A DNA stretch of 64,000 nucleotides from Puniceicoccaceae bacterium Marseille-Q1082 (lineage in GTDB: Bacteria > Verrucomicrobiota > Verrucomicrobiia > Opitutales > Intestinicryptomonadaceae): contig CAJGBI010000001.1 of NCBI GenBank assembly GCA_904424815.1, positions 1,693,671 to 1,757,670 on the forward strand, written 5' to 3'. The notes beneath the pieces are model-generated. The model was not told the origin of the DNA and searched no databases. It was given only the letters and a program-made list of their open reading frames with translations. Shown piece by piece: positions 1-64,000 of this stretch. Every line of letters starts with the position of its first letter. Positions within the stretch are counted from its first letter, which is position 1. The position numbers and the translations under genes were made by a program.

Positions 1-994
1 TCATGTCTTCGCGCTCATACTCTATCTGTTTCTGGTCATTCCAGCCCGCCTGCCGGCGCTGGCGCTCGACATTTTCGGAGTACCTCGCCATATCCCTGAT
101 GTAGCGCTGGGTCTGGGCGTTGTTCCACGGCTTCTTTATGCGTTCGGGGTCTGTCCACGAAGTCGTGAGAATATATATTGTGTCCGCGCCCTGTTCGAGA
201 GCAGCCTGGTATATGCGGTATATATTGGAGGCGTACTGCGAATAATGGTTTGAATCCGGAGGCTGCGGAAGGAAGGGATATTTGAGTTTATAGTTGTTGC
301 CGCCGGGGCCGAGGCGGCTGAGGCTGGCGTTGAGCGGCTCGACAAAATCGCATGCCATCCTCTTGTTCGCAGAGGTCGCAGCCACAAGGGACGGCTGGAA
401 CATGTTTATGGACGTTCCGTATTCGGTGGAATACGCCATAAGGTTGAAGAGCACCGTCGGGGGCAGATTGTTTATGAGCTTTTTGATATCCTCGCGAATG
501 GCCTTGTAGGTGTCGAGACCGCCGCGCTCGTCGGTCATGAGATACTTGCCCGTGTCGATGCAGATCAAAACCTTTTCCGTCTTGGACTTGATGCCGCCTA
601 TGTCCACAGTGGTGGTCACGATGTTGAATTTGGAGGTCATGTCGATGTTGGAAATGGCGCTTATGCCGGCGCCCATGGACATCGTAGGCGGCAGGGTGAT
701 GTTGACCTGCGGAAGGTTGGTGTTCTGGGGATTGGTGATGCTGATGCGCCGCGTGAGCTTCTGGGTCTTCTTCTGCTGCTGCTGGACTCGCACGCGCGTC
801 TCCTTCCTGGCCTGGTCGACTTTTTCAATGGTGGGAGGGGCGTCAAACTTCTTTTCTTCGGTAATTATGGACTGCGTTACGATCACGCTGCCCATTGTGA
901 TAAGCAGAACCACCTGTATGATGGCAACGATGATAAATACCTGGTACAGGAGTCCGCGCTTTTCCTTTTTAGGCCTGAAATGATGGAGTTTCAT
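1..994 (-). CDS. Membrane-anchored protein with von Willebrand A-like domain (partial, 3' end outside window)
   Basis: Open from an ATG at 992-994 to the window edge (331 codons seen, no stop). Residues 1-13 are basic, 14-39 form one hydrophobic segment, and 50-85 form a Gln/Lys/Arg-rich linker. A Gly/Met-rich stretch (PPTMSMGAG) precedes a VWA-like fold beginning near residue 140 with KVLICIDTGKYLM. That resembles the first strand and MIDAS loop of VWA domains, but the DxSxS metal motif is degenerate. It is the last visible gene of a minus-strand operon behind two TPR proteins, 51 bases after the nearer one. A TPR/VWA pairing suggests a cell-envelope assembly role, perhaps Tol/Exb-like; this is inference, and the genes that would test it lie outside the window. 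Confidence 0.7.
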   Translation of the reverse strand, partial: MKLHHFRPKKEKRGLLYQVFIIVAIIQVVLLITMGSVIVTQSIITEEKKFDAPPTIEKVDQARKETRVRVQQQQKKTQKLTRRISITNPQNTNLPQVNITLPPTMSMGAGISAISNIDMTSKFNIVTTTVDIGGIKSKTEKVLICIDTGKYLMTDERGGLDTYKAIREDIKKLINNLPPTVLFNLMAYSTEYGTSINMFQPSLVAATSANKRMACDFVEPLNASLSRLGPGGNNYKLKYPFLPQPPDSNHYSQYASNIYRIYQAALEQGADTIYILTTSWTDPERIKKPWNNAQTQRYIRDMARYSENVERQRRQAGWNDQKQIEYEREDM

Positions 995-1045
995 AAAGCT
1001 TTGCTGTGTAAAATGTGCGTGGGAATATTCGAATGCGGACGGCTA

Positions 1046-2257
1046 TTATTCGCCGTCCTCTTCCTCGCCGCCGGAGGTTTCGGAATCTTTCTTTTTGATC
1101 ACGACAACCTCCTTTTTGCCGAGAGCCGTAAAGGGATTGTCGGGGTAGAGTGTCTCGAGCTGGGCGAAAATTTCGTTGGATGCGACAAAGTTCTTTATCT
1201 TCTTGTACGCCATTGCGGTTTTATAGAGGAGCTCCGGCATCCACGGGTCGGTCAGCGAGCCGAATACCACGCCTTCTGAATAGAGTTCAAGCGCGCCCTT
1301 GATATCGGGTTTCTTGCCTTTTTCCTTCAACATTCCGTTCACCATTTGCAGGAGGGAGAACTCGGGCACAGATCTGTCCATCTCGATATTCGCGAGAGTG
1401 CCGCGCGCGGAGAGCTCGTTGCCCATGGCCATGTCGCAAAACACCCCCCAAAGCGCCGCCTGGTTTTTGGCGGGATTGTCTTTGAGCGCGGAAAGCTTGG
1501 AATAGAACAGGACGCAGCGCTTGTAGTCGCCGGCACTCCTCATCTGGTCGAGAACTTCCATTATCTGCGACAGCGTCTCGGCAGAGGCGGAATTGAGCCT
1601 GATGCGCTCGACTATCTTCTCGGCCTCGTCGGTTTGGCGCTGGGCCGCCAGCGACCTCGCGATTCCCAAAGCCGCCCCGCGAATGGAGTCGGAAGCGTTC
1701 TGAATCGGCAGAAGTGCCACGTAAGCGGCGGCCTCTTTCAGCCTTCCCGCGTTGGCGAGGGAAGTCAGAAAAAATTCTATCATCGCATTGCCGTCCGGGA
1801 AAACCTCGTCGGACAATACGGCGAGCGGGGCGAGCGGGTATACAACAGGGCGCATATAGTCGACCGCTGCGTCCCAGTCGGACTCATTGGCGGCCTCGCG
1901 CGCGGCGTTGAGCAGCTTATTGTCGGCCTTTACGCGAAACCTGTACGCCTTCGTGTTCTTGGCGACGGAAAGCTCGCCGCCGGTGGCGTCGGAGAACACG
2001 AATTCCTTGCCCTCGGCGCTCTTGAGCGTCACGGGGTTTTCGCTGTTGTTTGTCTTGTCGACGAGCGAAAGGGTTGCCTTTTGCCCCGCATAATCCGCCG
2101 AATAGGAGCGGTCCGGTTTGTCTTTTGGAAGAACCGGAGCCGGAGCCGCCGCGGGAGCCGGAGCCGCCGCGGGAGCCGGAGCCGCCTGCTGCGCCGCGGC
2201 AATCGACGCCGCAAACGCGGCCGATACGACAATTGCGCTGATTTTCAAATGTTTCAT
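1046..2257 (-). CDS. Secreted tetratricopeptide-repeat protein
   Basis: 403 residues. A Sec-type signal peptide (basic MKHLK, then Ala-rich core, cleavage near residue 22) is followed by an Ala-Pro linker built from short repeats (AAAPAP units, residues 23-45; the DNA is a visible tandem repeat around 2135-2185). The body, residues 100-385, is alpha-helical with the A/Y/A/L spacing of TPR-like repeats. The C-terminus is a charged KKKDS...EEEDGE tail. The gene starts 22 bases after the stop of the larger TPR gene, so the two are probably co-transcribed. It is likely periplasmic and a protein-interaction scaffold. No enzymatic motif is visible. Confidence 0.75.
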   Translation of the reverse strand: MKHLKISAIVVSAAFAASIAAAQQAAPAPAAAPAPAAAPAPVLPKDKPDRSYSADYAGQKATLSLVDKTNNSENPVTLKSAEGKEFVFSDATGGELSVAKNTKAYRFRVKADNKLLNAAREAANESDWDAAVDYMRPVVYPLAPLAVLSDEVFPDGNAMIEFFLTSLANAGRLKEAAAYVALLPIQNASDSIRGAALGIARSLAAQRQTDEAEKIVERIRLNSASAETLSQIMEVLDQMRSAGDYKRCVLFYSKLSALKDNPAKNQAALWGVFCDMAMGNELSARGTLANIEMDRSVPEFSLLQMVNGMLKEKGKKPDIKGALELYSEGVVFGSLTDPWMPELLYKTAMAYKKIKNFVASNEIFAQLETLYPDNPFTALGKKEVVVIKKKDSETSGGEEEDGE

Positions 2258-2279
2258 GTCAATCCTTGAGGGAGATGGG

Positions 2280-5200
2280 TTATATGGTGAGCTCGAGCTG
2301 TTTTACTTCCTCGTAGTCCGGAGACTTTTTATTGCCTTCGTTGTCCGCAAACTCTTTGCAAATCGCCCTGCCCTCGTCGCGCTTGCCGGAGGCCGCGAGC
2401 ACCTTCGCCGCCTGTATGACGGCCTTGCCCGTCCAGTTCAGGCAATTGGCGTAGCCGAGGAAACAGCGCTCGTAATACATTATCGCCTTGTTTGCATCGT
2501 TGGCGTCGCGGGCGATATTGCCCAGCTTGAAAAGCGCCTCCGCGTAGGAATCGCCCCTCCAGCTCGGGGACTTGAGGATTTCCTCGTACTTTGCCTCGGC
2601 CTCCTTGCGCTTGCCGAGCGCCATGAAAGTGTCCGCCTTTTTGAGGGCAGCCTCCGCCGCGCGCGGATCCGACGGGAAGTCCGTCTCAATCTGCTCGTAG
2701 AGCGCAAGCACCTTGTCCCAGTTAGTCTGGCGGGTTTCGAGGGCGGCGGACGCGAAGAGCACGTCGATGAGGTACTCGTACTCGTCGCGCGCTACGGCCT
2801 CCGCAAAGGCCTTGCGAGCCTGGTCGGGACCGAACTTTTCGTTCTCCTTCCCTATCCACGCGAGCGTCCTTACGGAGGAATTTTTGATGTCGTCCTCGTC
2901 GAACATCTTCGCTATCTGGACGGGCTTGCCGACAAAATCGAGCCCCATCATAAGCCTGTTTGCGAGCGTCCGCCTCTTTCCGGCCTCGGCCTTTTTCAGC
3001 AGGTCGGAGAAAAATTCGTCGGCCTTTTGCGGATACTTCGCCAGCTGCCCCTTGTACCTTTCGAGCAGCGCCTTTATGTTGGACTTGTCGTTGTAGAGAT
3101 TCGGGCCGAAGGAGGTGTCGCGCTTGAATTTCTCGTATATGCGCTTGTCGATTTTGGGGTTTGCCACAAAATATCTGTACCTCTCGGCGGGAACTTCGAC
3201 CATATTATATAAGAGCTCCCTGTCGCTCATGAGCTTTTCTATGAACGCGACGGTGGCGTTGAGCATGTCGAAATTTTCCCTGTGCAGGCGGTCGTAGTCG
3301 AGAATCATCTTGTCCACGCCGTCGTCGCGGGGGTTGTCGCCGTATTTGTCTATGGCGGCGCGGTAGATCTCGAGAGCGTCCGCGGGCAGGCCGAGCTTTT
3401 CGAGCGCGAGAGCCTTCTGCGAATTTATCGTCGAGGGAATGCCGTTTTTGCTAAATTCGGAAAGGTATTTGTCCATAAGCTTCACGACCTCCTCGTACTG
3501 CGAGTCCGCCATCAGTAGCTTGGCGGCCTGCGTGTAGGCGTTGTCGATAATGCCCTGGTTTTTGGTAAACTTTTCCACGTTCATATAGTGCCCGATGGCC
3601 TCCTTCACCGCCATCGAATTTGCGTATATGTCGCCGAGGAAGAATTCGACCTCGCCGCGCAGGGAACTGTCGGGATAGGACTTAATAAAGCCTTCGAGAG
3701 CGTCGCGGGCTTTTGGGAATTCGCCTATGCCGAAGAGAGCCACGCCCTGCCTGTATCCGGCGTCCTCGGCATAGGGGCTGACGGGATAATTTTCGGTAAT
3801 CTGGCCGAAAGTCTTGCCGGCGTTCTGGAAGTCGCCGTCCGCCATGTAGCCCATGCCGAGCCAGTAGAGGAGGCCGTCGGATATGCTGGAATCCTCAAAG
3901 TCCTCGACATATTTGGAATAGGTCTTGATAAGCTCCTTGTAGTTCTCGGTTTCGAGCCACGTGCGGCCCATCAGGAAAACGAGGTCGTTGGAATAGGGGG
4001 ATTCATCCGGATATTCCTCGACAAATTTCTGGGCCACGGAGAAGAATTCGGGATAATTTTTCTTGCCGAGCCAATACTGGGCGATGCGCAGCTGGGCGTC
4101 GTTGTAGTACTGGCCGTCGGGGAAATCTTTGAGGTACTCCTGGCAAAGCTTGTACATCTCCTCGTTCTTGCCGATCTTGTACGCGCCGATTATGGCGGCG
4201 TAGAAAAAGTCCTCGCGCGCGGGGTGGTCTTTGAATTTGGGGTCGAGCAGCTGCATGTACGACCAGAAGCTCTCGTAGTCGCGGTTGGTGAGCATGTAGT
4301 TGCGGGAGGCGCGGAGCATGAGGTCGGCGGTGTAGTCGTTTACATCGTCGTTTATCTTTCCTATGGCGAACTCTATCGACTTCAGCTTGTTGTCGAGCTC
4401 GGCTATCTGCGGGTTGGTGGGGTTGATGCGCTTCAAAAGCTCGACGCGCTTCTTCGTCTTGTCCACATAGGACGTGAGATTTTTGAGGATTTTGTCGCGG
4501 CCGAACACCATGGAGTAGAGCGCCGAAGCCTCGCTGTACCGCTTCTGCTCCACGAGCTTGTCGCCCGCCTGCAAGAGCGCCATGTTGAGCCCCAAGTCGC
4601 TGCGGGAAACCGTGTCTATCGACATGTATTTTAGATACTGCTTGAGGTCGTCGAACTTTTTGAGGTTGGTGGCCGCCTGTATGAGCGCCGAGGCGGCGGA
4701 AACCTTGTCCTCGGGGTCTTTCGCGCCTTCAAGCTTTAGCTTAAACCACTTTTCGCCCTCTTTCCACTTGCTCGCTGAAAAGAGCGTATCGGCTATCTTC
4801 TTGACAATCTCATACCGCTTGGCGTTGCTGAGGCCGTTGGAATACGGGGGCTTCAAAAGGCGCTCGCGGCAGGTCGCCGCCTTTACGAGATCGCCGAGTG
4901 CGATATAGCAGTTGGCCTCAACGTCTATGGCGGTATTTGCCATCTTCCCGCCAGGGAACTCCTTTATCACCCGATCGAAATACTCCAGCGCCTTTTTAAG
5001 CAGCTTGTTGTCCTTCGTGGCGTCGTACTCCTGGACATAGCTGTACGCCATAAAGAAGTAAAGGTCTTCGAGCTGCTTTTTCAGGTTGGCGTCGTCGGAG
5101 TCGGAAATGCGGGTAATGAGCTCGGTCATATACGGGCGCGCCTCGAGATACCGCTTGTCGTTGACGAGCGCCATGGCCTGATCTTTCAGTTCGGTCGTGC

Positions 5201-5303
5201 CGAGCTGCTTCACCTCGGCGTCCTGCGCAGAGGCGGAAGCCGCGAATATCGATGCCGCGCAGAGCGCCAACGCCGTTTTTATAAGTCGGGTTTTAAACGT
5301 CAT
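2280..5303 (-). CDS. Large secreted tetratricopeptide-repeat protein
   Basis: 1007 residues from the ATG at 5301-5303. An in-frame TTG eight codons upstream is less likely, because the ATG immediately precedes a good signal peptide (MTFKTRLIK, hydrophobic core, SASAQ cleavage site). Almost the whole mature protein is TPR/YbgF-BamD-like repeats with recurrent tripartite spacing, for example the FxxxxxxYPxSPYxxxA type seen repeatedly between residues 400 and 560 and again near 880-940. Such proteins organise envelope complexes or outer-membrane machines. First gene of the operon with the 403-residue TPR protein and the VWA-like protein. Specific partner unknown. Confidence 0.8.
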   Translation of the reverse strand: MTFKTRLIKTALALCAASIFAASASAQDAEVKQLGTTELKDQAMALVNDKRYLEARPYMTELITRISDSDDANLKKQLEDLYFFMAYSYVQEYDATKDNKLLKKALEYFDRVIKEFPGGKMANTAIDVEANCYIALGDLVKAATCRERLLKPPYSNGLSNAKRYEIVKKIADTLFSASKWKEGEKWFKLKLEGAKDPEDKVSAASALIQAATNLKKFDDLKQYLKYMSIDTVSRSDLGLNMALLQAGDKLVEQKRYSEASALYSMVFGRDKILKNLTSYVDKTKKRVELLKRINPTNPQIAELDNKLKSIEFAIGKINDDVNDYTADLMLRASRNYMLTNRDYESFWSYMQLLDPKFKDHPAREDFFYAAIIGAYKIGKNEEMYKLCQEYLKDFPDGQYYNDAQLRIAQYWLGKKNYPEFFSVAQKFVEEYPDESPYSNDLVFLMGRTWLETENYKELIKTYSKYVEDFEDSSISDGLLYWLGMGYMADGDFQNAGKTFGQITENYPVSPYAEDAGYRQGVALFGIGEFPKARDALEGFIKSYPDSSLRGEVEFFLGDIYANSMAVKEAIGHYMNVEKFTKNQGIIDNAYTQAAKLLMADSQYEEVVKLMDKYLSEFSKNGIPSTINSQKALALEKLGLPADALEIYRAAIDKYGDNPRDDGVDKMILDYDRLHRENFDMLNATVAFIEKLMSDRELLYNMVEVPAERYRYFVANPKIDKRIYEKFKRDTSFGPNLYNDKSNIKALLERYKGQLAKYPQKADEFFSDLLKKAEAGKRRTLANRLMMGLDFVGKPVQIAKMFDEDDIKNSSVRTLAWIGKENEKFGPDQARKAFAEAVARDEYEYLIDVLFASAALETRQTNWDKVLALYEQIETDFPSDPRAAEAALKKADTFMALGKRKEAEAKYEEILKSPSWRGDSYAEALFKLGNIARDANDANKAIMYYERCFLGYANCLNWTGKAVIQAAKVLAASGKRDEGRAICKEFADNEGNKKSPDYEEVKQLELTI

Positions 5304-5562
5304 CTTATGAAAATAAGGGGATTGCAAAACTCTCCCGAAAAGCGGAGCTTTCGGAACGTTTTGATTGGGATATTCTTCTTGTTGATGTGCAAATCAAATA
5401 AAAAACCCGCCGCATTTTCCAGCTTTTTTTTAAGTTTTTCAAAAAATCGGGGCAAAAAATGGTTGAAGAAAGAGGCGGCAAGTATAAAGTGCCGTAGTTT
5501 TAATGGGGGCTATTGCCCGCGCCGCGGGAGGCCCCAGCGATAAAAACAAACTTAATCCATAT

Positions 5563-7404
5563 ATGAAAATAAAGACAAAGACGCAGAAAAAAACCGTTCA
5601 ACCCGCCTGTATGAAGGGCGCGGACGTCGTCGTCCGGTGCCTCGAAAACGAGGGGGTTGACACCGTCTTTGCCTATCCCGGCGGCTCGTCCATAGATCTG
5701 CACAACGCCTTCACCCGCTCAAAAAAAATCCGCGTGATTCTCCCCAGGCACGAACAGGGCGGCGGCTTCATGGCGCACGGGTACGCCCGTTCGACAGGCA
5801 AAGTCGGCGTCTGCATGGTCACCAGCGGCCCGGGAGCGATGAACCTGCTTACCACAATTTCCGACGCCTTCATGGACAGCGTCCCGATGGTGGCGATAAC
5901 CGGCCAGGTATTCCAGTCGCTCATCGGCAAGAGCGCCTTTCAGGAGACCGACGTATTCGGCATGACCCTGCCGATAGTCAAGCACAGCTATTTAGTCCTC
6001 AACGCCGAAGACCTGCCCAGAATAATAAAGGAAGCCTTTATAATAGCCAAGGGCGGCAGGCCGGGACCCGTTGTGATAGACATCCCCAAGGATGTCCAGC
6101 AAAAGGTGTTCTCTCCCGATTTTGAAGCCGAGCCCGACCTCCCCGGAATCCGCCCGCCCGCCCAAGCCTCCGACGCCGACATCGCAAAAATAATGTCGAT
6201 GATAAGGGCGGCCAAGAGGCCTGTAATATACGCCGGCGGCGGGATAATATCCTCCGGCGCTTCCAAAAAGCTCGACGAATTTTCAAAAATCCTCAACATA
6301 CCCGTGGCGACAACCCTCATGGGCCTCGGCTGCGTAGATCCGATGGAGCCCAAAAACCTCTACTGGTTCGGAATGCACGGCACGTACGCGGGCAACATGG
6401 CGGTGTTTGAATCGGATTTGCTCATAGCCCTCGGCACGCGCTTTGACGACAGAATCACGGGGGCTGTGTCGAAATTCGCGCCCGAGGCGAAAATCATACA
6501 CCTGGACATCGACCTCTCCGAGCACAACAAAAACGTCAAGGTGGATTTCAGCGTGTGCGCCGAAGTCGGAGGAGCGCTTTCAAAGCTGCTCGCCGCCGCC
6601 AAAAGCGAGGCAAAAAAGCCCGACTTCTCCAAGTGGATCGCCCGCATAGGGGAGCTGAAAAAGCTCCATCCTTACCCGTTTGCGCGAAGGGAGCGCAAAA
6701 ACATCACCGCCCAGGACGCAATCGCCGAGCTCTACAAAATTTCCAGGGGCGAAATTCTCGTGACCACCGGAGTCGGCCAGCACCAGATGTGGACGCCGCA
6801 AAACTTCATATTCTCCAAGCCGCGCCAGTTCATAAGCTCTCTCGGCGCGGGGACTATGGGCTTCGGGCTGCCCGCGGCAATCGGCGTGAAAGTCGCAAAC
6901 CCGAAAGCGAGCGTCGTGAACATCGAGGGCGACGGCTCATTCCAGATGAACATTCAGGAGATGGCGACCGCCGTCGCCGAAAAAGTCCCCGTAAAGACCA
7001 TGCTGCTCAACAACCAGTTCCTCGGCATGGTCATGCAGTGGGAAGACATGCTCTACGGCGGCACGCGCGGAAACACGGTTTTGTCGCTCGACCCCGAAAA
7101 CATGGGCGGGCCCGAAAACCTCGACGCCATATATCCCGACTACTGCAAAATAGCAGACGGGTACTCGTGGGAGAGCGCGAGGGTATGGAAAAAGTCCGAC
7201 CTTCCCGCGGCAATAGAAAAAATGCTGAAATCCGAAAAGCCCTATCTGCTGGAAGTCGTCGTTGAGCACGACGAACACGTGCTGCCTTTCATTCCGCCGG
7301 GCAAGTCCACCGAGGAAATCATCGTCGAGTGCTCGAACTGCCCAAATGTTCCAACCTGCGAAATAGCAAAAAAACAAATATGCCCGAAACAAAAGAAACG
7401 GTAA
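5563..7404 (+). CDS. ilvB: Acetolactate synthase, large (catalytic) subunit
   Basis: 613 residues. Condenses two pyruvates (or pyruvate and 2-oxobutyrate) in branched-chain amino-acid synthesis, using TPP, Mg and FAD. Seen: N-terminal TPP-binding domain with the activating Glu in PRHEQG (E64), the GPGAMNLLT segment, a central FAD-type domain, and the C-terminal TPP motif GDG (456-458) to NN (483-484). The ATG at 5563 fits the family; an ATG 60 bases upstream would add an unlikely extension. No ilvN follows. The C-terminal tail is odd: it carries four cysteines (C590, C593, C599, C607; CX2CX5CX7C) and a Lys-rich end, which ordinary IlvB lacks. The last 25 bases overlap the cyclophilin gene. 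Confidence 0.93.
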
Positions 7405-7859
7405 TCCTGCACACAAACCGCGGGGACATCAAAATAAGGCTCTTCCCGAAAATAGCTCCCAAAGCCTGCGAGAACTTTGTGAAGCTCGCAGAAAAGGGGT
7501 ATTATGACGGCGTGACATTCCACCGCGTGATAAAGGGTTTCATGATACAGGGCGGCGACCCGACGGGCACCGGCTGCGGCGGGCAATCCGCATGGGGACG
7601 GCCCTTTGAGGACGAATGCGACCCGAACGTCGCATTCGACCGCCCCGGGATCCTCGCAATGGCAAACGCCGGCCCCGGAACCAACGGCAGCCAGTTCTTC
7701 ATAACGACTGTTCCGACCCCGTGGCTGCACATGCACCACACGATTTTCGGAGAAGTCGCAGAGGGCATGAACGCCGTTGAAAAAATCGAAAATTCCCCCA
7801 CGGGGCGCATGGACAAGCCCGTGGAAGACCAGAAGATAAATTCGGTCACGGTCGAATAG
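7380..7859 (+). CDS. Peptidyl-prolyl cis-trans isomerase, cyclophilin type
   Basis: 159 residues, cytosolic (no signal peptide). Catalyses proline cis-trans isomerisation. The cyclophilin core is clear: [15 protein letters not shown] with the catalytic Arg at R49 and the F/Q pair at F53 and Q57, then [16 protein letters not shown] and [10 protein letters not shown]. The ATG at 7380 lies inside the end of ilvB; the next upstream in-frame starts would only add unrelated residues. Translational coupling to ilvB is likely because the two overlap by 25 bases. Length is typical for a small bacterial cyclophilin (PpiA/PpiB type). Confidence 0.93.
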
Positions 7860-7962
7860 CCGGCATAGGCGCCCGGGAGCAAGCGTTCGGGCCGTTTCGC
7901 GCGGAGGGGCGATTTTGCCCCAAAAATTTGTTGCACAGCCCCGCCGCGCAAAATTATATTCG

Positions 7963-9168
7963 ATGGAGATGACGGACAATTTGCAGGCATCGGAATACTC
8001 GTCGGCCCGCGGTGCGAAAGTGCGCGCGCTGCTCGTCGACGACCAGAAAATCATCGCCGAAGCGGTCAAGCGGATGTTCGCCGGCCAGCCCGACATATCG
8101 CTGTTTTACTGCCCTGACCCCGCCGGCGCCATAGACGCCGCAAAAAAATGCCGCCCAACCGTCATACTCCAGGACCTCGTAATGCCCGAGGTCGACGGGC
8201 TGACCCTCGTAAAATTTTTCCGCGCCTGCCCCGAAACGCGCGATATTCCCCTCGTAGTCCTGTCCTCCAAAGAAGAGCCCGACGTAAAATACCGCGCATT
8301 CGAAAACGGTGCGAACGACTATATGGTGAAATTCCCCGACAAGCTCGAGGTTCTCGCGCGCGTGCGCTACCATTCGAGGGCGTACACGACGCTCCGCGAG
8401 CTCAACGACGCCATGGCGCGCCTCCAACAGAGCCAAAACGCCCTCAAAAAGGAGCTCGACGAGGCGGAAAACTACGTCACGAGCCTCCTGCCGGAAAAAA
8501 TCGACGATCCCGCCCTGTCGTCGGACTGGGTTTTCAAGAGCTCTACGGAGCTGGGCGGAGACTGTTTCGGGTACGGGTGGCTCGACGAAAACCGCTTTGC
8601 CGTCTATCTGCTCGACGTGTGCGGGCACGGCGTGGGCGCCGCCCTGCTCTCGGTGTCGGCAATGAACGCGCTGAGATCCCGGACTCTGTCGGGGGTCGAT
8701 TTCGGCGAGCCCGACCGGGTGCTGTGCGCGCTCAACAGCGCATTCGACATGGACTCGCAAAACGGAATGTTCTTCACCCTATGGTACGGCGTCTACGACA
8801 AATCTTCGCGCGAGCTCTCCTACGCCTCCGGCGGGCACCCGCCCGCGATTCTCGTGTCCGCCGACGGAACCTCCCGGCGCCTCACCACAAACGGCTTTAT
8901 AATAGGGGGCATGAGCCCGATGTCCTTCAAGAAGGCGTCCGTGCAAATCGCGCCGGGCTCAAAGCTCTACGTTTTCAGCGACGGCGTGTACGAAGTCGAA
9001 AAGCCCGACGGCCATACGATGTCGCTCGACGAGTTCGCCGCCGAGCTGCCCGCGCCGCCGCTGCCGGGGCTCTCAAAAGTGGAGAGCATGATGCGCTTCT
9101 CCAAAGACGCCCAGGGGCGGGAATCTTTTGAGGACGACTTCTCGCTCTGCGAAATAATTTTCAAGTGA
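7963..9168 (+). CDS. Response regulator with SpoIIE-type PP2C phosphatase output (RsbU/RssB-like)
   Basis: 401 residues. Receiver domain at about 18-145, with acidic pair D26-D27, phospho-acceptor D71 (LQDLVMP), conserved S/T-K (S102, K103) and the alpha4 switch region. A coiled coil follows (about 150-180, LNDAMARLQQSQNALKKELD), then a SpoIIE/PP2C domain. Metal ligands are in GGDCFGYGW, LLDVCGHGVGAALLS and the terminal DDFSLCEI. The protein should dephosphorylate an anti-sigma antagonist when the receiver is phosphorylated. The ATG at 7963 was chosen over a TTG 48 bases upstream; an ATG at 7969 is also possible. The adjacent anti-sigma kinase supports a partner-switching module. Confidence 0.88.
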   Translation: MEMTDNLQASEYSSARGAKVRALLVDDQKIIAEAVKRMFAGQPDISLFYCPDPAGAIDAAKKCRPTVILQDLVMPEVDGLTLVKFFRACPETRDIPLVVLSSKEEPDVKYRAFENGANDYMVKFPDKLEVLARVRYHSRAYTTLRELNDAMARLQQSQNALKKELDEAENYVTSLLPEKIDDPALSSDWVFKSSTELGGDCFGYGWLDENRFAVYLLDVCGHGVGAALLSVSAMNALRSRTLSGVDFGEPDRVLCALNSAFDMDSQNGMFFTLWYGVYDKSSRELSYASGGHPPAILVSADGTSRRLTTNGFIIGGMSPMSFKKASVQIAPGSKLYVFSDGVYEVEKPDGHTMSLDEFAAELPAPPLPGLSKVESMMRFSKDAQGRESFEDDFSLCEIIFK

Positions 9169-9169
9169 C

Positions 9170-9595
9170 ATGCGCAAAGCCTATCCCGCAACGCTCGAAT
9201 CCCTCGAACAAATCGCGCTCGACGCCGACGCCTTCTGCGCGGAGTCCGGCGCGGATTCGGCCGCCGCGTTCGCGCTTAACCTGTGCCTGGAGGAAGTGTT
9301 CGCCAACTGCGCGTCCTACGGATGCGGGCTCGACCCGAAACAGAAAATCGAAATATCCCTCTCGGCGCGCGGGGGCGAAATTTTCGCCGAAGTCTCGGAC
9401 TCGGCCCGCGCGTTCGACCCGCTCACGCAGGCGCCTTCGCCCGACCTCTCCGCCGACGCCGATTCGCGCTCCGTGGGAGGATTGGGGGTTTTCCTCGTAA
9501 AAAAATACATGGACGAAGTTTCGTACAGGCGCGAGGGCGGCAAAAACGTGCTTTCCATGCGCCGCAAACTCGCGGGGGGCGGAGGGGAGAAATGA
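9170..9595 (+). CDS. Anti-sigma-type serine kinase (RsbW-like HATPase)
   Basis: 141 residues, a single GHKL ATPase domain. The N box is visible as LCLEEVFANCASYG (E41-E42, N46) and the G box as RSVGGLGVFLVKKYMDEV, with the final strand NVLSMRRKL. Size and architecture match RsbW/SpoIIAB-type kinases, which bind a sigma factor and phosphorylate an antagonist. The start lies one base after the SpoIIE-type gene stop, and its own stop overlaps the oppD start (ATGA). No antagonist (STAS) or sigma-factor gene lies next to it, so its partners must be elsewhere. Confidence 0.82.
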   Translation: MRKAYPATLESLEQIALDADAFCAESGADSAAAFALNLCLEEVFANCASYGCGLDPKQKIEISLSARGGEIFAEVSDSARAFDPLTQAPSPDLSADADSRSVGGLGVFLVKKYMDEVSYRREGGKNVLSMRRKLAGGGGEK

Positions 9596-10425
9596 GCCTG
9601 CTCGAAGTCGAAAACCTGAAAATCCGCTTCGACTCCCGGCGCGGGCGCACCGAGGCCGTAAAGGGGATAAGCTTTGAAATCCGCGAGGGCGAGAGCGTGG
9701 CGATAGTCGGCGAGAGCGGCTCCGGCAAGAGCGTGACCGCCATGAGCCTCATGCGCCTCCTGCCCCCTCCCCCGCTGTGCTCGGTCTCCGGCTCAATAAA
9801 ATGCTCCGGCCTCGACGTGGCGGCAATGGACGAAAAAACCCTGCGGAAATTCCGCGGGGGGGAAATCGCGTACATCTTCCAAGAGCCATCAACATCCTTC
9901 AATCCCCTATTTACCGTGGGCTCGCAGATCGCGGAGGCGGTGAAGCTCCACTCGCCGCGCGGAACGGACGCCGAAAAGGCGGTTGCGGACTCCCTCGCGG
10001 AAGTCGGGATACGCGACGCCGCGCTGCGCGCGCGCTCATACCCCTACGAGATGTCCGGCGGAATGCTCCAACGCGCGATGATAGCCATGGCGCTCGCCTG
10101 CCGCCCGAAGCTGCTCGTCGCGGACGAGCCCACCACCGCCCTCGACGTGACGATACAAAAACAGGTGATAGACCTGCTCGCGCGCGTGCGCAAAAGGCGC
10201 AATATGGCGCTGCTGCTCATCACGCACAATTTCGGGATAATATCGGAGCTCTGCGAGCGCGTGATAGTGATGTTCAGGGGCGAAATCGTCGAGACGGGCG
10301 AATCCGCGCGGGTGCTGCGCGACCCGAAGCACCCCTACACAAGGGCCCTTATCAACTGCATTCCGCGGATAGGGCGCAAAGGAGAGAGAAAGCTCATGCC
10401 GATAGACTATGAAAAACTCGGATAA
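9592..10425 (+). CDS. oppD: Oligopeptide/dipeptide ABC transporter ATP-binding protein
   Basis: 277 residues. Energises peptide import at the inner membrane. Walker A GESGSGKS (40-47), Q-loop FQEPSTSFNP, signature MSGGMLQRAM, Walker B LLVADEPTTALD and switch His in ITHNFG are all present. The C-terminal HPYTRALINCIPR is the OppD/DppD-specific oligopeptide_HPY region. The ATG overlaps the stop of the anti-sigma kinase (ATGA at 9592-9595). At 277 residues it is shorter than typical OppD (about 330) because the C-terminal extension ends early and no Cys-rich iron-sulfur tail is seen. Confidence 0.92.
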   Translation: MSLLEVENLKIRFDSRRGRTEAVKGISFEIREGESVAIVGESGSGKSVTAMSLMRLLPPPPLCSVSGSIKCSGLDVAAMDEKTLRKFRGGEIAYIFQEPSTSFNPLFTVGSQIAEAVKLHSPRGTDAEKAVADSLAEVGIRDAALRARSYPYEMSGGMLQRAMIAMALACRPKLLVADEPTTALDVTIQKQVIDLLARVRKRRNMALLLITHNFGIISELCERVIVMFRGEIVETGESARVLRDPKHPYTRALINCIPRIGRKGERKLMPIDYEKLG

Positions 10426-11212
10426 AACCCCGCTTTTGAAGGCGTCCGGACTGCGCGTGTCCTACGGGATAGGCGGGGGGATTTTCTCGCGCGCGAAAAA
10501 GACTTTTAACGCCGTGGACGGCGTGAGCTTTGAGATAAACAGGGGGGAAATCGTCGGGCTCGTCGGAGAGAGCGGCTCCGGCAAGACGACAACGGGGCGC
10601 GCTATAATAAGGCTCGCCCCCCTCTCGGAGGGCGAAATATTCTACGGGGGCGAAAAAATATCCGGACTTTCCGACGCGGACTTCATGCCCTACCGCAAGA
10701 AGATCCAGATGATTTTCCAAGACCCGTTCAATTCGCTAAACCCCCGCATGAGCGTTTTGCAGATAATCTCGGAGCCGCTCGGAATACACTTTAAAAAAAT
10801 GGGGCGCGCGGAGAGGAGGGAGCGCGTCGCGCAGCTCCTCGAAACGGTCGGGCTGCCGCCCGACTGCATGGCCAGATACCCCCACGAATTTTCGGGCGGG
10901 CAGCGGCAGAGGATAGGGATAGCGCGGGCGCTTGCCGTCGAGCCCGAATTCGTAATATGCGACGAGCCCGTCAGCGCCCTCGACGTCTCGGTGCAGGCGC
11001 AGATAGTCAACCTGCTCGAAGGCCTGCGCGAAAAGCTCGGCATCGCAATGCTCTTCATCGCCCACGACATCGCCGTGGTCGAATACCTGTGCGACAGAAT
11101 CATGGTGATGACGCGCGGCAAAATAGTCGAGACGGGGGACGCCGAGGACGTGTGCCTGCGACCCAGGCACCCGTACACGAAAGAGCTGATAGCCTCCGTC
11201 CCCAAATTCTGA
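10409..11212 (+). CDS. oppF: Oligopeptide/dipeptide ABC transporter ATP-binding protein
   Basis: 267 residues, the second ATPase of the peptide importer. Walker A GESGSGKTT (53-61), FQDPFNSLNPRM, signature FSGGQRQRIGIARAL, Walker B FVICDEPVSALDVS and HDIAVVEYL are intact, with the HPYTKELIASVP end typical of OppF/DppF. It overlaps oppD by 17 bases in another frame, so the two subunits are probably translated together. The insert GIGGGIFSRAKKTFNAVDG near residue 20 is the family's usual unstructured loop. Confidence 0.93.
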   Translation: MKNSDKTPLLKASGLRVSYGIGGGIFSRAKKTFNAVDGVSFEINRGEIVGLVGESGSGKTTTGRAIIRLAPLSEGEIFYGGEKISGLSDADFMPYRKKIQMIFQDPFNSLNPRMSVLQIISEPLGIHFKKMGRAERRERVAQLLETVGLPPDCMARYPHEFSGGQRQRIGIARALAVEPEFVICDEPVSALDVSVQAQIVNLLEGLREKLGIAMLFIAHDIAVVEYLCDRIMVMTRGKIVETGDAEDVCLRPRHPYTKELIASVPKF

Positions 11213-11213
11213 A

Positions 11214-12863
11214 ATGCCCCCGCGCCCGAGACATATTTTTTGCGCGGGGCGCATTTGCGCGGCGGCCGCCGCGGCCATCGCGCTCTGCGCGTGCGGGCCG
11301 TCGAGAACGCCCGCCGACATCGCCGCCGAAAAAGGCATACTGCTGATAGGCAACGCCGCCGACCCCGCGACGCTCGACCCCGCGCTCGCAACGGGCTTCG
11401 GGGAATTTAAAATACTATCGGGGCTCTTCGAGGGGCTCGTGGGCGCGAACCCCGAGACGCTCGAGCCCGAGCCCGCCGCGGCAAAGTCGTGGGAAATCCT
11501 CGACGGCGGAAAAAAATACGTGTTCCATATGGACGAAAGGGCGAAGTGGTCGGACGGTTCCCGCGTGGAGGCGGGCGACTTCGTCTTCGCGTGGAGGCGC
11601 GCGCTGCTCCCGCAAATCGGCTGCGAATACGCCTCGCTATTCGCCCCGATAAAAAACGCCGAAAAAATACGCTCCGGCGAAGAAAAGGACGTTTCAAAGC
11701 TCGGAGCGCGCGCGGAGGGCGCCGGCACGCTCGTCGTGGAGCTCGAAAGGCCGGCGCCGCACTTCCTGTCCATGCTCTGCCACAGCGCGTTTTTCCCCCT
11801 CCACCGAAAATCGCTCGAGAAGTTCGGGGCGCAGAGCGCGCGCAAATCCGAGTGGACGCGCCCGGGCAACATGGTCTCCAACGGCCCGTTCAAGCTCGCC
11901 GCGTGGAGCATAAACGACAGGGTCAGCCTGCGGCGCAACCCGCACTACCGCGCCCCCGAAAGGCTCTTTCTCAACGGCGCGGACTTCTTCCCCATATCGA
12001 ACATCAACACGGAAGACCGCGCGTTCCGCACGGGAAGGCTGCACATCACCGAGTCCGTCTCGCCAGCGCGTATAGGGTACACGCGGAAGAATTTCCCCCA
12101 GTGCCTGCGCTCCCACCCGTGGCTCGGCGTTTACTACTACCTCGCCAACTCCGCGCGCCCGCCGCTCGACAACCCGCTCGTTAGAAAGGCGCTCGCAATG
12201 GCGATAGACCGCCGCGCGATAATAGACGGGATACTCAAAGGCGGCCAGGCGCCCGCCCTGTCCTTCGTCCCGCCCGGGTGCGGCGGGTACTCGCTGCCGG
12301 AAAAGTCGAAAATGCGCGAGGACATCGCCCTGGCGCGCAGGCTGCTCGCCGAGGCGGGATACCCGGGCGGCAAAGGGCTGGGGAAAATCCCGATAACCTA
12401 CAACACCTCCGAACAGCACAAGCCCATCGCCGAAGCCGTCGCCAACATGTGGCGCGAAAACCTCGGCGTCGACGCCGAGCTCTACAACCTGTCATGGCCG
12501 GCGTATCTGGCGGCCCGCAGGAGCGGCGACTTCGCCGTCGCGCGCTCGAGCTGGGTTGCCGACTTCGCAGCCCCCGAGAGCTTCCTCGGCGTTTTCGCGT
12601 CGTCGAGCGGCCTCAACCACGGCAAATTCTCCGACCCCGAATACGACAAACTCCTCGAAGAGGCGGCCGAAACGCCCGACAAAAGCGCGCGCAACGCCAA
12701 GCTCGCCGAGGCGGAAGCGCGCCTGCTCGGCGAAGCCGCGATGATACCGATATATTTCTATTCGCGCGTCTACCTGATTTCCCCCCGCGTGCTCGGCTGG
12801 GAGGCGAACGCCCTCGACTTCCACAACTTTCTCGGCGTAAAATTCGCCCCTCCGGAAAAATGA
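11214..12863 (+). CDS. oppA: Peptide ABC transporter substrate-binding lipoprotein (SBP family 5)
   Basis: 549 residues. Binds peptides outside the cytoplasmic membrane and delivers them to OppBC. N-terminal signal with a probable lipobox ending at C27 (IALCAC). The mature region begins with the family 5 pattern (NAADPATLDPALATG, then GLFEGLVG, AKSWEILDGGKKYVFHM and the W-SDG-VEAGDFVFAWRR segment). The C-terminal lobe contains PLVRKALAMAIDRRAI and the AEAEARLL/IPIYFYSRVYLISPRV end. One base after oppF and four-base overlap (ATGA) with oppB. OppA rather than DppA is suggested by the length and the IPIYFYSR end, not proven. Confidence 0.9.
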   Translation: MPPRPRHIFCAGRICAAAAAAIALCACGPSRTPADIAAEKGILLIGNAADPATLDPALATGFGEFKILSGLFEGLVGANPETLEPEPAAAKSWEILDGGKKYVFHMDERAKWSDGSRVEAGDFVFAWRRALLPQIGCEYASLFAPIKNAEKIRSGEEKDVSKLGARAEGAGTLVVELERPAPHFLSMLCHSAFFPLHRKSLEKFGAQSARKSEWTRPGNMVSNGPFKLAAWSINDRVSLRRNPHYRAPERLFLNGADFFPISNINTEDRAFRTGRLHITESVSPARIGYTRKNFPQCLRSHPWLGVYYYLANSARPPLDNPLVRKALAMAIDRRAIIDGILKGGQAPALSFVPPGCGGYSLPEKSKMREDIALARRLLAEAGYPGGKGLGKIPITYNTSEQHKPIAEAVANMWRENLGVDAELYNLSWPAYLAARRSGDFAVARSSWVADFAAPESFLGVFASSSGLNHGKFSDPEYDKLLEEAAETPDKSARNAKLAEAEARLLGEAAMIPIYFYSRVYLISPRVLGWEANALDFHNFLGVKFAPPEK

Positions 12864-13780
12864 CGAGATACGTTTTAAAGAGGCTCTGCGAGGCGGTCCC
12901 CGTGTTTTTTGCGATAGTCACGGCGGTGTTTTTCATGGTGCGCTTCGTCCCGGGGGGGCCGTTCGACCGCGAGCGCCCCGTGTCGCAGGAGACGATAGAG
13001 GCGCTCAACGCATACTACGGGCTCGACGAGCCCCTCGCCGCGCAGTACTTCAAATTTCTCGGAAACCTCGCGCGCGGGGAGCTCGGGCCGAGCTACAAAT
13101 ACGAAGGCTGGAAAGTCTCGGAAATCCTGCGCGAAAAGGCTGCGGTGTCACTGGAGCTCGGCTCGTACGCGCTGGCGCTGGCAATCGCCGCCGGAATAGC
13201 CCTCGGGCTCGCGGCGGCAGCGCGCGGGAAAATAGCCGCGTTCGCCTCGGGCGCGGGGCTGTTGGGGATATGCCTGCCCGCGTTCGTGCTTGGGCCGCTG
13301 CTCATACTCGCGTTCTCCACGAAGCTGGGCGCGTTCAACTCCATGGGCTGGGACTCCCCCTCCGACGCCGTCCTGCCGTCGGCGACCCTCGCGCTGTTTT
13401 ACGCGGCGTGGATTGCGCGGCTAACGGGCAATTCCGTCCGCGCGCAAATGAAGATGCCCTATGTGCGCGCCGCGCGAGCCAAGGGGGCGGGAGAGGCGCG
13501 CATACTCTTCGGGCACGTCCTGCGCAACGCCGTCTCCCCCGCGATAGCGTATCTCGGCCCCGCCGCCGCCGGACTGATGACCGGCTCTTTCGTGGTGGAA
13601 ACGATTTTCCAGATCCCGGGCCTCGGGCGGTTTTTCATATCCAGCGCCCTCGACAACGACTACACCATGATAATGGGCTGCGTAATGCTGTACGCGGCGT
13701 TCATAATAATCTTCAACCTCATCTCGGATATTGCGCTCGCCGTCGTCAACCCGAGAATAGCGCGGGAGTTCGGCAAATGA
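12860..13780 (+). CDS. oppB: Peptide ABC transporter permease
   Basis: 306 residues. Inner-membrane permease with about six hydrophobic segments: 10-30, about 100-120, 130-155, 165-190, 220-250 and 270-295. The OppB family start (MTRYVLKRLCEAVPVFFAI, then MVRFVPGGPFD) and the EAA-type cytoplasmic loop (YVRAARAKGAGEARILFGHVLRN) are visible. ATGA overlaps join it to oppA upstream and to oppC downstream. It forms the transmembrane pathway with OppC. Confidence 0.93.
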   Translation: MTRYVLKRLCEAVPVFFAIVTAVFFMVRFVPGGPFDRERPVSQETIEALNAYYGLDEPLAAQYFKFLGNLARGELGPSYKYEGWKVSEILREKAAVSLELGSYALALAIAAGIALGLAAAARGKIAAFASGAGLLGICLPAFVLGPLLILAFSTKLGAFNSMGWDSPSDAVLPSATLALFYAAWIARLTGNSVRAQMKMPYVRAARAKGAGEARILFGHVLRNAVSPAIAYLGPAAAGLMTGSFVVETIFQIPGLGRFFISSALDNDYTMIMGCVMLYAAFIIIFNLISDIALAVVNPRIAREFGK

Positions 13781-14658
13781 CGGCCCCCGAAGGAAAAAAT
13801 ATCCGCGCAATCCCCCCCGCCCCGCCCCGCGCGCGCCCCGCCCTGCGCGCGCTCGCCCCGCTGCTCGACGACAGGCTCGCCCTCGCGTGCGCGGCGTTCG
13901 CGGTTTTCGCAGCCCTCGCGTGCGCGTTCGCCCCGCTGCTCGCGCCGTTCGGATACGACGCGCAAAACCTCTCCCTCGGCGCGTCGGCGCCGTCCGCCGA
14001 ACACCCGTTCGGAACCGACATGCTCGGGCGCGACATACTCTCGAGAATCCTGTACGGCGGGAGGGGGTCGTTTGCGGTGGGAATGCTCGCGACATTTGTC
14101 GCCGCGGCAATCGGGGTGGCTTACGGCACGGTGTCGGCGATGTGCGGCGGGCGGATAGACGCCTTCATGATGAGGGTTGTGGACATCGCGTATTCGCTGC
14201 CGTTCACGATTTTCGTCATACTGCTTACAGTGGCTTTCGGAAGGTCGGTATGGCTGATTTTCGCGGCGATAGGGGCTGTGGAGTGGCTCACGATGGCGCG
14301 CATAGTCCGCGCCTGCGCGCTCGACATAAAAAACCGCGCCTATGTAGAGGCCGCGTTCGCCCTCGGGGAGGGCAAGGCGGGCGTCGTCCTGCGCCACATA
14401 CTGCCAAACGCCGCCCCAGCGATCCTCGTATGCGCCGCGCTCACCGTGCCGAGCGTAATGCTGCTCGAATCGTTCCTGAGCTTTCTGGGGCTCGGAGTGC
14501 AGGCGCCTCTGCCGTCGTGGGGGTCGCTGATAAAGGACGGGGCGGAGTACATGGAGGACGCCCCATGGATGCTCGCCTTCCCCGCCCTGTTTTTCAGCCT
14601 GACTCTATTTTCCCTGAACAGAATCGGCGAGGCTCTCTCGAGAGGGGGCGGAGAGTGA
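13777..14658 (+). CDS. oppC: Peptide ABC transporter permease
   Basis: 293 residues. The partner permease. The N-terminus is basic and Pro-rich before the first membrane segment (about 38-60). The OppC/DppC signature EHPFGTDMLGRDILSRILYGGR sits in the first periplasmic loop, and the EAA loop YVEAAFALGEGKAGVVLRHILPNA precedes the last membrane segments. The C-terminal LGLGVQAPLPSWGSLI motif is typical. It completes the D-F-A-B-C transporter set, each gene overlapping or abutting the next. The stop overlaps a GTG start of the flavoprotein gene (GTGA). Confidence 0.93.
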   Translation: MTAPEGKNIRAIPPAPPRARPALRALAPLLDDRLALACAAFAVFAALACAFAPLLAPFGYDAQNLSLGASAPSAEHPFGTDMLGRDILSRILYGGRGSFAVGMLATFVAAAIGVAYGTVSAMCGGRIDAFMMRVVDIAYSLPFTIFVILLTVAFGRSVWLIFAAIGAVEWLTMARIVRACALDIKNRAYVEAAFALGEGKAGVVLRHILPNAAPAILVCAALTVPSVMLLESFLSFLGLGVQAPLPSWGSLIKDGAEYMEDAPWMLAFPALFFSLTLFSLNRIGEALSRGGGE

Positions 14659-15902
14659 AAAGCCTCGCGATAATCGGCGCGGGAGCGGCGGGAATGTTTT
14701 GCGCAGCCGCCCTGCGGGGGGCGAAAAACCTGCGGATTTCGATTTTGGAGGCGTCCGGCGCCCCGCTAAAAAAAGTGCTGTTATCGGGCGGCGGCAGGTG
14801 CAATTTCACGAACGCCGCAATCGACGGCGGAGATCCGAAAGACTTCTATCCGCGCGGGGCAAGGCATATGCGCAAACCGCTGCGCGCGTTCGGCTGCGGG
14901 GCGGCGCGCGAATTCTTCCGCTCAATAGGGGCGGAGTCCAAAATCGAGGCGGACGGGCGGGTTTTCCCCGTGTCGGACGACTCGCGGACGGTGGCCGCCG
15001 CGCTCGAAAAGTCCGCCGCAAAATGCGAAATGCGCTTCGGATTCCGCGCGGATTCCCTGCGCCCCGCCGGAGACTGCTGGGAAATATGCGGCCAAAGAAA
15101 CGGAAGGCGCGAAACGCTGCGCGCGGATTTCGCATTGGTCGCGACTGGCGGGCGGTGGCAAAGGGGGCTCGAAAAATCTGTCGAGGCCCTCGGCGGAAAA
15201 TTTTCCGACCCCGTGCCAACGCTGTTTCCGTTCGACCTCGACCGCGCGAAAGACGGCGAATGGGAAAATCTTTCCGGCGTCTCCGTCGCCGACGCGCGGG
15301 CGGACGCCTATGCAAACGGTCGGGAATTTTCCGCGCGTGGGGCGCTGCTCGTAACGCGCTCGGGCATAGGGGGGCCGGCTGCGCTGAAGCTATCGGCGTT
15401 CGGCGCGCGCGACTTCGCGGAGTGCGGATACTCCTTCGGGATGCGCGTAAACTGGATCCCCCGCGCCTCCGACGAAGATTTCAAAAGGGAAATCCTCTCG
15501 GCGCGCCGCTCATTCCCCAAGAGGTCCCTGCGCAACTCTCCGCTCTTCGGGCTGCCGCGCTCGCTGTGGGAATATCTTTGCCGGAGCGCGGGCGTTTCCG
15601 AAAGGCTCTGGGCCGGCTTCTCAAAAGCGGACGGGGCAGCCCTAAAAGCCGCCCTCTCCGCCGACGAAATGCGCGCCGTCGGGAAATCGGCGCACAAGGG
15701 TGAGTTTGCGACCTGCGGGGGCTTGGAATGCGGCTGTGTGGACTTCAAAACCTGCTCGCTGAAAGGGCGGCCGAGGCTATTTTTCGCCGGAGAATGCCTC
15801 GACATCGACGGCATAACGGGAGGATTCAACTTGCACGCGGCGTGGGCGACGGCAAAAATTTGCGCCGATTCGATAAAAAATTTTGCAGAAAACGAAGGGT
15901 AA
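14655..15902 (+). CDS. HI0933/BaiN-like FAD-dependent flavoprotein
   Basis: 415 residues starting with GTG at 14655, which overlaps the oppC stop. N-terminal Rossmann motif GAGAAGM (7-13), then the family hallmark LSGGGRCNFTN at about 46-56. Central VATGGRWQRG and the C-terminal FAD-contact GECLDIDGITGGFNLHAAWATA are diagnostic of the HI0933/YhiN/BaiN family. Members are flavin-dependent oxidoreductases whose physiological substrates are mostly unknown; BaiN takes part in bile-acid dehydroxylation. Co-transcription with the opp genes looks positional rather than functional. A bile-acid role cannot be claimed from sequence alone. Confidence 0.88.
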   Translation: MKSLAIIGAGAAGMFCAAALRGAKNLRISILEASGAPLKKVLLSGGGRCNFTNAAIDGGDPKDFYPRGARHMRKPLRAFGCGAAREFFRSIGAESKIEADGRVFPVSDDSRTVAAALEKSAAKCEMRFGFRADSLRPAGDCWEICGQRNGRRETLRADFALVATGGRWQRGLEKSVEALGGKFSDPVPTLFPFDLDRAKDGEWENLSGVSVADARADAYANGREFSARGALLVTRSGIGGPAALKLSAFGARDFAECGYSFGMRVNWIPRASDEDFKREILSARRSFPKRSLRNSPLFGLPRSLWEYLCRSAGVSERLWAGFSKADGAALKAALSADEMRAVGKSAHKGEFATCGGLECGCVDFKTCSLKGRPRLFFAGECLDIDGITGGFNLHAAWATAKICADSIKNFAENEG

Positions 15903-16267
15903 TTTTCACAACAAACTGATAACCAATGTAAAAAAATCAAAAAAAATTCTTGCAATCCTCCGAAGAATATACGACTATACCACCATAAAAATTTCCTCCC
16001 CCATCATATGTATAATATGCACCGCCTTGTGGGTAATCCCACAAGGCGGTGTCCTTTTCTGAAAAGCGAAAGGCTAAATTTCGGCGCAATGCCGGAGAAA
16101 GCAAAGCGCGGCAGGCGGGCGCGATGTACTTCCACAGGCGCCATGCGCGCCCACAAAATGCGCCGGCTGCGGCGGAGCGAAACAGGCGCAAATCGGCCTC
16201 CGCCCCTTGGAAACAAAAAAACATTCAGCGCAGGCGTCCCCCGCGCCCGCCATTGCGGCGCGAATGA
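15903..16267. other. 365-base intergenic region without a supported gene
   Basis: Convergent gap between the flavoprotein gene (plus) and fabH (minus). It begins AT-rich, contains a perfect 14-base inverted repeat at 16020-16051, and then becomes GC-rich. Open frames here have no recognisable start context or family features. No tRNA or insertion-sequence end is seen. Confidence 0.6.
16020..16051. repeat. Perfect inverted repeat (14-base arms, 4-base loop)
   Basis: Arms CACCGCCTTGTGGG and CCCACAAGGCGGTG flank TAAT, giving a stem with no mismatch. No uridine run follows on either strand, so it is not a classical intrinsic terminator. It could still end convergent transcription of the flavoprotein and fabH operons with Rho, or be a protein-binding or dispersed palindromic element. 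Confidence 0.85.
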
Positions 16268-17269
16268 TTAGAAGCGGACCAGTGTCGCGCCCCACGTAAG
16301 CCCAGCGCCGAAAGCGACGAGCAACACGAGGTCGCCCTTCCTGACTTTGCCGCCCCTCACAACTTCGTCGAGGGCGATCGGTATGGACGCCGACGACGTG
16401 TTGCCGTAGTTTTCTATGTTGACGTAAACTTTTTCGGAGGGAATTTTGAGGCGCTTGGCAACCGTCTCTATTATGCGGGTATTCGCCTGGTGGGGAATCA
16501 GGAGCGCGACATCCTCTGCGCTCACGCCGCACAGGTCGAGAACTTCGAGCGCCTTCTCCTGCATTATGCGCACGGCGTGCTTGAACACTTCCCTGCCGTC
16601 CATTTTCAGATAGTGGAGGCCTTCCCTGACGGTGCGCTCGCTCGGAGGCATGGCGGAACCGCCCGCGGGCATGCAGAGCATCGCGGTGTCGGAGCCGTCC
16701 GCGCCGAGCACGTTGCCGAGAATGCCGGCATTTTCTTCGCCGCTTGCGGCGAGCACCACGGCCCCCGAGCCGTCCCCGAAGAGCACGCAGGTGGAACGGT
16801 CTTTCCAGTCGAGCATTGAACTCATTTTTTCAGAGCTGACGACTAGCGCGTTTTTGTAGCGGCCGGAAGCCATCATGCTGGTAGCCACCTCCATGCCGTA
16901 GACAAATCCGGAGCATGCGGCTTCGAGGTCGAAACACGGGATGTTGTTGCGGATTCCGAGCTTGGCCTGCAAAATGCAGGCTGTGGAGGGAAATAGCATG
17001 TCGGGATTGACGGTCGTCACGATGACGAGGTCTATGTCGTGCGGCGTGAGCCCCGCGCTTTCGATCGCGGCCTTCGAGGCTTTCAGAGCCATATCGGAAG
17101 TAGTCTCGCCGTCGGCGGCTATGCGGCGGCGCTTTATGCCCGACCTTCCGAAAATCCATTCGTCGCTCGTGTCCACGATTTTCGAGAGGTCGTCGTTGGT
17201 GACGATTCTTTCCGGCACGTACTTGCCGGTGCCCTTTATTATTATGGAGTTTGGCCTTTTGCTGTTCAT
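16268..17269 (-). CDS. fabH: 3-oxoacyl-ACP synthase III (KAS III)
   Basis: 333 residues. Condenses acetyl-CoA with malonyl-ACP to start fatty-acid synthesis. The catalytic triad is present: Cys119 in EAACSGF, His260 in PHQAN and Asn290 in NYGNTSSAS. The N-terminal GKYVPERIVTNDDL and SGIKRRRIA match FabH. Located downstream of plsX in the same orientation, with rpmF further upstream; rpmF-plsX-fabH is the widely conserved lipid-synthesis arrangement. Confidence 0.96.
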   Translation of the reverse strand: MNSKRPNSIIIKGTGKYVPERIVTNDDLSKIVDTSDEWIFGRSGIKRRRIAADGETTSDMALKASKAAIESAGLTPHDIDLVIVTTVNPDMLFPSTACILQAKLGIRNNIPCFDLEAACSGFVYGMEVATSMMASGRYKNALVVSSEKMSSMLDWKDRSTCVLFGDGSGAVVLAASGEENAGILGNVLGADGSDTAMLCMPAGGSAMPPSERTVREGLHYLKMDGREVFKHAVRIMQEKALEVLDLCGVSAEDVALLIPHQANTRIIETVAKRLKIPSEKVYVNIENYGNTSSASIPIALDEVVRGGKVRKGDLVLLVAFGAGLTWGATLVRF

Positions 17270-17365
17270 GTTCTGCGCGTTAAAGCATTGTTGCAGATTT
17301 GCCGGCCGCTAAAAAGTTTCGGCGCGCCGGAAAGATTTCGACCAAAAGTGGAGGTCGATGAAATT

Positions 17366-18451
17366 TTATTTTCCGCCGGAGAGGTTAGACTCCGCGCGCT
17401 CGGCGGCAATCTTATTTTGCTCCCTGGCGGAGGCGAGATTCGCCACGTCTTCGGCGATGCGGTCGTTCATTTTCTTCCGCAGGCAGCGGAGGGTAATTTC
17501 TATCGCGCCGGCGATCTGCCTGCGGTTGCTCGAACCGTGCGCCTTGACGACGAGCCCGTTGAGCCCCAGCAAAGGCGCGCCGGAAAATTTGTCCACGGGC
17601 AGGCGCTTTTTCATCCGCCTGAACGCCCCCATAGCCAGAAACATTCCGGCCTTGGAAAGCCACGACTTGCAAACCTCCTCCTTAATGATCTCCTTGAACA
17701 TTCTCACGGAGCTCTCGAGGGATTTAAGGACGACATTGCCGGTGAAGCCGTCGCACACGACGACGTCGAAATGCCCGTCGAAAAGGTTGAAGCCCTCCAA
17801 TAGCCCGCCGTAGTTTATGACGCCCTCCTGCGCCTTGAAGAGCCTGTGGGCGGTCTGGACGAGCATGTTGCCCTTGCCGTCCTCGGTGCCGTTGCTCAAA
17901 AGCCCCACGCGGGGATTCTTCACGCCGAGGGCGATTCTTGCGTAGTTCGCGCCCAAAATCGCGTTGTCAACGAGGCTTTCCGGCTTGGGGTCGGGGGAGG
18001 CTCCGACGTCTATAAATATGAAATTCTTTGTCTTGCCGGGGATAACCGTCCCGAGCGCAGGCCGCTCAATCCCGCGCATGGTGCGCAGCTTTATCGTCCC
18101 GCCCGCCATGAGCGCGCCCGTATTGCCGCAGCTCAAAACCGCGTCGGCGGTGCCGAGCTTCACGATTTCTATCGCGCGCATCATGGAGGAATCCTTTTTG
18201 GTCTTGATTGCCTGAATGGGCTTCTCGTCCATGCCGATGACTTCGGAGGCGTTGTAGACCCTCACGCGCGGCTCCCTTATAAGGTTGTGCCTCAAAAGCA
18301 TGGGGGTTATGGTCTCCTCCCCGCCGACGACGATTATCCCGAAATCCGACTTGTCTTCGGAGAGGGCCTTTTTTATGCCGATTATGATTTCCTCGGGGCC
18401 CAAGTCCGAGCCCATGACGTCTACGGCAATAGTTGGAGTTTCGGGTTTCAT
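17366..18451 (-). CDS. plsX: Phosphate acyltransferase
   Basis: 361 residues from the ATG at 18449-18451; a TTG six codons upstream is possible but less likely. Converts acyl-ACP to acyl-phosphate for phospholipid synthesis. The opening TIAVDVMGSDLGPEEII, the central LSCGNTGALMAGGTIKLRTMRGIERPAL and FIDVGASPDPKPESL, and ICDGFTGN-type VVCDGFTGNVVLK are family hallmarks. Soluble, membrane-associated. It lies between rpmF and fabH. A terminator-like hairpin sits in its leader (18548-18586). Confidence 0.96.
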   Translation of the reverse strand: MKPETPTIAVDVMGSDLGPEEIIIGIKKALSEDKSDFGIIVVGGEETITPMLLRHNLIREPRVRVYNASEVIGMDEKPIQAIKTKKDSSMMRAIEIVKLGTADAVLSCGNTGALMAGGTIKLRTMRGIERPALGTVIPGKTKNFIFIDVGASPDPKPESLVDNAILGANYARIALGVKNPRVGLLSNGTEDGKGNMLVQTAHRLFKAQEGVINYGGLLEGFNLFDGHFDVVVCDGFTGNVVLKSLESSVRMFKEIIKEEVCKSWLSKAGMFLAMGAFRRMKKRLPVDKFSGAPLLGLNGLVVKAHGSSNRRQIAGAIEITLRCLRKKMNDRIAEDVANLASAREQNKIAAERAESNLSGGK

Positions 18452-18547
18452 GGAGCTGTGGGAATGCAAGCCGCAAAGAGCGGCGCCGCATCTGCGCGCA
18501 AAATCCGGATTCCGTGCGGAATTTTGCCGGCGGAAAGCGCGCGGCGC

Positions 18548-18586
18548 AAAAGAAAAACGCGGGAATTATTTTGAAAATAAACCCGC
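18548..18586 (-). terminator. Terminator-like hairpin between rpmF and plsX
   Basis: On the minus strand a GCGGG/CCCGC stem with an AT-rich inner stem (18559-18586) is followed by GTTTTTCTTTT (18548-18558). It should end most rpmF transcripts or act as an attenuator before plsX. Confidence 0.6.
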
Positions 18587-18621
18587 ATTACAATAAAAAA
18601 AAGACTTCCAAGCCGCGCGGC

Positions 18622-18801
18622 TTATACCTTGACGCTTATGACTTGGCGTCCGCGGTACATCCCGTTGGAAGGGTTGACCCTGTGGAGCATGAAGAAAGAG
18701 CCGTCAGTCTGGTCTTTTGCGACCTGCGGAAGTTTGTATTTGTTGGCCGCGCGGCGGAGGCGCGTGCGCTGCTTAGACTGTTTGCGTTTAGGTTGACCCA
18801 T
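18622..18801 (-). CDS. rpmF: 50S ribosomal protein L32
   Basis: 59 residues, start ATG at 18799-18801 and stop TAA at 18622-18624. The N-terminus MGQPKRKQSKQRTRLRRAAN is the basic L32 signature (usually M-A-V-P-K-R-K). The C-terminal NPSNGMYRGRQVISVK matches the usual L32 end region. The zinc-type cysteine pairs found in some L32 proteins are absent, so this is the C-minus form. It heads the rpmF-plsX-fabH cluster. Confidence 0.92.
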   Translation of the reverse strand: MGQPKRKQSKQRTRLRRAANKYKLPQVAKDQTDGSFFMLHRVNPSNGMYRGRQVISVKV

Positions 18802-18891
18802 TGTTTTGCCTTTTGAAATTTAATGAAAAGATAAATACGTTAGGTTCGCGGCCTGCGTTGTCAACATAATTATTTTGGCGCAAGGGCGCGG

Positions 18892-19905
18892 CTAAAACGG
18901 AAGAATTTTTCCGGCGAGCTCGTCGAAAATCTTTCGTGACTGCTCCGACACCGAAGCGGTGTGCAGCGATTTGTCTATCGGAATGCGCGCGATAACCTCC
19001 ACTCCGAGCTTCTCCGCCGCGCCGTCGGCAAAGCCCTCCCCGAAAATGTACTCCTTCGAGCCGTCGGGCATTGGCATATACGCCATGTTTTCCACCACCC
19101 CGAGAATCTTTACGCCGCTCTTCTCGAACGCCGCCGCGCCCCTCGCGGCGGTTATGGCGGCGAGCTCGTTCGGGGTCGTGACTATCGCGACTCCGGAAAT
19201 CGGGACAGTCTGCACCGCGCTCAAAACGGCGTCTCCGGTGCCCGGGGGCAGGTCGAGAACCATCGCGTCGAGCCCGCCCCACTCGACCTCGCCCGCAAAC
19301 TGCTTTATGGCGCCGGTCACCATCGGGCCGCGCCAGAGCAGCGGCTGGGAGTCGTCCACGAGCATTCCCATGGAAATCGCCTTTATGCCGTCCGTCTCGG
19401 GCGGCACAATCTTCTGATTCCCGTTTACCGTCGGGAAAACCTTTTTGCCGAGCAGAACCGTCGCGCTGGGCCCGTGGATGTCGCAGTCCATAAGCCCGAC
19501 CCTCGCCGCCCCGCCCGCCGAAAACCTGCGGGCGAAAGCGCGCGCGAGGTTTACCGCCACGGTGCTCTTGCCGACCCCCCCTTTTCCGGAGGCTACAGCC
19601 ACCGTAAACTTCACGCCCGCGAGCCCCTCCGGAACGCTTTCGGCGCGGACGGAAACTTTTTTCGACGGATCTTCCGAAAGCAGCTTCACGTCGAATTCCG
19701 CACCTGGAAATTTTTCGGAGAGCATCCGCGAAGCGTCTTCGAGAACCTTTTTCGCCGAGTCCTCCGCCCCGCCCGTAAAGATTCTGACCTCCGCGCGGCC
19801 GTCGCCGGCCTTGACGTATTTTACCATTCCAAAGGACACTATGTCCCGGGAATACGGCGGATATTTCACGCCCCGCAGGGCGTCCAAGATGTCTTCCTTA
19901 GTCAT
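18892..19905 (-). CDS. mrp: Mrp/ApbC-family iron-sulfur cluster carrier ATPase
   Basis: 337 residues. An N-terminal DUF59/MIP18-like domain (1-85, MTKEDILDALRGVKYPP) precedes a P-loop NTPase. The deviant Walker A is SGKGGVGKST (106-115), with DCDIHGPS, LLWRGPMVTGAIKQF, DLPPGTGDA and TTPNELA as in Mrp/NBP35 proteins. These proteins carry Fe-S clusters to apoproteins. The usual CxxC after ENMxY is missing: the sequence reads ENMAYMPMPDGSKEYIFGEG, so cluster binding must differ or be lost. The ATG overlaps the ruvA stop (ATGA, 19902-19905), which fixes this start. Confidence 0.9.
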   Translation of the reverse strand: MTKEDILDALRGVKYPPYSRDIVSFGMVKYVKAGDGRAEVRIFTGGAEDSAKKVLEDASRMLSEKFPGAEFDVKLLSEDPSKKVSVRAESVPEGLAGVKFTVAVASGKGGVGKSTVAVNLARAFARRFSAGGAARVGLMDCDIHGPSATVLLGKKVFPTVNGNQKIVPPETDGIKAISMGMLVDDSQPLLWRGPMVTGAIKQFAGEVEWGGLDAMVLDLPPGTGDAVLSAVQTVPISGVAIVTTPNELAAITAARGAAAFEKSGVKILGVVENMAYMPMPDGSKEYIFGEGFADGAAEKLGVEVIARIPIDKSLHTASVSEQSRKIFDELAGKILPF

Positions 19906-20501
19906 TTCGATGATAGTGAAAGCCTGATCAGCTCTTCGGCGTTCGCGTCGGCGCCGAGCTTTGAGACGGCGGCCCGCACCGCCTTGTCGGCGTCGGCGGG
20001 CTTCACCCCGAGCGCAACGAGGGCCGCGAGGGCGTCGGAAACGTTTGCGGGGTTGGACGCGCCCTGCGGAAGCGCGGAAGCCCCTCCGGACGCCGGCGCG
20101 CCGAACGCGCCGCGCAGCTCGAGCACGAGCCTCTCCGCCGTCTTGCGACCGATTCCCGGGCACTTGGATAGCAGCGACACGTCGCCCGCCATAATCGCGC
20201 TTTTAAGGGAGTCTGCCGACATGCGGCTGAGCATGTTCAGGGCGATTTTCGGGCCTATTCCGGAAACTTTCTCGACGAGCGCGGCAAAGAAGTCCCTGTC
20301 GCCCTCTGTCGCGAAACCGTAGAGGGTATGGGAGTCTTCGCGGTATACGGCGAGCGTGTGCAGGAAGACTTCCGCCCCGATTTTCGGGAGGCGTTCCGCC
20401 GTAGTGAGCGGTATGCTCACCCCGTAGAACACGCCGTTTACGTCCACAACGGCGCCGAGCGGAGAGCTTTTGGCGAGTTTTCCTCTTAGGGCTACGATCA
20501 T
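19902..20501 (-). CDS. ruvA: Holliday junction DNA helicase subunit RuvA
   Basis: 199 residues. Tetrameric DNA-binding subunit of RuvAB that holds Holliday junctions. Domain I (OB fold, MIVALRGKL, VDVNGVFYGV), domain II with two helix-hairpin-helix motifs (LVEKVSGIGPKIALNML; LLSKCPGIGRKTAERLVLEL) and the C-terminal UBA-like domain III (ALAALVALGVKPADADKAV) are all in the right order and length. ruvB and ruvC are not in the window. Overlaps mrp by four bases. Confidence 0.96.
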   Translation of the reverse strand: MIVALRGKLAKSSPLGAVVDVNGVFYGVSIPLTTAERLPKIGAEVFLHTLAVYREDSHTLYGFATEGDRDFFAALVEKVSGIGPKIALNMLSRMSADSLKSAIMAGDVSLLSKCPGIGRKTAERLVLELRGAFGAPASGGASALPQGASNPANVSDALAALVALGVKPADADKAVRAAVSKLGADANAEELIRLSLSSK

Positions 20502-20562
20502 GGTTCAAAAATTTGTCCGAACATATAATCGCGAAACCGGATTTTTGACAAGATATTAAAAG

Positions 20563-20594
20563 CAAAAAAAGCGCGGGGGTAAACCCCCGCGCGC
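20563..20594 (-). terminator. Rho-independent terminator, possibly bidirectional
   Basis: Nine GC base pairs (GCGCGGGGG at 20571-20579 with CCCCCGCGC at 20584-20592) around a TAAA loop. A run of seven A on the left becomes a U tract on the minus strand, and the plus side is also T-rich. It lies upstream of ruvA, so it should end a short minus-strand transcript coming from 20.6-20.74 kb. Confidence 0.75.
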
Positions 20595-20596
20595 TT

Positions 20597-20665
20597 TCAT
20601 TTTTTGCGCAGGCTTTCATTCGCCCCGAGGGAAATTAGCTTGATTATGGCGGAAGCCCGGCCCAT
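20597..20665 (-). CDS. Possible 22-residue small protein between galK and ruvA
   Basis: ATG at 20663-20665, stop TGA at 20597-20599: 22 codons reading MGRASAIIKLISLGANES, then LRKK, amphipathic and basic at the end. The stop is directly followed by a strong terminator (20563-20594), which has no other obvious upstream gene on this strand. It may instead be an untranslated small RNA or a leader peptide. I do not recognise the sequence, and no ribosome-binding site is clear. Confidence 0.3.
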   Translation of the reverse strand: MGRASAIIKLISLGANESLRKK

Positions 20666-20688
20666 GCTGTATCCGCAAAATGGAATTA

Positions 20689-20720
20689 CGCGCGCGGATG
20701 CGGATTTTCGGACGCGCGCG
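20689..20720. other. GC hairpin in the galK leader
   Basis: Two CGCGCGCG arms (20689-20696 and 20713-20720) are separated by 16 bases, shortly upstream of the galK ATG. It could fold in the galK mRNA leader or be an operator-like palindrome; no regulator gene is adjacent. Confidence 0.35.
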
Positions 20721-20740
20721 GCAACACGGACGCAACAAAA

Positions 20741-21892
20741 ATGAAATCAACCCTCGCTTCCTACTTTGAAAAAACGTACGGCCGCCCGGCCGAGGCGTTC
20801 GCCCAGGCCCCGGGCAGAATCGAATTCATCGGCAACCACACCGACTACAACGGCGGGTTGACGATGGGGGTCGCCATCGACAAAATCGTCATGGCCGCCC
20901 TCGCCAGGCGCGACGACAAAAAACTCTGCTTTGCGAGCATCAAGACCGGCGAAAAAGTGCTCGTTGACATGGACGACCTGCAAAAGCGCGACAGGGAGCA
21001 CAACTGGGTCAACTATCCGCTCGGGGTCTTCAAATACCTTCTGGAAGCCGGAATGACCGCCGACTGCGGATTCGACATGCTCGACATGAGCAGCGTGCCT
21101 CCGGGCGCGGGGCTGAGCTCGTCCGCGGCGATAGAGCTTTCGAGCGGGTACGCGATGGCCTCCCTCTACGGCTTCGACATCGACAGAAAATCCCTCGTGC
21201 GCATAGGCCGCCAGAGCGAAAACCTCTTTGTGGGAATGCCCTGCGGCATTCTCGACCAGGGCGTGTCGGGCTACGGCAAGGCTGATTCGCTCGTGTACAT
21301 AGATTGCCTCACGGAAGACTTCTCCAACTTCCCCCTGCCGCACAAATGCCGCTTCTGGCTCTTCAATTCCACCAAAAAGCACGCGCTCGTCGACGGCCTT
21401 TACGCCGAGAGGCACGCCGAGTGCATGGAGGCCGCGCGCGTGCTCTCGGAGGGCGGAAAGATGCGCCTGCTCCGCCACTTTACAATGTCCGACCTCGACG
21501 CCGCAAAAGAAAAGCTTTCGCAAAAGGTCTACAACCGCGCCCGCCACGTCATCGAGGAAAACGCGCGCGTTTTGAAGGCCAAAGAGCTGCTCGAACGCGG
21601 CGACATCGCGGGCGTCGGCAGGCTGTTGAACGCCTCGCACGAGAGCTCCAAGACGCTCTTTGAAAATTCGTGCGAAGAGCTCGACTACCTCGTGGACACG
21701 GTCTCGGGCGTCGAGGGCGTCTACGGGGCGCGCCTTACGGGCGGCGGGTTCGGCGGCGCTGTAATGGCGTTTACCGACGACACTTTCAGCCAGACGCAGG
21801 CGAACGAGGTAGCCCAAATATACGAAAAGAAATTCGGGAAGAAGCCGATGATTTTCGCGTGCGCGTCGGGCGACGGCGCCAAGACCGTATAG
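20741..21892 (+). CDS. galK: Galactokinase
   Basis: 383 residues. Phosphorylates alpha-D-galactose at C1 (Leloir pathway). GHMP-kinase features in order: galactokinase signature GRIEFIGNHTDYNGG (about 26-40), ATP motif PPGAGLSSSAA (about 122-132) and the C-terminal LTGGGFGGAV. The usual GEHTDY reads GNHTDY here. First gene of a plus-strand run with galE 27 bases downstream and a UDP-sugar pyrophosphorylase after it, so galactose is likely taken to UDP-glucose. Confidence 0.95.
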   Translation: MKSTLASYFEKTYGRPAEAFAQAPGRIEFIGNHTDYNGGLTMGVAIDKIVMAALARRDDKKLCFASIKTGEKVLVDMDDLQKRDREHNWVNYPLGVFKYLLEAGMTADCGFDMLDMSSVPPGAGLSSSAAIELSSGYAMASLYGFDIDRKSLVRIGRQSENLFVGMPCGILDQGVSGYGKADSLVYIDCLTEDFSNFPLPHKCRFWLFNSTKKHALVDGLYAERHAECMEAARVLSEGGKMRLLRHFTMSDLDAAKEKLSQKVYNRARHVIEENARVLKAKELLERGDIAGVGRLLNASHESSKTLFENSCEELDYLVDTVSGVEGVYGARLTGGGFGGAVMAFTDDTFSQTQANEVAQIYEKKFGKKPMIFACASGDGAKTV

Positions 21893-21919
21893 TATAGAAA
21901 TTTTCAACCGGAAAAAATT

Positions 21920-22912
21920 ATGAACGTACTCGTCATAGGAGGCGCGGGCTACATAGGCAGCCACTGCGTAAGACAGCTAATCGAAGCCGGCCACAGGCCG
22001 GTTGTGCTCGACAATCTCGTGTACGGCCACAGGGCCGCGCTCGGGGAGGGCGTAAAATTCTACAAGGGCAACCTTGAAGACAAGGAGACGGTCGGAAAAA
22101 TTCTCGACGCCGAGAAGATCGACATCGTAATGCACTTTGCGGCCTTCATCAACGTCGGGGAATCGGTGCAAAACCCCATAAAGTACTACCGCAACAACCT
22201 CTCGGGGGTCGTGAACCTCATCGAGACTATGATCGAGCGCGGCGTCAAGAAGTTCGTGTTCTCGTCGACCTGCGCCACCTACGGCGTGCCGAAAAAGCTG
22301 CCCCTGACGGAAGACCACCCGCAGCTGCCGATAAACCCCTACGGGCAGACGAAGCTCGACGTCGAAAACTTTTTGAAAGCGTGCGCGCGCGCATACGGGC
22401 TGAGCTTCGTGGCGCTCAGGTATTTCAACGCCTCCGGAGCCGCCGAGGACGGAACCATAGGCGAAGACCACACCCCCGAAACTCACCTCATACCGCTTAC
22501 GATATTCGCCGCGATGGGCAAGAGGCCCTCGATAAACGTGTTCGGGCAGGACTACAACACGCCCGACGGCACCTGCCTGCGCGACTATATCCACGTCGAC
22601 GACCTCTGCCGCGCGCACATCGCCGCCTTTAAAAACCTCGAAATCCCCTCAACGGGCTCTTTCTACAACCTCGGAACGGGAACTCCCAACTCCGTCAACG
22701 AAATCATCAGGGGCGTCGAGGAGGTGACCGGCCTGAAAGTTCCGGTCGTCTACGGCCCGCGCCGCGAGGGGGATCCCGACGCGCTCTACGCAAACTCGGA
22801 AAAGGCGAAGACCGAGCTCGCCTGGAAAATCAAGTTCACCGACGTGCGCGAAATAATCGAGACGGCGTGGAGATGGCACAAGAACAACCCGAACGGCTTC
22901 CCCAAGGAATAA
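21920..22912 (+). CDS. galE: UDP-glucose 4-epimerase
   Basis: 330 residues, extended short-chain dehydrogenase family. NAD-binding GGAGYIG (7-13), catalytic Ser/Thr in FSSTCATYG (115-117) and the YxxxK pair Y141/K145 (YGQTK). Substrate-binding RYFNASGA and HVDDLCRAH are present. Interconverts UDP-galactose and UDP-glucose. Middle gene of the galactose operon; four bases separate it from the pyrophosphorylase gene. Confidence 0.96.
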   Translation: MNVLVIGGAGYIGSHCVRQLIEAGHRPVVLDNLVYGHRAALGEGVKFYKGNLEDKETVGKILDAEKIDIVMHFAAFINVGESVQNPIKYYRNNLSGVVNLIETMIERGVKKFVFSSTCATYGVPKKLPLTEDHPQLPINPYGQTKLDVENFLKACARAYGLSFVALRYFNASGAAEDGTIGEDHTPETHLIPLTIFAAMGKRPSINVFGQDYNTPDGTCLRDYIHVDDLCRAHIAAFKNLEIPSTGSFYNLGTGTPNSVNEIIRGVEEVTGLKVPVVYGPRREGDPDALYANSEKAKTELAWKIKFTDVREIIETAWRWHKNNPNGFPKE

Positions 22913-22916
22913 CTTT

Positions 22917-24338
22917 ATGACAATTCGGGAAAAATTCGAAGCCGCCGGACAGGGCGGCGTGTTCAGGTTTTTCGACTCGCTCGACGACGGCGCCAAAAAC
23001 GCGCTGCTCGGGCAGCTCGAACAGGTCGACCTCGACGAACTCGGCTCGCTTTTGAAGGAGCTCGTGTTCAAGACGGCTCCGGCGGAGGCGGGAATCGACT
23101 TTTCCAAGCTCTCGCCCGCGCCGTTCAAGCCGCTGCCGGCTGACAAGGCCTCCGACCCCGAGTGGGCGGAAGCCAAAAAAATCGGCGAGGACGCCATACG
23201 CTCGGGCAGGCTCGCGGCGTTCGTAGTCGCGGGCGGACAGGGCACGAGGCTCGGATTCAACGCGCCCAAGGGCCTCTACAAAGTCTCTCCCGTAAAGCAA
23301 AAGAGCCTCTTTCAAATCTTCGCAGAAAAAATCCTCTCGGCGCAGCGCAAATACGGGGTGTCCATCCCGTGGCTCGTGATGACAAGCCATATAAACGACG
23401 CCGCAACCCGCGCGTTCTTCGAGGAAAACGCCTTCTTCGGGCTCGGCAAAAACGACGTTATCTTCTTCAAGCAGGGGCTCATGCCCGCCGTTGACGCCAA
23501 CGGCAAAATAATCCTCGAGCAAAAGGGCAAAATCGCCATGACCCCCGACGGGCACGGCGGATGCCTGCGCGGAATGTGCCGAAGCGGGGCGGCGGAAGAG
23601 CTCAAAAAGCGCGGAATCGACTGCATCAGCTACTTCCAGGTCGACAACCCGCTCGTCAACATCATCGACCCGTACTTCCTCGGATTCCACATAAAAAGCG
23701 GCTCGGAAATGTCGTCCAAGATGATTCCCAAAGCCTACGCGCTCGAAAAGGTCGGGCACTTCTGCGAGCTCGGCGGCAAAATGCGCGTCGTGGAATATTC
23801 CGACCTGCCGAAGGAGTACCAGGAGCGGCTCGACAAAAACGGGCAGCTCGAATTCCGCGCCGGAAGCGTTGCCATACATATCCTCGACCGCGCCTTCGTC
23901 GAAAGGCTCGGCGGTTCGGGAGACGGCGCAAAGCTGCCCTTCCACCGCGCGGACAAGAAAATCCCCTGCGTCGACGCAGACGGCAACCAGACAAAGCCCG
24001 AAAAGCCGAACGGGATAAAATTTGAGATGTTCGTGTTCGACGCCCTGCCGATGGCGAAAAACCCCGTGATAATCGAGGGCGCGCGCGGCGACGAATTTTC
24101 GCCCGTCAAAAACGCCGAAGGCGTGGACTCTCCGCTGACCTGCAAAAACGACCAGAAAAAACAGGCGGCGCGCTGGCTGAAAGCAGCCGGCGAGAACGTC
24201 CCGACCTCCCCCGACGGCGCGCCCGAAATCGACTTGGAAATATCGCCGCTCTTCGCCTCAAACGAAGAGGATTTCGTCGCCAAGTGGAGGGCGCTTGAAA
24301 ATAAGCCCGAGATAAAAAACGGGCTCTATCTGGAATAG
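22917..24338 (+). CDS. UDP-sugar pyrophosphorylase, UAP1/UDPGP family
   Basis: 473 residues. Transfers UMP from UTP to a sugar 1-phosphate. The nucleotide-binding motif AGGQGTRLGFNAPKG (105-119) and the GHGG-containing PDGHGGCLRGM, YFQVDNPL and FEMFVFDALP segments mark the eukaryote-like UDPGP/UAP1 family rather than bacterial GalU. The position after galK and galE suggests UDP-glucose or UDP-galactose synthesis. UDP-GlcNAc or UDP-GalNAc activity is equally possible, because family members differ by few residues. Confidence 0.88.
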   Translation: MTIREKFEAAGQGGVFRFFDSLDDGAKNALLGQLEQVDLDELGSLLKELVFKTAPAEAGIDFSKLSPAPFKPLPADKASDPEWAEAKKIGEDAIRSGRLAAFVVAGGQGTRLGFNAPKGLYKVSPVKQKSLFQIFAEKILSAQRKYGVSIPWLVMTSHINDAATRAFFEENAFFGLGKNDVIFFKQGLMPAVDANGKIILEQKGKIAMTPDGHGGCLRGMCRSGAAEELKKRGIDCISYFQVDNPLVNIIDPYFLGFHIKSGSEMSSKMIPKAYALEKVGHFCELGGKMRVVEYSDLPKEYQERLDKNGQLEFRAGSVAIHILDRAFVERLGGSGDGAKLPFHRADKKIPCVDADGNQTKPEKPNGIKFEMFVFDALPMAKNPVIIEGARGDEFSPVKNAEGVDSPLTCKNDQKKQAARWLKAAGENVPTSPDGAPEIDLEISPLFASNEEDFVAKWRALENKPEIKNGLYLE

Positions 24339-24443
24339 CGTTTTGAAAACCCGGGCGGAGGGCGGAACCCGACCGCCGCCCGAAGCCGGAGCGCGCGCCG
24401 CCGCGTTTTGCAGGACAAAATAGGCGGCGCGCCGGAATACGAC

Positions 24444-24824
24444 GTGAAAATAGACCACATAGCGATTTGGGCGGATGATTTGGAACTCCTGCGCGAATTT
24501 TACGAAAAATATTTCGGATTCGCAAGCGGGGGCAAATACGAAAATCCAAAGAAGAATTTTTCCTCCTATTTTCTCTCGCTCGGAGACGGCGCGCGCATTG
24601 AACTTATGGCCGGCGGCCCCGCAAAATCCGCCGGAGGCGAAAGCGCGGCGGGGCTCGCGCACTTCGCAATATCCGCAGGCGGGAAGGAAAACGTGGACGC
24701 TCTCACAGAAAGGCTCAGGAGGGACGGATACCGCATACTGGGCGAACCTCGCACGACCGGCGACGGATATTACGAGAGCGCCGTTTCCGACCCGGAGGGA
24801 AACCGCGTGGAAATCACTGCGTAG
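24444..24824 (+). CDS. VOC-family (glyoxalase I-like) protein
   Basis: 126 residues from the GTG at 24444. A TTG 36 bases upstream is an alternative, but the GTG gives the family's typical start (KIDHIAIWADDLELLREFYEKYFGF). Two beta-alpha-beta-beta-beta units are visible, with candidate metal ligands His5, Glu in RIELMAG, His in LAHFAIS and the terminal Glu in NRVEITA. Possible roles include glyoxalase or fosfomycin/dioxygenase-like chemistry; substrate unknown. A strong terminator follows. Confidence 0.8.
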   Translation: MKIDHIAIWADDLELLREFYEKYFGFASGGKYENPKKNFSSYFLSLGDGARIELMAGGPAKSAGGESAAGLAHFAISAGGKENVDALTERLRRDGYRILGEPRTTGDGYYESAVSDPEGNRVEITA

Positions 24825-24850
24825 CGGGGCAAAATCCGCGCCGCTAAAAC

Positions 24851-24883
24851 AAAAGGAGGCTGCCGGACGGCAGCCTCCTTTTT
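24851..24883 (+). terminator. Rho-independent terminator after the galactose operon/VOC gene
   Basis: Fourteen-base-pair stem (AAAAGGAGGCTGCC with GGCAGCCTCCTTTT) and GGAC loop, followed by TTTATTT. An A-rich left side means it may also serve the convergent minus-strand gene ending at 24964. Confidence 0.9.
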
Positions 24884-24963
24884 ATTTCGCGCACCGCGGG
24901 GCGGGATTCAGCCGGCGCCCCTTTGCGCCGCCTGCGGCCATGCCGCGGACTGCCGCGCCCGGG

Positions 24964-26517
24964 CTATTTTTCGGCTTCCGCTTTCGGCGCGTCCTCGAGG
25001 TGAAGCACGAGCCCCTCGTTTATGAGGTCGTTGGAGAGCAGGCGTATCTTGTCGTCGAGAACCCTCACGCGCGGCTTTATTTTTGCGGCCCTGTCGCGCT
25101 CGCGCAAATCCATTAGCTCGCGGAAGAGCCCGTCGGTCGCGTACACAGCCTTGACTCTCTTTCCCTTCGGAAGGCGCGCCTCGGCCTTCGGGGAGAGGAA
25201 AACCAAAAACATTTTGTCGTCGCGCGGGTGCTTGCCCCAGACGCAGTCCTCGCCCATGTGGGCGGTCGGGCTGTCGTACGATTTTTTCTCGGCGTCCCAC
25301 TTGCGCTCCGAAACGGGGGTGTTGTTGAGGTTTTCCCATGTGGGAACCGCCTTGAACAGTTTCAGGCGCGCGGGGATTTCGCGCATATGTCTGTAATTGG
25401 GAGAATTTACCGTTCCCCCCGCCCTGCCGTACCACGCCGTCCACGATCCGTTTGTAGCCGCCGCGACGGATTCGGCGAGCATTCTGCCGGTGTCGGAAAT
25501 GTTGGGGGTTGAGGAGCCCACATGCGCGCGGTCGTATCCGCCCTCCAAAATTCGCTTGTCGGCAACGAAGGCGTCCCCGTCGCCCTCCTGCCAGAGGAAA
25601 TCGAACCTGTATCCCTCCATTCCGCGGGACTTCATCTTTTCGGCGAGCTCCGGAGTTATGCGCCTTATCCAGCCCTCGTACAATTTATAGGGCTCCGACA
25701 TCATCTTGACGTCCGGGTTTATCTTCGCGCCCTCGCGCCTTAGCTTGTCGTAAAAGGCGAGCTTTCCCTCCGAATACGTCTCGTATTCGTGCGTGCGGCC
25801 CTTGAAGGGAATGCTGCTGTCCTTGCCCGTCCAGTGCGCGAGCGTCACCTCCCTGCCCTGCGCCTTGTGGATGTCTTTGACATGCGGCTTGGGCGGCAGG
25901 CGGAAATTGCCGCTCGGGTGCGGGACGTCCCATGTAAACCCCGCGAATTTAAAGTCCGGATTCTTCTTCTCGATGCCCTTTATGCGCTTTACGAGCCTGC
26001 CGACGACGTCGTCTATGACCGCCTGCTGCTGGAAGTCGAGAGTAAGCGAGCGCGTGTTCGGCGGAACGAACCACGAGGACGCCATGTTGTGCGGGAACTC
26101 CTTGTCGTGGTATATCACGACATAGTGCGACTGTATGTCGTCTATCTCCGACTGCGAATATTTTTTGCCGTAGTCGAGCATCCTGCGGCGCGCGCCGAAC
26201 TCGGGATCCTCTATGAAGAACTTCATGCCCTTTGCCTGCGGCAGGTTTTCCATGCCCTTGCGGTATACGACGTGAGTATGCCCCATCTGCCGCGCGTAGT
26301 CGAGCAAGTCCGCGTTGGAATCCGCCGACCAGCACATGCCGAAAAAGTTGCGGTAGTCGGACAATGCGTACTTGGGGGATTCGGCCGGCGCCGCGGCCTC
26401 CTTTTGCGGAACGGGCTTTTCGGGCGCCCCCTCCCCGCCGGCAAAGGCGCAGCCCGCGGCGGAAATGCAGGCCGCTGCGGAAATTCCCGTTAAAACGCTA
26501 TAATTAAAACTTATCAT
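24964..26517 (-). CDS. Secreted protein of unknown family, possible TIM-barrel-like glycan enzyme
   Basis: 517 residues from the ATG at 26515-26517. An N-terminal hydrophobic signal ends in SAAGCAFAGG; the Cys could be a weak lipobox (the -3 position is Ala). After an acidic, Pro-rich linker the body has recurring (b/a)-like segments: NFFGMCWSADSNADLLDYAR, HTHVVYRKGMENL, FKFAGFTWDVPHP and EGYRFDFLWQEGDGD. WDVPHP and FDFLWQEGDGD would suit active-site loops of a barrel hydrolase, but I cannot assign a known family. It is transcribed away from the phage-like cassette. Confidence 0.6.
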   Translation of the reverse strand: MISFNYSVLTGISAAACISAAGCAFAGGEGAPEKPVPQKEAAAPAESPKYALSDYRNFFGMCWSADSNADLLDYARQMGHTHVVYRKGMENLPQAKGMKFFIEDPEFGARRRMLDYGKKYSQSEIDDIQSHYVVIYHDKEFPHNMASSWFVPPNTRSLTLDFQQQAVIDDVVGRLVKRIKGIEKKNPDFKFAGFTWDVPHPSGNFRLPPKPHVKDIHKAQGREVTLAHWTGKDSSIPFKGRTHEYETYSEGKLAFYDKLRREGAKINPDVKMMSEPYKLYEGWIRRITPELAEKMKSRGMEGYRFDFLWQEGDGDAFVADKRILEGGYDRAHVGSSTPNISDTGRMLAESVAAATNGSWTAWYGRAGGTVNSPNYRHMREIPARLKLFKAVPTWENLNNTPVSERKWDAEKKSYDSPTAHMGEDCVWGKHPRDDKMFLVFLSPKAEARLPKGKRVKAVYATDGLFRELMDLRERDRAAKIKPRVRVLDDKIRLLSNDLINEGLVLHLEDAPKAEAEK

Positions 26518-26689
26518 GGCACGCGATTTTAAAGCCCCCGCGAGGACTTTCAACAAAAATGCGGCGGCGAAAAGTTTGACAGTTAAAATCCCCGAGCCCG
26601 CCCTCCTCAAAAACTTCAAAAATTTTCGGCGAATCCAAAACTCCCAAAGTAAATTTGCGCGGAACCCCAAAATGCGATATTGTGCGCCT

Positions 26690-27907
26690 ATGAACGCACA
26701 ACCCATATCGGCAAACTCATACCTCCGCGCGGAGGGACGGCGGACGAGCCCCGTCAGAAACCTGCGCCCCGAAACCCTGTCGAGGGCGCTCGAAGCATTC
26801 GAAAACGGGCGACTCGGCTCCGCCGCCAGAATATTCGAGGCGATCCTCTCGCGGGACGACGCCATCTGCGGGCTGAACCTCAAACGCAAAAAGTCGGTGT
26901 CGCGCCTCGACTTTGAAATAGTCCCCCTCGAGGACTCCCCGAAAGCGCGCGAACACATGCGCACGCTGCGCGACTTTTACTCCACCCTGCGCGCAAAATC
27001 CTTCCGCGACGAAAACGAATCCGGCGGGCTGCGCCTGCTCGTAAGCCAGATGATGGACTGCGTGGCGATGAAGTACAGCGTCCACAAAATCGAATTTCAG
27101 AACGACAACGGAAGGGTCAGGGGCGTATTCACCCAATATCCTCTGTGGCTCTTCGAAAACACGCAAAAACGCCTGCGGATTCTCGAGAGGGAGGGGCAGC
27201 TCTCCGACGGCGCGGAGCTCGACCCCGACGAATGGCTTGTCACCTGCGGCGACGGGCTGATGTTCGCCTCGTCCATAGCGTACCTGTTCAAACAGCTTCC
27301 GCTGCGAGACTGGCTCATATACTGCGAGCGCAACGGAATGCCCGGGATAAAGGCGAAAACCGACGCCTTTCCCGGGACGCCCCAGTGGGAGAGCGTCTGC
27401 GACGCCGTGCGGGAATTCGGCGCGGAGTTCCACGCAGTGTTCTCCGAGGGCACGGAAATGGACGCCATCGACGTGTCGACGCGCGGAGAGCTTCCCTACC
27501 CCGCCCTCGTCGAGCGCGTGGACAGAATGATGGGCTCTCTCTGGCGCGGCGGCGACCTCTCCACTTTCAGCGCGCCAGACAGCGTGGGAGCGAACATGCA
27601 GTGGTACGAGGAATCCCTCATCGAGGAGGACGACGCCGCCAACGTCGCCGAGACGCTCAACCGCAAAATCGACGCTGCCGTGGTAAGGCTCGCGCACGGG
27701 GATCCGGTTGCGCTGGCTAAGTTCAGGCTGAAGCTCCCCGACTACGAAGAGCGCAAACACGAGCTCGAAATAATCGAAAGGCTCTGCGCCATCGGCTTGA
27801 AGCCCGACCCGACGGAACTTGCGCGCCACTTCGCCTTCCCGCTGGAAGGCGCCGGAAAATCCGCGAAAAAAACCGGAACGAAAGACGCAGATGAAGGCGA
27901 AATTTGA
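26690..27907 (+). CDS. Mu gp29-like phage portal protein (DUF935)
   Basis: 405 residues. Portal proteins form the dodecameric DNA gate of a phage head. The N-terminal half has the DUF935 pattern: FEAILSRDDAICGLNLKRKK (first portal helix region), LVSQMMDCVAMKYSVHKIEF, and WLVTCGDGLMFASSIAYLFKQLPLRDWLIYCERNGMP, with the typical W-x-x-YCERFG-like loop. The C-terminus is acidic and helical. It is about 100 residues shorter than Mu gp29 (about 512), missing part of the C-terminal crown region. First gene of the cassette; no terminase precedes it. The start ATG at 26690 follows a 172-base divergent gap. Confidence 0.8.
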   Translation: MNAQPISANSYLRAEGRRTSPVRNLRPETLSRALEAFENGRLGSAARIFEAILSRDDAICGLNLKRKKSVSRLDFEIVPLEDSPKAREHMRTLRDFYSTLRAKSFRDENESGGLRLLVSQMMDCVAMKYSVHKIEFQNDNGRVRGVFTQYPLWLFENTQKRLRILEREGQLSDGAELDPDEWLVTCGDGLMFASSIAYLFKQLPLRDWLIYCERNGMPGIKAKTDAFPGTPQWESVCDAVREFGAEFHAVFSEGTEMDAIDVSTRGELPYPALVERVDRMMGSLWRGGDLSTFSAPDSVGANMQWYEESLIEEDDAANVAETLNRKIDAAVVRLAHGDPVALAKFRLKLPDYEERKHELEIIERLCAIGLKPDPTELARHFAFPLEGAGKSAKKTGTKDADEGEI

Positions 27908-28667
27908 CAAACCCCTAGTCCAGGTTCTCAGCCCCTACGGGGAATGGCCGCACAGGCTCGGGATGCAGCTCGTGGACGAAAAGTCGCTCGAGAGCATGAA
28001 GAGCGCCGCCAGATTCTCCGCGCTCGTCGGCTGCGGGATTCCCGTATACGTCGGGCACCCAGACGAGTCCCCGCGCTCCAAGGCGCGCCCCGTGGGGAAA
28101 ATATCGCGCATATTCTCGCTCGGCGACGGCATCGGCGTGGAGGCGAAATATACGGAGGAGGCCTTCCGGAAAATCTCGTCGGGCAAGCTGAAATCCATGT
28201 CGCCGCGCTGGAGGATGCAAAAGCTTCCGGACGGGCGGTTCCGGCCAATAAAGCTCATATCGGCGGGGCTTACGAACAACCCCAACATTCCGGAGAGCGG
28301 GCGCGTGGTGGGCGCGCTCCCCGCCGGCCTAAGCTCCGCAAGGGCTCGGGCTGAAAAAGCGGAGGAAATATCGCGCCGCGCAAAATCCGCCGCGGAGCGC
28401 GCGCAAAAATGCTCCGAGTCCGCGCGCAGGCTCGGCGAGCTGTCGCGCGCGGCGACGGTGGAAGCCCGCATGAGGCTCGCAAAACCCCCCGCAAAAACCG
28501 GCGGCGGCGAAAGCCTCAACCCCGCTCCGAAAAAAATCTCCCCGAGGGAGATGGCCGACCTCGCCGCACGCCGCTCGGAAGAGCTCGGCGAACCCTACTC
28601 AAAGAGCTTTGCCGCCATACGAAGGCAGTTCGCATTTCACAACCCCCAAACAAAAGGAATAAAATGA
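27891..28667 (+). CDS. Phage head protease/scaffold, Mu I-like
   Basis: 258 residues from the ATG at 27891, overlapping the portal stop by 17 bases. Mu-like I protein features: an N-terminal domain with VGCGIPVYVGHPDE, GVEAKYTEEAFRKISSGKLKSMSPRWRMQ and ISAGLTNNPNIPES, the segment that places the protease domain's conserved Thr-Asn-Pro. The C-terminal half (about 150-230) is Ala/Glu/Arg-rich and helical, as expected for a scaffold released on cleavage. It would mature the capsid made by the downstream genes. Confidence 0.75.
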   Translation: MKAKFDKPLVQVLSPYGEWPHRLGMQLVDEKSLESMKSAARFSALVGCGIPVYVGHPDESPRSKARPVGKISRIFSLGDGIGVEAKYTEEAFRKISSGKLKSMSPRWRMQKLPDGRFRPIKLISAGLTNNPNIPESGRVVGALPAGLSSARARAEKAEEISRRAKSAAERAQKCSESARRLGELSRAATVEARMRLAKPPAKTGGGESLNPAPKKISPREMADLAARRSEELGEPYSKSFAAIRRQFAFHNPQTKGIK

Positions 28668-29356
28668 AGCAAACCAAAAACATTGCCGCTGCGGCCCTCC
28701 GCGCAATCGCCGGAGCCCGACGCGGCGGCCCCGCCTTCTGCAACATCGCCGAAGGCACCCACGCGGGTTCCGTGACCATGAGGGCAGCGGAAGCCGTGGA
28801 CTCTCAAAACCTGCTCGTGGCGGCCGGCGAAAACGACGGAGAGTTCGTCGTCGCCTCCGCCTCCAAAAAGCCGATAGGCGTGTGCCTCGACGAGGGCGCC
28901 AAGGGAGACTCCGTAAGCGTCGCCCTCCCGGGGTGCGCTGAGAGCACCTTCGTGTGCCGAACCTCCGCCAACGTCTCTGCGGGAGACTCGCTCTACGCCT
29001 CGGCGGGCGGCAAGGTCAGCCCCGTCGCCGGCGACGGAGCCTACAAGGTCGGCGTCGCCCTCTGCTCGGCGGCGGCCGGATGCCCCGTAGAAATCGACCC
29101 GCAAGGCTTCGGCGAGCGCGCCTGGCAGGTGCACTCATGCGGGCTGTACGTCTGGACGGGCGCAACCTCGTCCGAAACACTCGCCTCGGGAGAGCTCGGC
29201 GAGGGCGACATAGCGTTCGCCTCCATCGCGGCTGCCGGAGGCTCGGAAAAGTCGGTGTCCGCCATCGTGTCGGACGGCGGGATAACGTTCTCGCTCGACG
29301 CCGCGGGGACGGCTTCGTCCACTAAAATCGCGTGGATGGTTCTGCGCAAAAACTAA
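28664..29356 (+). CDS. Probable capsid decoration protein
   Basis: 230 residues; the ATG overlaps the protease stop (ATGA). Beta-rich, Gly/Ala/Ser-rich sequence with VAAGENDGEFVVASASKKPIGVC, then EGAKGDSVSVALPG and ANVSAGDSLYASAGGKVSP: short beta strands of the DUF2190/lambda gpD decoration type. An about 80-residue C-terminal beta-rich extension (WQVHSCGLYVWTGATSS onwards) is unlike classical gpD and may be an extra surface domain. Its place between protease and major capsid genes is the usual one. Confidence 0.6.
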   Translation: MKQTKNIAAAALRAIAGARRGGPAFCNIAEGTHAGSVTMRAAEAVDSQNLLVAAGENDGEFVVASASKKPIGVCLDEGAKGDSVSVALPGCAESTFVCRTSANVSAGDSLYASAGGKVSPVAGDGAYKVGVALCSAAAGCPVEIDPQGFGERAWQVHSCGLYVWTGATSSETLASGELGEGDIAFASIAAAGGSEKSVSAIVSDGGITFSLDAAGTASSTKIAWMVLRKN

Positions 29357-29368
29357 AAGGAAAACTCA

Positions 29369-30289
29369 ATGCCCGAAATAACGACAGCAAACGAAAACAG
29401 GTTTTCGGCCGGCAACTATTCCGAGGCGCTCACCGCCTTCACGGTCGGCTGGGCCGATCCCGAAAACACCTCCAAACTCCTCGACTTCATCGCCCCTCCC
29501 ATAGCGGTCGGCAGAAGGTTCGAGTTTAAAAAGAGCGACAACGCCCAGGCGTTCTACTCCGAAAGCGACGACGTGCGCGCGGTGGGCGCGGAATTCAAGC
29601 GCGTCAGCTACTCCGGCGAGTCGGTTAACGAAAAAACCATCAACAAGGGCCTCACCATACGCGTCGACCACGACGAAGTGGCGGGCGACGACTGGCAGGA
29701 GAGGTACGTGCAGATGCTCCTGCAAAGGCTTCTGCGCAACGAGCTCCGCAGGGCGGTTGCCGCCATCGACGCCATTGCCGCCGCGGACGAGTCCCCCAAG
29801 GCGTGGGACGCCGACTCCAACCCAGACGCCGACATCCGCGAAATGCTGATGCTCGCAGCCGACGAGAGCGGCGTGCGCCCCAACCGCCTGCTCTTCGGCG
29901 AGAGCGCGTGGGACCTGCGCATGACGGCGCTCGAATCCCAGAACAGCGCGGTCGCCTTCAAGGGAGCGGCCATGGCGAAGGACGAGCTCGCCGGCAAGTT
30001 CATGCTCGACGCATGCGAAGTGCTGTCGTCGCGCTACCAGTCGGCGCCCGACGCGAAGAGCAAAATCCTCGGTGACTGCGTATTCGCCTTCTACGCGCAG
30101 AATTCGCTCTCAAAGGACGAGCCCTCGAACCTCAAACGGTTCTACACGCCGACGGAGGAGGGCGGAGCGTTCAGGGTGTACTGCGACGAGCGCGCCAAGT
30201 ACACCGACATCACCGTCGAACACTATTCGAGCATCGTGGCAACGAGCTCGCTCGGCGTTCGCAAACTCTCGGTCAAGAAAGGAGCGTAA
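29369..30289 (+). CDS. Phage major capsid protein
   Basis: 306 residues. The start has a usable RBS (AAAAGG about 9 bases ahead). Mu gpT/lambda gpE-like HK97-fold features: N-terminal arm with FTVGWADPENTSKLLDFIAPP, RFEFKKSDNAQAF, KGLTIRVDHDEVAGD and RYVQMLLQRLLRNELRRAV (spine helix), with SGVRPNRLLFGESAWDLRM and ILGDCVFAFYAQN in the A domain. Near typical length, with no internal stop or frameshift. It should assemble into the head shell if expressed. Confidence 0.75.
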   Translation: MPEITTANENRFSAGNYSEALTAFTVGWADPENTSKLLDFIAPPIAVGRRFEFKKSDNAQAFYSESDDVRAVGAEFKRVSYSGESVNEKTINKGLTIRVDHDEVAGDDWQERYVQMLLQRLLRNELRRAVAAIDAIAAADESPKAWDADSNPDADIREMLMLAADESGVRPNRLLFGESAWDLRMTALESQNSAVAFKGAAMAKDELAGKFMLDACEVLSSRYQSAPDAKSKILGDCVFAFYAQNSLSKDEPSNLKRFYTPTEEGGAFRVYCDERAKYTDITVEHYSSIVATSSLGVRKLSVKKGA

Positions 30290-30337
30290 CAAAAACGCGG
30301 GGGGCGGTTCCGCCGTCCCCCGCCCCGATTTCCCGAA

Positions 30338-30787
30338 ATGGACTGGATAAACCTTAAAACATCCGACCTCGAATGCGCGCTTAACAAGCCGCAGCTCGAG
30401 ATACTCAAAGCGCAGTCGCTGAAATCCCCCGGGAGGGAGCCCGCCGCCGAAATTCTCGACTCCGTAGTCGTGCGCATCCGCGCGGAGGTTGCGGCGTCGG
30501 GGCTGAACGCCATCGACCCCGACCACTCGCGGATTCCGCCGGAACTGAAAGAATGCGCCCTGCGGCTGGCGGCGGAGGCGCTGCAAACGCGGCTTCCGCA
30601 GATGGAGCTGACCGACAGGCAGTGCAGGCTCGCTGACGAGGCGAGGGAAACGCTCGCGCGGGTGGCGCGGGGAGAGCTGCCGGTGAGTTCTCCGCTCTTC
30701 GGGGTGCGCACGGGCCTGCCCAGGAAGGGCGCGAACTTCGGGGCCGCGCGGCGCGTGGCGACGAGAAAATCCACACGGGGGCTCTGA
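30338..30787 (+). CDS. Putative head-tail connector protein
   Basis: 149 residues. Predominantly helical: SDLECALNKPQLEILKAQ, DSVVVRIRAEVAASG, and PPELKECALRLAAEALQTRLPQ followed by TDRQCRLADEARETLARV. The middle pattern (residues chained as helix, loop Asp-Pro, helix) resembles gp36/gp6-like connectors of the DUF1320 type, which act as the adaptor on the portal. The basic C-terminal tail (RRVATRKSTRGL) is unusual. Assignment rests mainly on position behind the capsid gene. Confidence 0.5.
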   Translation: MDWINLKTSDLECALNKPQLEILKAQSLKSPGREPAAEILDSVVVRIRAEVAASGLNAIDPDHSRIPPELKECALRLAAEALQTRLPQMELTDRQCRLADEARETLARVARGELPVSSPLFGVRTGLPRKGANFGAARRVATRKSTRGL

Positions 30788-30788
30788 C

Positions 30789-31217
30789 ATGGGAACGCTC
30801 GAACGCCTGCAAAGGGCCGTGTGCGAAATGCTGAGGTCGCTGAACGACCTGAAATTCGCGTATATCCGCGCCGACGGCGACCTGTCCGAAACCGAAAGCG
30901 GATCGCCCGAAGGGATAGAAATAAGGGTGATGAAGCCAATGCCGACTTCCGCGTCAAAATACGCCGCGGGGCCGACGTTCTCAAACGTAGAGCTAAGGGT
31001 CGAAGCCGAGCGCGCGAAATTCGCCGCCCCGAACGCGCCCTCGCTGCTGACCGCGTGCGAGATAGTCTCTCGCGCGCTGCACGGGGCGAACGCGCCCGTC
31101 GAGTGCGGATACGGAAGGATATCCCTCGCCGAAAACTCTCCGTGGAGCGAGTCAAAATGCGGCTCGCAGTCCGAAAAGATAACAATGCGCTTCTGCGCCC
31201 AGTCCGTCCTCCAATGA
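30789..31217 (+). CDS. Putative head-tail completion or tail-terminator protein
   Basis: 142 residues, starting one base after the previous stop. A mixed alpha/beta pattern (helix 1-17, strand KFAYIRADG, GIEIRVMKPMPTS, helix LTACEIVSRALHGA, then strand KITMRFCAQSV) fits the small tail-terminator folds at this place in phage modules. No strong motif. ATGA overlap with the next gene supports one translational unit. Confidence 0.45.
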   Translation: MGTLERLQRAVCEMLRSLNDLKFAYIRADGDLSETESGSPEGIEIRVMKPMPTSASKYAAGPTFSNVELRVEAERAKFAAPNAPSLLTACEIVSRALHGANAPVECGYGRISLAENSPWSESKCGSQSEKITMRFCAQSVLQ

Positions 31218-31600
31218 AAATAAGCATATCGCAGACGCAGCTCAACGCGAACGGCGAGGAGCCCAAAAACCTGCTCGTGCGCACGAAGCGCTCGACAAAA
31301 ACGGAGGCGGCGATAAACTCCGCGAACGCGCTCGTGTTCGACCGCGGCAACTCGTCGGTGACGGCGACGTTCGAAATCGAGAGGGCGCATCCCACGCCCG
31401 GGGACGCCGAGGTCTTCGCGCTCTCGCACGCGGCGCAAATAGAGGCCCTGCTGCCGGCGGACCTCGAATTTTGCGCGCCCGAAACCGGAAAGGCGGTTTC
31501 ATTGTCAGACTGCGCGCTCTCCGAAATCCGCGTGTCGGCAAACGGCGCGATAACGAACTCCAAATACGAATTCAAGGCAAGAAAGGCGTCGCATGAATAG
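31214..31600 (+). CDS. Unknown protein of the capsid cassette
   Basis: 128 residues. Beta-rich: MKISISQTQLNANGEEPKN, NALVFDRGNSSVTATFEIERAH and SEIRVSANGAITNSKYEFK. This alternation is compatible with a tail-tube-like or minor virion beta sandwich but is not recognisable by motif. It starts inside the preceding stop (ATGA) and overlaps the following microprotein gene by eight bases, so it belongs to the same operon. Confidence 0.55.
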   Translation: MKISISQTQLNANGEEPKNLLVRTKRSTKTEAAINSANALVFDRGNSSVTATFEIERAHPTPGDAEVFALSHAAQIEALLPADLEFCAPETGKAVSLSDCALSEIRVSANGAITNSKYEFKARKASHE

Positions 31601-31742
31601 CGAGGAAATTGAAAGGATAGTGGACTCCGCGCTCGACGAAATCCGCAGGCAGCTCGACGCGCTCGAAAAAAGCGTCGCCGACGCGGAGGCGGCAATCGCG
31701 GAAATATCTTCGCAGCTCGAAACCCTCAAATCGGGAATGTAA
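31593..31742 (+). CDS. 49-residue coiled-coil microprotein
   Basis: ATG at 31593, TAA at 31740-31742. Nearly every residue lies in an amphipathic heptad pattern (IERIVDSALDEIRRQLDALE, then a second stretch with IAEISSQLETLKSG), with no signal peptide or membrane segment. It starts within the preceding gene and ends two bases before the 580-residue gene. A small homo-oligomeric coiled coil could be a chaperone, stopper or fibre-foot subunit; no known family is recognised. Confidence 0.65.
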   Translation: MNSEEIERIVDSALDEIRRQLDALEKSVADAEAAIAEISSQLETLKSGM

Positions 31743-31744
31743 AA

Positions 31745-33487
31745 ATGAAATACTTCATACGCCGCGGCGGAACAGACGCGCCGTTTTCGGAGCTGACGCT
31801 CTCGGGCGCAAAAATAACGCGCAAAAAGTCGGCGGCAGACGAATTCCGCGCAGTCTTCGCCGACCCCTCGAAAGCCGCCGGATTTTCCACCGGAGAAACT
31901 ATCGAAGTGTACGCGGGCCAAAAGCGCAAGTTCAGGGGCAGAATCGCACGGCTGGACGCAAAGCTCGGCGGCGCGGACGACTCCGTGGAAATCGTCGCCA
32001 AGGGGCCGTGGTTCGACCTCGAAAGCATCGTCTACCAGCAGACATGGAAGGCCGCGCGAATCAGCGAATCCGGAGCGGCCGTGCTGGAGGACTGCCAAAG
32101 GAGCAAAGTAGTGCTCGGGCAAAACTCGCAGTCGCAGAAAGTCGGCGTCGCCGGCCAGCTCGCGGACATTTTCGGATACGCGGTTTCAAAGGGCGCGGAA
32201 TTTTCCGTAGGCGAGATAGTCGCCGACGCCGAAATGCCCCTCGACGAGGCAAAAGACCTAACATGCGCGGAAGCCGCGGCGCGCGTTCTCAAATGGCTGC
32301 CCGACACGGGCGCGCACTTCGACTACTCGTCGGGCGCGCTGCCGGAGCTCTCGGTCCTTCCGCGCTCCGAACTCCCCTCCAAGACGATAGACCTGTCCTC
32401 GGGGCTCGTTAAGAGCGTCAAAGTGGGCTCTCGCCCCGACCTCGCGGTATCGGCGGTTTCGATAAAATACGAGAGCGAACACTCCGACGGCGCAAATTCG
32501 TGGCTCACCGTAGAAGAGGACAACTACCCGCCAGACGCCGCATACGGCGGCAGAAACGCCGTCGTCATGAGCGTCGAGCTCGCGGGAATGAAGGGCTCCT
32601 GCCAGATATACGAGATCGAATGCCGCAGCATACAGCCAAACAGCGCGCAGTGGTGGCGCGACAGAATACCCGCGCTCTCCGACGCCGAAGACCTCGAAGT
32701 GCTCTCTTCAAAAAGGCAGGACGACTCCGAGGACCTTCCGCGCTTTCTCGTCTCCGGCACAATACACCCGTCGATGAATTTTCTCGCCTCCCGCGAGCGC
32801 GTGGACGCCGTCGTGCAGTACACGGACAAAAGCGGCTCCGTCGTGAAAAGGGAAATCGGCGTGCGGTTTGTCACCACCAACGCCGTCACCGGCACCTACG
32901 CGGTGCGCTCCACGTCGCAGTACGCCGAACCCGTGCCGTCGGGCCTCGCCAAAGCCGTGTACGACGCCGCAAGCGCAATGCAGTACGAGGGCTCCGCCGA
33001 AATTTTCGGGGCTGACGCCGACGATTTCGCCGCCGCAAAAATCCGCATATCGGGCGGGCGGAGCGAATGGGAAACGATGGATTCGCCCGTGTGCTCAACG
33101 GTCGAGGATCTCGAAAGCGGCACGCTCACGGTAAAGTTCGGCCCGCCGACACACCTGTATCCGGACAGGATTTCGGAGATGTTCAGAATCGGCAGGCCGC
33201 GCGTCGTGCCGTACTCAAACAACTCCAAGAGCGGGGGCATATCCGCGGCAAACAGGGTGTATTTCTCCGGAATGGACTCCGAAAGCGACGGCGGGCAGGG
33301 AGACGCGGAATACTCCAAGCTCGTCGTGAAATCGGCGGAAGAGGAGGAAACCCCGGGGTCGATAGAGCTCGACGCCCAGTCGCTCGACGGAAAGGGCGCG
33401 GCGAAAATGCGCGAAATATACGTCGTCAAAAACGCGAAGCTCGCCAAGGCGGACGCCCTAATGACCGAGCCTGTGGAGGTGGAATAG
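31745..33487 (+). CDS. Putative tail-hub/baseplate-like protein
   Basis: 580 residues. The N-terminal 70 residues (YFIRRGGTDAPFSELTLSGA, FRAVFADPSKAAG, TIEVYAGQKRKFRGRIARLD) resemble the first beta domain of hub proteins such as gpD or gp44-like: oligosaccharide-binding-like barrels with G-x-I-x-R. The middle (LADIFGYAVSKGAEFS, AEAAARVLKWLPDTGAHFDY) matches the hub pattern in which a short segment reports a search for a local coordinate origin. Beyond residue 300 it is unlike the usual hub and contains beta-rich segments of unknown kind. No lysozyme domain is seen. Confidence 0.5.
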   Translation: MKYFIRRGGTDAPFSELTLSGAKITRKKSAADEFRAVFADPSKAAGFSTGETIEVYAGQKRKFRGRIARLDAKLGGADDSVEIVAKGPWFDLESIVYQQTWKAARISESGAAVLEDCQRSKVVLGQNSQSQKVGVAGQLADIFGYAVSKGAEFSVGEIVADAEMPLDEAKDLTCAEAAARVLKWLPDTGAHFDYSSGALPELSVLPRSELPSKTIDLSSGLVKSVKVGSRPDLAVSAVSIKYESEHSDGANSWLTVEEDNYPPDAAYGGRNAVVMSVELAGMKGSCQIYEIECRSIQPNSAQWWRDRIPALSDAEDLEVLSSKRQDDSEDLPRFLVSGTIHPSMNFLASRERVDAVVQYTDKSGSVVKREIGVRFVTTNAVTGTYAVRSTSQYAEPVPSGLAKAVYDAASAMQYEGSAEIFGADADDFAAAKIRISGGRSEWETMDSPVCSTVEDLESGTLTVKFGPPTHLYPDRISEMFRIGRPRVVPYSNNSKSGGISAANRVYFSGMDSESDGGQGDAEYSKLVVKSAEEEETPGSIELDAQSLDGKGAAKMREIYVVKNAKLAKADALMTEPVEVE

Positions 33488-33488
33488 C

Positions 33489-34151
33489 GTGAAGAGGTTC
33501 GTATTTCCGTCGCCCTTCCCGACCCCGCCGAAAGAAGAGGCCGTCGCCGAGGGCGAAACGGCGCTCGGGCCGTTCACGCTCGCGGAAGCCGTGCGCGTGT
33601 TCTGGTCGCTCAAAAGCCTCGACCTCGATATGTCGATTTCGGTTAAATATTCCGCGGGCGACACCGTTTACGCCGACGTCGACGAGCGCTACGACGACCT
33701 CCGCCCCTCCGCGAATTGCACGGCGAGCCTCGAGCCGTATAAAAGGTGCGCGGCAAACGGCGTGTCGCTGCTTGCGATGGAGAGGGAAAAATACACGCCG
33801 CACTACGGGTTCACGGTGTACTATCCCATAATGCTTCCGGAGGAAAACCCTCCGGAGGACTACGCCGAAAGAATGTTCGCCTTTCCGCTCAACATATATT
33901 TCGGCGAAGATCTGATGCTGCTTTCAAGCTCCGCTCTATACGGGCCCGAACACCTGCTCGACCTTTATTCAAAAGTGCCCATAACGATTTTCGGCAAGAC
34001 TACTGAAATCTTCCTGCTCGCCAGCAAATCGCTCACCGAGGCGCCGTCGGAAGTGTCGGTGTCCTATTCCGCGACGGCCTCCATAACGCCGGTGTTCGAC
34101 GAATCCGAACCGGAGCCCGAAAACGGGGAAGATGGGGAAAGCGCCGGCTGA
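33489..34151 (+). CDS. Unknown last protein of the capsid cassette
   Basis: 220 residues, GTG start one base after the previous stop. It has a Pro-rich N-terminus, a helix (LAEAVRVFWSLKSLDLDM), several beta strands (ISVKYSAGDTVYADVDERY, HYGFTVYYPIMLPEE) and a very acidic C-terminal tail (ESEPEPENGEDGESAG). No signal peptide. No family recognised. Being terminal in the operon, it may be a tail-tip, fibre-attachment or cargo protein; this is speculation. Confidence 0.55.
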   Translation: MKRFVFPSPFPTPPKEEAVAEGETALGPFTLAEAVRVFWSLKSLDLDMSISVKYSAGDTVYADVDERYDDLRPSANCTASLEPYKRCAANGVSLLAMEREKYTPHYGFTVYYPIMLPEENPPEDYAERMFAFPLNIYFGEDLMLLSSSALYGPEHLLDLYSKVPITIFGKTTEIFLLASKSLTEAPSEVSVSYSATASITPVFDESEPEPENGEDGESAG

Positions 34152-34186
34152 TCTTTCCGAAAAATGCCGAAAAGCGGGGTTCCCCC

Positions 34187-34218
34187 AAAAAAAGCGCGGA
34201 GGATTCAATCCCCCGCGC
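34187..34218 (-). terminator. Terminator of the 519-residue PEP-CTERM gene
   Basis: Ten-base-pair stem with one mismatch (GCGCGGAGGA/TCCCCCGCGC, loop TTCAA) followed on the minus strand by seven T. It separates the capsid cassette from the PEP-CTERM genes and could also stop the cassette transcript weakly. Confidence 0.8.
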
Positions 34219-34280
34219 AAATCCTATCCGATATTCCACCGAACCCCCAAAACGAGGGCGCGGAAAAATTTTCGGGCGCC

Positions 34281-35840
34281 CTATCTGAAACTGCGCCTCC
34301 CCCTGCGGCGCGCGGCAAACAGAAGCGCGAGCAGCCCGAGCATTGCGGCGAACGCGGCGGGCTCGGGAACGTTGGTAAATTCAACATACAAAGCGTTGTC
34401 CCTTATGAAAAGGTTCGCGAATATGCCGCCGCCCAAATCGCCCAGGACAAAGTCGCCCTCGGATATGCTTCCGGAACCGAAGCTTATCAACTCGTACTCT
34501 ATCGAATCACTCCCGCTCGCCAATATCCATTCGTTGACGTCGTAAGGGTCGGCGTCGAACTCCACGCCTATCTTCCCGTTCCCGAATTTCGCAAGATCGC
34601 CCGTTATTTCTATTTTGTCCGCGCCGGTTTCCTCTATCGTAAAGACTATCGTCCCCGCCTCAAACGTCGCGTTCTCAAACGCCAGCGTGCCCGTTCCGCT
34701 GTCGGTATAGCCCGACGATATTTCAAGCCTGCCGTCCGCGCCGCCAAGATACAGGTCGCCGTTAACGAGCCCGTTGTACGCCCCCAAATTGAGCGTGCCG
34801 TTCAATACCGTCACGGAATCGAGCCTCGACGGGTTCAACGCGGCGTCGCCCTCGACCGCTCCCCCCTCTTTTATTATGAGCGTCTGCCTGCCGTTTTGCG
34901 CGTCGGCGGCGTTCATCGTTACGTTCAATTTATTGGCGGACTCAACGCGGGAAGCCAATGTGCCAGAATACGAATGCGCGGAAGAATTGGCGAACGCAAG
35001 GTTCACGGTCGCGCTGTGCGCGCTGCTTATTTGAAGCGCGCCGCTCCCTTCCAGCCCGCCTATCGTTATGTCGGAAAAATATCCGTCGTTCGCGGTTTTA
35101 CACAGATCCCAAGCAAACGTTCCCGCGCGGGGCTCCGTCATGTCCACATATCCCCCGACTTTAAAAGAAGTCAGCCCCATTGCGAATAAAATATGATCGC
35201 TCGAATAAGAATACGTATCTTCGCTTTTAAATGTCACGTTTCCTTTAACTTCAAAAACCGAAGGCATGGCGTTTTCGGAAGATATAGTGAATTTGACTCC
35301 GTTCTGCCCGACATTTCCCTCGTCAACTTCCGCTTTTGTGGTGGAATTTGCGACATTCAGATTTCCGTCAACGGTTATGGAAACGTTTTCGTCAAGAGCT
35401 ATGCGATTTTCCGGCATCCACCAGCCGGCCAAACTCTTCAGCGTTATATCGAAATCTCCGCTTATTTGAAGTTTTTGGTTCGGAACCAAGTGCAATATCC
35501 TATAATTTGCGCCGCTGTCCAAATCTATGACAATATCGTGGACATTCCAATTATTGGAGTCGTAGCCAAACAGCACGGATTGATCGGAAGTCAAAGGATC
35601 CTGCGAAACCAAATACAGATTGTTGGAGGCGGAATTTACCTCCCCGTCAAACGCCTGCCCGTCGGGAGATCCGACATTCCACGCCGCCGGATTTTGCATA
35701 TAGCGGTCGGCGGACCATCCGGTCTCGTTCAGATTCCGGTTATAATAGAGGTCGGTGTACTGCCCCTCTTGCGCAAAAGCCGCGCACGAAAGCGCGCCCG
35801 CGCATAAGGCGCCGAAATAAAATCTGGATATTGCTCTCAT
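34281..35840 (-). CDS. PEP-CTERM sorted surface protein with beta-solenoid-like repeats
   Basis: 519 residues from the ATG at 35838-35840. Signal peptide (basic MRAISRF, hydrophobic, CAAFAQ), a long Gly/Asn/Ser/Thr-rich beta body with recurring short units such as DSVTVLNGTLNLGAYNG and GDLYLGGADGRLEISSG (autotransporter-like), and a C-terminal VPEPAAFAAMLGLLALLFAARRRGR: PEP motif, transmembrane helix and Arg cluster. Exosortase would cleave it at PEP and anchor it to extracellular polymer. No exosortase gene is in the window. A terminator follows. Confidence 0.85.
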   Translation of the reverse strand: MRAISRFYFGALCAGALSCAAFAQEGQYTDLYYNRNLNETGWSADRYMQNPAAWNVGSPDGQAFDGEVNSASNNLYLVSQDPLTSDQSVLFGYDSNNWNVHDIVIDLDSGANYRILHLVPNQKLQISGDFDITLKSLAGWWMPENRIALDENVSITVDGNLNVANSTTKAEVDEGNVGQNGVKFTISSENAMPSVFEVKGNVTFKSEDTYSYSSDHILFAMGLTSFKVGGYVDMTEPRAGTFAWDLCKTANDGYFSDITIGGLEGSGALQISSAHSATVNLAFANSSAHSYSGTLASRVESANKLNVTMNAADAQNGRQTLIIKEGGAVEGDAALNPSRLDSVTVLNGTLNLGAYNGLVNGDLYLGGADGRLEISSGYTDSGTGTLAFENATFEAGTIVFTIEETGADKIEITGDLAKFGNGKIGVEFDADPYDVNEWILASGSDSIEYELISFGSGSISEGDFVLGDLGGGIFANLFIRDNALYVEFTNVPEPAAFAAMLGLLALLFAARRRGRRSFR

Positions 35841-35926
35841 AATATTCCATGCGAATATAAGAATTGTTAAAAATGTCAATAAATGTTTTAGATTTTCATG
35901 CAATTCTTCCTCATCCTCCAACCGCA

Positions 35927-35962
35927 TAAAAAACGGCGCGGGAACCGCCTCTCCCGCGCCGT
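35927..35962 (-). terminator. Terminator of the 369-residue PEP-CTERM gene
   Basis: Eleven-base-pair perfect stem ACGGCGCGGGA/TCCCGCGCCGT with an eight-base loop, followed on the minus strand by TTTTTATG. Confidence 0.85.
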
Positions 35963-35997
35963 CTGAAAATTTTTCGGCAAGACGATTATTTTTTAGC

Positions 35998-37107
35998 CTA
36001 AAATTGTTTCATTCTTCTCTGCGCGGCCAATATAAGCGCGAACGCCCCCAACGCCGCGGCTATCGCCGCCGGCTCCGGAATTACCGTAAGCGTCAGGGTT
36101 TGCCCGTCCCACGCAAAACTGTACTCCAGCCCGTAGGCGTCGAATATGTCCGCGCGCAAGTCGAAGTCCGAAAGCCCGCTGTCCGCAAAGCCCTCGGACC
36201 ACTCGTCAACATACACTATCTTGTACTCGCCGGCGGCGATATTTTCGGGGTTCACCATCCCGAAATCCACAGTTATCGCGTCGCCAGCGTTTTTGCGCGC
36301 CGTCCCCAGCGAATATATCGCCGTCTCGAGCGGGTCGAGCTTCCCGACGTTCAAAACCAGAGCCGTTTTTCCGCCCTCCTTGGTATTCGTTATCCGCGTG
36401 CTCGCAAAATCCGTCTTGTACGCGTATATGTTAACGGTCAGATCGAGAACGTCTTCGCGCATATTGAAAGCGTCCGCCGACACGCTGTCTATAAAGCCGT
36501 CGTAGGAACCCACGTCAAGATTGCATGCCTGCGCCCCGGGGCAGGTGAGCGTAAAATTTCCGGAGACGTTTATGTTCACTCTGCCCGCGGTCGTCTTCGC
36601 AAAATATACATGGGCTATCTGCGACAGCGTAAGCGAAGCAAGATTGAGGTTTATCTCTTCGGCGTCCGCGAAATTGACGTTCACGCGGTCGTTTATTCTA
36701 ACGCTCATATTGTGCGCCGTAAAACTGTCGGTGAAAACCAAAGTTTTGGGTTCGATTGTAGAGCCGCCGAACGCCACAGAGCCGTCGGATTGCACCTCTC
36801 CGATCTTGTACCTGTTTATGATGACGTCGGAATCCGCCGTTATGCCCTGCGACTGGTCGGCGTCTATCGCTCCCGCCGCATGGTTTCCCTTGTCCAGAGT
36901 TATCCTGTCGTCGGTACCTTCGGGAAAGACGTAAAACTCCCAGTTGTCGCCGGAGCCGTTGTAAGTCGAAAACCGTTTCCAGAGGCTCATGTCGTTTACG
37001 TTTTGCTCTCCGGACGGAGCCATAAAGAAAAACGTGTCGGCGGAGGCGAAAACCGCCGAAAAATGCAACAACGCCAGAGAAAGGGAAAGCGCGAATTTTG
37101 TTCTCAT
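35998..37107 (-). CDS. PEP-CTERM sorted surface protein
   Basis: 369 residues from the ATG at 37105-37107; an in-frame start 14 codons upstream is less likely. Signal peptide (MRTKFALSLSLALLHF, then ASADT), a beta-rich body with Asn/Asp repeats, and the C-terminal VIPEPAAIAAALGAFALILAAQRRMKQF: PEP box, hydrophobic helix, basic end. Two cysteines at the FTLTCPGAQACNLD segment may form a disulfide. It lies next to another PEP-CTERM gene but is separated from it by a terminator, so each has its own transcript end. Confidence 0.83.
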   Translation of the reverse strand: MRTKFALSLSLALLHFSAVFASADTFFFMAPSGEQNVNDMSLWKRFSTYNGSGDNWEFYVFPEGTDDRITLDKGNHAAGAIDADQSQGITADSDVIINRYKIGEVQSDGSVAFGGSTIEPKTLVFTDSFTAHNMSVRINDRVNVNFADAEEINLNLASLTLSQIAHVYFAKTTAGRVNINVSGNFTLTCPGAQACNLDVGSYDGFIDSVSADAFNMREDVLDLTVNIYAYKTDFASTRITNTKEGGKTALVLNVGKLDPLETAIYSLGTARKNAGDAITVDFGMVNPENIAAGEYKIVYVDEWSEGFADSGLSDFDLRADIFDAYGLEYSFAWDGQTLTLTVIPEPAAIAAALGAFALILAAQRRMKQF

Positions 37108-37457
37108 AACAATATCCGAATATAAAATACCTTTAATAATGTCAAGCAATTATTTTTAACGGTTGCCCCTCCCTTATTATTTCTTTTCCGGAAATGAAAA
37201 ATTTTCGGTTTCTCCTCCCCGCAAAACCTGTCCGCATTCGCACACTGGAAATTCCGGCGCCGTTCGCGGTCGGCTTTTACGCGCGGCGCACAACGAGCCG
37301 TCCCGCGGCAAGCCGGGTTTTGGGAAAAAAATTTCAAAGCATTCCGCACGCGCCGCAGCCCGTCCCTCCGCGCCCGCGGCGACCGCGCGCAAACAGCCCC
37401 CATAAACAAGCGGCGGCTCTCCTCCCCTCGCGAATCCGCCGCGCAAAACAAAAAACG
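37108..37457. other. 350-base intergenic region, no supported gene
   Basis: Lies between two minus-strand genes and should hold the promoter of the 369-residue PEP-CTERM gene. AT-rich near 37110-37210, then GC-rich. The open frames here have weak starts and shadow-like composition. No hairpin or repeat of note is seen. Confidence 0.5.
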
Positions 37458-39095
37458 CTACCGCCCTTTCGCGAGCTCCGAGAGCTTTTTCAGGTCGAGC
37501 TTCCCGCTTGGAAGCAGCGGTATCGCGTCCGCCCGCACGAGATGTTTCGGCATCCAAAGGTTGCTGATTCCCGCCTTGCGCAGGGCGTCTTTGGCGTCCG
37601 CAAGCGATATGTCAGCCGCCGCGACCAGCACGAGCGCCTCCCCTTTTCCCTCGTCGAGCCGCGAGGAAATCGCGAGCTCCGGAACGTCCGAACCCGAATA
37701 GCCGAGCGCCGAGTTCAACGCGGCCTCCACCGTGGCGTGCGGAACCATCTCCCCGCCGATTTTCGAGAAGCGCGAAAGCCTGCCGTCTATGTACAAAAAT
37801 CCGTCGCCGTCGAGCCTCGACAAATCGCCCGTCACGAGCCACCCGCCTTTCAGCGCGGCGGACGTCGCCTCCGGATTGTCGAGATACCCCGCAAATACGT
37901 TTGCGCCGCTCAGCGCGAGCAGCCCGCGCTCCCCGAACGGCAGCGGCTCGAGCGTCGATGGGTCGAGAATTTTTGCGCGCATTCCGGGAAACAGCTTGCC
38001 TATCGAGCCCTTGCGCGAGCCCGTCGAATACCATCCGAAATCGCGCTCGGGCAGGTTGACCCCCACGACGGGGGTCGCCTCGGTGAGCCCGTAGCCCTCG
38101 CGGTATGTGTCTCCGAACTTTCCGTTCCAGAGCTCGTGGAAGCCCGCGGGAGTCTTTTCCGCCCCCGCGACCGCCTTGCGTATGGACGCCATGTCCGACG
38201 GGTCGGCGTGCTTTATGTAGGCGCGGAAAAACGTCGGGCTGCCGATGATGGCCGTCGCCCGCGTCTCGCGAACTGCGCGGATATTGCTCTTTATGTCGAG
38301 GGGGCTTGCGAGCGACACCGTGGGCTGGCCGGCTATCGCCATGTACCACACCTCGAACAGAAGCCCGAAGCTGTGGAATATCGGAAGGTTTGCCAGCAAT
38401 ACGTCGCCGTCCTCAAAGAGCCCGCAGAGCTTTGTTTGCAGGCAGTTGGCGATTATGTTGCGCTCAGTGAGAACCGCCGCCTTCGGCGCGCCCTCGCTGC
38501 CGCTCGTAAAGACGAGAGTCCCCTCTTTGGCGGGATCGCCGGAAAGCTCTTTCAGCCCAAACGCCGAGAGAATTTCCGCCGGGCCGCGCGCCGCCTTTTC
38601 GCGCCAAAAGTCGAGGCGCGCGCGCGGGACGGATGCGAGAATTTCCGCGGCGTCGAGAACGCTGTCAGTCCACGGAAACGACGGGTTTGCCTTCGAGATT
38701 TTCTCCCTGTACGGAGACGCCGACACCATGCGGGAGATTCCGGCGGTCTCCACGCAGCTCTTTGCCGCCACCGGCCCCAGCGTGAAATTGAGGTTCACGG
38801 GAACAACTCCCGCGAGCAGGCAGGCGTAGTTGGCCGCGCACGCGACGAACGACGGCGGTATGGCGAGCCCCATCCTGCCCGCGGCTCCCGATTCGAGGAA
38901 TTTTTCCGCCAAAGCAGCGGACGCTGCTATCAGGTCGGCGCCGTCGAAATTTTTCGCGCCCGCGGAAAAGTCGCACAAAATCCGCCTGCCGGCGTTTGCG
39001 CAGAGGCCCTCGAACACAGCGCAAACCAGGGTCTTTTTCAGCTCCCCGCGGCGCTCAAAAACTTCAAATCCCATATCGACGATACCGGCTCTCAT
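37458..39095 (-). CDS. AMP-binding acyl-CoA/acyl-ACP synthetase
   Basis: 545 residues. Adenylates a carboxylate and transfers it to CoA, ACP or pantetheine. The ANL-family core is intact: P-loop TSGSEGAPKAAVLTERN (about residues 209-225), then YGLTEATPVVGVN, TGDLSRLDGDGFLYIDGRLSRFSKIGGE and a C-terminal hinge with PLLPSGKLDLKKL, carrying the catalytic Lys of A10. Best resemblance is the acyl-ACP synthetase half of Aas-type proteins (YNHG-type IFHSFGLLFE motif). No acyltransferase domain is attached. Confidence 0.85.
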   Translation of the reverse strand: MRAGIVDMGFEVFERRGELKKTLVCAVFEGLCANAGRRILCDFSAGAKNFDGADLIAASAALAEKFLESGAAGRMGLAIPPSFVACAANYACLLAGVVPVNLNFTLGPVAAKSCVETAGISRMVSASPYREKISKANPSFPWTDSVLDAAEILASVPRARLDFWREKAARGPAEILSAFGLKELSGDPAKEGTLVFTSGSEGAPKAAVLTERNIIANCLQTKLCGLFEDGDVLLANLPIFHSFGLLFEVWYMAIAGQPTVSLASPLDIKSNIRAVRETRATAIIGSPTFFRAYIKHADPSDMASIRKAVAGAEKTPAGFHELWNGKFGDTYREGYGLTEATPVVGVNLPERDFGWYSTGSRKGSIGKLFPGMRAKILDPSTLEPLPFGERGLLALSGANVFAGYLDNPEATSAALKGGWLVTGDLSRLDGDGFLYIDGRLSRFSKIGGEMVPHATVEAALNSALGYSGSDVPELAISSRLDEGKGEALVLVAAADISLADAKDALRKAGISNLWMPKHLVRADAIPLLPSGKLDLKKLSELAKGR

Positions 39096-39222
39096 ATCCG
39101 TCTACCAATTAAGGCGCGCGCGGAGGATGTCAACATTTACCCGACGGCGCCTCCCCGCGCCGCGGCGCGGGCGCAAAAAAAAGTTCGCCGCACCGAACAT
39201 TTGCGCTAAGGGCGTGTCATAA

Positions 39223-40524
<1,302 letters not shown>

Positions 40525-40560
40525 CCTCTCGGGCGCATGCGCCGGAATTTAAAACAGACT

Positions 40561-40591
40561 GCGGGCGCCTTATCGGGGGCCCGCTTTTTTT
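40561..40591 (+). terminator. Rho-independent terminator after eno
   Basis: GCGGGC/GCCCGC stem, extended inside by two pairs after a mismatch, followed by TTTTTTT. It lies 37 bases after the eno stop and before the PEP-CTERM protease gene. Confidence 0.75.
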
Positions 40592-40704
40592 ATCCCGCGC
40601 GCGGTAGGATTCCCGCGCCGCATGGGGCGCCAAAAAAAGAAATTTCAAATCCGGTGTTGACCGCCGCGCAATTCAAAAAGTACAGTCGCGCCTCAAAAAC
40701 ATTT

Positions 40705-42333
40705 ATGAAATTTGCGGATCCCATCTTCAATATAACCCGCCGCGCGGCGGCGATTGCGGCGGCATGCCTGCTTTCGGGGCGGCTCTTCGCCGCCGTGTGC
40801 GAAATGCCCGATTCTTCGCTTCTGAATTTGGCGGAATTCACCGGAGCGGACGCCTTCTACCGGATCGGAATCTACGGGCAGGGGGCAAACGTCGCCAATT
40901 TGGAATACTACTCGGTTTCCGAGGAGGAAGCGCCCGAGTATTCCGTTTTTCTGAAAGGCTCAAACTACTCGACTTACATGCCGGAGGGAACGTCGGGGCG
41001 GTACGGGTCGGTTCATCCGTACGAAACCCTCTCTGTCATGGCGGGATACAACGAATCCTACGAAAACCAGGAAGTATCGACGGGAATCGCGTGGCGGGCG
41101 AACTATACCGCGGGGCAAGTCGCCGAGGACGGGCTCTTCACCTCCGACAGGCTCACCCTCCAAACCTACGAAAAATTCTTTTCAAACGGCGCGGACGTGA
41201 TTTCGTCGTCTTTCAAAAACTCGGGGGAAAGCGCATTCATGGCGGGGGCGGTCTTGGACTCTTACGCCGCAAAAAATACGCGGACGGTTTTTGTCGGGGC
41301 GGCGTCGAACAACGGCGACGAGGGTCCGGGAAACGTCGCTTCGCCGTACAGGAACGTGAACGTCATAAAAGTCGGAGCCCTCGACATCTCCACGGGCTTC
41401 AAAACCGCGGCGGCCTTCAGCTCCTACGGCCCCAACGACTTTTACAACCCCATAACGGGCGAAACCGTAAAGGGCGCCGTGAGCGCCGTTGACATATCGG
41501 CGCCCGGCACCGTGTACACAGTAAAACAGGACGGAAGCCTCGGCAACGTCTCGGGGACGAGCTTCGCCGCCCCGATAGTATCATCTGCGGTCGCGCTGAT
41601 GGTCTCGTATTCCAAGGAGGCTTCAATGCCGGACGACAGCAGGGACGCGAGGCTGATAAAAGCCGTGCTATTGAACTCGGCGTCTAAAACGGACGGCTGG
41701 GACAACGGCAGCCGTTTGGAATCCGCGACGGTAAACGGCAAAACATACGGGGGAGTTCTCTCGACGAGCCAGGCTCTCGACTACCATTCGGGCGCGGGCG
41801 CGCTGAACGCGGAAGAAGCCCTTGCGCAATACGGCAGCTTCGGAGAGACTTCGTTTCTCGAGAGCGCCGGCAAAGGGGAGTCGGTTTTCTACGATTTCAG
41901 CGCGGCGGCCAATCTGGAATTTGCCGCCACACTGTGCTGGAATGTGGGCGCGGAAATAGACGGCGTAACGTACGACGGCAGCGGCAACGTGTCGGCGATA
42001 AGCGCGGAAAACTCGCATTTTTCCAACCTCGACCTGCGCCTCTGGTATCTGGGCGGCGGCGGGGAAATTCTCGTGGCGCAATCGGTTTCGGAATACAACA
42101 ATGTGGAACACCTGTTCCTGGAACTCGAACGGGAGGGGGAATACAGGCTTGAAGTGGCGTTCAAAGACCTGGTTTACGGAGACGCCGAAAGCGAAACTTT
42201 CGCGGTAGCGTGGAATGTCTCCCAAATACCGGAACCGTCGGTCTGCGCGGCGCTTCTGGGGGCGGCCTCACTCGCCTTCGCCGCCCGCATGAAAGCGAAA
42301 TTTTCAAGCGGCTCAAACGTCCGCCGCCGCTAA
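40705..42333 (+). CDS. PEP-CTERM anchored subtilisin-like (S8) serine protease
   Basis: 542 residues. Signal peptide (basic/Ala-rich, SGRLFAA), S8 domain at about 45-330, a beta domain, and a C-terminal IPEPSVCAALLGAASLAFAAR PEP-CTERM tail. The catalytic Ser is clear in SGTSFAAP (S286). A histidine sits in GSVHPYETLSVMAG (H104) where HGT normally lies. The Asp usually found as VIDTG is instead VANLE (E67), so the acid is Glu or the triad is altered. NNG near AASNNGDEG supplies a plausible oxyanion Asn. It should act at the cell surface, perhaps processing other surface proteins. Confidence 0.83.
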   Translation: MKFADPIFNITRRAAAIAAACLLSGRLFAAVCEMPDSSLLNLAEFTGADAFYRIGIYGQGANVANLEYYSVSEEEAPEYSVFLKGSNYSTYMPEGTSGRYGSVHPYETLSVMAGYNESYENQEVSTGIAWRANYTAGQVAEDGLFTSDRLTLQTYEKFFSNGADVISSSFKNSGESAFMAGAVLDSYAAKNTRTVFVGAASNNGDEGPGNVASPYRNVNVIKVGALDISTGFKTAAAFSSYGPNDFYNPITGETVKGAVSAVDISAPGTVYTVKQDGSLGNVSGTSFAAPIVSSAVALMVSYSKEASMPDDSRDARLIKAVLLNSASKTDGWDNGSRLESATVNGKTYGGVLSTSQALDYHSGAGALNAEEALAQYGSFGETSFLESAGKGESVFYDFSAAANLEFAATLCWNVGAEIDGVTYDGSGNVSAISAENSHFSNLDLRLWYLGGGGEILVAQSVSEYNNVEHLFLELEREGEYRLEVAFKDLVYGDAESETFAVAWNVSQIPEPSVCAALLGAASLAFAARMKAKFSSGSNVRRR

Positions 42334-42656
42334 ATGCCGGCGCCCAAATTTACGCAAACCTAACTCCAATACCGCACGGATTCCGGGCAATCTCCGCGCA
42401 CCTCCGCGCCCTTCCGATTAAACAATCCATATCATCCAAGCTTTCCCCGCCTATAAAGCGCCCCGCAAATCCCTCGCAGGAAAACTGCCAGAAAATTCTT
42501 TAACGCCCAATTGAAAAAGAATATTTACGGGATATCACACCTCTCCGGCTTCCGTTTCTTTCCTCTTATCCAAGCCACTCCCTTTAAAAACCATACTGCC
42601 AAATTTTAGCTCCCCCATCGGGCGCCAAATGAAAACGGGCGAGCATACGCGGCTTT
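42334..42656. other. 323-base intergenic region, no supported gene
   Basis: Convergent gap between the PEP-CTERM protease (plus) and the TauE permease (minus). AT-rich around 42490-42620. No open frame has a convincing start. I see no terminator-quality hairpin here. Confidence 0.5.
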
Positions 42657-43409
42657 CTATGCGACCATTGCTATCGTGCCCGCTATTGTGGAAATAACTA
42701 TGAGCGCGCGGAAAAATTTTTCCGGCACGCGGTTTACCAGCAACACTCCCAAAAACGCTCCGGCGAATATGAAGGGTATGCCGCATGCGCCCGCCTTGAG
42801 CGCGGAGGCTCCGATATTCTCCCACGCAATGACCTGAAATGGAATTTTCATGTAGTTTACTAGAAGAAAAAACCACGCGGAAGTCCCCACGAACGAGCGC
42901 TTGGGGAGGTTCGCCGAAAGCAGGTAGACCGACATCACGGGGCCCGCAGCGTTGCCTATCATGGTTGTGAACCCGCCGAGAACCCCGAATGCGGAGGCGC
43001 ACGCGCCGGAGCGCGCTATTCTGCCAGCACGCTCCCCGCGCGCGAAAAACATCACCGCAAGGCCCGCAAAAATGCAAAGCGCCATGAGCGCCCCGAAACT
43101 TTCGCGCGGAATTGCCGCATCGACCGCCAGAGCCGCAAAAAATCCGGCAACCGCGCTCGGCAGCAGCCTTGCCACAATCCGCCAGTCGGCGTCGCGCCTG
43201 TAATGCAAAACGGCGATCAGATCCGCGAAACATAGCATCGGAAGGATAACCCCCGTCGATTCCCGCGCGCCGAACGCCATCGCCATCATGGGAATAGAAA
43301 CGACGACCGCCCCCTGGACGCCCGTCTTTGAAAATCCGATGAGCAACGCGCAAAACGCGAGCGCCGCAAACTGCCACCCCGACGAAAAAATTCCGTTAAT
43401 AAAATCCAT
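42657..43409 (-). CDS. TauE/SafE-family membrane exporter
   Basis: 250 residues from the ATG at 43407-43409. Seven to eight hydrophobic segments, with the paired TauE repeat signatures: LIGFSKTGVQGAVVVSIPMM near the N-terminus and GVLGGFTTMIGNAAGPVMSVYLL in the second half. These proteins move sulfite or small organic anions across the inner membrane. No sulfur-metabolism gene is adjacent, so the substrate is unknown. Transcribed away from the DUF362 gene. Confidence 0.85.
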   Translation of the reverse strand: MDFINGIFSSGWQFAALAFCALLIGFSKTGVQGAVVVSIPMMAMAFGARESTGVILPMLCFADLIAVLHYRRDADWRIVARLLPSAVAGFFAALAVDAAIPRESFGALMALCIFAGLAVMFFARGERAGRIARSGACASAFGVLGGFTTMIGNAAGPVMSVYLLSANLPKRSFVGTSAWFFLLVNYMKIPFQVIAWENIGASALKAGACGIPFIFAGAFLGVLLVNRVPEKFFRALIVISTIAGTIAMVA

Positions 43410-43520
43410 TTTTGCCGATTTTTTAAATTGGACGGATTCCGGCGCCTTTTGCAACCGATTTAAATTTCCGCCGTTATATTTGGCTTGTAGGGGCGCGAAA
43501 TTCCGGCAATAATCCGGCGC

Positions 43521-44471
43521 ATGAAAAGAAGAGAATTTATTGTCAAGACGGCCCTTGGATCGGCGGCGGCCGCGCTGCCGTTCTCGGGGGAACTTTTCGC
43601 CCAAGCCAAGCAGGCGTCAGGAAAGCCGCTCGACATAGTGGCGCTCTACGGCGCGACGGCCTCCGAAATGTTCGAGCGCGGAATAGCCGAAATGGGCGGC
43701 ATGGGCAGGTTCGTCAAAAAGGGCGACTCCGTCGTCGTGAAGCCCAACATCGGCTGGGACCAGCCTCCGGAAGTCGGCGCGAACACCGATCCCGACCTCG
43801 TAGGGCTCGTCGTCAAAAAATGCTTTGAGGCGGGCGCGAAGGAAGTGCTTTGTTTCGACCACACCTGCGGCAACGACTGGCAGAACCGCTACAAAATGAG
43901 CGGAATCGCCGAAAAGGTCGAGGCGAACGGCGGCAAAATGGTGGCCGGCAACGACGAATACATGTTCGTAGAGCGCGACATTCCTCGCGGGAAGTCGCTC
44001 AAGAGGGCGCAGGTCCACAAGCTTACGGTGGATCCGGACGTGTTCATAAACATTCCCGTTCTGAAACACCACGGCGGCGCGAAGATCACCTGCGCGCTCA
44101 AAAACTACATGGGGTGCATTTACGACAGGCAGTGGTGGCACCGCAACGACATGCCCCAGTGCATCGCCGACTACGCGACATACCAAAAGACGACCCTCAC
44201 GATCGTAGACGCCTACCGCATAATGCTCCAGCACGGCCCGCGCGGCAGCTCCCCGAAATTCGCGCCCGTGTCGAAGTACCAGATAATTTCGACCGACATC
44301 GTGGCTGCGGACGCCGCGGCCGTCCAGATTTTCGCGGCGGTGGCGAGGCAGAACGGCATGGGCAAGCCGTACTCTCTCGACGAAATCAAATATATCGCGC
44401 TCGCCGAAAAGAACGGCGTGGGCACGGCGGATCTCTCAAAGCTCAACATGAAGAGAATTTCGTTGGCGTAA
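43521..44471 (+). CDS. Tat-exported DUF362 protein
   Basis: 316 residues. Twin-arginine signal peptide (MKRREFIVKTALGSAAAAL, then FSGELFAQA). DUF362 features are VVVKPNIGWDQPPE, then VGLVVKKCFEAGAKEVLCFDHTCGNDW, INIPVLKHHGGAKITCALKNYMGC and VDAYRIMLQHGP. Members often accompany ferredoxins and may bind iron-sulfur clusters; only a few cysteines (CFDHTC, C-AL, MGC) are present. The membrane-ferredoxin fusion gene starts 117 bases downstream in the same direction, so the two probably act together in the periplasm. Precise role unknown. Confidence 0.82.
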   Translation: MKRREFIVKTALGSAAAALPFSGELFAQAKQASGKPLDIVALYGATASEMFERGIAEMGGMGRFVKKGDSVVVKPNIGWDQPPEVGANTDPDLVGLVVKKCFEAGAKEVLCFDHTCGNDWQNRYKMSGIAEKVEANGGKMVAGNDEYMFVERDIPRGKSLKRAQVHKLTVDPDVFINIPVLKHHGGAKITCALKNYMGCIYDRQWWHRNDMPQCIADYATYQKTTLTIVDAYRIMLQHGPRGSSPKFAPVSKYQIISTDIVAADAAAVQIFAAVARQNGMGKPYSLDEIKYIALAEKNGVGTADLSKLNMKRISLA

Positions 44472-44587
44472 CCCCCGCCGGAACCCGCGCCGGCGCGCGG
44501 GCTTTCGGGGGAAATTTCGCCGGATTCCCGTCCGGAGGCTCCGCGCTATCCCCCGCCGAGCGCGCCGGCGGACGCTGCGACAGACCT

Positions 44588-46345
44588 ATGAAAATTTTCA
44601 AGACACTCAGGGCGTTGCGGGTAGCCGTGGCGCTCGCCGTATTCTGCCTGATAAGCGCGCAGTTCGCCGACGTTTACCATTCGCTCGGAAGCGCGTACTA
44701 CTCGGCGAATCCGACGTCGCTGATGTACGCGCCGGCTCTGCTGAAAATCCTCGCGGGCTGCGGGCTCGCGGCGGGTTGGGCGTTTGTAGCGTTCACGCTC
44801 GCGGCGTTCGCGTTCGGGCGCGCGTACTGCTCGTTCGCATGCCCGTTCGGGATATTGATGGACATTTTGAGGAGGATATCCATCTTGCCCGCAAAGTCGC
44901 GCTTCCTGAAAAACACGGCGGCGGGAAAATTCTGCAAAAAAAGCTTCTCGGTTCTCAAATATTCGCCCGCCATTCCGTTTGCGCGGTGGGCATTCCTCGC
45001 GCTCTCCGCGGCGGCGATCGCGTTCGGATACGGCGCGCTCTTCGGGTTCGTCGAGCCCTATTCGCTCTACGGGAAAATCATGGGCTCCATAGCGCACCCC
45101 GCGGCGAGCCTCGCCGTGGACGAGGCGGGCAGAATGCTGTCGAGCCGCGGGGTCTACTCTGTTCCGCCCGTCGGCGGGGACCCGTCGGTTCCGCTCGCGT
45201 CGTTCGCGATAGGCGCGGCGATTCTCTTTGCGATATGGGCCGCGAGCGCCTTGCGCGGGAGAATTTATTGCAACTCAATATGCCCCGTGGGCGCGCTGCT
45301 CGGACTCTTCTCCAAGATGTCGCTGTTCAGGCTCGAGGTGGACAAGTCCTCGTGCGTGTCCTGCGGGCTGTGCGAAAGAAACTGCAAGGCCCAGTGCATA
45401 GACGCCAAGGGCAAGTCGCTCGACTTCTCGCGATGCGTGCTATGCTTCGACTGCGCCGCGAACTGCCCAAAAAAATCCATATCCTTCAAATTTTCACCCG
45501 CCGCGAAATCCGAAAAATCCGGACGAAATCCGGCGCCGAAAAACTCGGACGAAAATCCCCGCGCGCGCCTGTCGGGCGGCGAAGGGCCTCCCGCGGGAAT
45601 GCCGAGGCGCTCTTTCGGAGCCGCTCTGCTCTCGCTGGGCGCTATAGCGTGCTCCGCCGCAAAAAGCGACGCGCGCGCGGGCGCAGACTCCGCAAAGGAC
45701 GGAGCCTCGCCATACTCCCTCGACCCCGCCGACCCGCGCAGCAGAATGCCGTCGCCGCCGGGCTCAAAAAGCGTCGAAAACTTCCTTGAAAAATGCACCG
45801 GCTGCCAGATATGCACGGCGGCGTGCAAGGCGCATATATTAAAACCCTCCCTCGGGCAATGGGGGCTTTCGGGGCTGATGCGCCCGTACATGGACTATTC
45901 CGCCGGATTCTGCCTGCACGCCTGCCAAAACTGTTCAAACGCATGCCCCACGGGCGCAATACAGTTCATCTCGGAGGACGACAAGAGATACGAAAAAATC
46001 GGCACCGCGATTTTCGACCAAAACCTGTGCGTCGTAAAAACCGACGGCACGGACTGCGCGGCCTGCGCCGAACACTGCCCCGTGCAGGCGATCGAAATGA
46101 TACCTTTCGGCGACCCGAAGAACAGCCTCTACATTCCGCACGTCCACGAAGACGTCTGCATAGGCTGCGGGGCGTGCGAGTACATCTGCCCCGTCATGCC
46201 CCGCAAGGCGATAGTCGTAAAGGGGCTGGCCGTACACCGCCGCGCGGCGAAGTTCGACGAGTCCATGCGCATATACAAGCCCGAAGTAAAAGCGCCGAAG
46301 CCGTCCGCCGAAAAACCCGCCGGCGCCAATCCCTTCCCGTTCTGA
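44588..46345 (+). CDS. NapH-NapG-like fusion: membrane ferredoxin joined to a Tat-like polyferredoxin
   Basis: 585 residues. The N-terminal half is NapH/YccM-like: about four membrane segments (10-30, 50-72, 130-155, 203-222), paired CSFACP (81-86) and CNSICP (228-233) motifs, then two 4Fe-4S motifs (C256-C266 and C283-C293). A Pro/Ser-rich linker is followed by MPRRSFGAALLSLGAIAC (338-355), a twin-arginine-like motif and hydrophobic segment in mid-protein. After it comes a NapG/MauM-like domain with four 4Fe-4S motifs (C403-C413, C442-C453, C490-C497 and C525-C535). It should pass electrons across or along the inner membrane. DUF362 precedes it. Confidence 0.83.
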   Translation: MKIFKTLRALRVAVALAVFCLISAQFADVYHSLGSAYYSANPTSLMYAPALLKILAGCGLAAGWAFVAFTLAAFAFGRAYCSFACPFGILMDILRRISILPAKSRFLKNTAAGKFCKKSFSVLKYSPAIPFARWAFLALSAAAIAFGYGALFGFVEPYSLYGKIMGSIAHPAASLAVDEAGRMLSSRGVYSVPPVGGDPSVPLASFAIGAAILFAIWAASALRGRIYCNSICPVGALLGLFSKMSLFRLEVDKSSCVSCGLCERNCKAQCIDAKGKSLDFSRCVLCFDCAANCPKKSISFKFSPAAKSEKSGRNPAPKNSDENPRARLSGGEGPPAGMPRRSFGAALLSLGAIACSAAKSDARAGADSAKDGASPYSLDPADPRSRMPSPPGSKSVENFLEKCTGCQICTAACKAHILKPSLGQWGLSGLMRPYMDYSAGFCLHACQNCSNACPTGAIQFISEDDKRYEKIGTAIFDQNLCVVKTDGTDCAACAEHCPVQAIEMIPFGDPKNSLYIPHVHEDVCIGCGACEYICPVMPRKAIVVKGLAVHRRAAKFDESMRIYKPEVKAPKPSAEKPAGANPFPF

Positions 46346-46423
46346 GGCGCAAAATCCGGCTCAGGCCCGCCGCCGGCGTAAAAAAAACGAAAAATTTTCT
46401 TCCGGATATAAAACGGCGCGGAA

Positions 46424-46447
46424 ATAAAAACTCCGCCTAATCGGAGT
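46424..46447 (-). terminator. Terminator of the lar/NicO-like operon
   Basis: Six-base-pair hairpin (ACTCCG/CGGAGT, loop of six) followed on the minus strand by TTTTAT, about 90 bases after the NicO-like gene stop. Short stem, so modest strength. Confidence 0.5.
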
Positions 46448-46540
46448 CGGTTGCGGAATTGATTCGCGCAAAAAAATCTGCGGCGCGCTCTTGGCGCATT
46501 CCCGAAAGCGAAATTCCGAGCCCAAAAAGCGTCCTCAAAA

Positions 46541-47233
46541 TCAGAAAAACAGCAATACCGCGCACGCGAGCACCACTCCGCCGGATAATGCGCGGCCCCA
46601 TTTTTGGAAAAACTCCCCGCCGCCCTTTACGAATCCGAGCCCGAACATCACGGCGGCGGTCATGGCGAGCATAGTCGCGACTGTCGAGACAGAAAAAGCG
46701 GCGGCCACCGAGGCGACCCCCGCCCAGTCGCCTTCGGACGCGGGAACCATGACGAGCGGCGCGAGTATTTCGCACGGGCCGAGGGTGAAAATCAAAAACA
46801 GCGTCCAAAAATTCGCCCTGTCGGAAAATCCGGCAGGAGCGCCCTCCGCCCCCTTATTTTCCGCCCGCCCCGCCGCTCCGCGGCAGCACAGGCAGATCCT
46901 CCCCGCAAACGACGCGCGCACCTCCGCCGCGAAATACGCGAGCGCAAACGCCAAAAAGAGCCACCTCATCGCGCTTTCGCGGATTTCCTCCGCCGCCTCG
47001 ACGGAGCCTATCCCCGCGCCGAGCGCGACTCCTATTCCGCCGACAAGCGCGGACGACAGCACATGCCCCGCCCCGCACACCGCCGCCAGCGCGAGGGCCC
47101 GCCCGACGCCCCATCCGCGCGATTTCGCGATCGCCGCAAACGGCAGGTAGTGCGCGGGGTTAGCCGCGGTGTGCCCCGCGCCGAACGCGGCCGCCGTCGC
47201 GGCCAGAGCCAATATTTCTCCGCCGGGGCCCAC
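46541..47233 (-). CDS. NicO/UreH-like membrane transporter, probable nickel permease
   Basis: 230 residues with about six membrane segments. Two His motifs stand in the places of the NicO/RcnA family: GAGHTAANPAHYLPF in helix 1 (instead of HAxDADH) and CGAGHVLSSALVGGIG in helix 2. A cytosolic loop contains ICLCCRG, a possible metal site, and the C-terminal half repeats the fold (FTLGPCEILAPLV). It follows larB by three bases on the same strand, so nickel supply for the Lar cofactor is the natural reading. Substrate is inferred from context, not proven by residues. Confidence 0.65.
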   Translation of the reverse strand: MGPGGEILALAATAAAFGAGHTAANPAHYLPFAAIAKSRGWGVGRALALAAVCGAGHVLSSALVGGIGVALGAGIGSVEAAEEIRESAMRWLFLAFALAYFAAEVRASFAGRICLCCRGAAGRAENKGAEGAPAGFSDRANFWTLFLIFTLGPCEILAPLVMVPASEGDWAGVASVAAAFSVSTVATMLAMTAAVMFGLGFVKGGGEFFQKWGRALSGGVVLACAVLLFF

Positions 47234-47236
47234 CGA

Positions 47237-47983
47237 TCAAATCCTGTTGGCAAGGTGCGCGCAATAGCCCGCCCCGAAGCCGTTGTCTATGTTAACGACG
47301 CTCACGCCGTTTGCGCACGAATTTATCATAGAAAGCAGCGCGGAAATCCCCCCGAAGCTCGCGCCGTACCCCACGCCCGTTGGAACGGCTATCACGGGTA
47401 CCGACACGAGCCCCGCGAGGACGCTCGCAAGCGCGCCCTCCATGCCCGCCACCGCAACGACCGCGGAGTGCGCGCGTATCTCTCCGATTTTGTCGGCCAG
47501 CCTGTGTATGCCCGCCACTCCGCAGTCGTAAAACGCGTCGGCGGGGCTGCCGAGAAATTCCGCCGTCACCCGCGCCTCCTCCGCCACCGGCATGTCGCTC
47601 GTGCCCGCGCTGACTATCGCCACCCTGCCGCGGACTTTCGGGCGCGGAGTTTTCGGGGGAATCCACGCCGCGCGCGCGATTTCGCAACATTCCGCCTCCT
47701 GAAACGCCGAGAGAAACGCCGACATTCCGTCGGGCGGCAGGCGCGTTGCGAGAACCCCCGAGCCGCGCGCGGCCAAAACGGAGGCTATCTCGACTATCTG
47801 CGCGGGCGTCTTGCCCGCCCCGTATATCACCTCCCCCGCGCCGCACCTGCGCTCCCGCGCGGCGTCCACGGAAGCGTGCGAAAGGCGTATTATGGACATC
47901 GAGTCGATGAGCCTCTCGGCCTCGCCCTCGCCTATTTCCCCGTTTTTAAAGGATCGGAGCACTGAGCGGATTTCGTCTTTCAT
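47237..47983 (-). CDS. larB: Nickel-pincer cofactor biosynthesis protein LarB (NaAD carboxylase/hydrolase)
   Basis: 248 residues. Carboxylates the pyridinium ring of nicotinic acid adenine dinucleotide and splits off AMP, the first step of the cofactor pathway. N-terminal LarB domain (LRSFKNGEIGEGEAERLI; D-AARERRCGAGEVIYGAGKTPAQIVEIA) and a PurE-like domain with VSAGTSDMPVAEEA, YDCGVAGIHRL and VAGMEGALASVLAGLVSVPVIAVPTGVGYG. The C-terminal NIDNGFGAGYCAHLANRI is the family end. The ATG overlaps the larE stop by four bases. Confidence 0.93.
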   Translation of the reverse strand: MKDEIRSVLRSFKNGEIGEGEAERLIDSMSIIRLSHASVDAARERRCGAGEVIYGAGKTPAQIVEIASVLAARGSGVLATRLPPDGMSAFLSAFQEAECCEIARAAWIPPKTPRPKVRGRVAIVSAGTSDMPVAEEARVTAEFLGSPADAFYDCGVAGIHRLADKIGEIRAHSAVVAVAGMEGALASVLAGLVSVPVIAVPTGVGYGASFGGISALLSMINSCANGVSVVNIDNGFGAGYCAHLANRI

Positions 47984-48777
47984 CTGTTCATATTCCCCAT
48001 TGAATAGCCGTTCAAATCCACGGAAACGGACTCGAAGCCGAGCGATTTTAGCCTCTCCGAGACGGCGGGCGCGAGCTCCCCCGCGCGCGCGAAAAATCTT
48101 CCGAGCTCCTCCGCGCCGAGCTCCACGCGCGCCCGCTTTCCGTGGACGCGGACCCTCACGCGGGAAAACCCGAGCGAGCGCACGAACTCCTCGGCGGCGT
48201 CCACCGCGCGCAGCGCGCTTTCAGAGACGCGCGCGCCGCTCTCAAAGCGCGTCATGAGGCACGCGTTCGACGGGGACGGCGCGAACCGCGGCATGTTTTC
48301 GCGCGCGTATTCGAGTATGTCGGCCTTCCCCCATCCGGCTTCGAGCAGCGGGCTGCGGACGCCGAGCTCCCTCAGCGCCCTCATTCCCGGGCGGAAGTCG
48401 GAGAGGTCGTCGGCGTTCGTGCCGTCGCAGAGCGTCCCGAGGGACTCTTCGCGGCATATGCGCGCAAATTCCGAAAATATCCCGCGCTTGCACAGATAGC
48501 AGCGGTCTGGCGGATTTTCCCTTATCGCTTCCGGAATTTCGGCGGACTTGACCGCGCGCCGCGCAACCCCCGCGGCGGCGCACAATCTTTCGGAGTCCCC
48601 CATTTCCGCGCGCGGCATCTGGGGCGTGTCGGCGGTAAGGGCGGCGCAGTTTTCGGCGCCGAGCGCGGAGGCCGCGAAATGCAGCAGCGCGCCGCTGTCG
48701 AGCCCTCCCGAGAGGGCGACCGCGACCTTGCCGAACCCCCGCAGAATTTCAGTCAGAGTTTTTTCTTTCAAATTCAT
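47980..48777 (-). CDS. larE: Nickel-pincer cofactor biosynthesis sulfurtransferase LarE
   Basis: 265 residues from the ATG at 48775-48777. PP-loop ATPase SGGLDS (23-28) activates the carboxylate, then sulfur is donated. C93 and C96 (DRCYLC) and C173 in the SNACLMTRF segment are visible; C173 aligns by motif with the sacrificial cysteine of the Lactiplantibacillus enzyme. Only C173 is expected to be sulfur donor if the single-cysteine type applies; the three-cysteine cluster type cannot be excluded by eye. Starts inside the end of larC (29-base overlap). Confidence 0.9.
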   Translation of the reverse strand: MNLKEKTLTEILRGFGKVAVALSGGLDSGALLHFAASALGAENCAALTADTPQMPRAEMGDSERLCAAAGVARRAVKSAEIPEAIRENPPDRCYLCKRGIFSEFARICREESLGTLCDGTNADDLSDFRPGMRALRELGVRSPLLEAGWGKADILEYARENMPRFAPSPSNACLMTRFESGARVSESALRAVDAAEEFVRSLGFSRVRVRVHGKRARVELGAEELGRFFARAGELAPAVSERLKSLGFESVSVDLNGYSMGNMNR

Positions 48778-50038
48778 CGAGTATTTTCCGCGAAACCGCC
48801 TCGAACGGGATTGCGAATTTCTTCGAGATTTTCGCAACATCGTCCGCCTCGGGCTTCGACTTTTTGGCGCAGCCGCACCGCGCGGTCTTGACGCGGACGG
48901 GCCCGAAAGAGGATTCAAACGCCGTCTCAAACCTCGGGAGAAAGTCGCGCAACACGCGGGTTTTCCGGACGCCGAGCGTGGACGAGCGGCCGAAGAAAAC
49001 CCGCTCCACATCCGCCGCGCCCGCGGGGTCGCACAGGGCGCAGACCTTCGCGCCGAGCCTGCCCTTTTTCATGAAAACCGGCTCCTGCCAGGCGTCGCGC
49101 GCGCCCGCCGACATCAGCGACGCCGTAAAATCCGCGAGCGCCTCGGCGGACATGTCGTCGATGTTCGCGCACAGCAAAAACATCTCCTCGGAGCCGCACC
49201 CGGAACTTCCGCCGGACTCGTAGAGCATGACGCGCAGCGCGTTCGCGATTTCCGGAACGTCGCGCCCGCCGATTCCGATTCCGGAGGCGACGGCGGTTCC
49301 GGAGATTTTGGGATTGAATTCGGAGCACATCGCGGCGAGTATCGCCGCGCCCGTAGGGGTGGTCGCCTCGTGCGGGGCGCCGCCTATGCGCGACGGAAAC
49401 CGTTTGGCGAGCTCCGCCGTCGCGGGTGCCGGCACCGGCATGAGTCCGTGCGCGCACCTGACGGTTCCCGAGCCGAGCTCAACCGCCGATGAAACTATTC
49501 TGTCAGCGCCGAGCAGCTCGAAGCACACCGCCGCTCCCGCTATGTCTATTATTGAGTCCACCGCCCCCACCTCGTGAAAGCAGACGTCGCCGATTTCGCG
49601 CCCGTGGATTTTTGCCTCGGCCTCCGCAAGGACGGTAAAGATTTTCAGGGAATCGGCCTTTGCCCTGTCCGACAGCCCCGAATTTTCAATCAGCTTTTTT
49701 ATTTCCGAAAACGGCCTGTGCGCGTGCGAATGTGAATGCCCGCCTGAATGCGAATGTTCCCCGCCGCCGGAATGCCCGTCGGCGCGGGAATGGCAGTGCC
49801 CATGTTCCCCTCCTTCAAGGCGCGCTTCGCCGCCCCCTTCCGAATCCAAGACCACGCGCGCGCGGGTTCCGGATATGCCGAGCCTGCTCTCCCGCGAAAA
49901 TTCGAGCCTCCACCCCCCGATTCCGATGGTTCTAAGCCGCCTTTCGAGCTCGGCGGGATCCGCCCCCGCGTCCACGAGCGCCCCGAGATTCATGTCGCCG
50001 CTTATGCCCGCGAAACAGTCGTAATAAAGAGTCTTCAT
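48749..50038 (-). CDS. larC: Nickel insertase LarC for the nickel-pincer cofactor
   Basis: 429 residues from the ATG at 50036-50038. CTP-dependent nickel insertion into the pincer. Opening YYDCFAGISGDMNLGALVDAG, FHEVGAVDSIIDIAGAA, PVPAPATAELAKRFP, HEATTPTGAAIL and the C-terminal LLCANIDDMSAEALADFT/GRSSTLGVRK are family segments. A His-rich stretch (79-107, ten His in 29 residues) suits nickel storage or delivery. It is one uninterrupted frame, unlike the Lactiplantibacillus gene, which uses a programmed frameshift to make LarC. First gene of larC-larE-larB and the transporter; larA is not in the window. Confidence 0.93.
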   Translation of the reverse strand: MKTLYYDCFAGISGDMNLGALVDAGADPAELERRLRTIGIGGWRLEFSRESRLGISGTRARVVLDSEGGGEARLEGGEHGHCHSRADGHSGGGEHSHSGGHSHSHAHRPFSEIKKLIENSGLSDRAKADSLKIFTVLAEAEAKIHGREIGDVCFHEVGAVDSIIDIAGAAVCFELLGADRIVSSAVELGSGTVRCAHGLMPVPAPATAELAKRFPSRIGGAPHEATTPTGAAILAAMCSEFNPKISGTAVASGIGIGGRDVPEIANALRVMLYESGGSSGCGSEEMFLLCANIDDMSAEALADFTASLMSAGARDAWQEPVFMKKGRLGAKVCALCDPAGAADVERVFFGRSSTLGVRKTRVLRDFLPRFETAFESSFGPVRVKTARCGCAKKSKPEADDVAKISKKFAIPFEAVSRKILDEFERKNSD

Positions 50039-50192
50039 AAATCTGCGCGCAATGTTAGATGCGGCCATTCGGCGCGTCAAGACGTTTGCGCGCCGCGAAT
50101 GGCGGAACCCCCCGGGCTCGAATTTAACTGTCAAAAAATCTTCCCCCAAAACTCCCTTGCCGTCCGCCGCCGCCTTTTGCTAAGCTTATTAC

Positions 50193-52493
50193 ATGGCCAG
50201 TAAATTATTATGCATATCGGGGTTTTTGTTTTTAACCCTCGCGGCGCGCGCGGCAACGGTCGTTTCGGAAGACGCAAAAGTTCCGAAGCACTATGTGCAG
50301 CCCGTCATCGGCAACGGCTCAATCTGCACGAGCGTCGACTTTGAGGGCGAACAGGTCCAGAAAAAATACCGCAGCTATTATCCGGAGGTCGTGTGGGCCG
50401 GAAGAAGGTACGCGCGCACCGACAACAATTCGGCGCTCATCACGATGGGCCACTACAAGACGGACATAACCGTAAACGGAAAGCCGCTGGGCAAACTGCT
50501 GTCGTGGACCCAAAGGCTCGACCGCGAAAACGCGCTGATAGAGTGCCTGGCAAAATACGAGCGCGCAACTGTCCGCACGCAGGCTTTCGCGCCGATGGGC
50601 CTCGACATGCTCGCCGTTAAGAAAACCGTCGAGCCCAGCGGCGGGCCCGCGCAGGTCAAAATCAAATTCACCTATTTCCTGACCGACGCCGACTCCGTAA
50701 AAAACCCGCCGCGGATGATTGTTGAAAAACCCGAGGGCTCGCCCGAGGGCGCGTCTATAAAATATGTAGCATACGGGTTGAAAGTATACCGCGGCGAGAT
50801 AGCGGTCTTTCCGTCGGCGGCGTCAAAATTCGAGGCCGGCAAAAACTCCGCGGCTTTTGAAACTTCCTTCGCCGAGGGAAAGCCCGCGGAAGCCTCATAC
50901 CTCGTCGCCTACGCCGACAACTACAACACGGACATCGCGGGCGACATCGAGCGGCTCGCCGACAAAATCGCAAAGGGCGGCAAGAAAGTGCCGTACTCCG
51001 ACATAGTAAAACTCTCCGGAATCGCCCGCCAGGACGAATTCCCCGAATCCGTGCGCGACGAGCGCGCCGCCGAGCTCCGCAAAACCGCAAAAAAAGGCTA
51101 CGATAAAATACTCGAAGAGCACAAAAAGCTCTGGGCCGACTATTACGCGCAGGGCTCTGCAATCTCAATTCCCGACGCGGAGATTTCCGACGCCTATCTC
51201 ACGGCGCTATACCACATGAAGAGCGTCGCCACGCGCTGGTCTTTCCCCGTCACCCTATTCGGGCACGGAGCGGGCTGGTCGGGCAGGTTCTTCGGCTGGG
51301 ACGAATACTACACGGCGGTCGGCGCGATGTCGGCGGGCAAATTCGACCTCTCCGAGCGCCCGTGCGTATTCCGCCGCAAGCTGCTCGCCCCCGCCGTGAT
51401 GAGGGTTTCCTACTACCGCGCGCCGACCTTCGGGAAAGCGGGCGCCAGATACGTCTGGGAAACGAACGAGGACGGCTCCGAAGGCACGACCGACGGACTG
51501 TGGCTCGACCACGTATTCCACATGTCCACGATCTCCGCGACGGGCTGGAGGCAATACCTCTATACGGGCGACAAAAAATTTCTCGAAAAAACCGCCTATC
51601 CCGTGATGAAAGAGTGCGCGCTCTTCTTCCTATCCCACATGGTCTGCAAGAACGGCGACAAAATCACGATAGGCAAGTGCACCGACATCGAGCGCCTCGG
51701 CCCCGCCGTGGAAAACGCGTTTCTCACCTCGTGCGGGGCGATCTACTCCTTCGAGACCGCCGCGAAAGCCGCCGACATACTGGGCGTTGATTCCGAAACC
51801 GCAAAAATTTTCAGGGAAACAGCCGCGGGCCTGCGCAAGTCGCTTCCGCAAAACGACAAAATGTACATCCCCTTTGAGGGCTGCGAAGAAAAGAGCATAG
51901 TCGCAATCGGCGGATATTTTCCCTTTCCCGTCCTGAAATCCGACGATCCAAAGGGGGTCGCCGCCGTGCGCGACTTCCGCGAAAACATCTATTCGGCGGG
52001 CAACATGGTGCCCGTCGGGAAATCCGTGTGCTCGTGGTACGCGAGCTGGCTGAGCTCAGCATTGGCGCTAATCGGCGACGCAAAAGGGGCCTTCGACATG
52101 GCAAAGCTCTCCATGAACGGGCTGGGGCTCTTCAAGGAGCCGTGGGAAATCCTCGAAACCGGCAACAACCCGTGGTTCGTCTCGGCGGCGGGCAACTTCG
52201 TGTACGCCTTCAACAACCTGCTCCTGCACCAGAACGAGGAGGGCCAGATAAGGGTGGCGTGGGCGGTTCCGGAGAACTGGAAAGACTTTTCGTTTTCGCT
52301 GCCCGCATACGGCGGGGGAAAACTCGAAGCCGAAGTAAAAAACGGGAAATTCGCAAAGCTCAAATACGACGGCAAGGACAAGGCTAAAAGAACCCTTCTG
52401 CTGCCGAAAAGGCTCGTGCCGGAAGGGAAAGTAAACAAGTCGTGGAAAGATTGCGGGGACTTTTATGCGGTTGACGCCCCACTGATTTGGTGA
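50193..52493 (+). CDS. Secreted six-hairpin glycosidase-like protein
   Basis: 766 residues. Signal peptide (MASKLLCISGFLFLTLAARAA). An N-terminal beta-sandwich-like region (30-250, QPVIGNGSICTSVDFEGEQ; YARTDNNSALITMGHYKTD) precedes an (alpha/alpha)6 region at about 320-690. Candidate active-site loops are GWDEYYTAVGAMS, the VWETNEDGSEGTTDGLWLDHV segment and the ETGNNPWFVSAAGNFVYAF region. The layout resembles GH95/GH65-type enzymes (fucosidase or disaccharide phosphorylase folds), with no clear family assignment. A terminator follows at 52544. Confidence 0.7.
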   Translation: MASKLLCISGFLFLTLAARAATVVSEDAKVPKHYVQPVIGNGSICTSVDFEGEQVQKKYRSYYPEVVWAGRRYARTDNNSALITMGHYKTDITVNGKPLGKLLSWTQRLDRENALIECLAKYERATVRTQAFAPMGLDMLAVKKTVEPSGGPAQVKIKFTYFLTDADSVKNPPRMIVEKPEGSPEGASIKYVAYGLKVYRGEIAVFPSAASKFEAGKNSAAFETSFAEGKPAEASYLVAYADNYNTDIAGDIERLADKIAKGGKKVPYSDIVKLSGIARQDEFPESVRDERAAELRKTAKKGYDKILEEHKKLWADYYAQGSAISIPDAEISDAYLTALYHMKSVATRWSFPVTLFGHGAGWSGRFFGWDEYYTAVGAMSAGKFDLSERPCVFRRKLLAPAVMRVSYYRAPTFGKAGARYVWETNEDGSEGTTDGLWLDHVFHMSTISATGWRQYLYTGDKKFLEKTAYPVMKECALFFLSHMVCKNGDKITIGKCTDIERLGPAVENAFLTSCGAIYSFETAAKAADILGVDSETAKIFRETAAGLRKSLPQNDKMYIPFEGCEEKSIVAIGGYFPFPVLKSDDPKGVAAVRDFRENIYSAGNMVPVGKSVCSWYASWLSSALALIGDAKGAFDMAKLSMNGLGLFKEPWEILETGNNPWFVSAAGNFVYAFNNLLLHQNEEGQIRVAWAVPENWKDFSFSLPAYGGGKLEAEVKNGKFAKLKYDGKDKAKRTLLLPKRLVPEGKVNKSWKDCGDFYAVDAPLIW

Positions 52494-52543
52494 ACGTTTT
52501 GCGCGCCGGGCTCGCATGTGCCGCCGGCGCTCCGTTTTGAAGA

Positions 52544-52582
52544 AGTCCGCCGCTGGTCGCGTCCGCCGGCGGACTCTTTTTT
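52544..52582 (+). terminator. Rho-independent terminator after the glycosidase-like gene
   Basis: Nine-base-pair stem AGTCCGCCG/CGGCGGACT, loop of 14, then CTTTTTT. About 50 bases past the stop. Confidence 0.8.
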
Positions 52583-52712
52583 ATGCCGAACCAGCTCGCG
52601 CGCGGCGGCATTCCGCGCCGCTTCCCCGCGCCGGCTTGCGCCGCGGCGCAAAATATTGTTGAAGGTTTGTACACGGCGGGGTATTGGTAGGGCGATTTTA
52701 ATATGTTTTACC

Positions 52713-53096
52713 ATGCCGAGTACCGATAACGACGCATTTGCAAAGACCCTCGGATTCGAGGCGCTCGAAAGCCGCTTCGGCTACGCCCGCGCCCGCGCCG
52801 TAGCGCGCCCCGAATTTCTCAACGGGCTGGGCATCGCCCACGGGGGATTTCTGTTTTCGCTCGCCGACTTCGCCCTTGCGCTCGCCGCCAACACCGACGA
52901 GCGCTCCGCCGTCAGCGCGAGCTCGTCCATAAACTACATCGCCCCGTGCCCCGCGGGGCGCGCAGTGACAGCCGAAGCGCGCGCCGTGTTCGCCGACCAG
53001 AAGACCGCCCTCTTCGACGTCCGCATTTTCGGGGAATCCCCCGACGCGCCGTACGCGGTGTTTCAGGCGCGCGCCGTGTTCAAGCGCCCCCGCTGA
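52713..53096 (+). CDS. Hotdog-fold thioesterase, PaaI type
   Basis: 127 residues. Cleaves acyl-CoA or aryl-CoA thioesters. The signature FLNGLGIAHGGFLFSLADFALALA carries the Asn, HGG and Asp of the PaaI/4HBT active site, and INYIAPCPAGRAVTAEARAVFADQKTALFDVRIF gives the second half of the fold. Full length, cytoplasmic. Start at ATG 52713. Lone gene with no pathway partner nearby. Confidence 0.87.
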   Translation: MPSTDNDAFAKTLGFEALESRFGYARARAVARPEFLNGLGIAHGGFLFSLADFALALAANTDERSAVSASSSINYIAPCPAGRAVTAEARAVFADQKTALFDVRIFGESPDAPYAVFQARAVFKRPR

Positions 53097-53251
53097 CTTT
53101 GGCGCGGGCGAAAAAATGTTGACTTGCCGCCCGAAACGGTCGATATTTGCATTGTTCTTGCGGGAGCGGGACGCTTTCCCGTTTGGTGGGGGATTTCAGC
53201 CTCTTGCGCCGCGGAATGGCAACAATTAAACAATTACACTCTCTACTATAT

Positions 53252-54577
53252 ATGGACAGAAGAAGTTTTGTTAAAAACGGCGCCGTCCTCGGCGCGGCCG
53301 CGGCGGCTTTGCCGCGTTTTGGATTCGCCCAGGTAAAGGGCAGCGACAGGATAAAAGTGGCGCTCATCGGCTGCGGCGGGCGCGGCACGGGTGCGGCTTG
53401 CAACATGATAGCCGCCGACCCCAACATAAAAATCGTGGCTTTGGGCGACCTCTTCCCCGAAAAGCTCGACAAGGCCGCAAATAAAATCCACGACTTCGCC
53501 AAAAAGTCCGTAGGCGAATCCAAGGCTTCCGAAATTATCGATCCTTCGAAAGTCAAGAAGTTCTCCGGATGGGACAATGCAGACCAGGTTCTCGCCGAAG
53601 ACATAGACGTCGTGATAGAGGCAACCCCTCCGGTCTTCCGCACTCCCCACTATGAAAAGATTGTGGCGGCGGGCAAGCACGCGTTCCTCGAAAAGCCCGG
53701 CGCGGTCGACGTAATCCAGGGCCGCAAGATGTACAAGCTCGCCGAGGAAGCTTCCAAGAAGGGCCTTTGCGTGGTCTGCGGCAACCAGCGCCGCTACGAC
53801 AACCGCTATCAGGATCTCGTAAAGCGCATGCAGGACGGCGAAATCGGCGAACTGCTCGCCGGCCAGTGCTACTGGAACAACGGCGGCTACATCGGCGCCT
53901 GGGCCAACGGCAAGGAGGGCACGGAAGACACCCTCGAATACCAGATCCGCAACTGGTGGTGCTTCATCTGGGCTTCGGGCGACAACATCGTCGAGCAGCA
54001 CGTCCACAACATCGACGTGCTCATGTGGGCTTTCGGCAGCGACCGCATGCCCGTTGAAGTGACGACGGGCCTTGGCGGCAGGAGCACCGACCTCCCGTGC
54101 CCGCGCTACGGCGACAGGTTCTCGCACTTCGCCATCGACTACGACATGGGCAACGGGTTGCGCATGGCGAGCTACTGCCATCAGGATCCGAACACCACCC
54201 CCAATGTCAGCGAGAGAATCGTCGGCACCAAGGGCATATTCCAGGGACTGCGCCTCACCGACCACAAGGGCAAGACCATTTACGCTCCCGGCAAGCTCGA
54301 ACTCGACCCGTACATCGCCGAGCACAAATACCTGCTCTCGGCAATTCGCAGCGGCAGGAGGGTAAACGAGCTCAGGCATCTCATAAACTCCAATATGGTC
54401 GCCATCGCAGGCAGAATGAGCGCGTTCTCCGGCAAGAGGTTCAAATACGAATGGATGGTCAAAAAGTCCGAGGAAAACATCGTTCCCCAGAACGTAGACC
54501 TCATGGGCAAGACGCAGGATTTGAGCCTCAAAAATCCCGTATCGGTTCCCGTGCCGGGCAAATACAAGCTCGTGTAA
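53252..54577 (+). CDS. Tat-exported Gfo/Idh/MocA-family oxidoreductase
   Basis: 441 residues from the ATG at 53252. Twin-arginine signal (MDRRSFVKNGAVLGAAAAAL). Rossmann motif LIGCGGRGTG (38-46), then VVIEATPPVFRTPHYEKIVAAGKHAFLEKPGAV, with the catalytic EKP Lys, and the C-terminal sugar-binding domain with NWWCFIWASGDNIVEQHVHNIDVLMW. NAD(P)-dependent oxidation or inversion of sugar-like substrates in the periplasm is likely. The IVEQHVHN His pair is typical of the exported Planctomycetes/Verrucomicrobia branch. A terminator follows at 54601. Confidence 0.86.
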   Translation: MDRRSFVKNGAVLGAAAAALPRFGFAQVKGSDRIKVALIGCGGRGTGAACNMIAADPNIKIVALGDLFPEKLDKAANKIHDFAKKSVGESKASEIIDPSKVKKFSGWDNADQVLAEDIDVVIEATPPVFRTPHYEKIVAAGKHAFLEKPGAVDVIQGRKMYKLAEEASKKGLCVVCGNQRRYDNRYQDLVKRMQDGEIGELLAGQCYWNNGGYIGAWANGKEGTEDTLEYQIRNWWCFIWASGDNIVEQHVHNIDVLMWAFGSDRMPVEVTTGLGGRSTDLPCPRYGDRFSHFAIDYDMGNGLRMASYCHQDPNTTPNVSERIVGTKGIFQGLRLTDHKGKTIYAPGKLELDPYIAEHKYLLSAIRSGRRVNELRHLINSNMVAIAGRMSAFSGKRFKYEWMVKKSEENIVPQNVDLMGKTQDLSLKNPVSVPVPGKYKLV

Positions 54578-54600
54578 GCGGGAGCGAAAGAGAATTTCGA

Positions 54601-54633
54601 CGGGCTGCCGGAAAACGGCGGCTCGTTTTTTTT
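54601..54633 (+). terminator. Rho-independent terminator after the Gfo/Idh/MocA gene
   Basis: Ten-base-pair stem with two wobbles around a GAAAA loop, followed by eight T, 23 bases after the stop. Confidence 0.85.
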
Positions 54634-54865
54634 ATGCGACCCCCTATTTGTTTCGCCAATTTTGCGGGCTGCCGCCGCAGGCGCAAAGCGGAATGGCCCG
54701 CCTTTGCCGAATGCCGGCGCGCCCGCTATTCGGCCGGTTTGGGAGAGCGGCGTTTTTTCCGGGTTTTCCCGCCTCGCGCGGAGTATTGCGGAGGAAAACA
54801 GCCGCGCATATCCGCCCCGCCCACTGCCGCGCATCGTTTAAACGGAAAAAAGATCAGCCGCCCGT

Positions 54866-55405
54866 TTAAGCCGAACGGGGCATTCCGGCGCGATGCGCCG
54901 AACCGCGCCCGAGTCCGGCCAGCATTTTCCGGTTTTCAATCCTGGCGGACAGGGTGTCGATAAAAACGGAAGCCGCCGCGCCTATCACTATCGCGAGCAT
55001 TATGGCCGTAGACGTTATTGCGTTGAAGAAAAATTCGGAAAGGCATTTGCCGGACAATTCGGAGCCCGGGGATTCCGACAGAAATTTTATCGCCGCCAGC
55101 ACCGCCTTGTAGGCGTAAAGGCCGGGAATCATCGGCAGAAGGGCGGGAAAAGTGAAAATTTCCGACGGGCAGCCGGAAATCCTGCCGGCCAAAAACCCGA
55201 GAATGCCTATTGCGAACGCGCCGATGAGCGTCGCGGGGCATATGTTCATTCCGCACCCGAGCATAAGCCACAGCCTCAGAGAGTGGCCTACGGCGGCGAA
55301 TAGCCCCGCCAGCAGAAGTTTCCCCTTCGGCGGGTTGAAGGCGATTCCGAATCCGATTCCGGCGGCGGCCGCAAATGCGGCGTCCGATAGCAAAACCGCA
55401 ATCAC
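54866..55405 (-). CDS. Threonine/serine exporter, small subunit (ThrE C-terminal type)
   Basis: 179 residues with four to five membrane segments (about 1-22, 30-48, 55-75, 85-105, 128-150). PALLPMIPGLYAYKAVLAAIKFLSES is the ThrE_2/DUF3815 signature. Its partner gene (55402 upward) carries the ThrE N-terminal domain; the two overlap by four bases (ATGA), the usual split form of the exporter. Threonine/serine or dicarboxylate export is inferred from family. The N-terminus MIAVLLSDAAFAAAAGIGFGIAF has no cleaved signal. Confidence 0.85.
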   Translation of the reverse strand: MIAVLLSDAAFAAAAGIGFGIAFNPPKGKLLLAGLFAAVGHSLRLWLMLGCGMNICPATLIGAFAIGILGFLAGRISGCPSEIFTFPALLPMIPGLYAYKAVLAAIKFLSESPGSELSGKCLSEFFFNAITSTAIMLAIVIGAAASVFIDTLSARIENRKMLAGLGRGSAHRAGMPRSA

Positions 55406-56184
55406 AGCGCATTCCCTCCGAGAATCGCGAGCGATGCGAGAAGCCCGAGCGCCATTGCCAGTATTATTGAGGAGGCGTCCGCAAGCCGCGAAAATCCCGC
55501 GAGGACGTTCCCGTCGAATATGTCTATTACGGAGTTCAGCAGCGGGACCCCCGGGACGAGGTACAGGACGCTCGTGGAAATCGCGATGGATGTCTTGAAG
55601 TCAAAGAGCAAAGCTCCCGTTCCCGCCATCAGCGACGATATGAACGCCGCGGCAAAAGTGCGCGGGAGCGCCCCCACCCCGAGCTTCTCGAGCCCGCTTC
55701 TTGCCGCAAACCCCGCGAGCGTGCAGAAAAAGACGAGCGGAATGGAGTAGAAGCCTCCGAACAGCCGGCAAAACGCCGCGTTGCCGAACGCCACCACCAC
55801 CGCTACAACCCGCTTGTCCGCCTTTTTTATCTTCCCGATTTCCGCGAATCTGCGCTCGCACTGCCGGAGGCTCCATCCGTTTCTATACGCCTCCCAAGAT
55901 AGTATTCTCAATTCGGATAGCGCGGAAAAGTCGGGGCGCGGAGGAGAGATTTTTTTCACGCGGGTGAGCGATTTGCCCTCCGCCGAGAGCGTCATGACTA
56001 TGGTTTTTGGCAAAGTTATTATTTCGGCGCGGTATCCGAAATTTCCAGCGAGCCTCTCGACATTGCGCGCCACGCGCGAAGTCTGGGTGCCCGCGACCAT
56101 CAGAGCGTCCGCGAATCCGAGCAGGAAGTCCGCCGCCGCGCCGCTCGGCGGGCGTTCGGGATATGTCGGCGTTTCAGTTTCCAT
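55402..56184 (-). CDS. Threonine/serine exporter, large subunit (ThrE N-terminal type)
   Basis: 260 residues from the ATG at 56182-56184; starts 10 or 17 codons upstream are also in frame. DUF1212 core: FLLGFADALMVAGTQTSRVARNVERLAGNFGY near the N-terminus (first helix, with the conserved G-x-x-S/T-x-R), IITLPKTIVMTLSAEG, then membrane helices in LFGGFYSIPLVFFCTLAGFAA and VPGVPLLNSVIDIFDGNVLAG. It pairs with the small subunit to make the full transporter. An efflux role is inferred. Confidence 0.85.
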   Translation of the reverse strand: METETPTYPERPPSGAAADFLLGFADALMVAGTQTSRVARNVERLAGNFGYRAEIITLPKTIVMTLSAEGKSLTRVKKISPPRPDFSALSELRILSWEAYRNGWSLRQCERRFAEIGKIKKADKRVVAVVVAFGNAAFCRLFGGFYSIPLVFFCTLAGFAARSGLEKLGVGALPRTFAAAFISSLMAGTGALLFDFKTSIAISTSVLYLVPGVPLLNSVIDIFDGNVLAGFSRLADASSIILAMALGLLASLAILGGNAL

Positions 56185-56345
56185 ATTTGCAGGCGAAAGC
56201 CGCCGGTTCCCCATTTTGGCGGAGGCGCGGGGCATCCGCCCGCGCGCCGGCTTTCGATTTTCGGGAAAATGAAATTCGGTTTGCAGGGCGAATCAAGCAA
56301 TTTTGCGCCTGCCGCGCTTTCCCGAGCGAAATTTTCCGGCGCGAA

Positions 56346-56380
56346 AACAAAAAAGCGCGGAGGAAAATTCTCTCCGCGCT
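56346..56380 (-). terminator. Terminator of the GH109-like gene
   Basis: Nine-base-pair stem AGCGCGGAG/CTCCGCGCT with a nine-base loop, followed on the minus strand by TTTTTTGTT. Lies 31 bases after the stop codon. Confidence 0.85.
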
Positions 56381-56410
56381 GGCGGCCCCGCCTTGCGGCG
56401 GCGCAAAAAG

Positions 56411-57754
56411 TCAGGAGAGTTTTGACGGCTTGCAGGTTTTCCACCCGCCGCCCGTAAAGTCCGGAAAATCGGCGGGCCCGGAGCGGTTCGCCGCGCTCCA
56501 CACGCTCAGCGGGGTGACTGCCGACCACGCCGCGGCGTCGTACACGTCCATGTCGAGCGGAAGCCCGTTGCGCAGGCAGTGTATCAGCCTGTATATCATT
56601 ATGGTGTCCATTCCACCGTGCCCGCCGACTTTTCTGGCAAATTCGCCGATTTTTGCGATGGTTTCAGGCGTATATTTTTTAAGCAATTTTGCGGCCTCCT
56701 CCTTTGGGAGCTTTTTGCCGCCGATAAAAACCGTCTCGTCGGGATATTTTTGGACAAACCCTTGCGTCCCGCTCAAAATGTGCCTTCTGTCGTATGGCCG
56801 CGGGCTCGACACGTCGTGCTGCAAGACTATTGTTTTGCCGTTTTTGGTGCGGATCAGCGACGAGTTTATATTCCCGCGGTACTTGTCGAAAAGCGGTATT
56901 GACGGGACTTCCCTCCTGGCCCGTTCGGCGTTTTTGTGCCATGTGAAATCCGCGCTCGACATGGAAGTCATGTAGTCAAAGGCGTCCCCGCGCGTTATGG
57001 ACATCGCAAGCGACACCGGACCGAGCCCGTGGGTCGGGTACAGGTTTCCGTCGCGGCAATTTTCCTCCCACCGCCAGGTCTCCTTTTTCGGCAGAGCCTG
57101 CACGATGCGGTGTATGTACGCGCCCTCGGCGTGAATAATCTCCCCGAGCGCGCCGTCGAGCGCCATGTTTATTGTCGCGGCCTCAAAAAAGTCGTAGACG
57201 CAGTTTTCGAGCATGAAGCAGTGTTTTTGGAACCGCTCGCTCGCCTCCACAAGCCGCCACGCCTCCCCGAGCGTGCGCGCGGCGGGAACTTCGAGCGCGA
57301 CGTGCTTGCCGGAGGCCATCGCGTATTCGGCCATCGGAACGTGCCACTTCCACGGGGTGGCTATGTAAACAAGGTCTATGTCTCCGCGGTCGCAGAGCTT
57401 TTTGTACTCTTCGTCGCCCCCGCAATACGCCGCGGCGTCGGGAAGATTTTTTTCTTTGAGGTATTTTTTGACGCGCTCGACCTTTTCGGGGACTATGTCG
57501 CAAAACGCGGCGGTTCTCGCCCCGTCGAAGAGATGGAAGCGCGAAATGCCGGCCCACCCGCGCGTGCCGCACCCTACCACCCCGATTCTCAAGTCTCCGA
57601 TTTTCGGGGCGGCAAAGCCGCGCATGTTGAATTTGGCGGCGCCGCCTTTCGACTTCCGCGCGGATTCGGCGATGTCGTCGGCGAGAACCCCGCGCTGGGC
57701 GAAGGCGCACGCCCCCAAAAGCGCCGCCTTGAAAAAGTCGCGTCTGTTCTGCAT
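56411..57754 (-). CDS. Tat-exported GH109-like Gfo/Idh/MocA glycosidase
   Basis: 447 residues from the ATG at 57752-57754. Twin-arginine signal (MQNRRDFFKAALLGACAF). NAD-binding GVVGCGTRGWAG (58-69), WKWHVPMAEYAMASGKHVALEVPA, and the GH109-type segments WRWEENCRDGNLYPTHGLGPVSLAMSI and KVGGHGGMDTIMIYRLIHCLRNG. GH109 enzymes (alpha-N-acetylgalactosaminidases) use tightly bound NAD to cleave terminal GalNAc, as on mucin. The His-Gly-Gly-Met-Asp loop and Tyr-Pro-Thr-His support that family. Substrate not proven. Confidence 0.82.
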   Translation of the reverse strand: MQNRRDFFKAALLGACAFAQRGVLADDIAESARKSKGGAAKFNMRGFAAPKIGDLRIGVVGCGTRGWAGISRFHLFDGARTAAFCDIVPEKVERVKKYLKEKNLPDAAAYCGGDEEYKKLCDRGDIDLVYIATPWKWHVPMAEYAMASGKHVALEVPAARTLGEAWRLVEASERFQKHCFMLENCVYDFFEAATINMALDGALGEIIHAEGAYIHRIVQALPKKETWRWEENCRDGNLYPTHGLGPVSLAMSITRGDAFDYMTSMSSADFTWHKNAERARREVPSIPLFDKYRGNINSSLIRTKNGKTIVLQHDVSSPRPYDRRHILSGTQGFVQKYPDETVFIGGKKLPKEEAAKLLKKYTPETIAKIGEFARKVGGHGGMDTIMIYRLIHCLRNGLPLDMDVYDAAAWSAVTPLSVWSAANRSGPADFPDFTGGGWKTCKPSKLS

Positions 57755-57883
57755 AAATATCCCTCCTGCAAGAGGCATTATTTTTTCGGGATCGGCGCGC
57801 GGCAAGAATTATTTTGGAGGGGATTTCTAAACAGTTAATATCCTCCATCTGGCGGCGGAGAAAAGGCTCCGCCGCATGCGGGG

Positions 57884-59098
57884 CTAACTTTCTTGGAGAG
57901 GCGCGCCGCCGATGTCGCTTTCCGCCTGGAACACCCTCAGCCCGAACTGCGGGGCGGAGGCTATGACGAAGTCGAAAGTGTCGGACTGGACTTTTTCGTA
58001 CTCTATCCACTCGGTCGTAGTGAAGAAGTAGAGTTCGAGCGGCAGGCCGTTCTCGGTCGGCTGGAGCTGCCTGACGAAGTGCGTCATCGACTTTATCGTG
58101 CGGGGATTGTTTTCGATGTACCATTCGAGGTACTTTCTGAAAAGCCCCGCGTTCGTCAGGAGCGAATACGGCTCTCCGCCGCCGTCGCCCCTTGCGAGGC
58201 TTTCGCAAATATAGTCTTTCAGGGCGGGCATTTTTGAAAATTTTTCGAGCTCGCCGCCGTCGCAAAACCTTATGCTGTGGACGTCGAGCAGTATGTGGCG
58301 CATCACGCGCCTTCCGCCGCTTTCGTACATTCCGCGCCAGTTGATGTAAGAGTCGCTCACGAGCGCGTAGGTCGGGAGGTTGGCTATGGTGTTGTCCCAG
58401 TTTTTTACCTTCACGACCGTCAGCCCTATTTCGGTGACGACGCCGTCCGCGCCGTACTTGGGCATGGATATCCAGTCTCCGCATTGGAGCATGTCGTTGG
58501 CGGACAGCTGGACGGAGGCTACGAATCCGAGTATGGCGTCCTTGAACACGAGCATCATGACGGCGGCGGAGGCACCGAGTCCGGCGAGTATCCTGAACGG
58601 CGACTTGTCGATGAAAGTCGACACCGCCATTATCACCACCACCATAGCGACTGTCAGCTTCATCATCTGCACGAATCCGCGCATGTACTTGTGGCTTCTG
58701 GCGGATATGAGGTCGTTGAATGTGTCGACGGCGCCCGACAAAAATATCCAGAGGACTATGTAGAAATACAGGAAGAGGATTTTTTCAACCGCCACAAACA
58801 GCGCGTCGCCGATGTCCTCGCGCGGAAAGAGCATCGGTATGAGAATCAGAAAGACGACCGGCGGAATGAGGTCGGCGAGCTTTTTGAACATTCTGTGCTT
58901 GGAAAGTATCTGGGCTTCGCGCTCGAACTTCTGGATTTTGAGGTTTGCGGAAAATCTCCGCATGAGAGCTCCGACGGCGTATGTTATGGCGTATGTGGCG
59001 ATTACGACGGCGCATATAAGTATCGCCGAGGCCGCGGAATTGTTCTCTATCCCCAAGACGCCCTCCTGGGGGATCAGTTTGGCAATAATCTTCTGCAT
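57884..59098 (-). CDS. MscS-family mechanosensitive channel, YbdG-like
   Basis: 404 residues from the ATG at 59096-59098. Five membrane segments in the first 190 residues, then the pore helix region ILAGLGASAAVMMLVFKDAILGFVASVQL and the beta domain with MLQCGDWISMPKYGADGVVTEIGLTVVKVKNWDNTIANLPTYALVSDSYINWRGM. The ESGGRRVMR loop is the YbdG-subfamily signature. It should release solutes on hypo-osmotic shock. It is not followed by other genes of the strand; a GC hairpin without a T run lies at 57852-57875. Confidence 0.87.
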   Translation of the reverse strand: MQKIIAKLIPQEGVLGIENNSAASAILICAVVIATYAITYAVGALMRRFSANLKIQKFEREAQILSKHRMFKKLADLIPPVVFLILIPMLFPREDIGDALFVAVEKILFLYFYIVLWIFLSGAVDTFNDLISARSHKYMRGFVQMMKLTVAMVVVIMAVSTFIDKSPFRILAGLGASAAVMMLVFKDAILGFVASVQLSANDMLQCGDWISMPKYGADGVVTEIGLTVVKVKNWDNTIANLPTYALVSDSYINWRGMYESGGRRVMRHILLDVHSIRFCDGGELEKFSKMPALKDYICESLARGDGGGEPYSLLTNAGLFRKYLEWYIENNPRTIKSMTHFVRQLQPTENGLPLELYFFTTTEWIEYEKVQSDTFDFVIASAPQFGLRVFQAESDIGGAPLQES

Positions 59099-59339
59099 GG
59101 CTTTATGTTTTGACAGCGCGCCCGGGGATAAGTTCGCCGCAATACGGCTGCGCGCATTGCGGCGCGGAGGGGCGCGCAACATGCGCAAGCGGATGAGAAC
59201 GGCGGCGTTTGTCCGGCGCCCGCCCGCTTTTTGCCGGCTCCGCGCCCCCCGAAATTGGCGGAAAAGCTTTGAAAATTATAGAGTATAGGGTGTTGCAGCC
59301 TGCGGCTGCCGCTCGCTATCTTTCGAGTTGCCGTTGGCG

Positions 59340-59366
59340 CAAAAAAACCGGCTGTTCAAAAGCCGG
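59340..59366 (-). terminator. Terminator downstream of tRNA-Gly
   Basis: Seven-base-pair stem ACCGGCT/AGCCGGT with loop GTTCAAA, then TTTTTT on the minus strand, 10 bases after the encoded CCA. Confidence 0.75.
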
Positions 59367-59375
59367 TCGGTTAAA

Positions 59376-59451
59376 GTGGAGCGGGCTATGAGGTTCGAAC
59401 TCACAACCTCGACCTTGGCAAGGTCGCGCTCTGCCAATTGAGCTAAGCCCG
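59376..59451 (-). tRNA. tRNA-Gly (anticodon GCC)
   Basis: Cloverleaf fits on the minus strand: acceptor GCGGGCT pairs with AGCCCGC, D stem GCTC/GAGC, anticodon stem CGACC/GGTCG, loop TTGCCAA with anticodon GCC at 59416-59418, T-loop GTTCGAA(C). The 3' CCA is encoded (59376-59378). Length 76 with CCA. It decodes GGC and GGU. A terminator follows, so it is transcribed alone or at an operon end. Confidence 0.97.
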
Positions 59452-59482
59452 CGTAATTTTTAATGCGGTCAATCGTGCCGCG

Positions 59483-60364
59483 TCATTTGAGAATGTCAAG
59501 TTCGAAAATGGATTTTTTTCTGGAATTTTTGGGCGCGCTGAGGAAATTGTCGGCGTCGATGACGGCGGCTATCTCGTCGCTCAGCAGCGTTTTCAGCAGG
59601 GGTTTGAGCCTGGCGGCGGCGCTCTTTTCCACCGCTATGTAGAAAGGCAGGCTGAGCGGATAGTCGCCGTTGAAAATGTTGTCGCGGTCGGGTCTGAAAG
59701 CGTATTTGCTCGCCCCACCGTCGGAGTCTGAGGATATGGCGAGTATCTTTATCATGCTCGTGTCCTCGATCTTCCCAACCACCGCTATCGCGGAATTGTT
59801 TGCGCGCAGCATGGAAAGCGCCTCAGCGGGCGACTTCGCCACATTCACCCACTGCCCGAACCCCGTGGATTTCAGCGCGCCGTATTTGAAGAGCTCGACG
59901 ACAAGGGAATCTGAAAAGCTCGTTGTTATCGGCATGATGTTTTTGAGCGACGCGTTGCCGACTTCAAGGGACTGCCAGGCGTCCACGCGGGGCGAGGCGG
60001 ACTTGGAGTAAATTTTGTAGAGCTGCGAGGTGCTTATTTCCTCTATGGGGTTTGCTATGTTTACGGCGACCGACGCTATGTGGTACGCGAACGGAAAGAG
60101 GATAAGCCCCTCGGGATTTTTCTCGCCGCGCGGAATCGCTATTATTGCGACGTCTGCCTTGGCGTTTTTGAGCGCGTCCGCCGCCGTAAACGAGCCCTTC
60201 ATTTCGATGTTGGCCGATATGCCCTGTTTTTTGAGCGCCGCGGAAAGCGGGGCTTTTATCTTGTCGCCCAGTATGTCGGAGCCGGCTATCGTGACGGTTT
60301 CGGCGGCTTGCGCCGCGGATGCGAGCAAGGCGGCGAAAGCGGCGATTGACGCGAGTTTTATCAT
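59483..60364 (-). CDS. Periplasmic PstS-like (phosphate-binding-like) solute-binding protein
   Basis: 293 residues. Signal peptide (MIKLASIAAFAALLASAAQAA). PstS-like start ETVTIAGSDILGDKIKAPLSAALKKQG and ADVAIIAIPRGEKNPEGLILFPFAYHIASVAV, with the two-lobe layout of phosphate-type binding proteins, then EISTSQLYKIYSKSA and FVGQ-like GFGQWVNVAKSP. No pst permease gene is adjacent. The ligand-binding TGSG-like loop is not evident, so phosphate is only a guess. Ends before tRNA-Gly; the preceding gene is sufT. Confidence 0.7.
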   Translation of the reverse strand: MIKLASIAAFAALLASAAQAAETVTIAGSDILGDKIKAPLSAALKKQGISANIEMKGSFTAADALKNAKADVAIIAIPRGEKNPEGLILFPFAYHIASVAVNIANPIEEISTSQLYKIYSKSASPRVDAWQSLEVGNASLKNIMPITTSFSDSLVVELFKYGALKSTGFGQWVNVAKSPAEALSMLRANNSAIAVVGKIEDTSMIKILAISSDSDGGASKYAFRPDRDNIFNGDYPLSLPFYIAVEKSAAARLKPLLKTLLSDEIAAVIDADNFLSAPKNSRKKSIFELDILK

Positions 60365-60418
60365 GGCGGTTCGGTGTGTTAAAGTTTTTGTTTCGGAGGA
60401 TTGTAAAGGCGCTCCGCG

Positions 60419-60991
60419 CTATGCCAAGCCCAAAATCATGCGGGCTTCCTCGCTCATCATGTCCTGGTGCCACGGGGGATCCCACACTATTTCGACTTTC
60501 GCCGACTCCACCCCCGCGAGGGATTCGAGCCTCATGCGAAGGTCGTCGGCAATCGCCGGCCCCATCGCGCACCCCGGGGCGGTGAGAGTTATGTCGGCCT
60601 CGACGCGCTTTCTTCCGCCTTCCCCTTCGAACATCTCCATGCGGTAGACGAGCCCGAGATCCACTATGTTCACGGGGATTTCGGGGTCGAACACCGTGCG
60701 CGCGGCCTCCCACAAATCCTTTTCGGAAGCCGTTTCGGAGGGCTTGCCGGCGGAGGGAGTCTGGGGGAGCGCCGCGGCGGTTTCGCAGGTTCCGGCCGCG
60801 GGGGGGAGGCCGAGGGCGTCGGCGTCCCTGCCGTCGATTCTCGCCATGCCGAATAGCCCCGCCACGGTGAAGTTTCCGCCGAGCCTGTGGGTTATCTCGA
60901 CCTCGTTGCCGGCGGCGAGTATCACGCCAAGCCCCGAGGGTATCATCATTGCGCGGCAGTCGCGCGAAAGCTTTATCTTGTCGTCGGGCAT
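60419..60991 (-). CDS. sufT: Putative iron-sulfur cluster assembly protein SufT
   Basis: 190 residues. The SufT layout is visible: an N-terminal domain of about 80 residues beginning MPDDKIKLSRDCRAMMIPSG, then a DUF59/MIP18 domain with ARTVFDPEIPVNIVDLGLVYRMEMF, VEADITLTAPGCAMGPAIADDLRMRLESL and VEIVWDPPWHQDMMSEEAR. DUF59 proteins help load Fe-S clusters. The Cys in APGCAMG is the conserved DUF59 cysteine. It begins 11 bases after proB, so it is co-transcribed. Confidence 0.85.
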   Translation of the reverse strand: MPDDKIKLSRDCRAMMIPSGLGVILAAGNEVEITHRLGGNFTVAGLFGMARIDGRDADALGLPPAAGTCETAAALPQTPSAGKPSETASEKDLWEAARTVFDPEIPVNIVDLGLVYRMEMFEGEGGRKRVEADITLTAPGCAMGPAIADDLRMRLESLAGVESAKVEIVWDPPWHQDMMSEEARMILGLA

Positions 60992-61002
60992 TTTTCGTTG
61001 CG

Positions 61003-62094
61003 TCAGACCACGGCGAGATTGTCGCGGTGCACTACGACGTCCTTGTGGCCGCATTTTTTCCGCGCGGCCGAAAGCGATTTTTTTATGTCTTCGGAATTTT
61101 CCTCGGCGAGCCCGCGCGCCACTATGTCGCCGCCGTCGGCTTCGAGGATTTCGACGAGGGAACCCTTCGAGAATTTTCCGGAAACTCCGCGGACGCCCGC
61201 AGGCAGCAGCGAGCTGCCCTTGTTGCGTATGGCGTCGGCGGCGCCGGCGTCCACGAAAATTTTGCCTATCGTCCTGCCGAAATGCGCCAGCCATCTCTTT
61301 TTCGAGTTGGCGCCGGAGCCTGACGCCGCAAAGCGCGTGCCGGGATTTTTGCCGGCGAGTATGTCGGCGATGACCCCGTCGCGCGCGCCGCTTGCGATGA
61401 ACACCTCGCAGCCGGAGCTCGCCGCGATTTCCGCCGCCTTGATCTTGGTCGCCATTCCGCCGACCGCCGTCGCGCTCGATGTTCCGCCCGCTTTGGCGCG
61501 TATGCCGGCGTCTATTTTGGATACTTCCGGAATAACTTCCCCGGTGCCGCCTATGTCCACGAGCCCCGGGGCTGTGGATAGAATCAGGAGCTTGGAAGAT
61601 TTGGAGAGCGTCGCCACGAGAGAGCTCAAAACGTCGTTGTCGCCGAACTTTATGTTGAGCTCCGCCGCGCTTATGCAGTCGTTTTCGTTGATTATCGGGA
61701 CGATTCCCGCGCCGAGGAGCTCATCGAGCAAATCGCGCATCGCCCTGTGGCGCGCGCGCACGTCGAGGTCGTCGCGCGTAAGCAGTATCTGGGCGACGCA
61801 CACCCCGAAGGGCGCGAATAGCTCGCCCCAGGTCTGTATCAAAATGCCCTGCCCGACGGCGGCGCACATCTGCACGGAACTCGTCTTTTTGGGGCGCGAC
61901 TTCAGCCCGAGCCTCCCCATGCCGAGCCCGACCGCGCCCGAGCTCACGAGTATCGGCTTCCAGCCGCCTTTGAGCGCGTCCGCCACCTGGGCGCATATCG
62001 CGCCCATGCGCGCGGTGTCGAGCTCTCCGATTCCGCGCGTAAGAACGCCCGTTCCGAGCTTTATGACGATTCTCCTGTCGCGAGTTCCAGCCAT
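61003..62094 (-). CDS. proB: Glutamate 5-kinase
   Basis: 363 residues. First step of proline synthesis: phosphorylates glutamate. The amino-acid kinase domain carries IVIKLGTGVLT, VSSGAVGLGMGRLGL, QILLTRDDLDVRARHRAMRDLL, INENDCIS and FGDNDVLSSLVATLSKSSKLLILS. A C-terminal PUA domain (about 280-360) has GTRFAASGSG, KGSSLLPAGVRGVSG and FSKGSLVEI. proA is not nearby. It follows frr by 41 bases. Confidence 0.95.
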   Translation of the reverse strand: MAGTRDRRIVIKLGTGVLTRGIGELDTARMGAICAQVADALKGGWKPILVSSGAVGLGMGRLGLKSRPKKTSSVQMCAAVGQGILIQTWGELFAPFGVCVAQILLTRDDLDVRARHRAMRDLLDELLGAGIVPIINENDCISAAELNIKFGDNDVLSSLVATLSKSSKLLILSTAPGLVDIGGTGEVIPEVSKIDAGIRAKAGGTSSATAVGGMATKIKAAEIAASSGCEVFIASGARDGVIADILAGKNPGTRFAASGSGANSKKRWLAHFGRTIGKIFVDAGAADAIRNKGSSLLPAGVRGVSGKFSKGSLVEILEADGGDIVARGLAEENSEDIKKSLSAARKKCGHKDVVVHRDNLAVV

Positions 62095-62135
62095 TTCGGG
62101 CCCTCCGCGGGGCGCCCCGCGCCCCTTGCGCGGCG

Positions 62136-62696
62136 TCAGATTTTCTTGAGGTCCTCCTCCTTGCGCGCGAGCTGCGAGTTTATCTCCGCAATGCTCTTGT
62201 CGGTCAGGTTTTGGACTTCCTTCTCAAATTTTTTAACGTCGTCCTCCGTCGCGCCGCCGGATTTCTGGAGCTTTTTGAATGCGTCGATGGATTCCCTGCG
62301 GACATTGCGCACGCGCACGCGCCCCTGCTCGGCCATTTCGTGGCAGATTTTGGCGAGCTCCGCGCGGCGCTCGCCGGATAGCGCGGGGATCGGGCACCTG
62401 ACCGCGTCGCCCATTACGGCGGGCGTGAAGCCTATGTTTGCCGCCAGAATCGCCTTTTCGACGTCTTTCAATATGTTTTTGTCCCACGGCTGGACGCGGA
62501 TGGTGGAGGAATCCGGCGTCGTTATGGCCGCGATGTCTTTCAGGCGCGAAGTCGTTCCGTAGGCTTCGACCATGACGTTTTCGACCATGGAGGGCGACGC
62601 CTTGCCGGTGTGCACCGTCTCGAATTCGTGCGAGACGTAGGCGGCCGCCTTGTCCATCGCGTCTTTCGTTGCCTTCAAAGCTTGTGAGAGGTCCAT
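62136..62696 (-). CDS. frr: Ribosome recycling factor
   Basis: 186 residues. Releases post-termination ribosomes with EF-G. Three-helix bundle and beta domain are present: an N-terminal helix with VSHEFETVHTGKASPSMVENVMVEAYG, TTPDSSTIRVQPWDKNILKDVEKAI, and the C-terminal helix after ISDD-type SGGATEDDVKKFEKEVQNLTDKSI. Frr normally lies after pyrH, as here (40 bases downstream). Confidence 0.97.
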   Translation of the reverse strand: MDLSQALKATKDAMDKAAAYVSHEFETVHTGKASPSMVENVMVEAYGTTSRLKDIAAITTPDSSTIRVQPWDKNILKDVEKAILAANIGFTPAVMGDAVRCPIPALSGERRAELAKICHEMAEQGRVRVRNVRRESIDAFKKLQKSGGATEDDVKKFEKEVQNLTDKSIAEINSQLARKEEDLKKI

Positions 62697-62736
62697 TTTG
62701 TTTCCTTTGCGTTTTGTTGTTTTTTGAAAATTCGGG

Positions 62737-63450
62737 CTATTTTACGACGGTTCCAATCTTCTGCCCCTCGACCACGAGCCTTATGTTGCCGGGCTTGTTC
62801 ATGTTGAACACTATTATCGGAATGCGGTTGTCCATGCACAGCGAGAACGCGGTGGAGTCCATCACCGCCAAGCGCCTTTCGAGCGCGTCGAGGTAGGAGA
62901 TCCGGTCGAATTTCACGGCGTCTGGGAATTTCGCGGGGTCTTTGTCGTAGATGCCGTCCACTTTCGTGGCCTTCAGAATCGCGTCGGCGCCGAGTTCGCT
63001 CGCGCGGAGGGCGGCGGTGGTGTCCGTCGAAAAATACGGGTTGCCCGTGCCCGCCACGAGAATCACTACCCTTCCCTTTTCAAGGTGGCGGACGGCGCGG
63101 CGCAGTATGAACGGCTCGGCGATTTTTTCCATGGGAATCGCCGTCTGAACCCTTACGGCGACGCCCTCCTTTTCGAGGGCGTTCATCAGCGCGAGCCCGT
63201 TGATGACGGTCGCGAGCATCCCCATGTAGTCGCCGGTCGTCCTGTCGACTCCGCCCTGCGAGCCGCTCAGCCCGCGGAAAATGTTGCCTCCGCCCACGAC
63301 AAGGCATATCTGCACGCCCAGCGAGCGTATTTCCTTAATGGAAAGCGCGAGATTTTTGAGTATCGCGGAGTCGAGGGGCTCGCCGGTTGCGGCGTTTTTC
63401 AGGGCCTCCCCGCTGAGCTTTAATACGATGCGTTTGTATTTCGGGTTCAT
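62737..63450 (-). CDS. pyrH: Uridylate kinase (UMP kinase)
   Basis: 237 residues from the ATG at 63448-63450; an earlier in-frame start would add 15 residues. Phosphorylates UMP to UDP. Signature segments are [71 protein letters not shown] and [13 protein letters not shown]. Paired with frr in the conserved order. Confidence 0.97.
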
Positions 63451-63584
63451 TGTGCTGCGGGGCAGGCTCTCAAATTCGCCCGCCTTTTTCAACACTATTT
63501 ATTGCCGCCTGCGCGGGAAATCGGAGTCTGCAAAAAACGGCGGCGGCCGGAAGTCGGGGCGCGCCGCCGCGGAGAGCCGGCGCG

Positions 63585-64000
63585 CTACTCGGCCTTGGCG
63601 TTCGGCATTATCGCTATGCCGTAGGGCTTTTTGCCGAAAATTTCGCGCGCGGCCTCGCGCACGTCTTCAAGCGAGACTTCCGCGTAGCCGCTTTTGACGG
63701 TCTTCGCCATTTCGATGTTGAGCGGCTTTGCCTGGCAGAGGTTTAACACCGCATCGAGCCAGTAGGAGTTCTTTCTCATGTTGGCCTCGACTTCTTTCAA
63801 AATCGGGGTTTTCGCGCGCTCGAATTCGTCCTCGGTTATGGATTTTGCGGTCTTTTGCGCGCATTTTTCGATGAGCCCGAGTATCTCCGCGTTGTACTCG
63901 GGCGCCACAAACGTTGCGCCTATGAGCAGCCCGTAGCCCTTTATCCAGGTGCTGGGGCTGTTGTAGGCGAACGGGCTGTATACCTTTCCCTCCGCCTCGC
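63585..64000 (-). CDS. C-terminal part of an M16 (insulinase-type) peptidase (partial)
   Basis: The frame is open from the stop TAG at 63585-63587 to the window edge, 138 codons, so only the C-terminal fragment is seen. It reads YSPFAYNSPSTWIKGYGLLI, then EDEFERAKTPILKEVEANMRKNSYWLDAV and ending KKPYGIAIMPNAKAE: the C-terminal helix and strand of M16 zinc proteases (the Y-W/helix region that packs on the active-site domain). The HxxEH zinc motif would lie upstream, outside the window. Gap to pyrH is 134 bases. Confidence 0.8.
   Translation of the reverse strand, partial: EAEGKVYSPFAYNSPSTWIKGYGLLIGATFVAPEYNAEILGLIEKCAQKTAKSITEDEFERAKTPILKEVEANMRKNSYWLDAVLNLCQAKPLNIEMAKTVKSGYAEVSLEDVREAAREIFGKKPYGIAIMPNAKAE

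What the first reader, a model, noticed from the sequence alone, without database searches (positions are those of the whole stretch)
26690..34151. Capsid-gene cassette without terminase, integrase or lysis genes
Ten consecutive plus-strand genes run portal (Mu gp29-like), protease/scaffold (Mu I-like), decoration, major capsid, connector- and completion-like proteins, an unknown, a 49-residue coiled coil, a hub-like protein and a last unknown. All frames are intact, gaps are one to about 50 bases and several starts overlap stops. No terminase, integrase, transposase, replication, sheath, tape-measure or lysis gene is seen, and ordinary chromosomal genes flank it. The best readings are a prophage remnant kept under selection, a gene-transfer-agent-like element, or a domesticated particle. 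Intact frames argue against a simple decaying remnant.
Basis: partly seen in the sequence, partly recalled or inferred. Interest (0 to 1): 0.78.

Follow-up and report, generated by a model that had tools for sequence, protein, structure and literature searches.

The report
Inherited phage-head genes, gene-transfer-agent candidate
An order of bacteria found in guts and in the sea has kept and passed down the genes for a virus-like, DNA-packing head with an almost vanished tail; it is probably an unrecognised device for passing DNA between cells, and related species already in culture could be used to test this.

Summary
The ten genes are real, intact and co-oriented at 26690-34151. They are not a lone remnant: a packaging block (membrane/coiled-coil protein, winged helix, candidate small terminase, large terminase) lies elsewhere in the same genome, C1:95105-97687, at least 138 kb away. 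In eight other families examined that terminase is directly upstream of the portal gene.

Capsid homologues occur in 66 of 133 relatives, terminase in 56 of 133 (both counts include prophage copies). The element tree follows the host RpoB tree (22 of 27 splits shared without one prophage-like copy, 17 of 28 with it). Core genes show purifying selection in the pairs measured. Genomes of 0.8-1.1 Mb keep the element. No integration, replication or lysis gene was recognised in the cassette or block.

A Mu-like prophage in the same genome has a tape measure and a tube-sized gene that the cassette lacks. The 49-residue coiled coil sits where related phages have the tape measure and resembles its C-terminal end.

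Best reading: a gene-transfer-agent-like element of Opitutales (Verrucomicrobiota) with a stub tail. Vertical inheritance and selection are supported; packaging and transfer of host DNA are inferred. My paper searches found no report of one in this order.

The parts
26690..27907 (+). P1, Mu-type portal protein (405 aa)
   Evidence: Portal_Mu E 2.3e-54, phrog_113 8e-19; relatives align from this start
27891..28667 (+). P2, Mu I-like head maturation protease/scaffold
   Evidence: phrog_328 E 7.7e-6; Mu-like_Pro below its cut-off; invariant H56, S104 and others in 48 sequences
28664..29356 (+). P3, head decoration (cement) protein
   Evidence: Phage_cement_2 E 6e-8; phrog_673 3e-13
29369..30289 (+). 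P4, major capsid protein
   Evidence: phrog_1005 E 1e-9; 66 of 133 relatives
30338..30787 (+). P5, candidate head-tail connector
   Evidence: phrog_195 only at E 0.1; profile match 99.9% to a gene at the same place in the own prophage
30789..31217 (+). P6, candidate tail-completion/terminator protein (role by position)
   Evidence: profile match 95.5% to a prophage gene
31214..31600 (+). P7, tail-associated protein that in the prophage follows the tube-sized gene
   Evidence: profile match 96.8% to a prophage gene
31593..31742 (+). P8, 49-aa coiled coil; proposed remnant of the C-terminal end of a tape measure
   Evidence: similar ORF just before P9 in 34 of 44 loci; C-terminal motif like phage tape-measure candidates; profile search not significant
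31745..33487 (+). P9, 580-aa tail-tip (hub-like) protein
   Evidence: 47 of 133 relatives; relatives in IMG/VR phages and two Akkermansia phages
33489..34151 (+). P10, last gene of the operon, unknown, fast-evolving
   Evidence: no family match; relatives recognised mainly within the window's family

Best explanation
This is most of a gene-transfer-agent-like (GTA) element of the Verrucomicrobiota order Opitutales/Puniceicoccales, captured long ago from a Mu/B3-type phage. Shown here: a head and packaging set (candidate small terminase, large terminase with ATPase and nuclease parts, portal, protease, decoration, capsid) split over two chromosomal places in this genome, inherited largely with the host, and under purifying selection in the species pairs measured. 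The tail is reduced: no tube-sized gene and no full tape measure is beside it, the tape measure's place holds a 49-residue coiled coil, and the tip protein follows directly. Inferred: under some condition the cell expresses both blocks, the terminase fills heads with pieces of host DNA (the element cannot be packaged whole from two places at least 138 kb apart), particles with a very short tail are released by lysis through a gene not identified, and the tip protein and, in other families, a fibre protein dock on kin, which take the DNA up by the ComEC channel and recombine it.
For: Terminase block found at C1:95105-97687, with Terminase_6N and Terminase_6C and invariant E25-K26, D126-E127, D279, D334, D419 in 46 relatives (motif roles recalled). 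Terminase directly before portal in f20, f5, f21, f10, f26, f27, f7, f25. Capsid in 66 and terminase in 56 of 133 relatives, 12 of 13 same-genus relatives with both. Trees: 22 of 27 splits shared, 17 of 17 supported element splits in the RpoB tree, distance correlation 0.784. One orthologous place in the genus. dN/dS 0.03-0.27 for capsid, portal and terminase in five pairs. Own prophage copies fall outside the element's capsid clade. No capsid hit in 50,697 phage and 72,556 plasmid records. ComEC in 18 of 20 carriers.
Against: No particle, packaged DNA or transfer has been observed. No lysis gene was identified. The exact RpoB topology is rejected on element data (lnL difference 40, AU p 0.003), and single-gene trees share only 14-20 of 27 splits. 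G047 carries an element-like capsid with a different terminase, and several IMG/VR contigs fall inside the capsid clade, so some exchange with phages is possible. 14 of 27 class-level capsid hits are outside the order, some strong, and were not examined. P6, P7 and P9 were not found near the head genes in the f20, f5 and f21 examples, except P6 in one f21 genome. In one pair P7 gave dN/dS 0.69, probably an artefact.
Confidence: 0.6

Rival explanations
1. A domesticated particle with another job: for example a head that packs DNA inside the cell, a decoy, or a toxin-like particle released against kin. The head and terminase would be kept, but no DNA would be delivered to recipients.
For: Tail tube-sized gene and full tape measure are absent beside it, and in the Cerasicoccus-like family P6, P7 and P9 were not found either.
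Against: An intact terminase with portal and protease points to DNA packaging; P9 is kept across f1, f7, f10 and f25-f28 and fibre genes across several families, which suggests contact with other cells.
Confidence: 0.2
2. Remnants of related prophages, independently captured or slowly decaying, that look conserved because the same phages keep infecting the order.
For: About half of the relatives searched lack it (66 of 133 have a capsid hit); related true prophages occur in the same genomes; G047 looks mosaic.
Against: Host-like trees, one place in the genus, intact frames and low dN/dS; the prophage is 83% identical between G000 and G007 over 8.4 kb where the cassette is 68%.
Confidence: 0.1
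3. A slow, still infectious phage lineage with its other genes elsewhere in the genome.
For: The terminase shows that the gene set can be scattered; some IMG/VR contigs hold the element.
Against: Two blocks at least 138 kb apart cannot be packaged together in a phage-sized head; no capsid hit in 50,697 phage or 72,556 plasmid records.
Confidence: 0.05

Closest known systems
RcGTA and relatives (Rhodogtaviriformidae), described in PMC9662315 and PMC7296036
   Same: Phage-derived head, portal, protease and terminase genes in the host chromosome, over more than one locus, co-diversifying with the host, no autonomous replication genes recognised
   Different: Mu-type portal and Mu/B3-type terminase; no tube-sized gene or full tape measure beside it, whereas RcGTA has a tail tube and a tape-measure trimer (passages of PMC7296036); another phylum; gene transfer not shown
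Mu/B3-like transposable phages (Pseudomonas phage B3, Microcystis phage Mwe-Yong1, Sinorhizobium phage Aussie)
   Same: Large terminase 54-56% identical over 92-93%; Mu-type portal; block order small genes, terminase, portal, protease, capsid like Mu (Mu order recalled)
   Different: No transposase, repressor, lysis or full tail genes recognised in cassette or block; capsid without a hit in phage records
The Mu-like prophage of the same genome, C1 about 17.9-44.5 kb
   Same: Terminase 54%, portal 34%, capsid 41% identical; partners of P2, P3, P5, P6 and P7
   Different: Has repressor-like gene, minor head protein, tube-sized gene and 1081-aa tape measure; spreads between species more recently
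'Defective prophage' on scaffold_15 of Candidatus Marcellius (PMC6920513, section 13 read)
   Same: Opitutales; two Mu-like proteins and a large terminase flanked by short unknown genes with Verrucomicrobia matches; probably the same element (inference, sequence not compared)
   Different: Interpreted there as a degraded remnant

Membership tests
Gene transfer agents (six features of PMC9662315, section 3) | Caudoviricete-derived proteins form the particle | tested here: met
   Portal_Mu, Phage_cement_2, PHROGs head families, Terminase_6N/6C; met for the proteins, particles not seen
Gene transfer agents (six features of PMC9662315, section 3) | Mostly random pieces of host DNA are packaged | not testable with these tools
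   needs particles
Gene transfer agents (six features of PMC9662315, section 3) | Genome fully endogenised, often across several loci | tested here: met
   chromosomal cassette plus separate terminase block, C1:1720360-1727821 and C1:95105-97687
Gene transfer agents (six features of PMC9662315, section 3) | Own genome cannot be fully packaged | tested here: inconclusive
   loci at least 138 kb apart in G000 make it very unlikely; in other families the genes are together and head capacity is unknown
Gene transfer agents (six features of PMC9662315, section 3) | Mostly vertical inheritance, co-diversification with the host | tested here: met
   22 of 27 splits shared with RpoB, 17 of 17 supported; exact topology still rejected
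Gene transfer agents (six features of PMC9662315, section 3) | Packaged DNA is delivered to other cells | not testable with these tools
   ComEC present in 18 of 20 carriers is only permissive
Rhodogtaviriformidae (RcGTA family) | Homologous terminase and capsid | not tested
   RcGTA sequences were not fetched; Mu-type portal and B3-type terminase make membership unlikely
Mu-like transposable prophage | Mu/B3-type packaging genes | tested here: met
Mu-like transposable prophage | Transposase, repressor, tail and lysis genes with the head genes | tested here: not met
   none among the ten genes or the four-gene block by PHROGs and Pfam; tube-sized gene and tape measure of the own prophage not found by tblastn in 118 loci
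Decaying prophage remnant | Broken frames or relaxed selection | tested here: not met
   no stop inside capsid matches except one prophage copy, none inside terminase matches; dN/dS low; one P9 match row (G013) spans a stop

The most novel reading that the evidence does not exclude
An independent, order-wide lineage of gene transfer agents in Verrucomicrobiota, older than the split of marine, gut and reduced-genome (0.8-1.1 Mb) families, whose tail was all but abolished by losing the tube gene and cutting the tape measure down to its C-terminal, tip-binding 40-57 residues, so that a long-tailed phage became a short-tailed or tailless DNA carrier.
Probability: 0.42. Interest if true: 0.9.

Novelty: new variant of a known kind. 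Interest (0 to 1): 0.8.

Why it matters
Gene transfer agents shown by experiment are known from few lineages: PMC9662315 (introduction read) lists alphaproteobacteria, a sulfate reducer, a methanogen and a spirochete; PMC12946183 (abstract and passages) reports GTA activity in gut Oscillospiraceae and Ruminococcaceae. An independent case in another phylum, kept even in genomes of about 1 Mb, would bear on why cells keep such devices. Cultured carriers exist (Cerasicoccus frondis, C. maritimus, C. arenae), so it can be tested. The pared-down tape measure would show how a phage tail is removed while its tip is kept.

Tried and rejected
Considered and dropped: (1) That the element lacks a terminase: a genome search found it. 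(2) That the 49-residue gene replaced a fibre gene in this family only: similar ORFs precede P9 in most loci, also where a fibre gene lies upstream. (3) That G010, a same-genus genome with no hit, is a true loss: it gave no candidate for capsid, terminase, P9, RpoB or the tube-sized gene, so it cannot be judged. (4) PDB profile searches: P9 one chance-level hit (E 0.86), P7 none, capsid one weak hit (3bjq, E 0.014). (5) A profile of P8 against 723 phage ORFs: no significant match. The C-terminal motif test was designed after seeing the ends, so it supports but is not blind. (6) Promoter and terminator scans: 5 promoter-like sites against 1.1 expected, 12 terminator-like against 15.7; not used. 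(8) Profile comparison of P9 and P10 with own-prophage genes: no match. (9) The tube-sized prophage gene against the family at that place in other phages: only 52% probability, so the tube role rests on position and size.

Rows dropped before counts: RpoB was asked of 60 genomes, 47 gave it, 31 of these had long enough capsid, terminase and portal; G072 was left out of the main figure, both figures are given. One search left out G072, G052, G065 and G047. One search used 17 phage contigs and 14 non-redundant ORFs of at least 400 aa. In the printed tree two loci (L116, L133) carry a wrong genome label from an ambiguous position match; the labels were corrected. Four RpoB sequences were wrong-frame; one search mended this, and only one search is used.
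Full report
WHAT IS THERE. Ten intact plus-strand genes run from 26690 to 34151. Portal, protease, decoration and capsid are supported by family searches; the other six have no convincing match. Upstream is a minus-strand gene and beyond it galactokinase-, UDP-glucose epimerase- and UDP-sugar pyrophosphorylase-like genes; downstream is another minus-strand gene (names by my reading of the sequences, not searched). A terminator-like hairpin at 34194-34218 reads on the minus strand, so it fits that neighbour.

THE MISSING TERMINASE. The genome (G000, 2.70 Mb, 3 contigs) holds two Terminase_6N genes. One belongs to a separate Mu-like prophage at C1 about 17.9-44.5 kb (ends not determined). The other, C1:96329-97687, has ATPase and nuclease parts (Terminase_6N, Terminase_6C) and follows three small genes: a membrane/coiled-coil protein, a winged-helix protein (phrog_436, E 3e-7) and a candidate small terminase (by position only, no family match). 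The block, C1:95105-97687, is 1.62 Mb from the cassette along the contig and at least 138 kb away if the contig ends meet. Its neighbours are a 3-keto-disaccharide hydrolase and an HU-like protein. In the examples from families f20, f5, f21, f10, f26, f27, f7 and f25 the terminase lies directly upstream of the portal; in the f28 example (G051) it is on another contig. In G004 and G008 of the window's genus it is about 2-3.4 kb upstream on the opposite strand. In G002, G003, G007, G009, G014 and G016 the 20 kb around the terminase holds none of the cassette genes apart from two weak decoration-profile hits in G014 and G016. So the window's family separated the two blocks.

DISTRIBUTION. Capsid: 66 of 133 genomes; terminase: 56 of 133; P9: 47 of 133 (own genome, weak and prophage hits included). 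In the genus 12 of 13 relatives have both capsid and terminase; the thirteenth, G010, gave no candidate in any search, RpoB included, and cannot be judged. Best capsid identity falls with kinship: 69-82% in the genus, 65-75% in the rest of the family, mostly 44-66% in the rest of the order, with a tail of prophage-like hits at 27-41%. A profile search of 286 genomes of the class found 27, 14 of them outside the order, some strong and not examined. In a 71-genome RpoB tree every sampled member of f1, f7, f20 and f25-f28 carries a capsid hit, while f4, f5 and f21 are mixed and several families have none or only weak ones; this fits early presence with losses, though transfer between families is not excluded.

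VERTICAL INHERITANCE. Concatenated capsid, terminase and portal against RpoB, 30 genomes: 22 of 27 splits shared; 17 of 17 element splits with support 0.9 or more are in the RpoB tree and 20 of 23 supported RpoB splits in the element tree; permuted labels share 0.21 on average, at most 3 in 1000 trials; distance correlation 0.784 against at most 0.229. With G072 included (31 genomes): 17 of 28, 16 of 17, 16 of 21, correlation 0.643. Single genes share 14 (capsid), 18 (terminase) and 20 (portal) of 27. The exact RpoB topology is nevertheless rejected on element data (lnL difference 40.1, AU p 0.003, 5000 replicates, flagged as few), but lies far from three permuted trees (6752-8381). In the genus the cassette sits in one place: upstream neighbours are shared by G000, G002, G007 and G009, downstream neighbours by G002, G003, G004, G007, G008 and G009. 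Element capsids fall in a clade of 81 (support 0.959) that leaves out the own and other tested prophage copies, but holds G047 and some IMG/VR contigs. G047 has a different terminase and looks mosaic.

SELECTION. In-house Nei-Gojobori counts. In five pairs with dS mostly below 1, dN/dS was 0.03-0.27 (capsid), 0.07-0.16 (portal), 0.06-0.21 (terminase), 0.06-0.19 (protease) and 0.27-0.48 (decoration, four pairs); RpoB 0.03-0.06 in the four pairs that had it. P9 was 0.055 and P7 0.11 in the one such pair with both. Pairs with the window's own genome are saturated. P7 gave 0.69 in G004/G008, over 260 aligned residues for a gene of about 130, so probably inflated by sequence outside the gene.

CONTRAST WITH A TRUE PROPHAGE. 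The prophage of G000 is 83% identical in DNA to one in G007 over 8.4 kb, the cassette 68-69% in its alignable parts; G+C is 0.547 for the prophage, 0.621 for the cassette, 0.628 for the terminase block and 0.595 for the window. The prophage has a repressor-like gene, a minor head protein (phrog_220) and a 1081-residue tape measure (phrog_28, E 5e-4).

THE SHORTENED TAIL. Profiles match P5, P6 and P7 to prophage genes at 99.9, 95.5 and 96.8%. Between the partners of P6 and P7 the prophage has a tube-sized gene (about 333 aa; tube role by position, no family match); in the cassette P6 and P7 overlap by four bases. By tblastn neither that gene nor the tape measure was found in 118 loci of relatives; the minor-head and 193-aa genes were found only in L167-L169 and in the two G047 loci. 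A profile of the tube-sized gene hit 6 of 133 genomes: G000, G002, G007, G008, G009 and, weakly, G072. A scan of IMG/VR with P9 gave 27 loci, some of them the element itself; two Akkermansia phages have a 23% identical relative. In 10 of 12 of these contigs read closely, a 427-938-residue ORF ends at the start of P9; 2 of 8 such proteins scanned match PHROGs tape measures, 1 a spanin-like family, the rest nothing informative. In 10 of 21 contigs with P7 a 200-480-residue ORF ends just before P7 (one of these is an element copy, L323); its family matches the prophage gene at only 52%. In Akkermansia phage Chambord the annotated tape measure lies after the P9 relative instead.

P8. In the element the place before P9 holds P8. 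A proline-free, charged ORF of that type ends just before P9 in 34 of 44 loci (a few near-identical), against 0 of 75, 0 of 31, 1 of 51, 2 of 95, 0 of 5, 2 of 71 and 3 of 81 before P5, P6, P7, capsid, P10, portal and decoration. With a matrix of P8 C-terminal ends, 10 of 14 non-redundant tape-measure candidates exceed 95% and 8 exceed 99% of 473 other ORF ends (Mann-Whitney p 3e-8); in 8 of 14 the end also beats every internal window of the same protein; the own prophage's tape measure scores low. An ordinary profile search was not significant. I conclude that P8 is probably the tip-binding end of a tape measure. RcGTA's tape measure is a trimer ending near the baseplate (passages of PMC7296036). 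In the f20 examples, and in f5 and one f21 example, P6, P7 and P9 were not found near the head genes.

FUNCTION. Of the six GTA features in PMC9662315 (introduction read) three are met, one is inconclusive and two need experiments. ComEC was found in 18 of 20 carriers; DNA uptake by the competence system is the last step in the RcGTA model of PMC7296036 (passage). I therefore hold the GTA reading at 0.6.

LITERATURE. Full-text searches for 'gene transfer agent' with Opitutales, Puniceicocc and Opitut gave 0, 0 and 1 paper (the one was seen as a listing, with 1 and 2 mentions). With Verrucomicrobi there were 29 papers, 25 listed, none on such an element by title or abstract start. PMC12946183 has no mention of Verrucomicrob or Opitut in its main text. 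PMC6920513 (section 13 read) calls what is probably this element a degraded prophage. Preprints and most subscription papers are not in the library.

Noticed in passing
G000:C1 about 17900-44500 (L033, L034), outside the window: A Mu-like prophage with repressor-like gene, terminase, portal, capsid, a DNA-methylase-like gene (by reading) and tape measure; identical over 20,891 bases to IMG/VR contig 2914150438_000001.
   Followed up: partly
G106:C1:4479484, 4515204, 4550924, 4586644: Four equal-scoring hits of a phage-like membrane protein spaced exactly 35,720 bases apart: a tandem prophage array or an assembly repeat.
   Followed up: no
L188/L307, L189/L323, L190, L207, L208 (IMG/VR): Contigs filed as viruses carry the chromosomal element's gene order or parts of it; probably host fragments filed as viral.
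   Followed up: partly
L149, L053 (G047, f4): A mosaic: element-like capsid (56%) with a distant terminase and a 193-aa prophage-type tail gene.
   Followed up: partly
window 35998-37149 (-) and 40537-42333 (+): Two secreted-looking proteins ending in a PEP-CTERM-like sorting tail (motif recalled, not searched).
   Followed up: no
upstream of the terminase in f20, f10, f26, f21 and on other contigs in f5: A conserved membrane protein (phrog_38283; 97-98% identical among three Cerasicoccus-genus genomes) found in 22 of 133 genomes, not in the window's genome; a possible release gene.
   Followed up: partly
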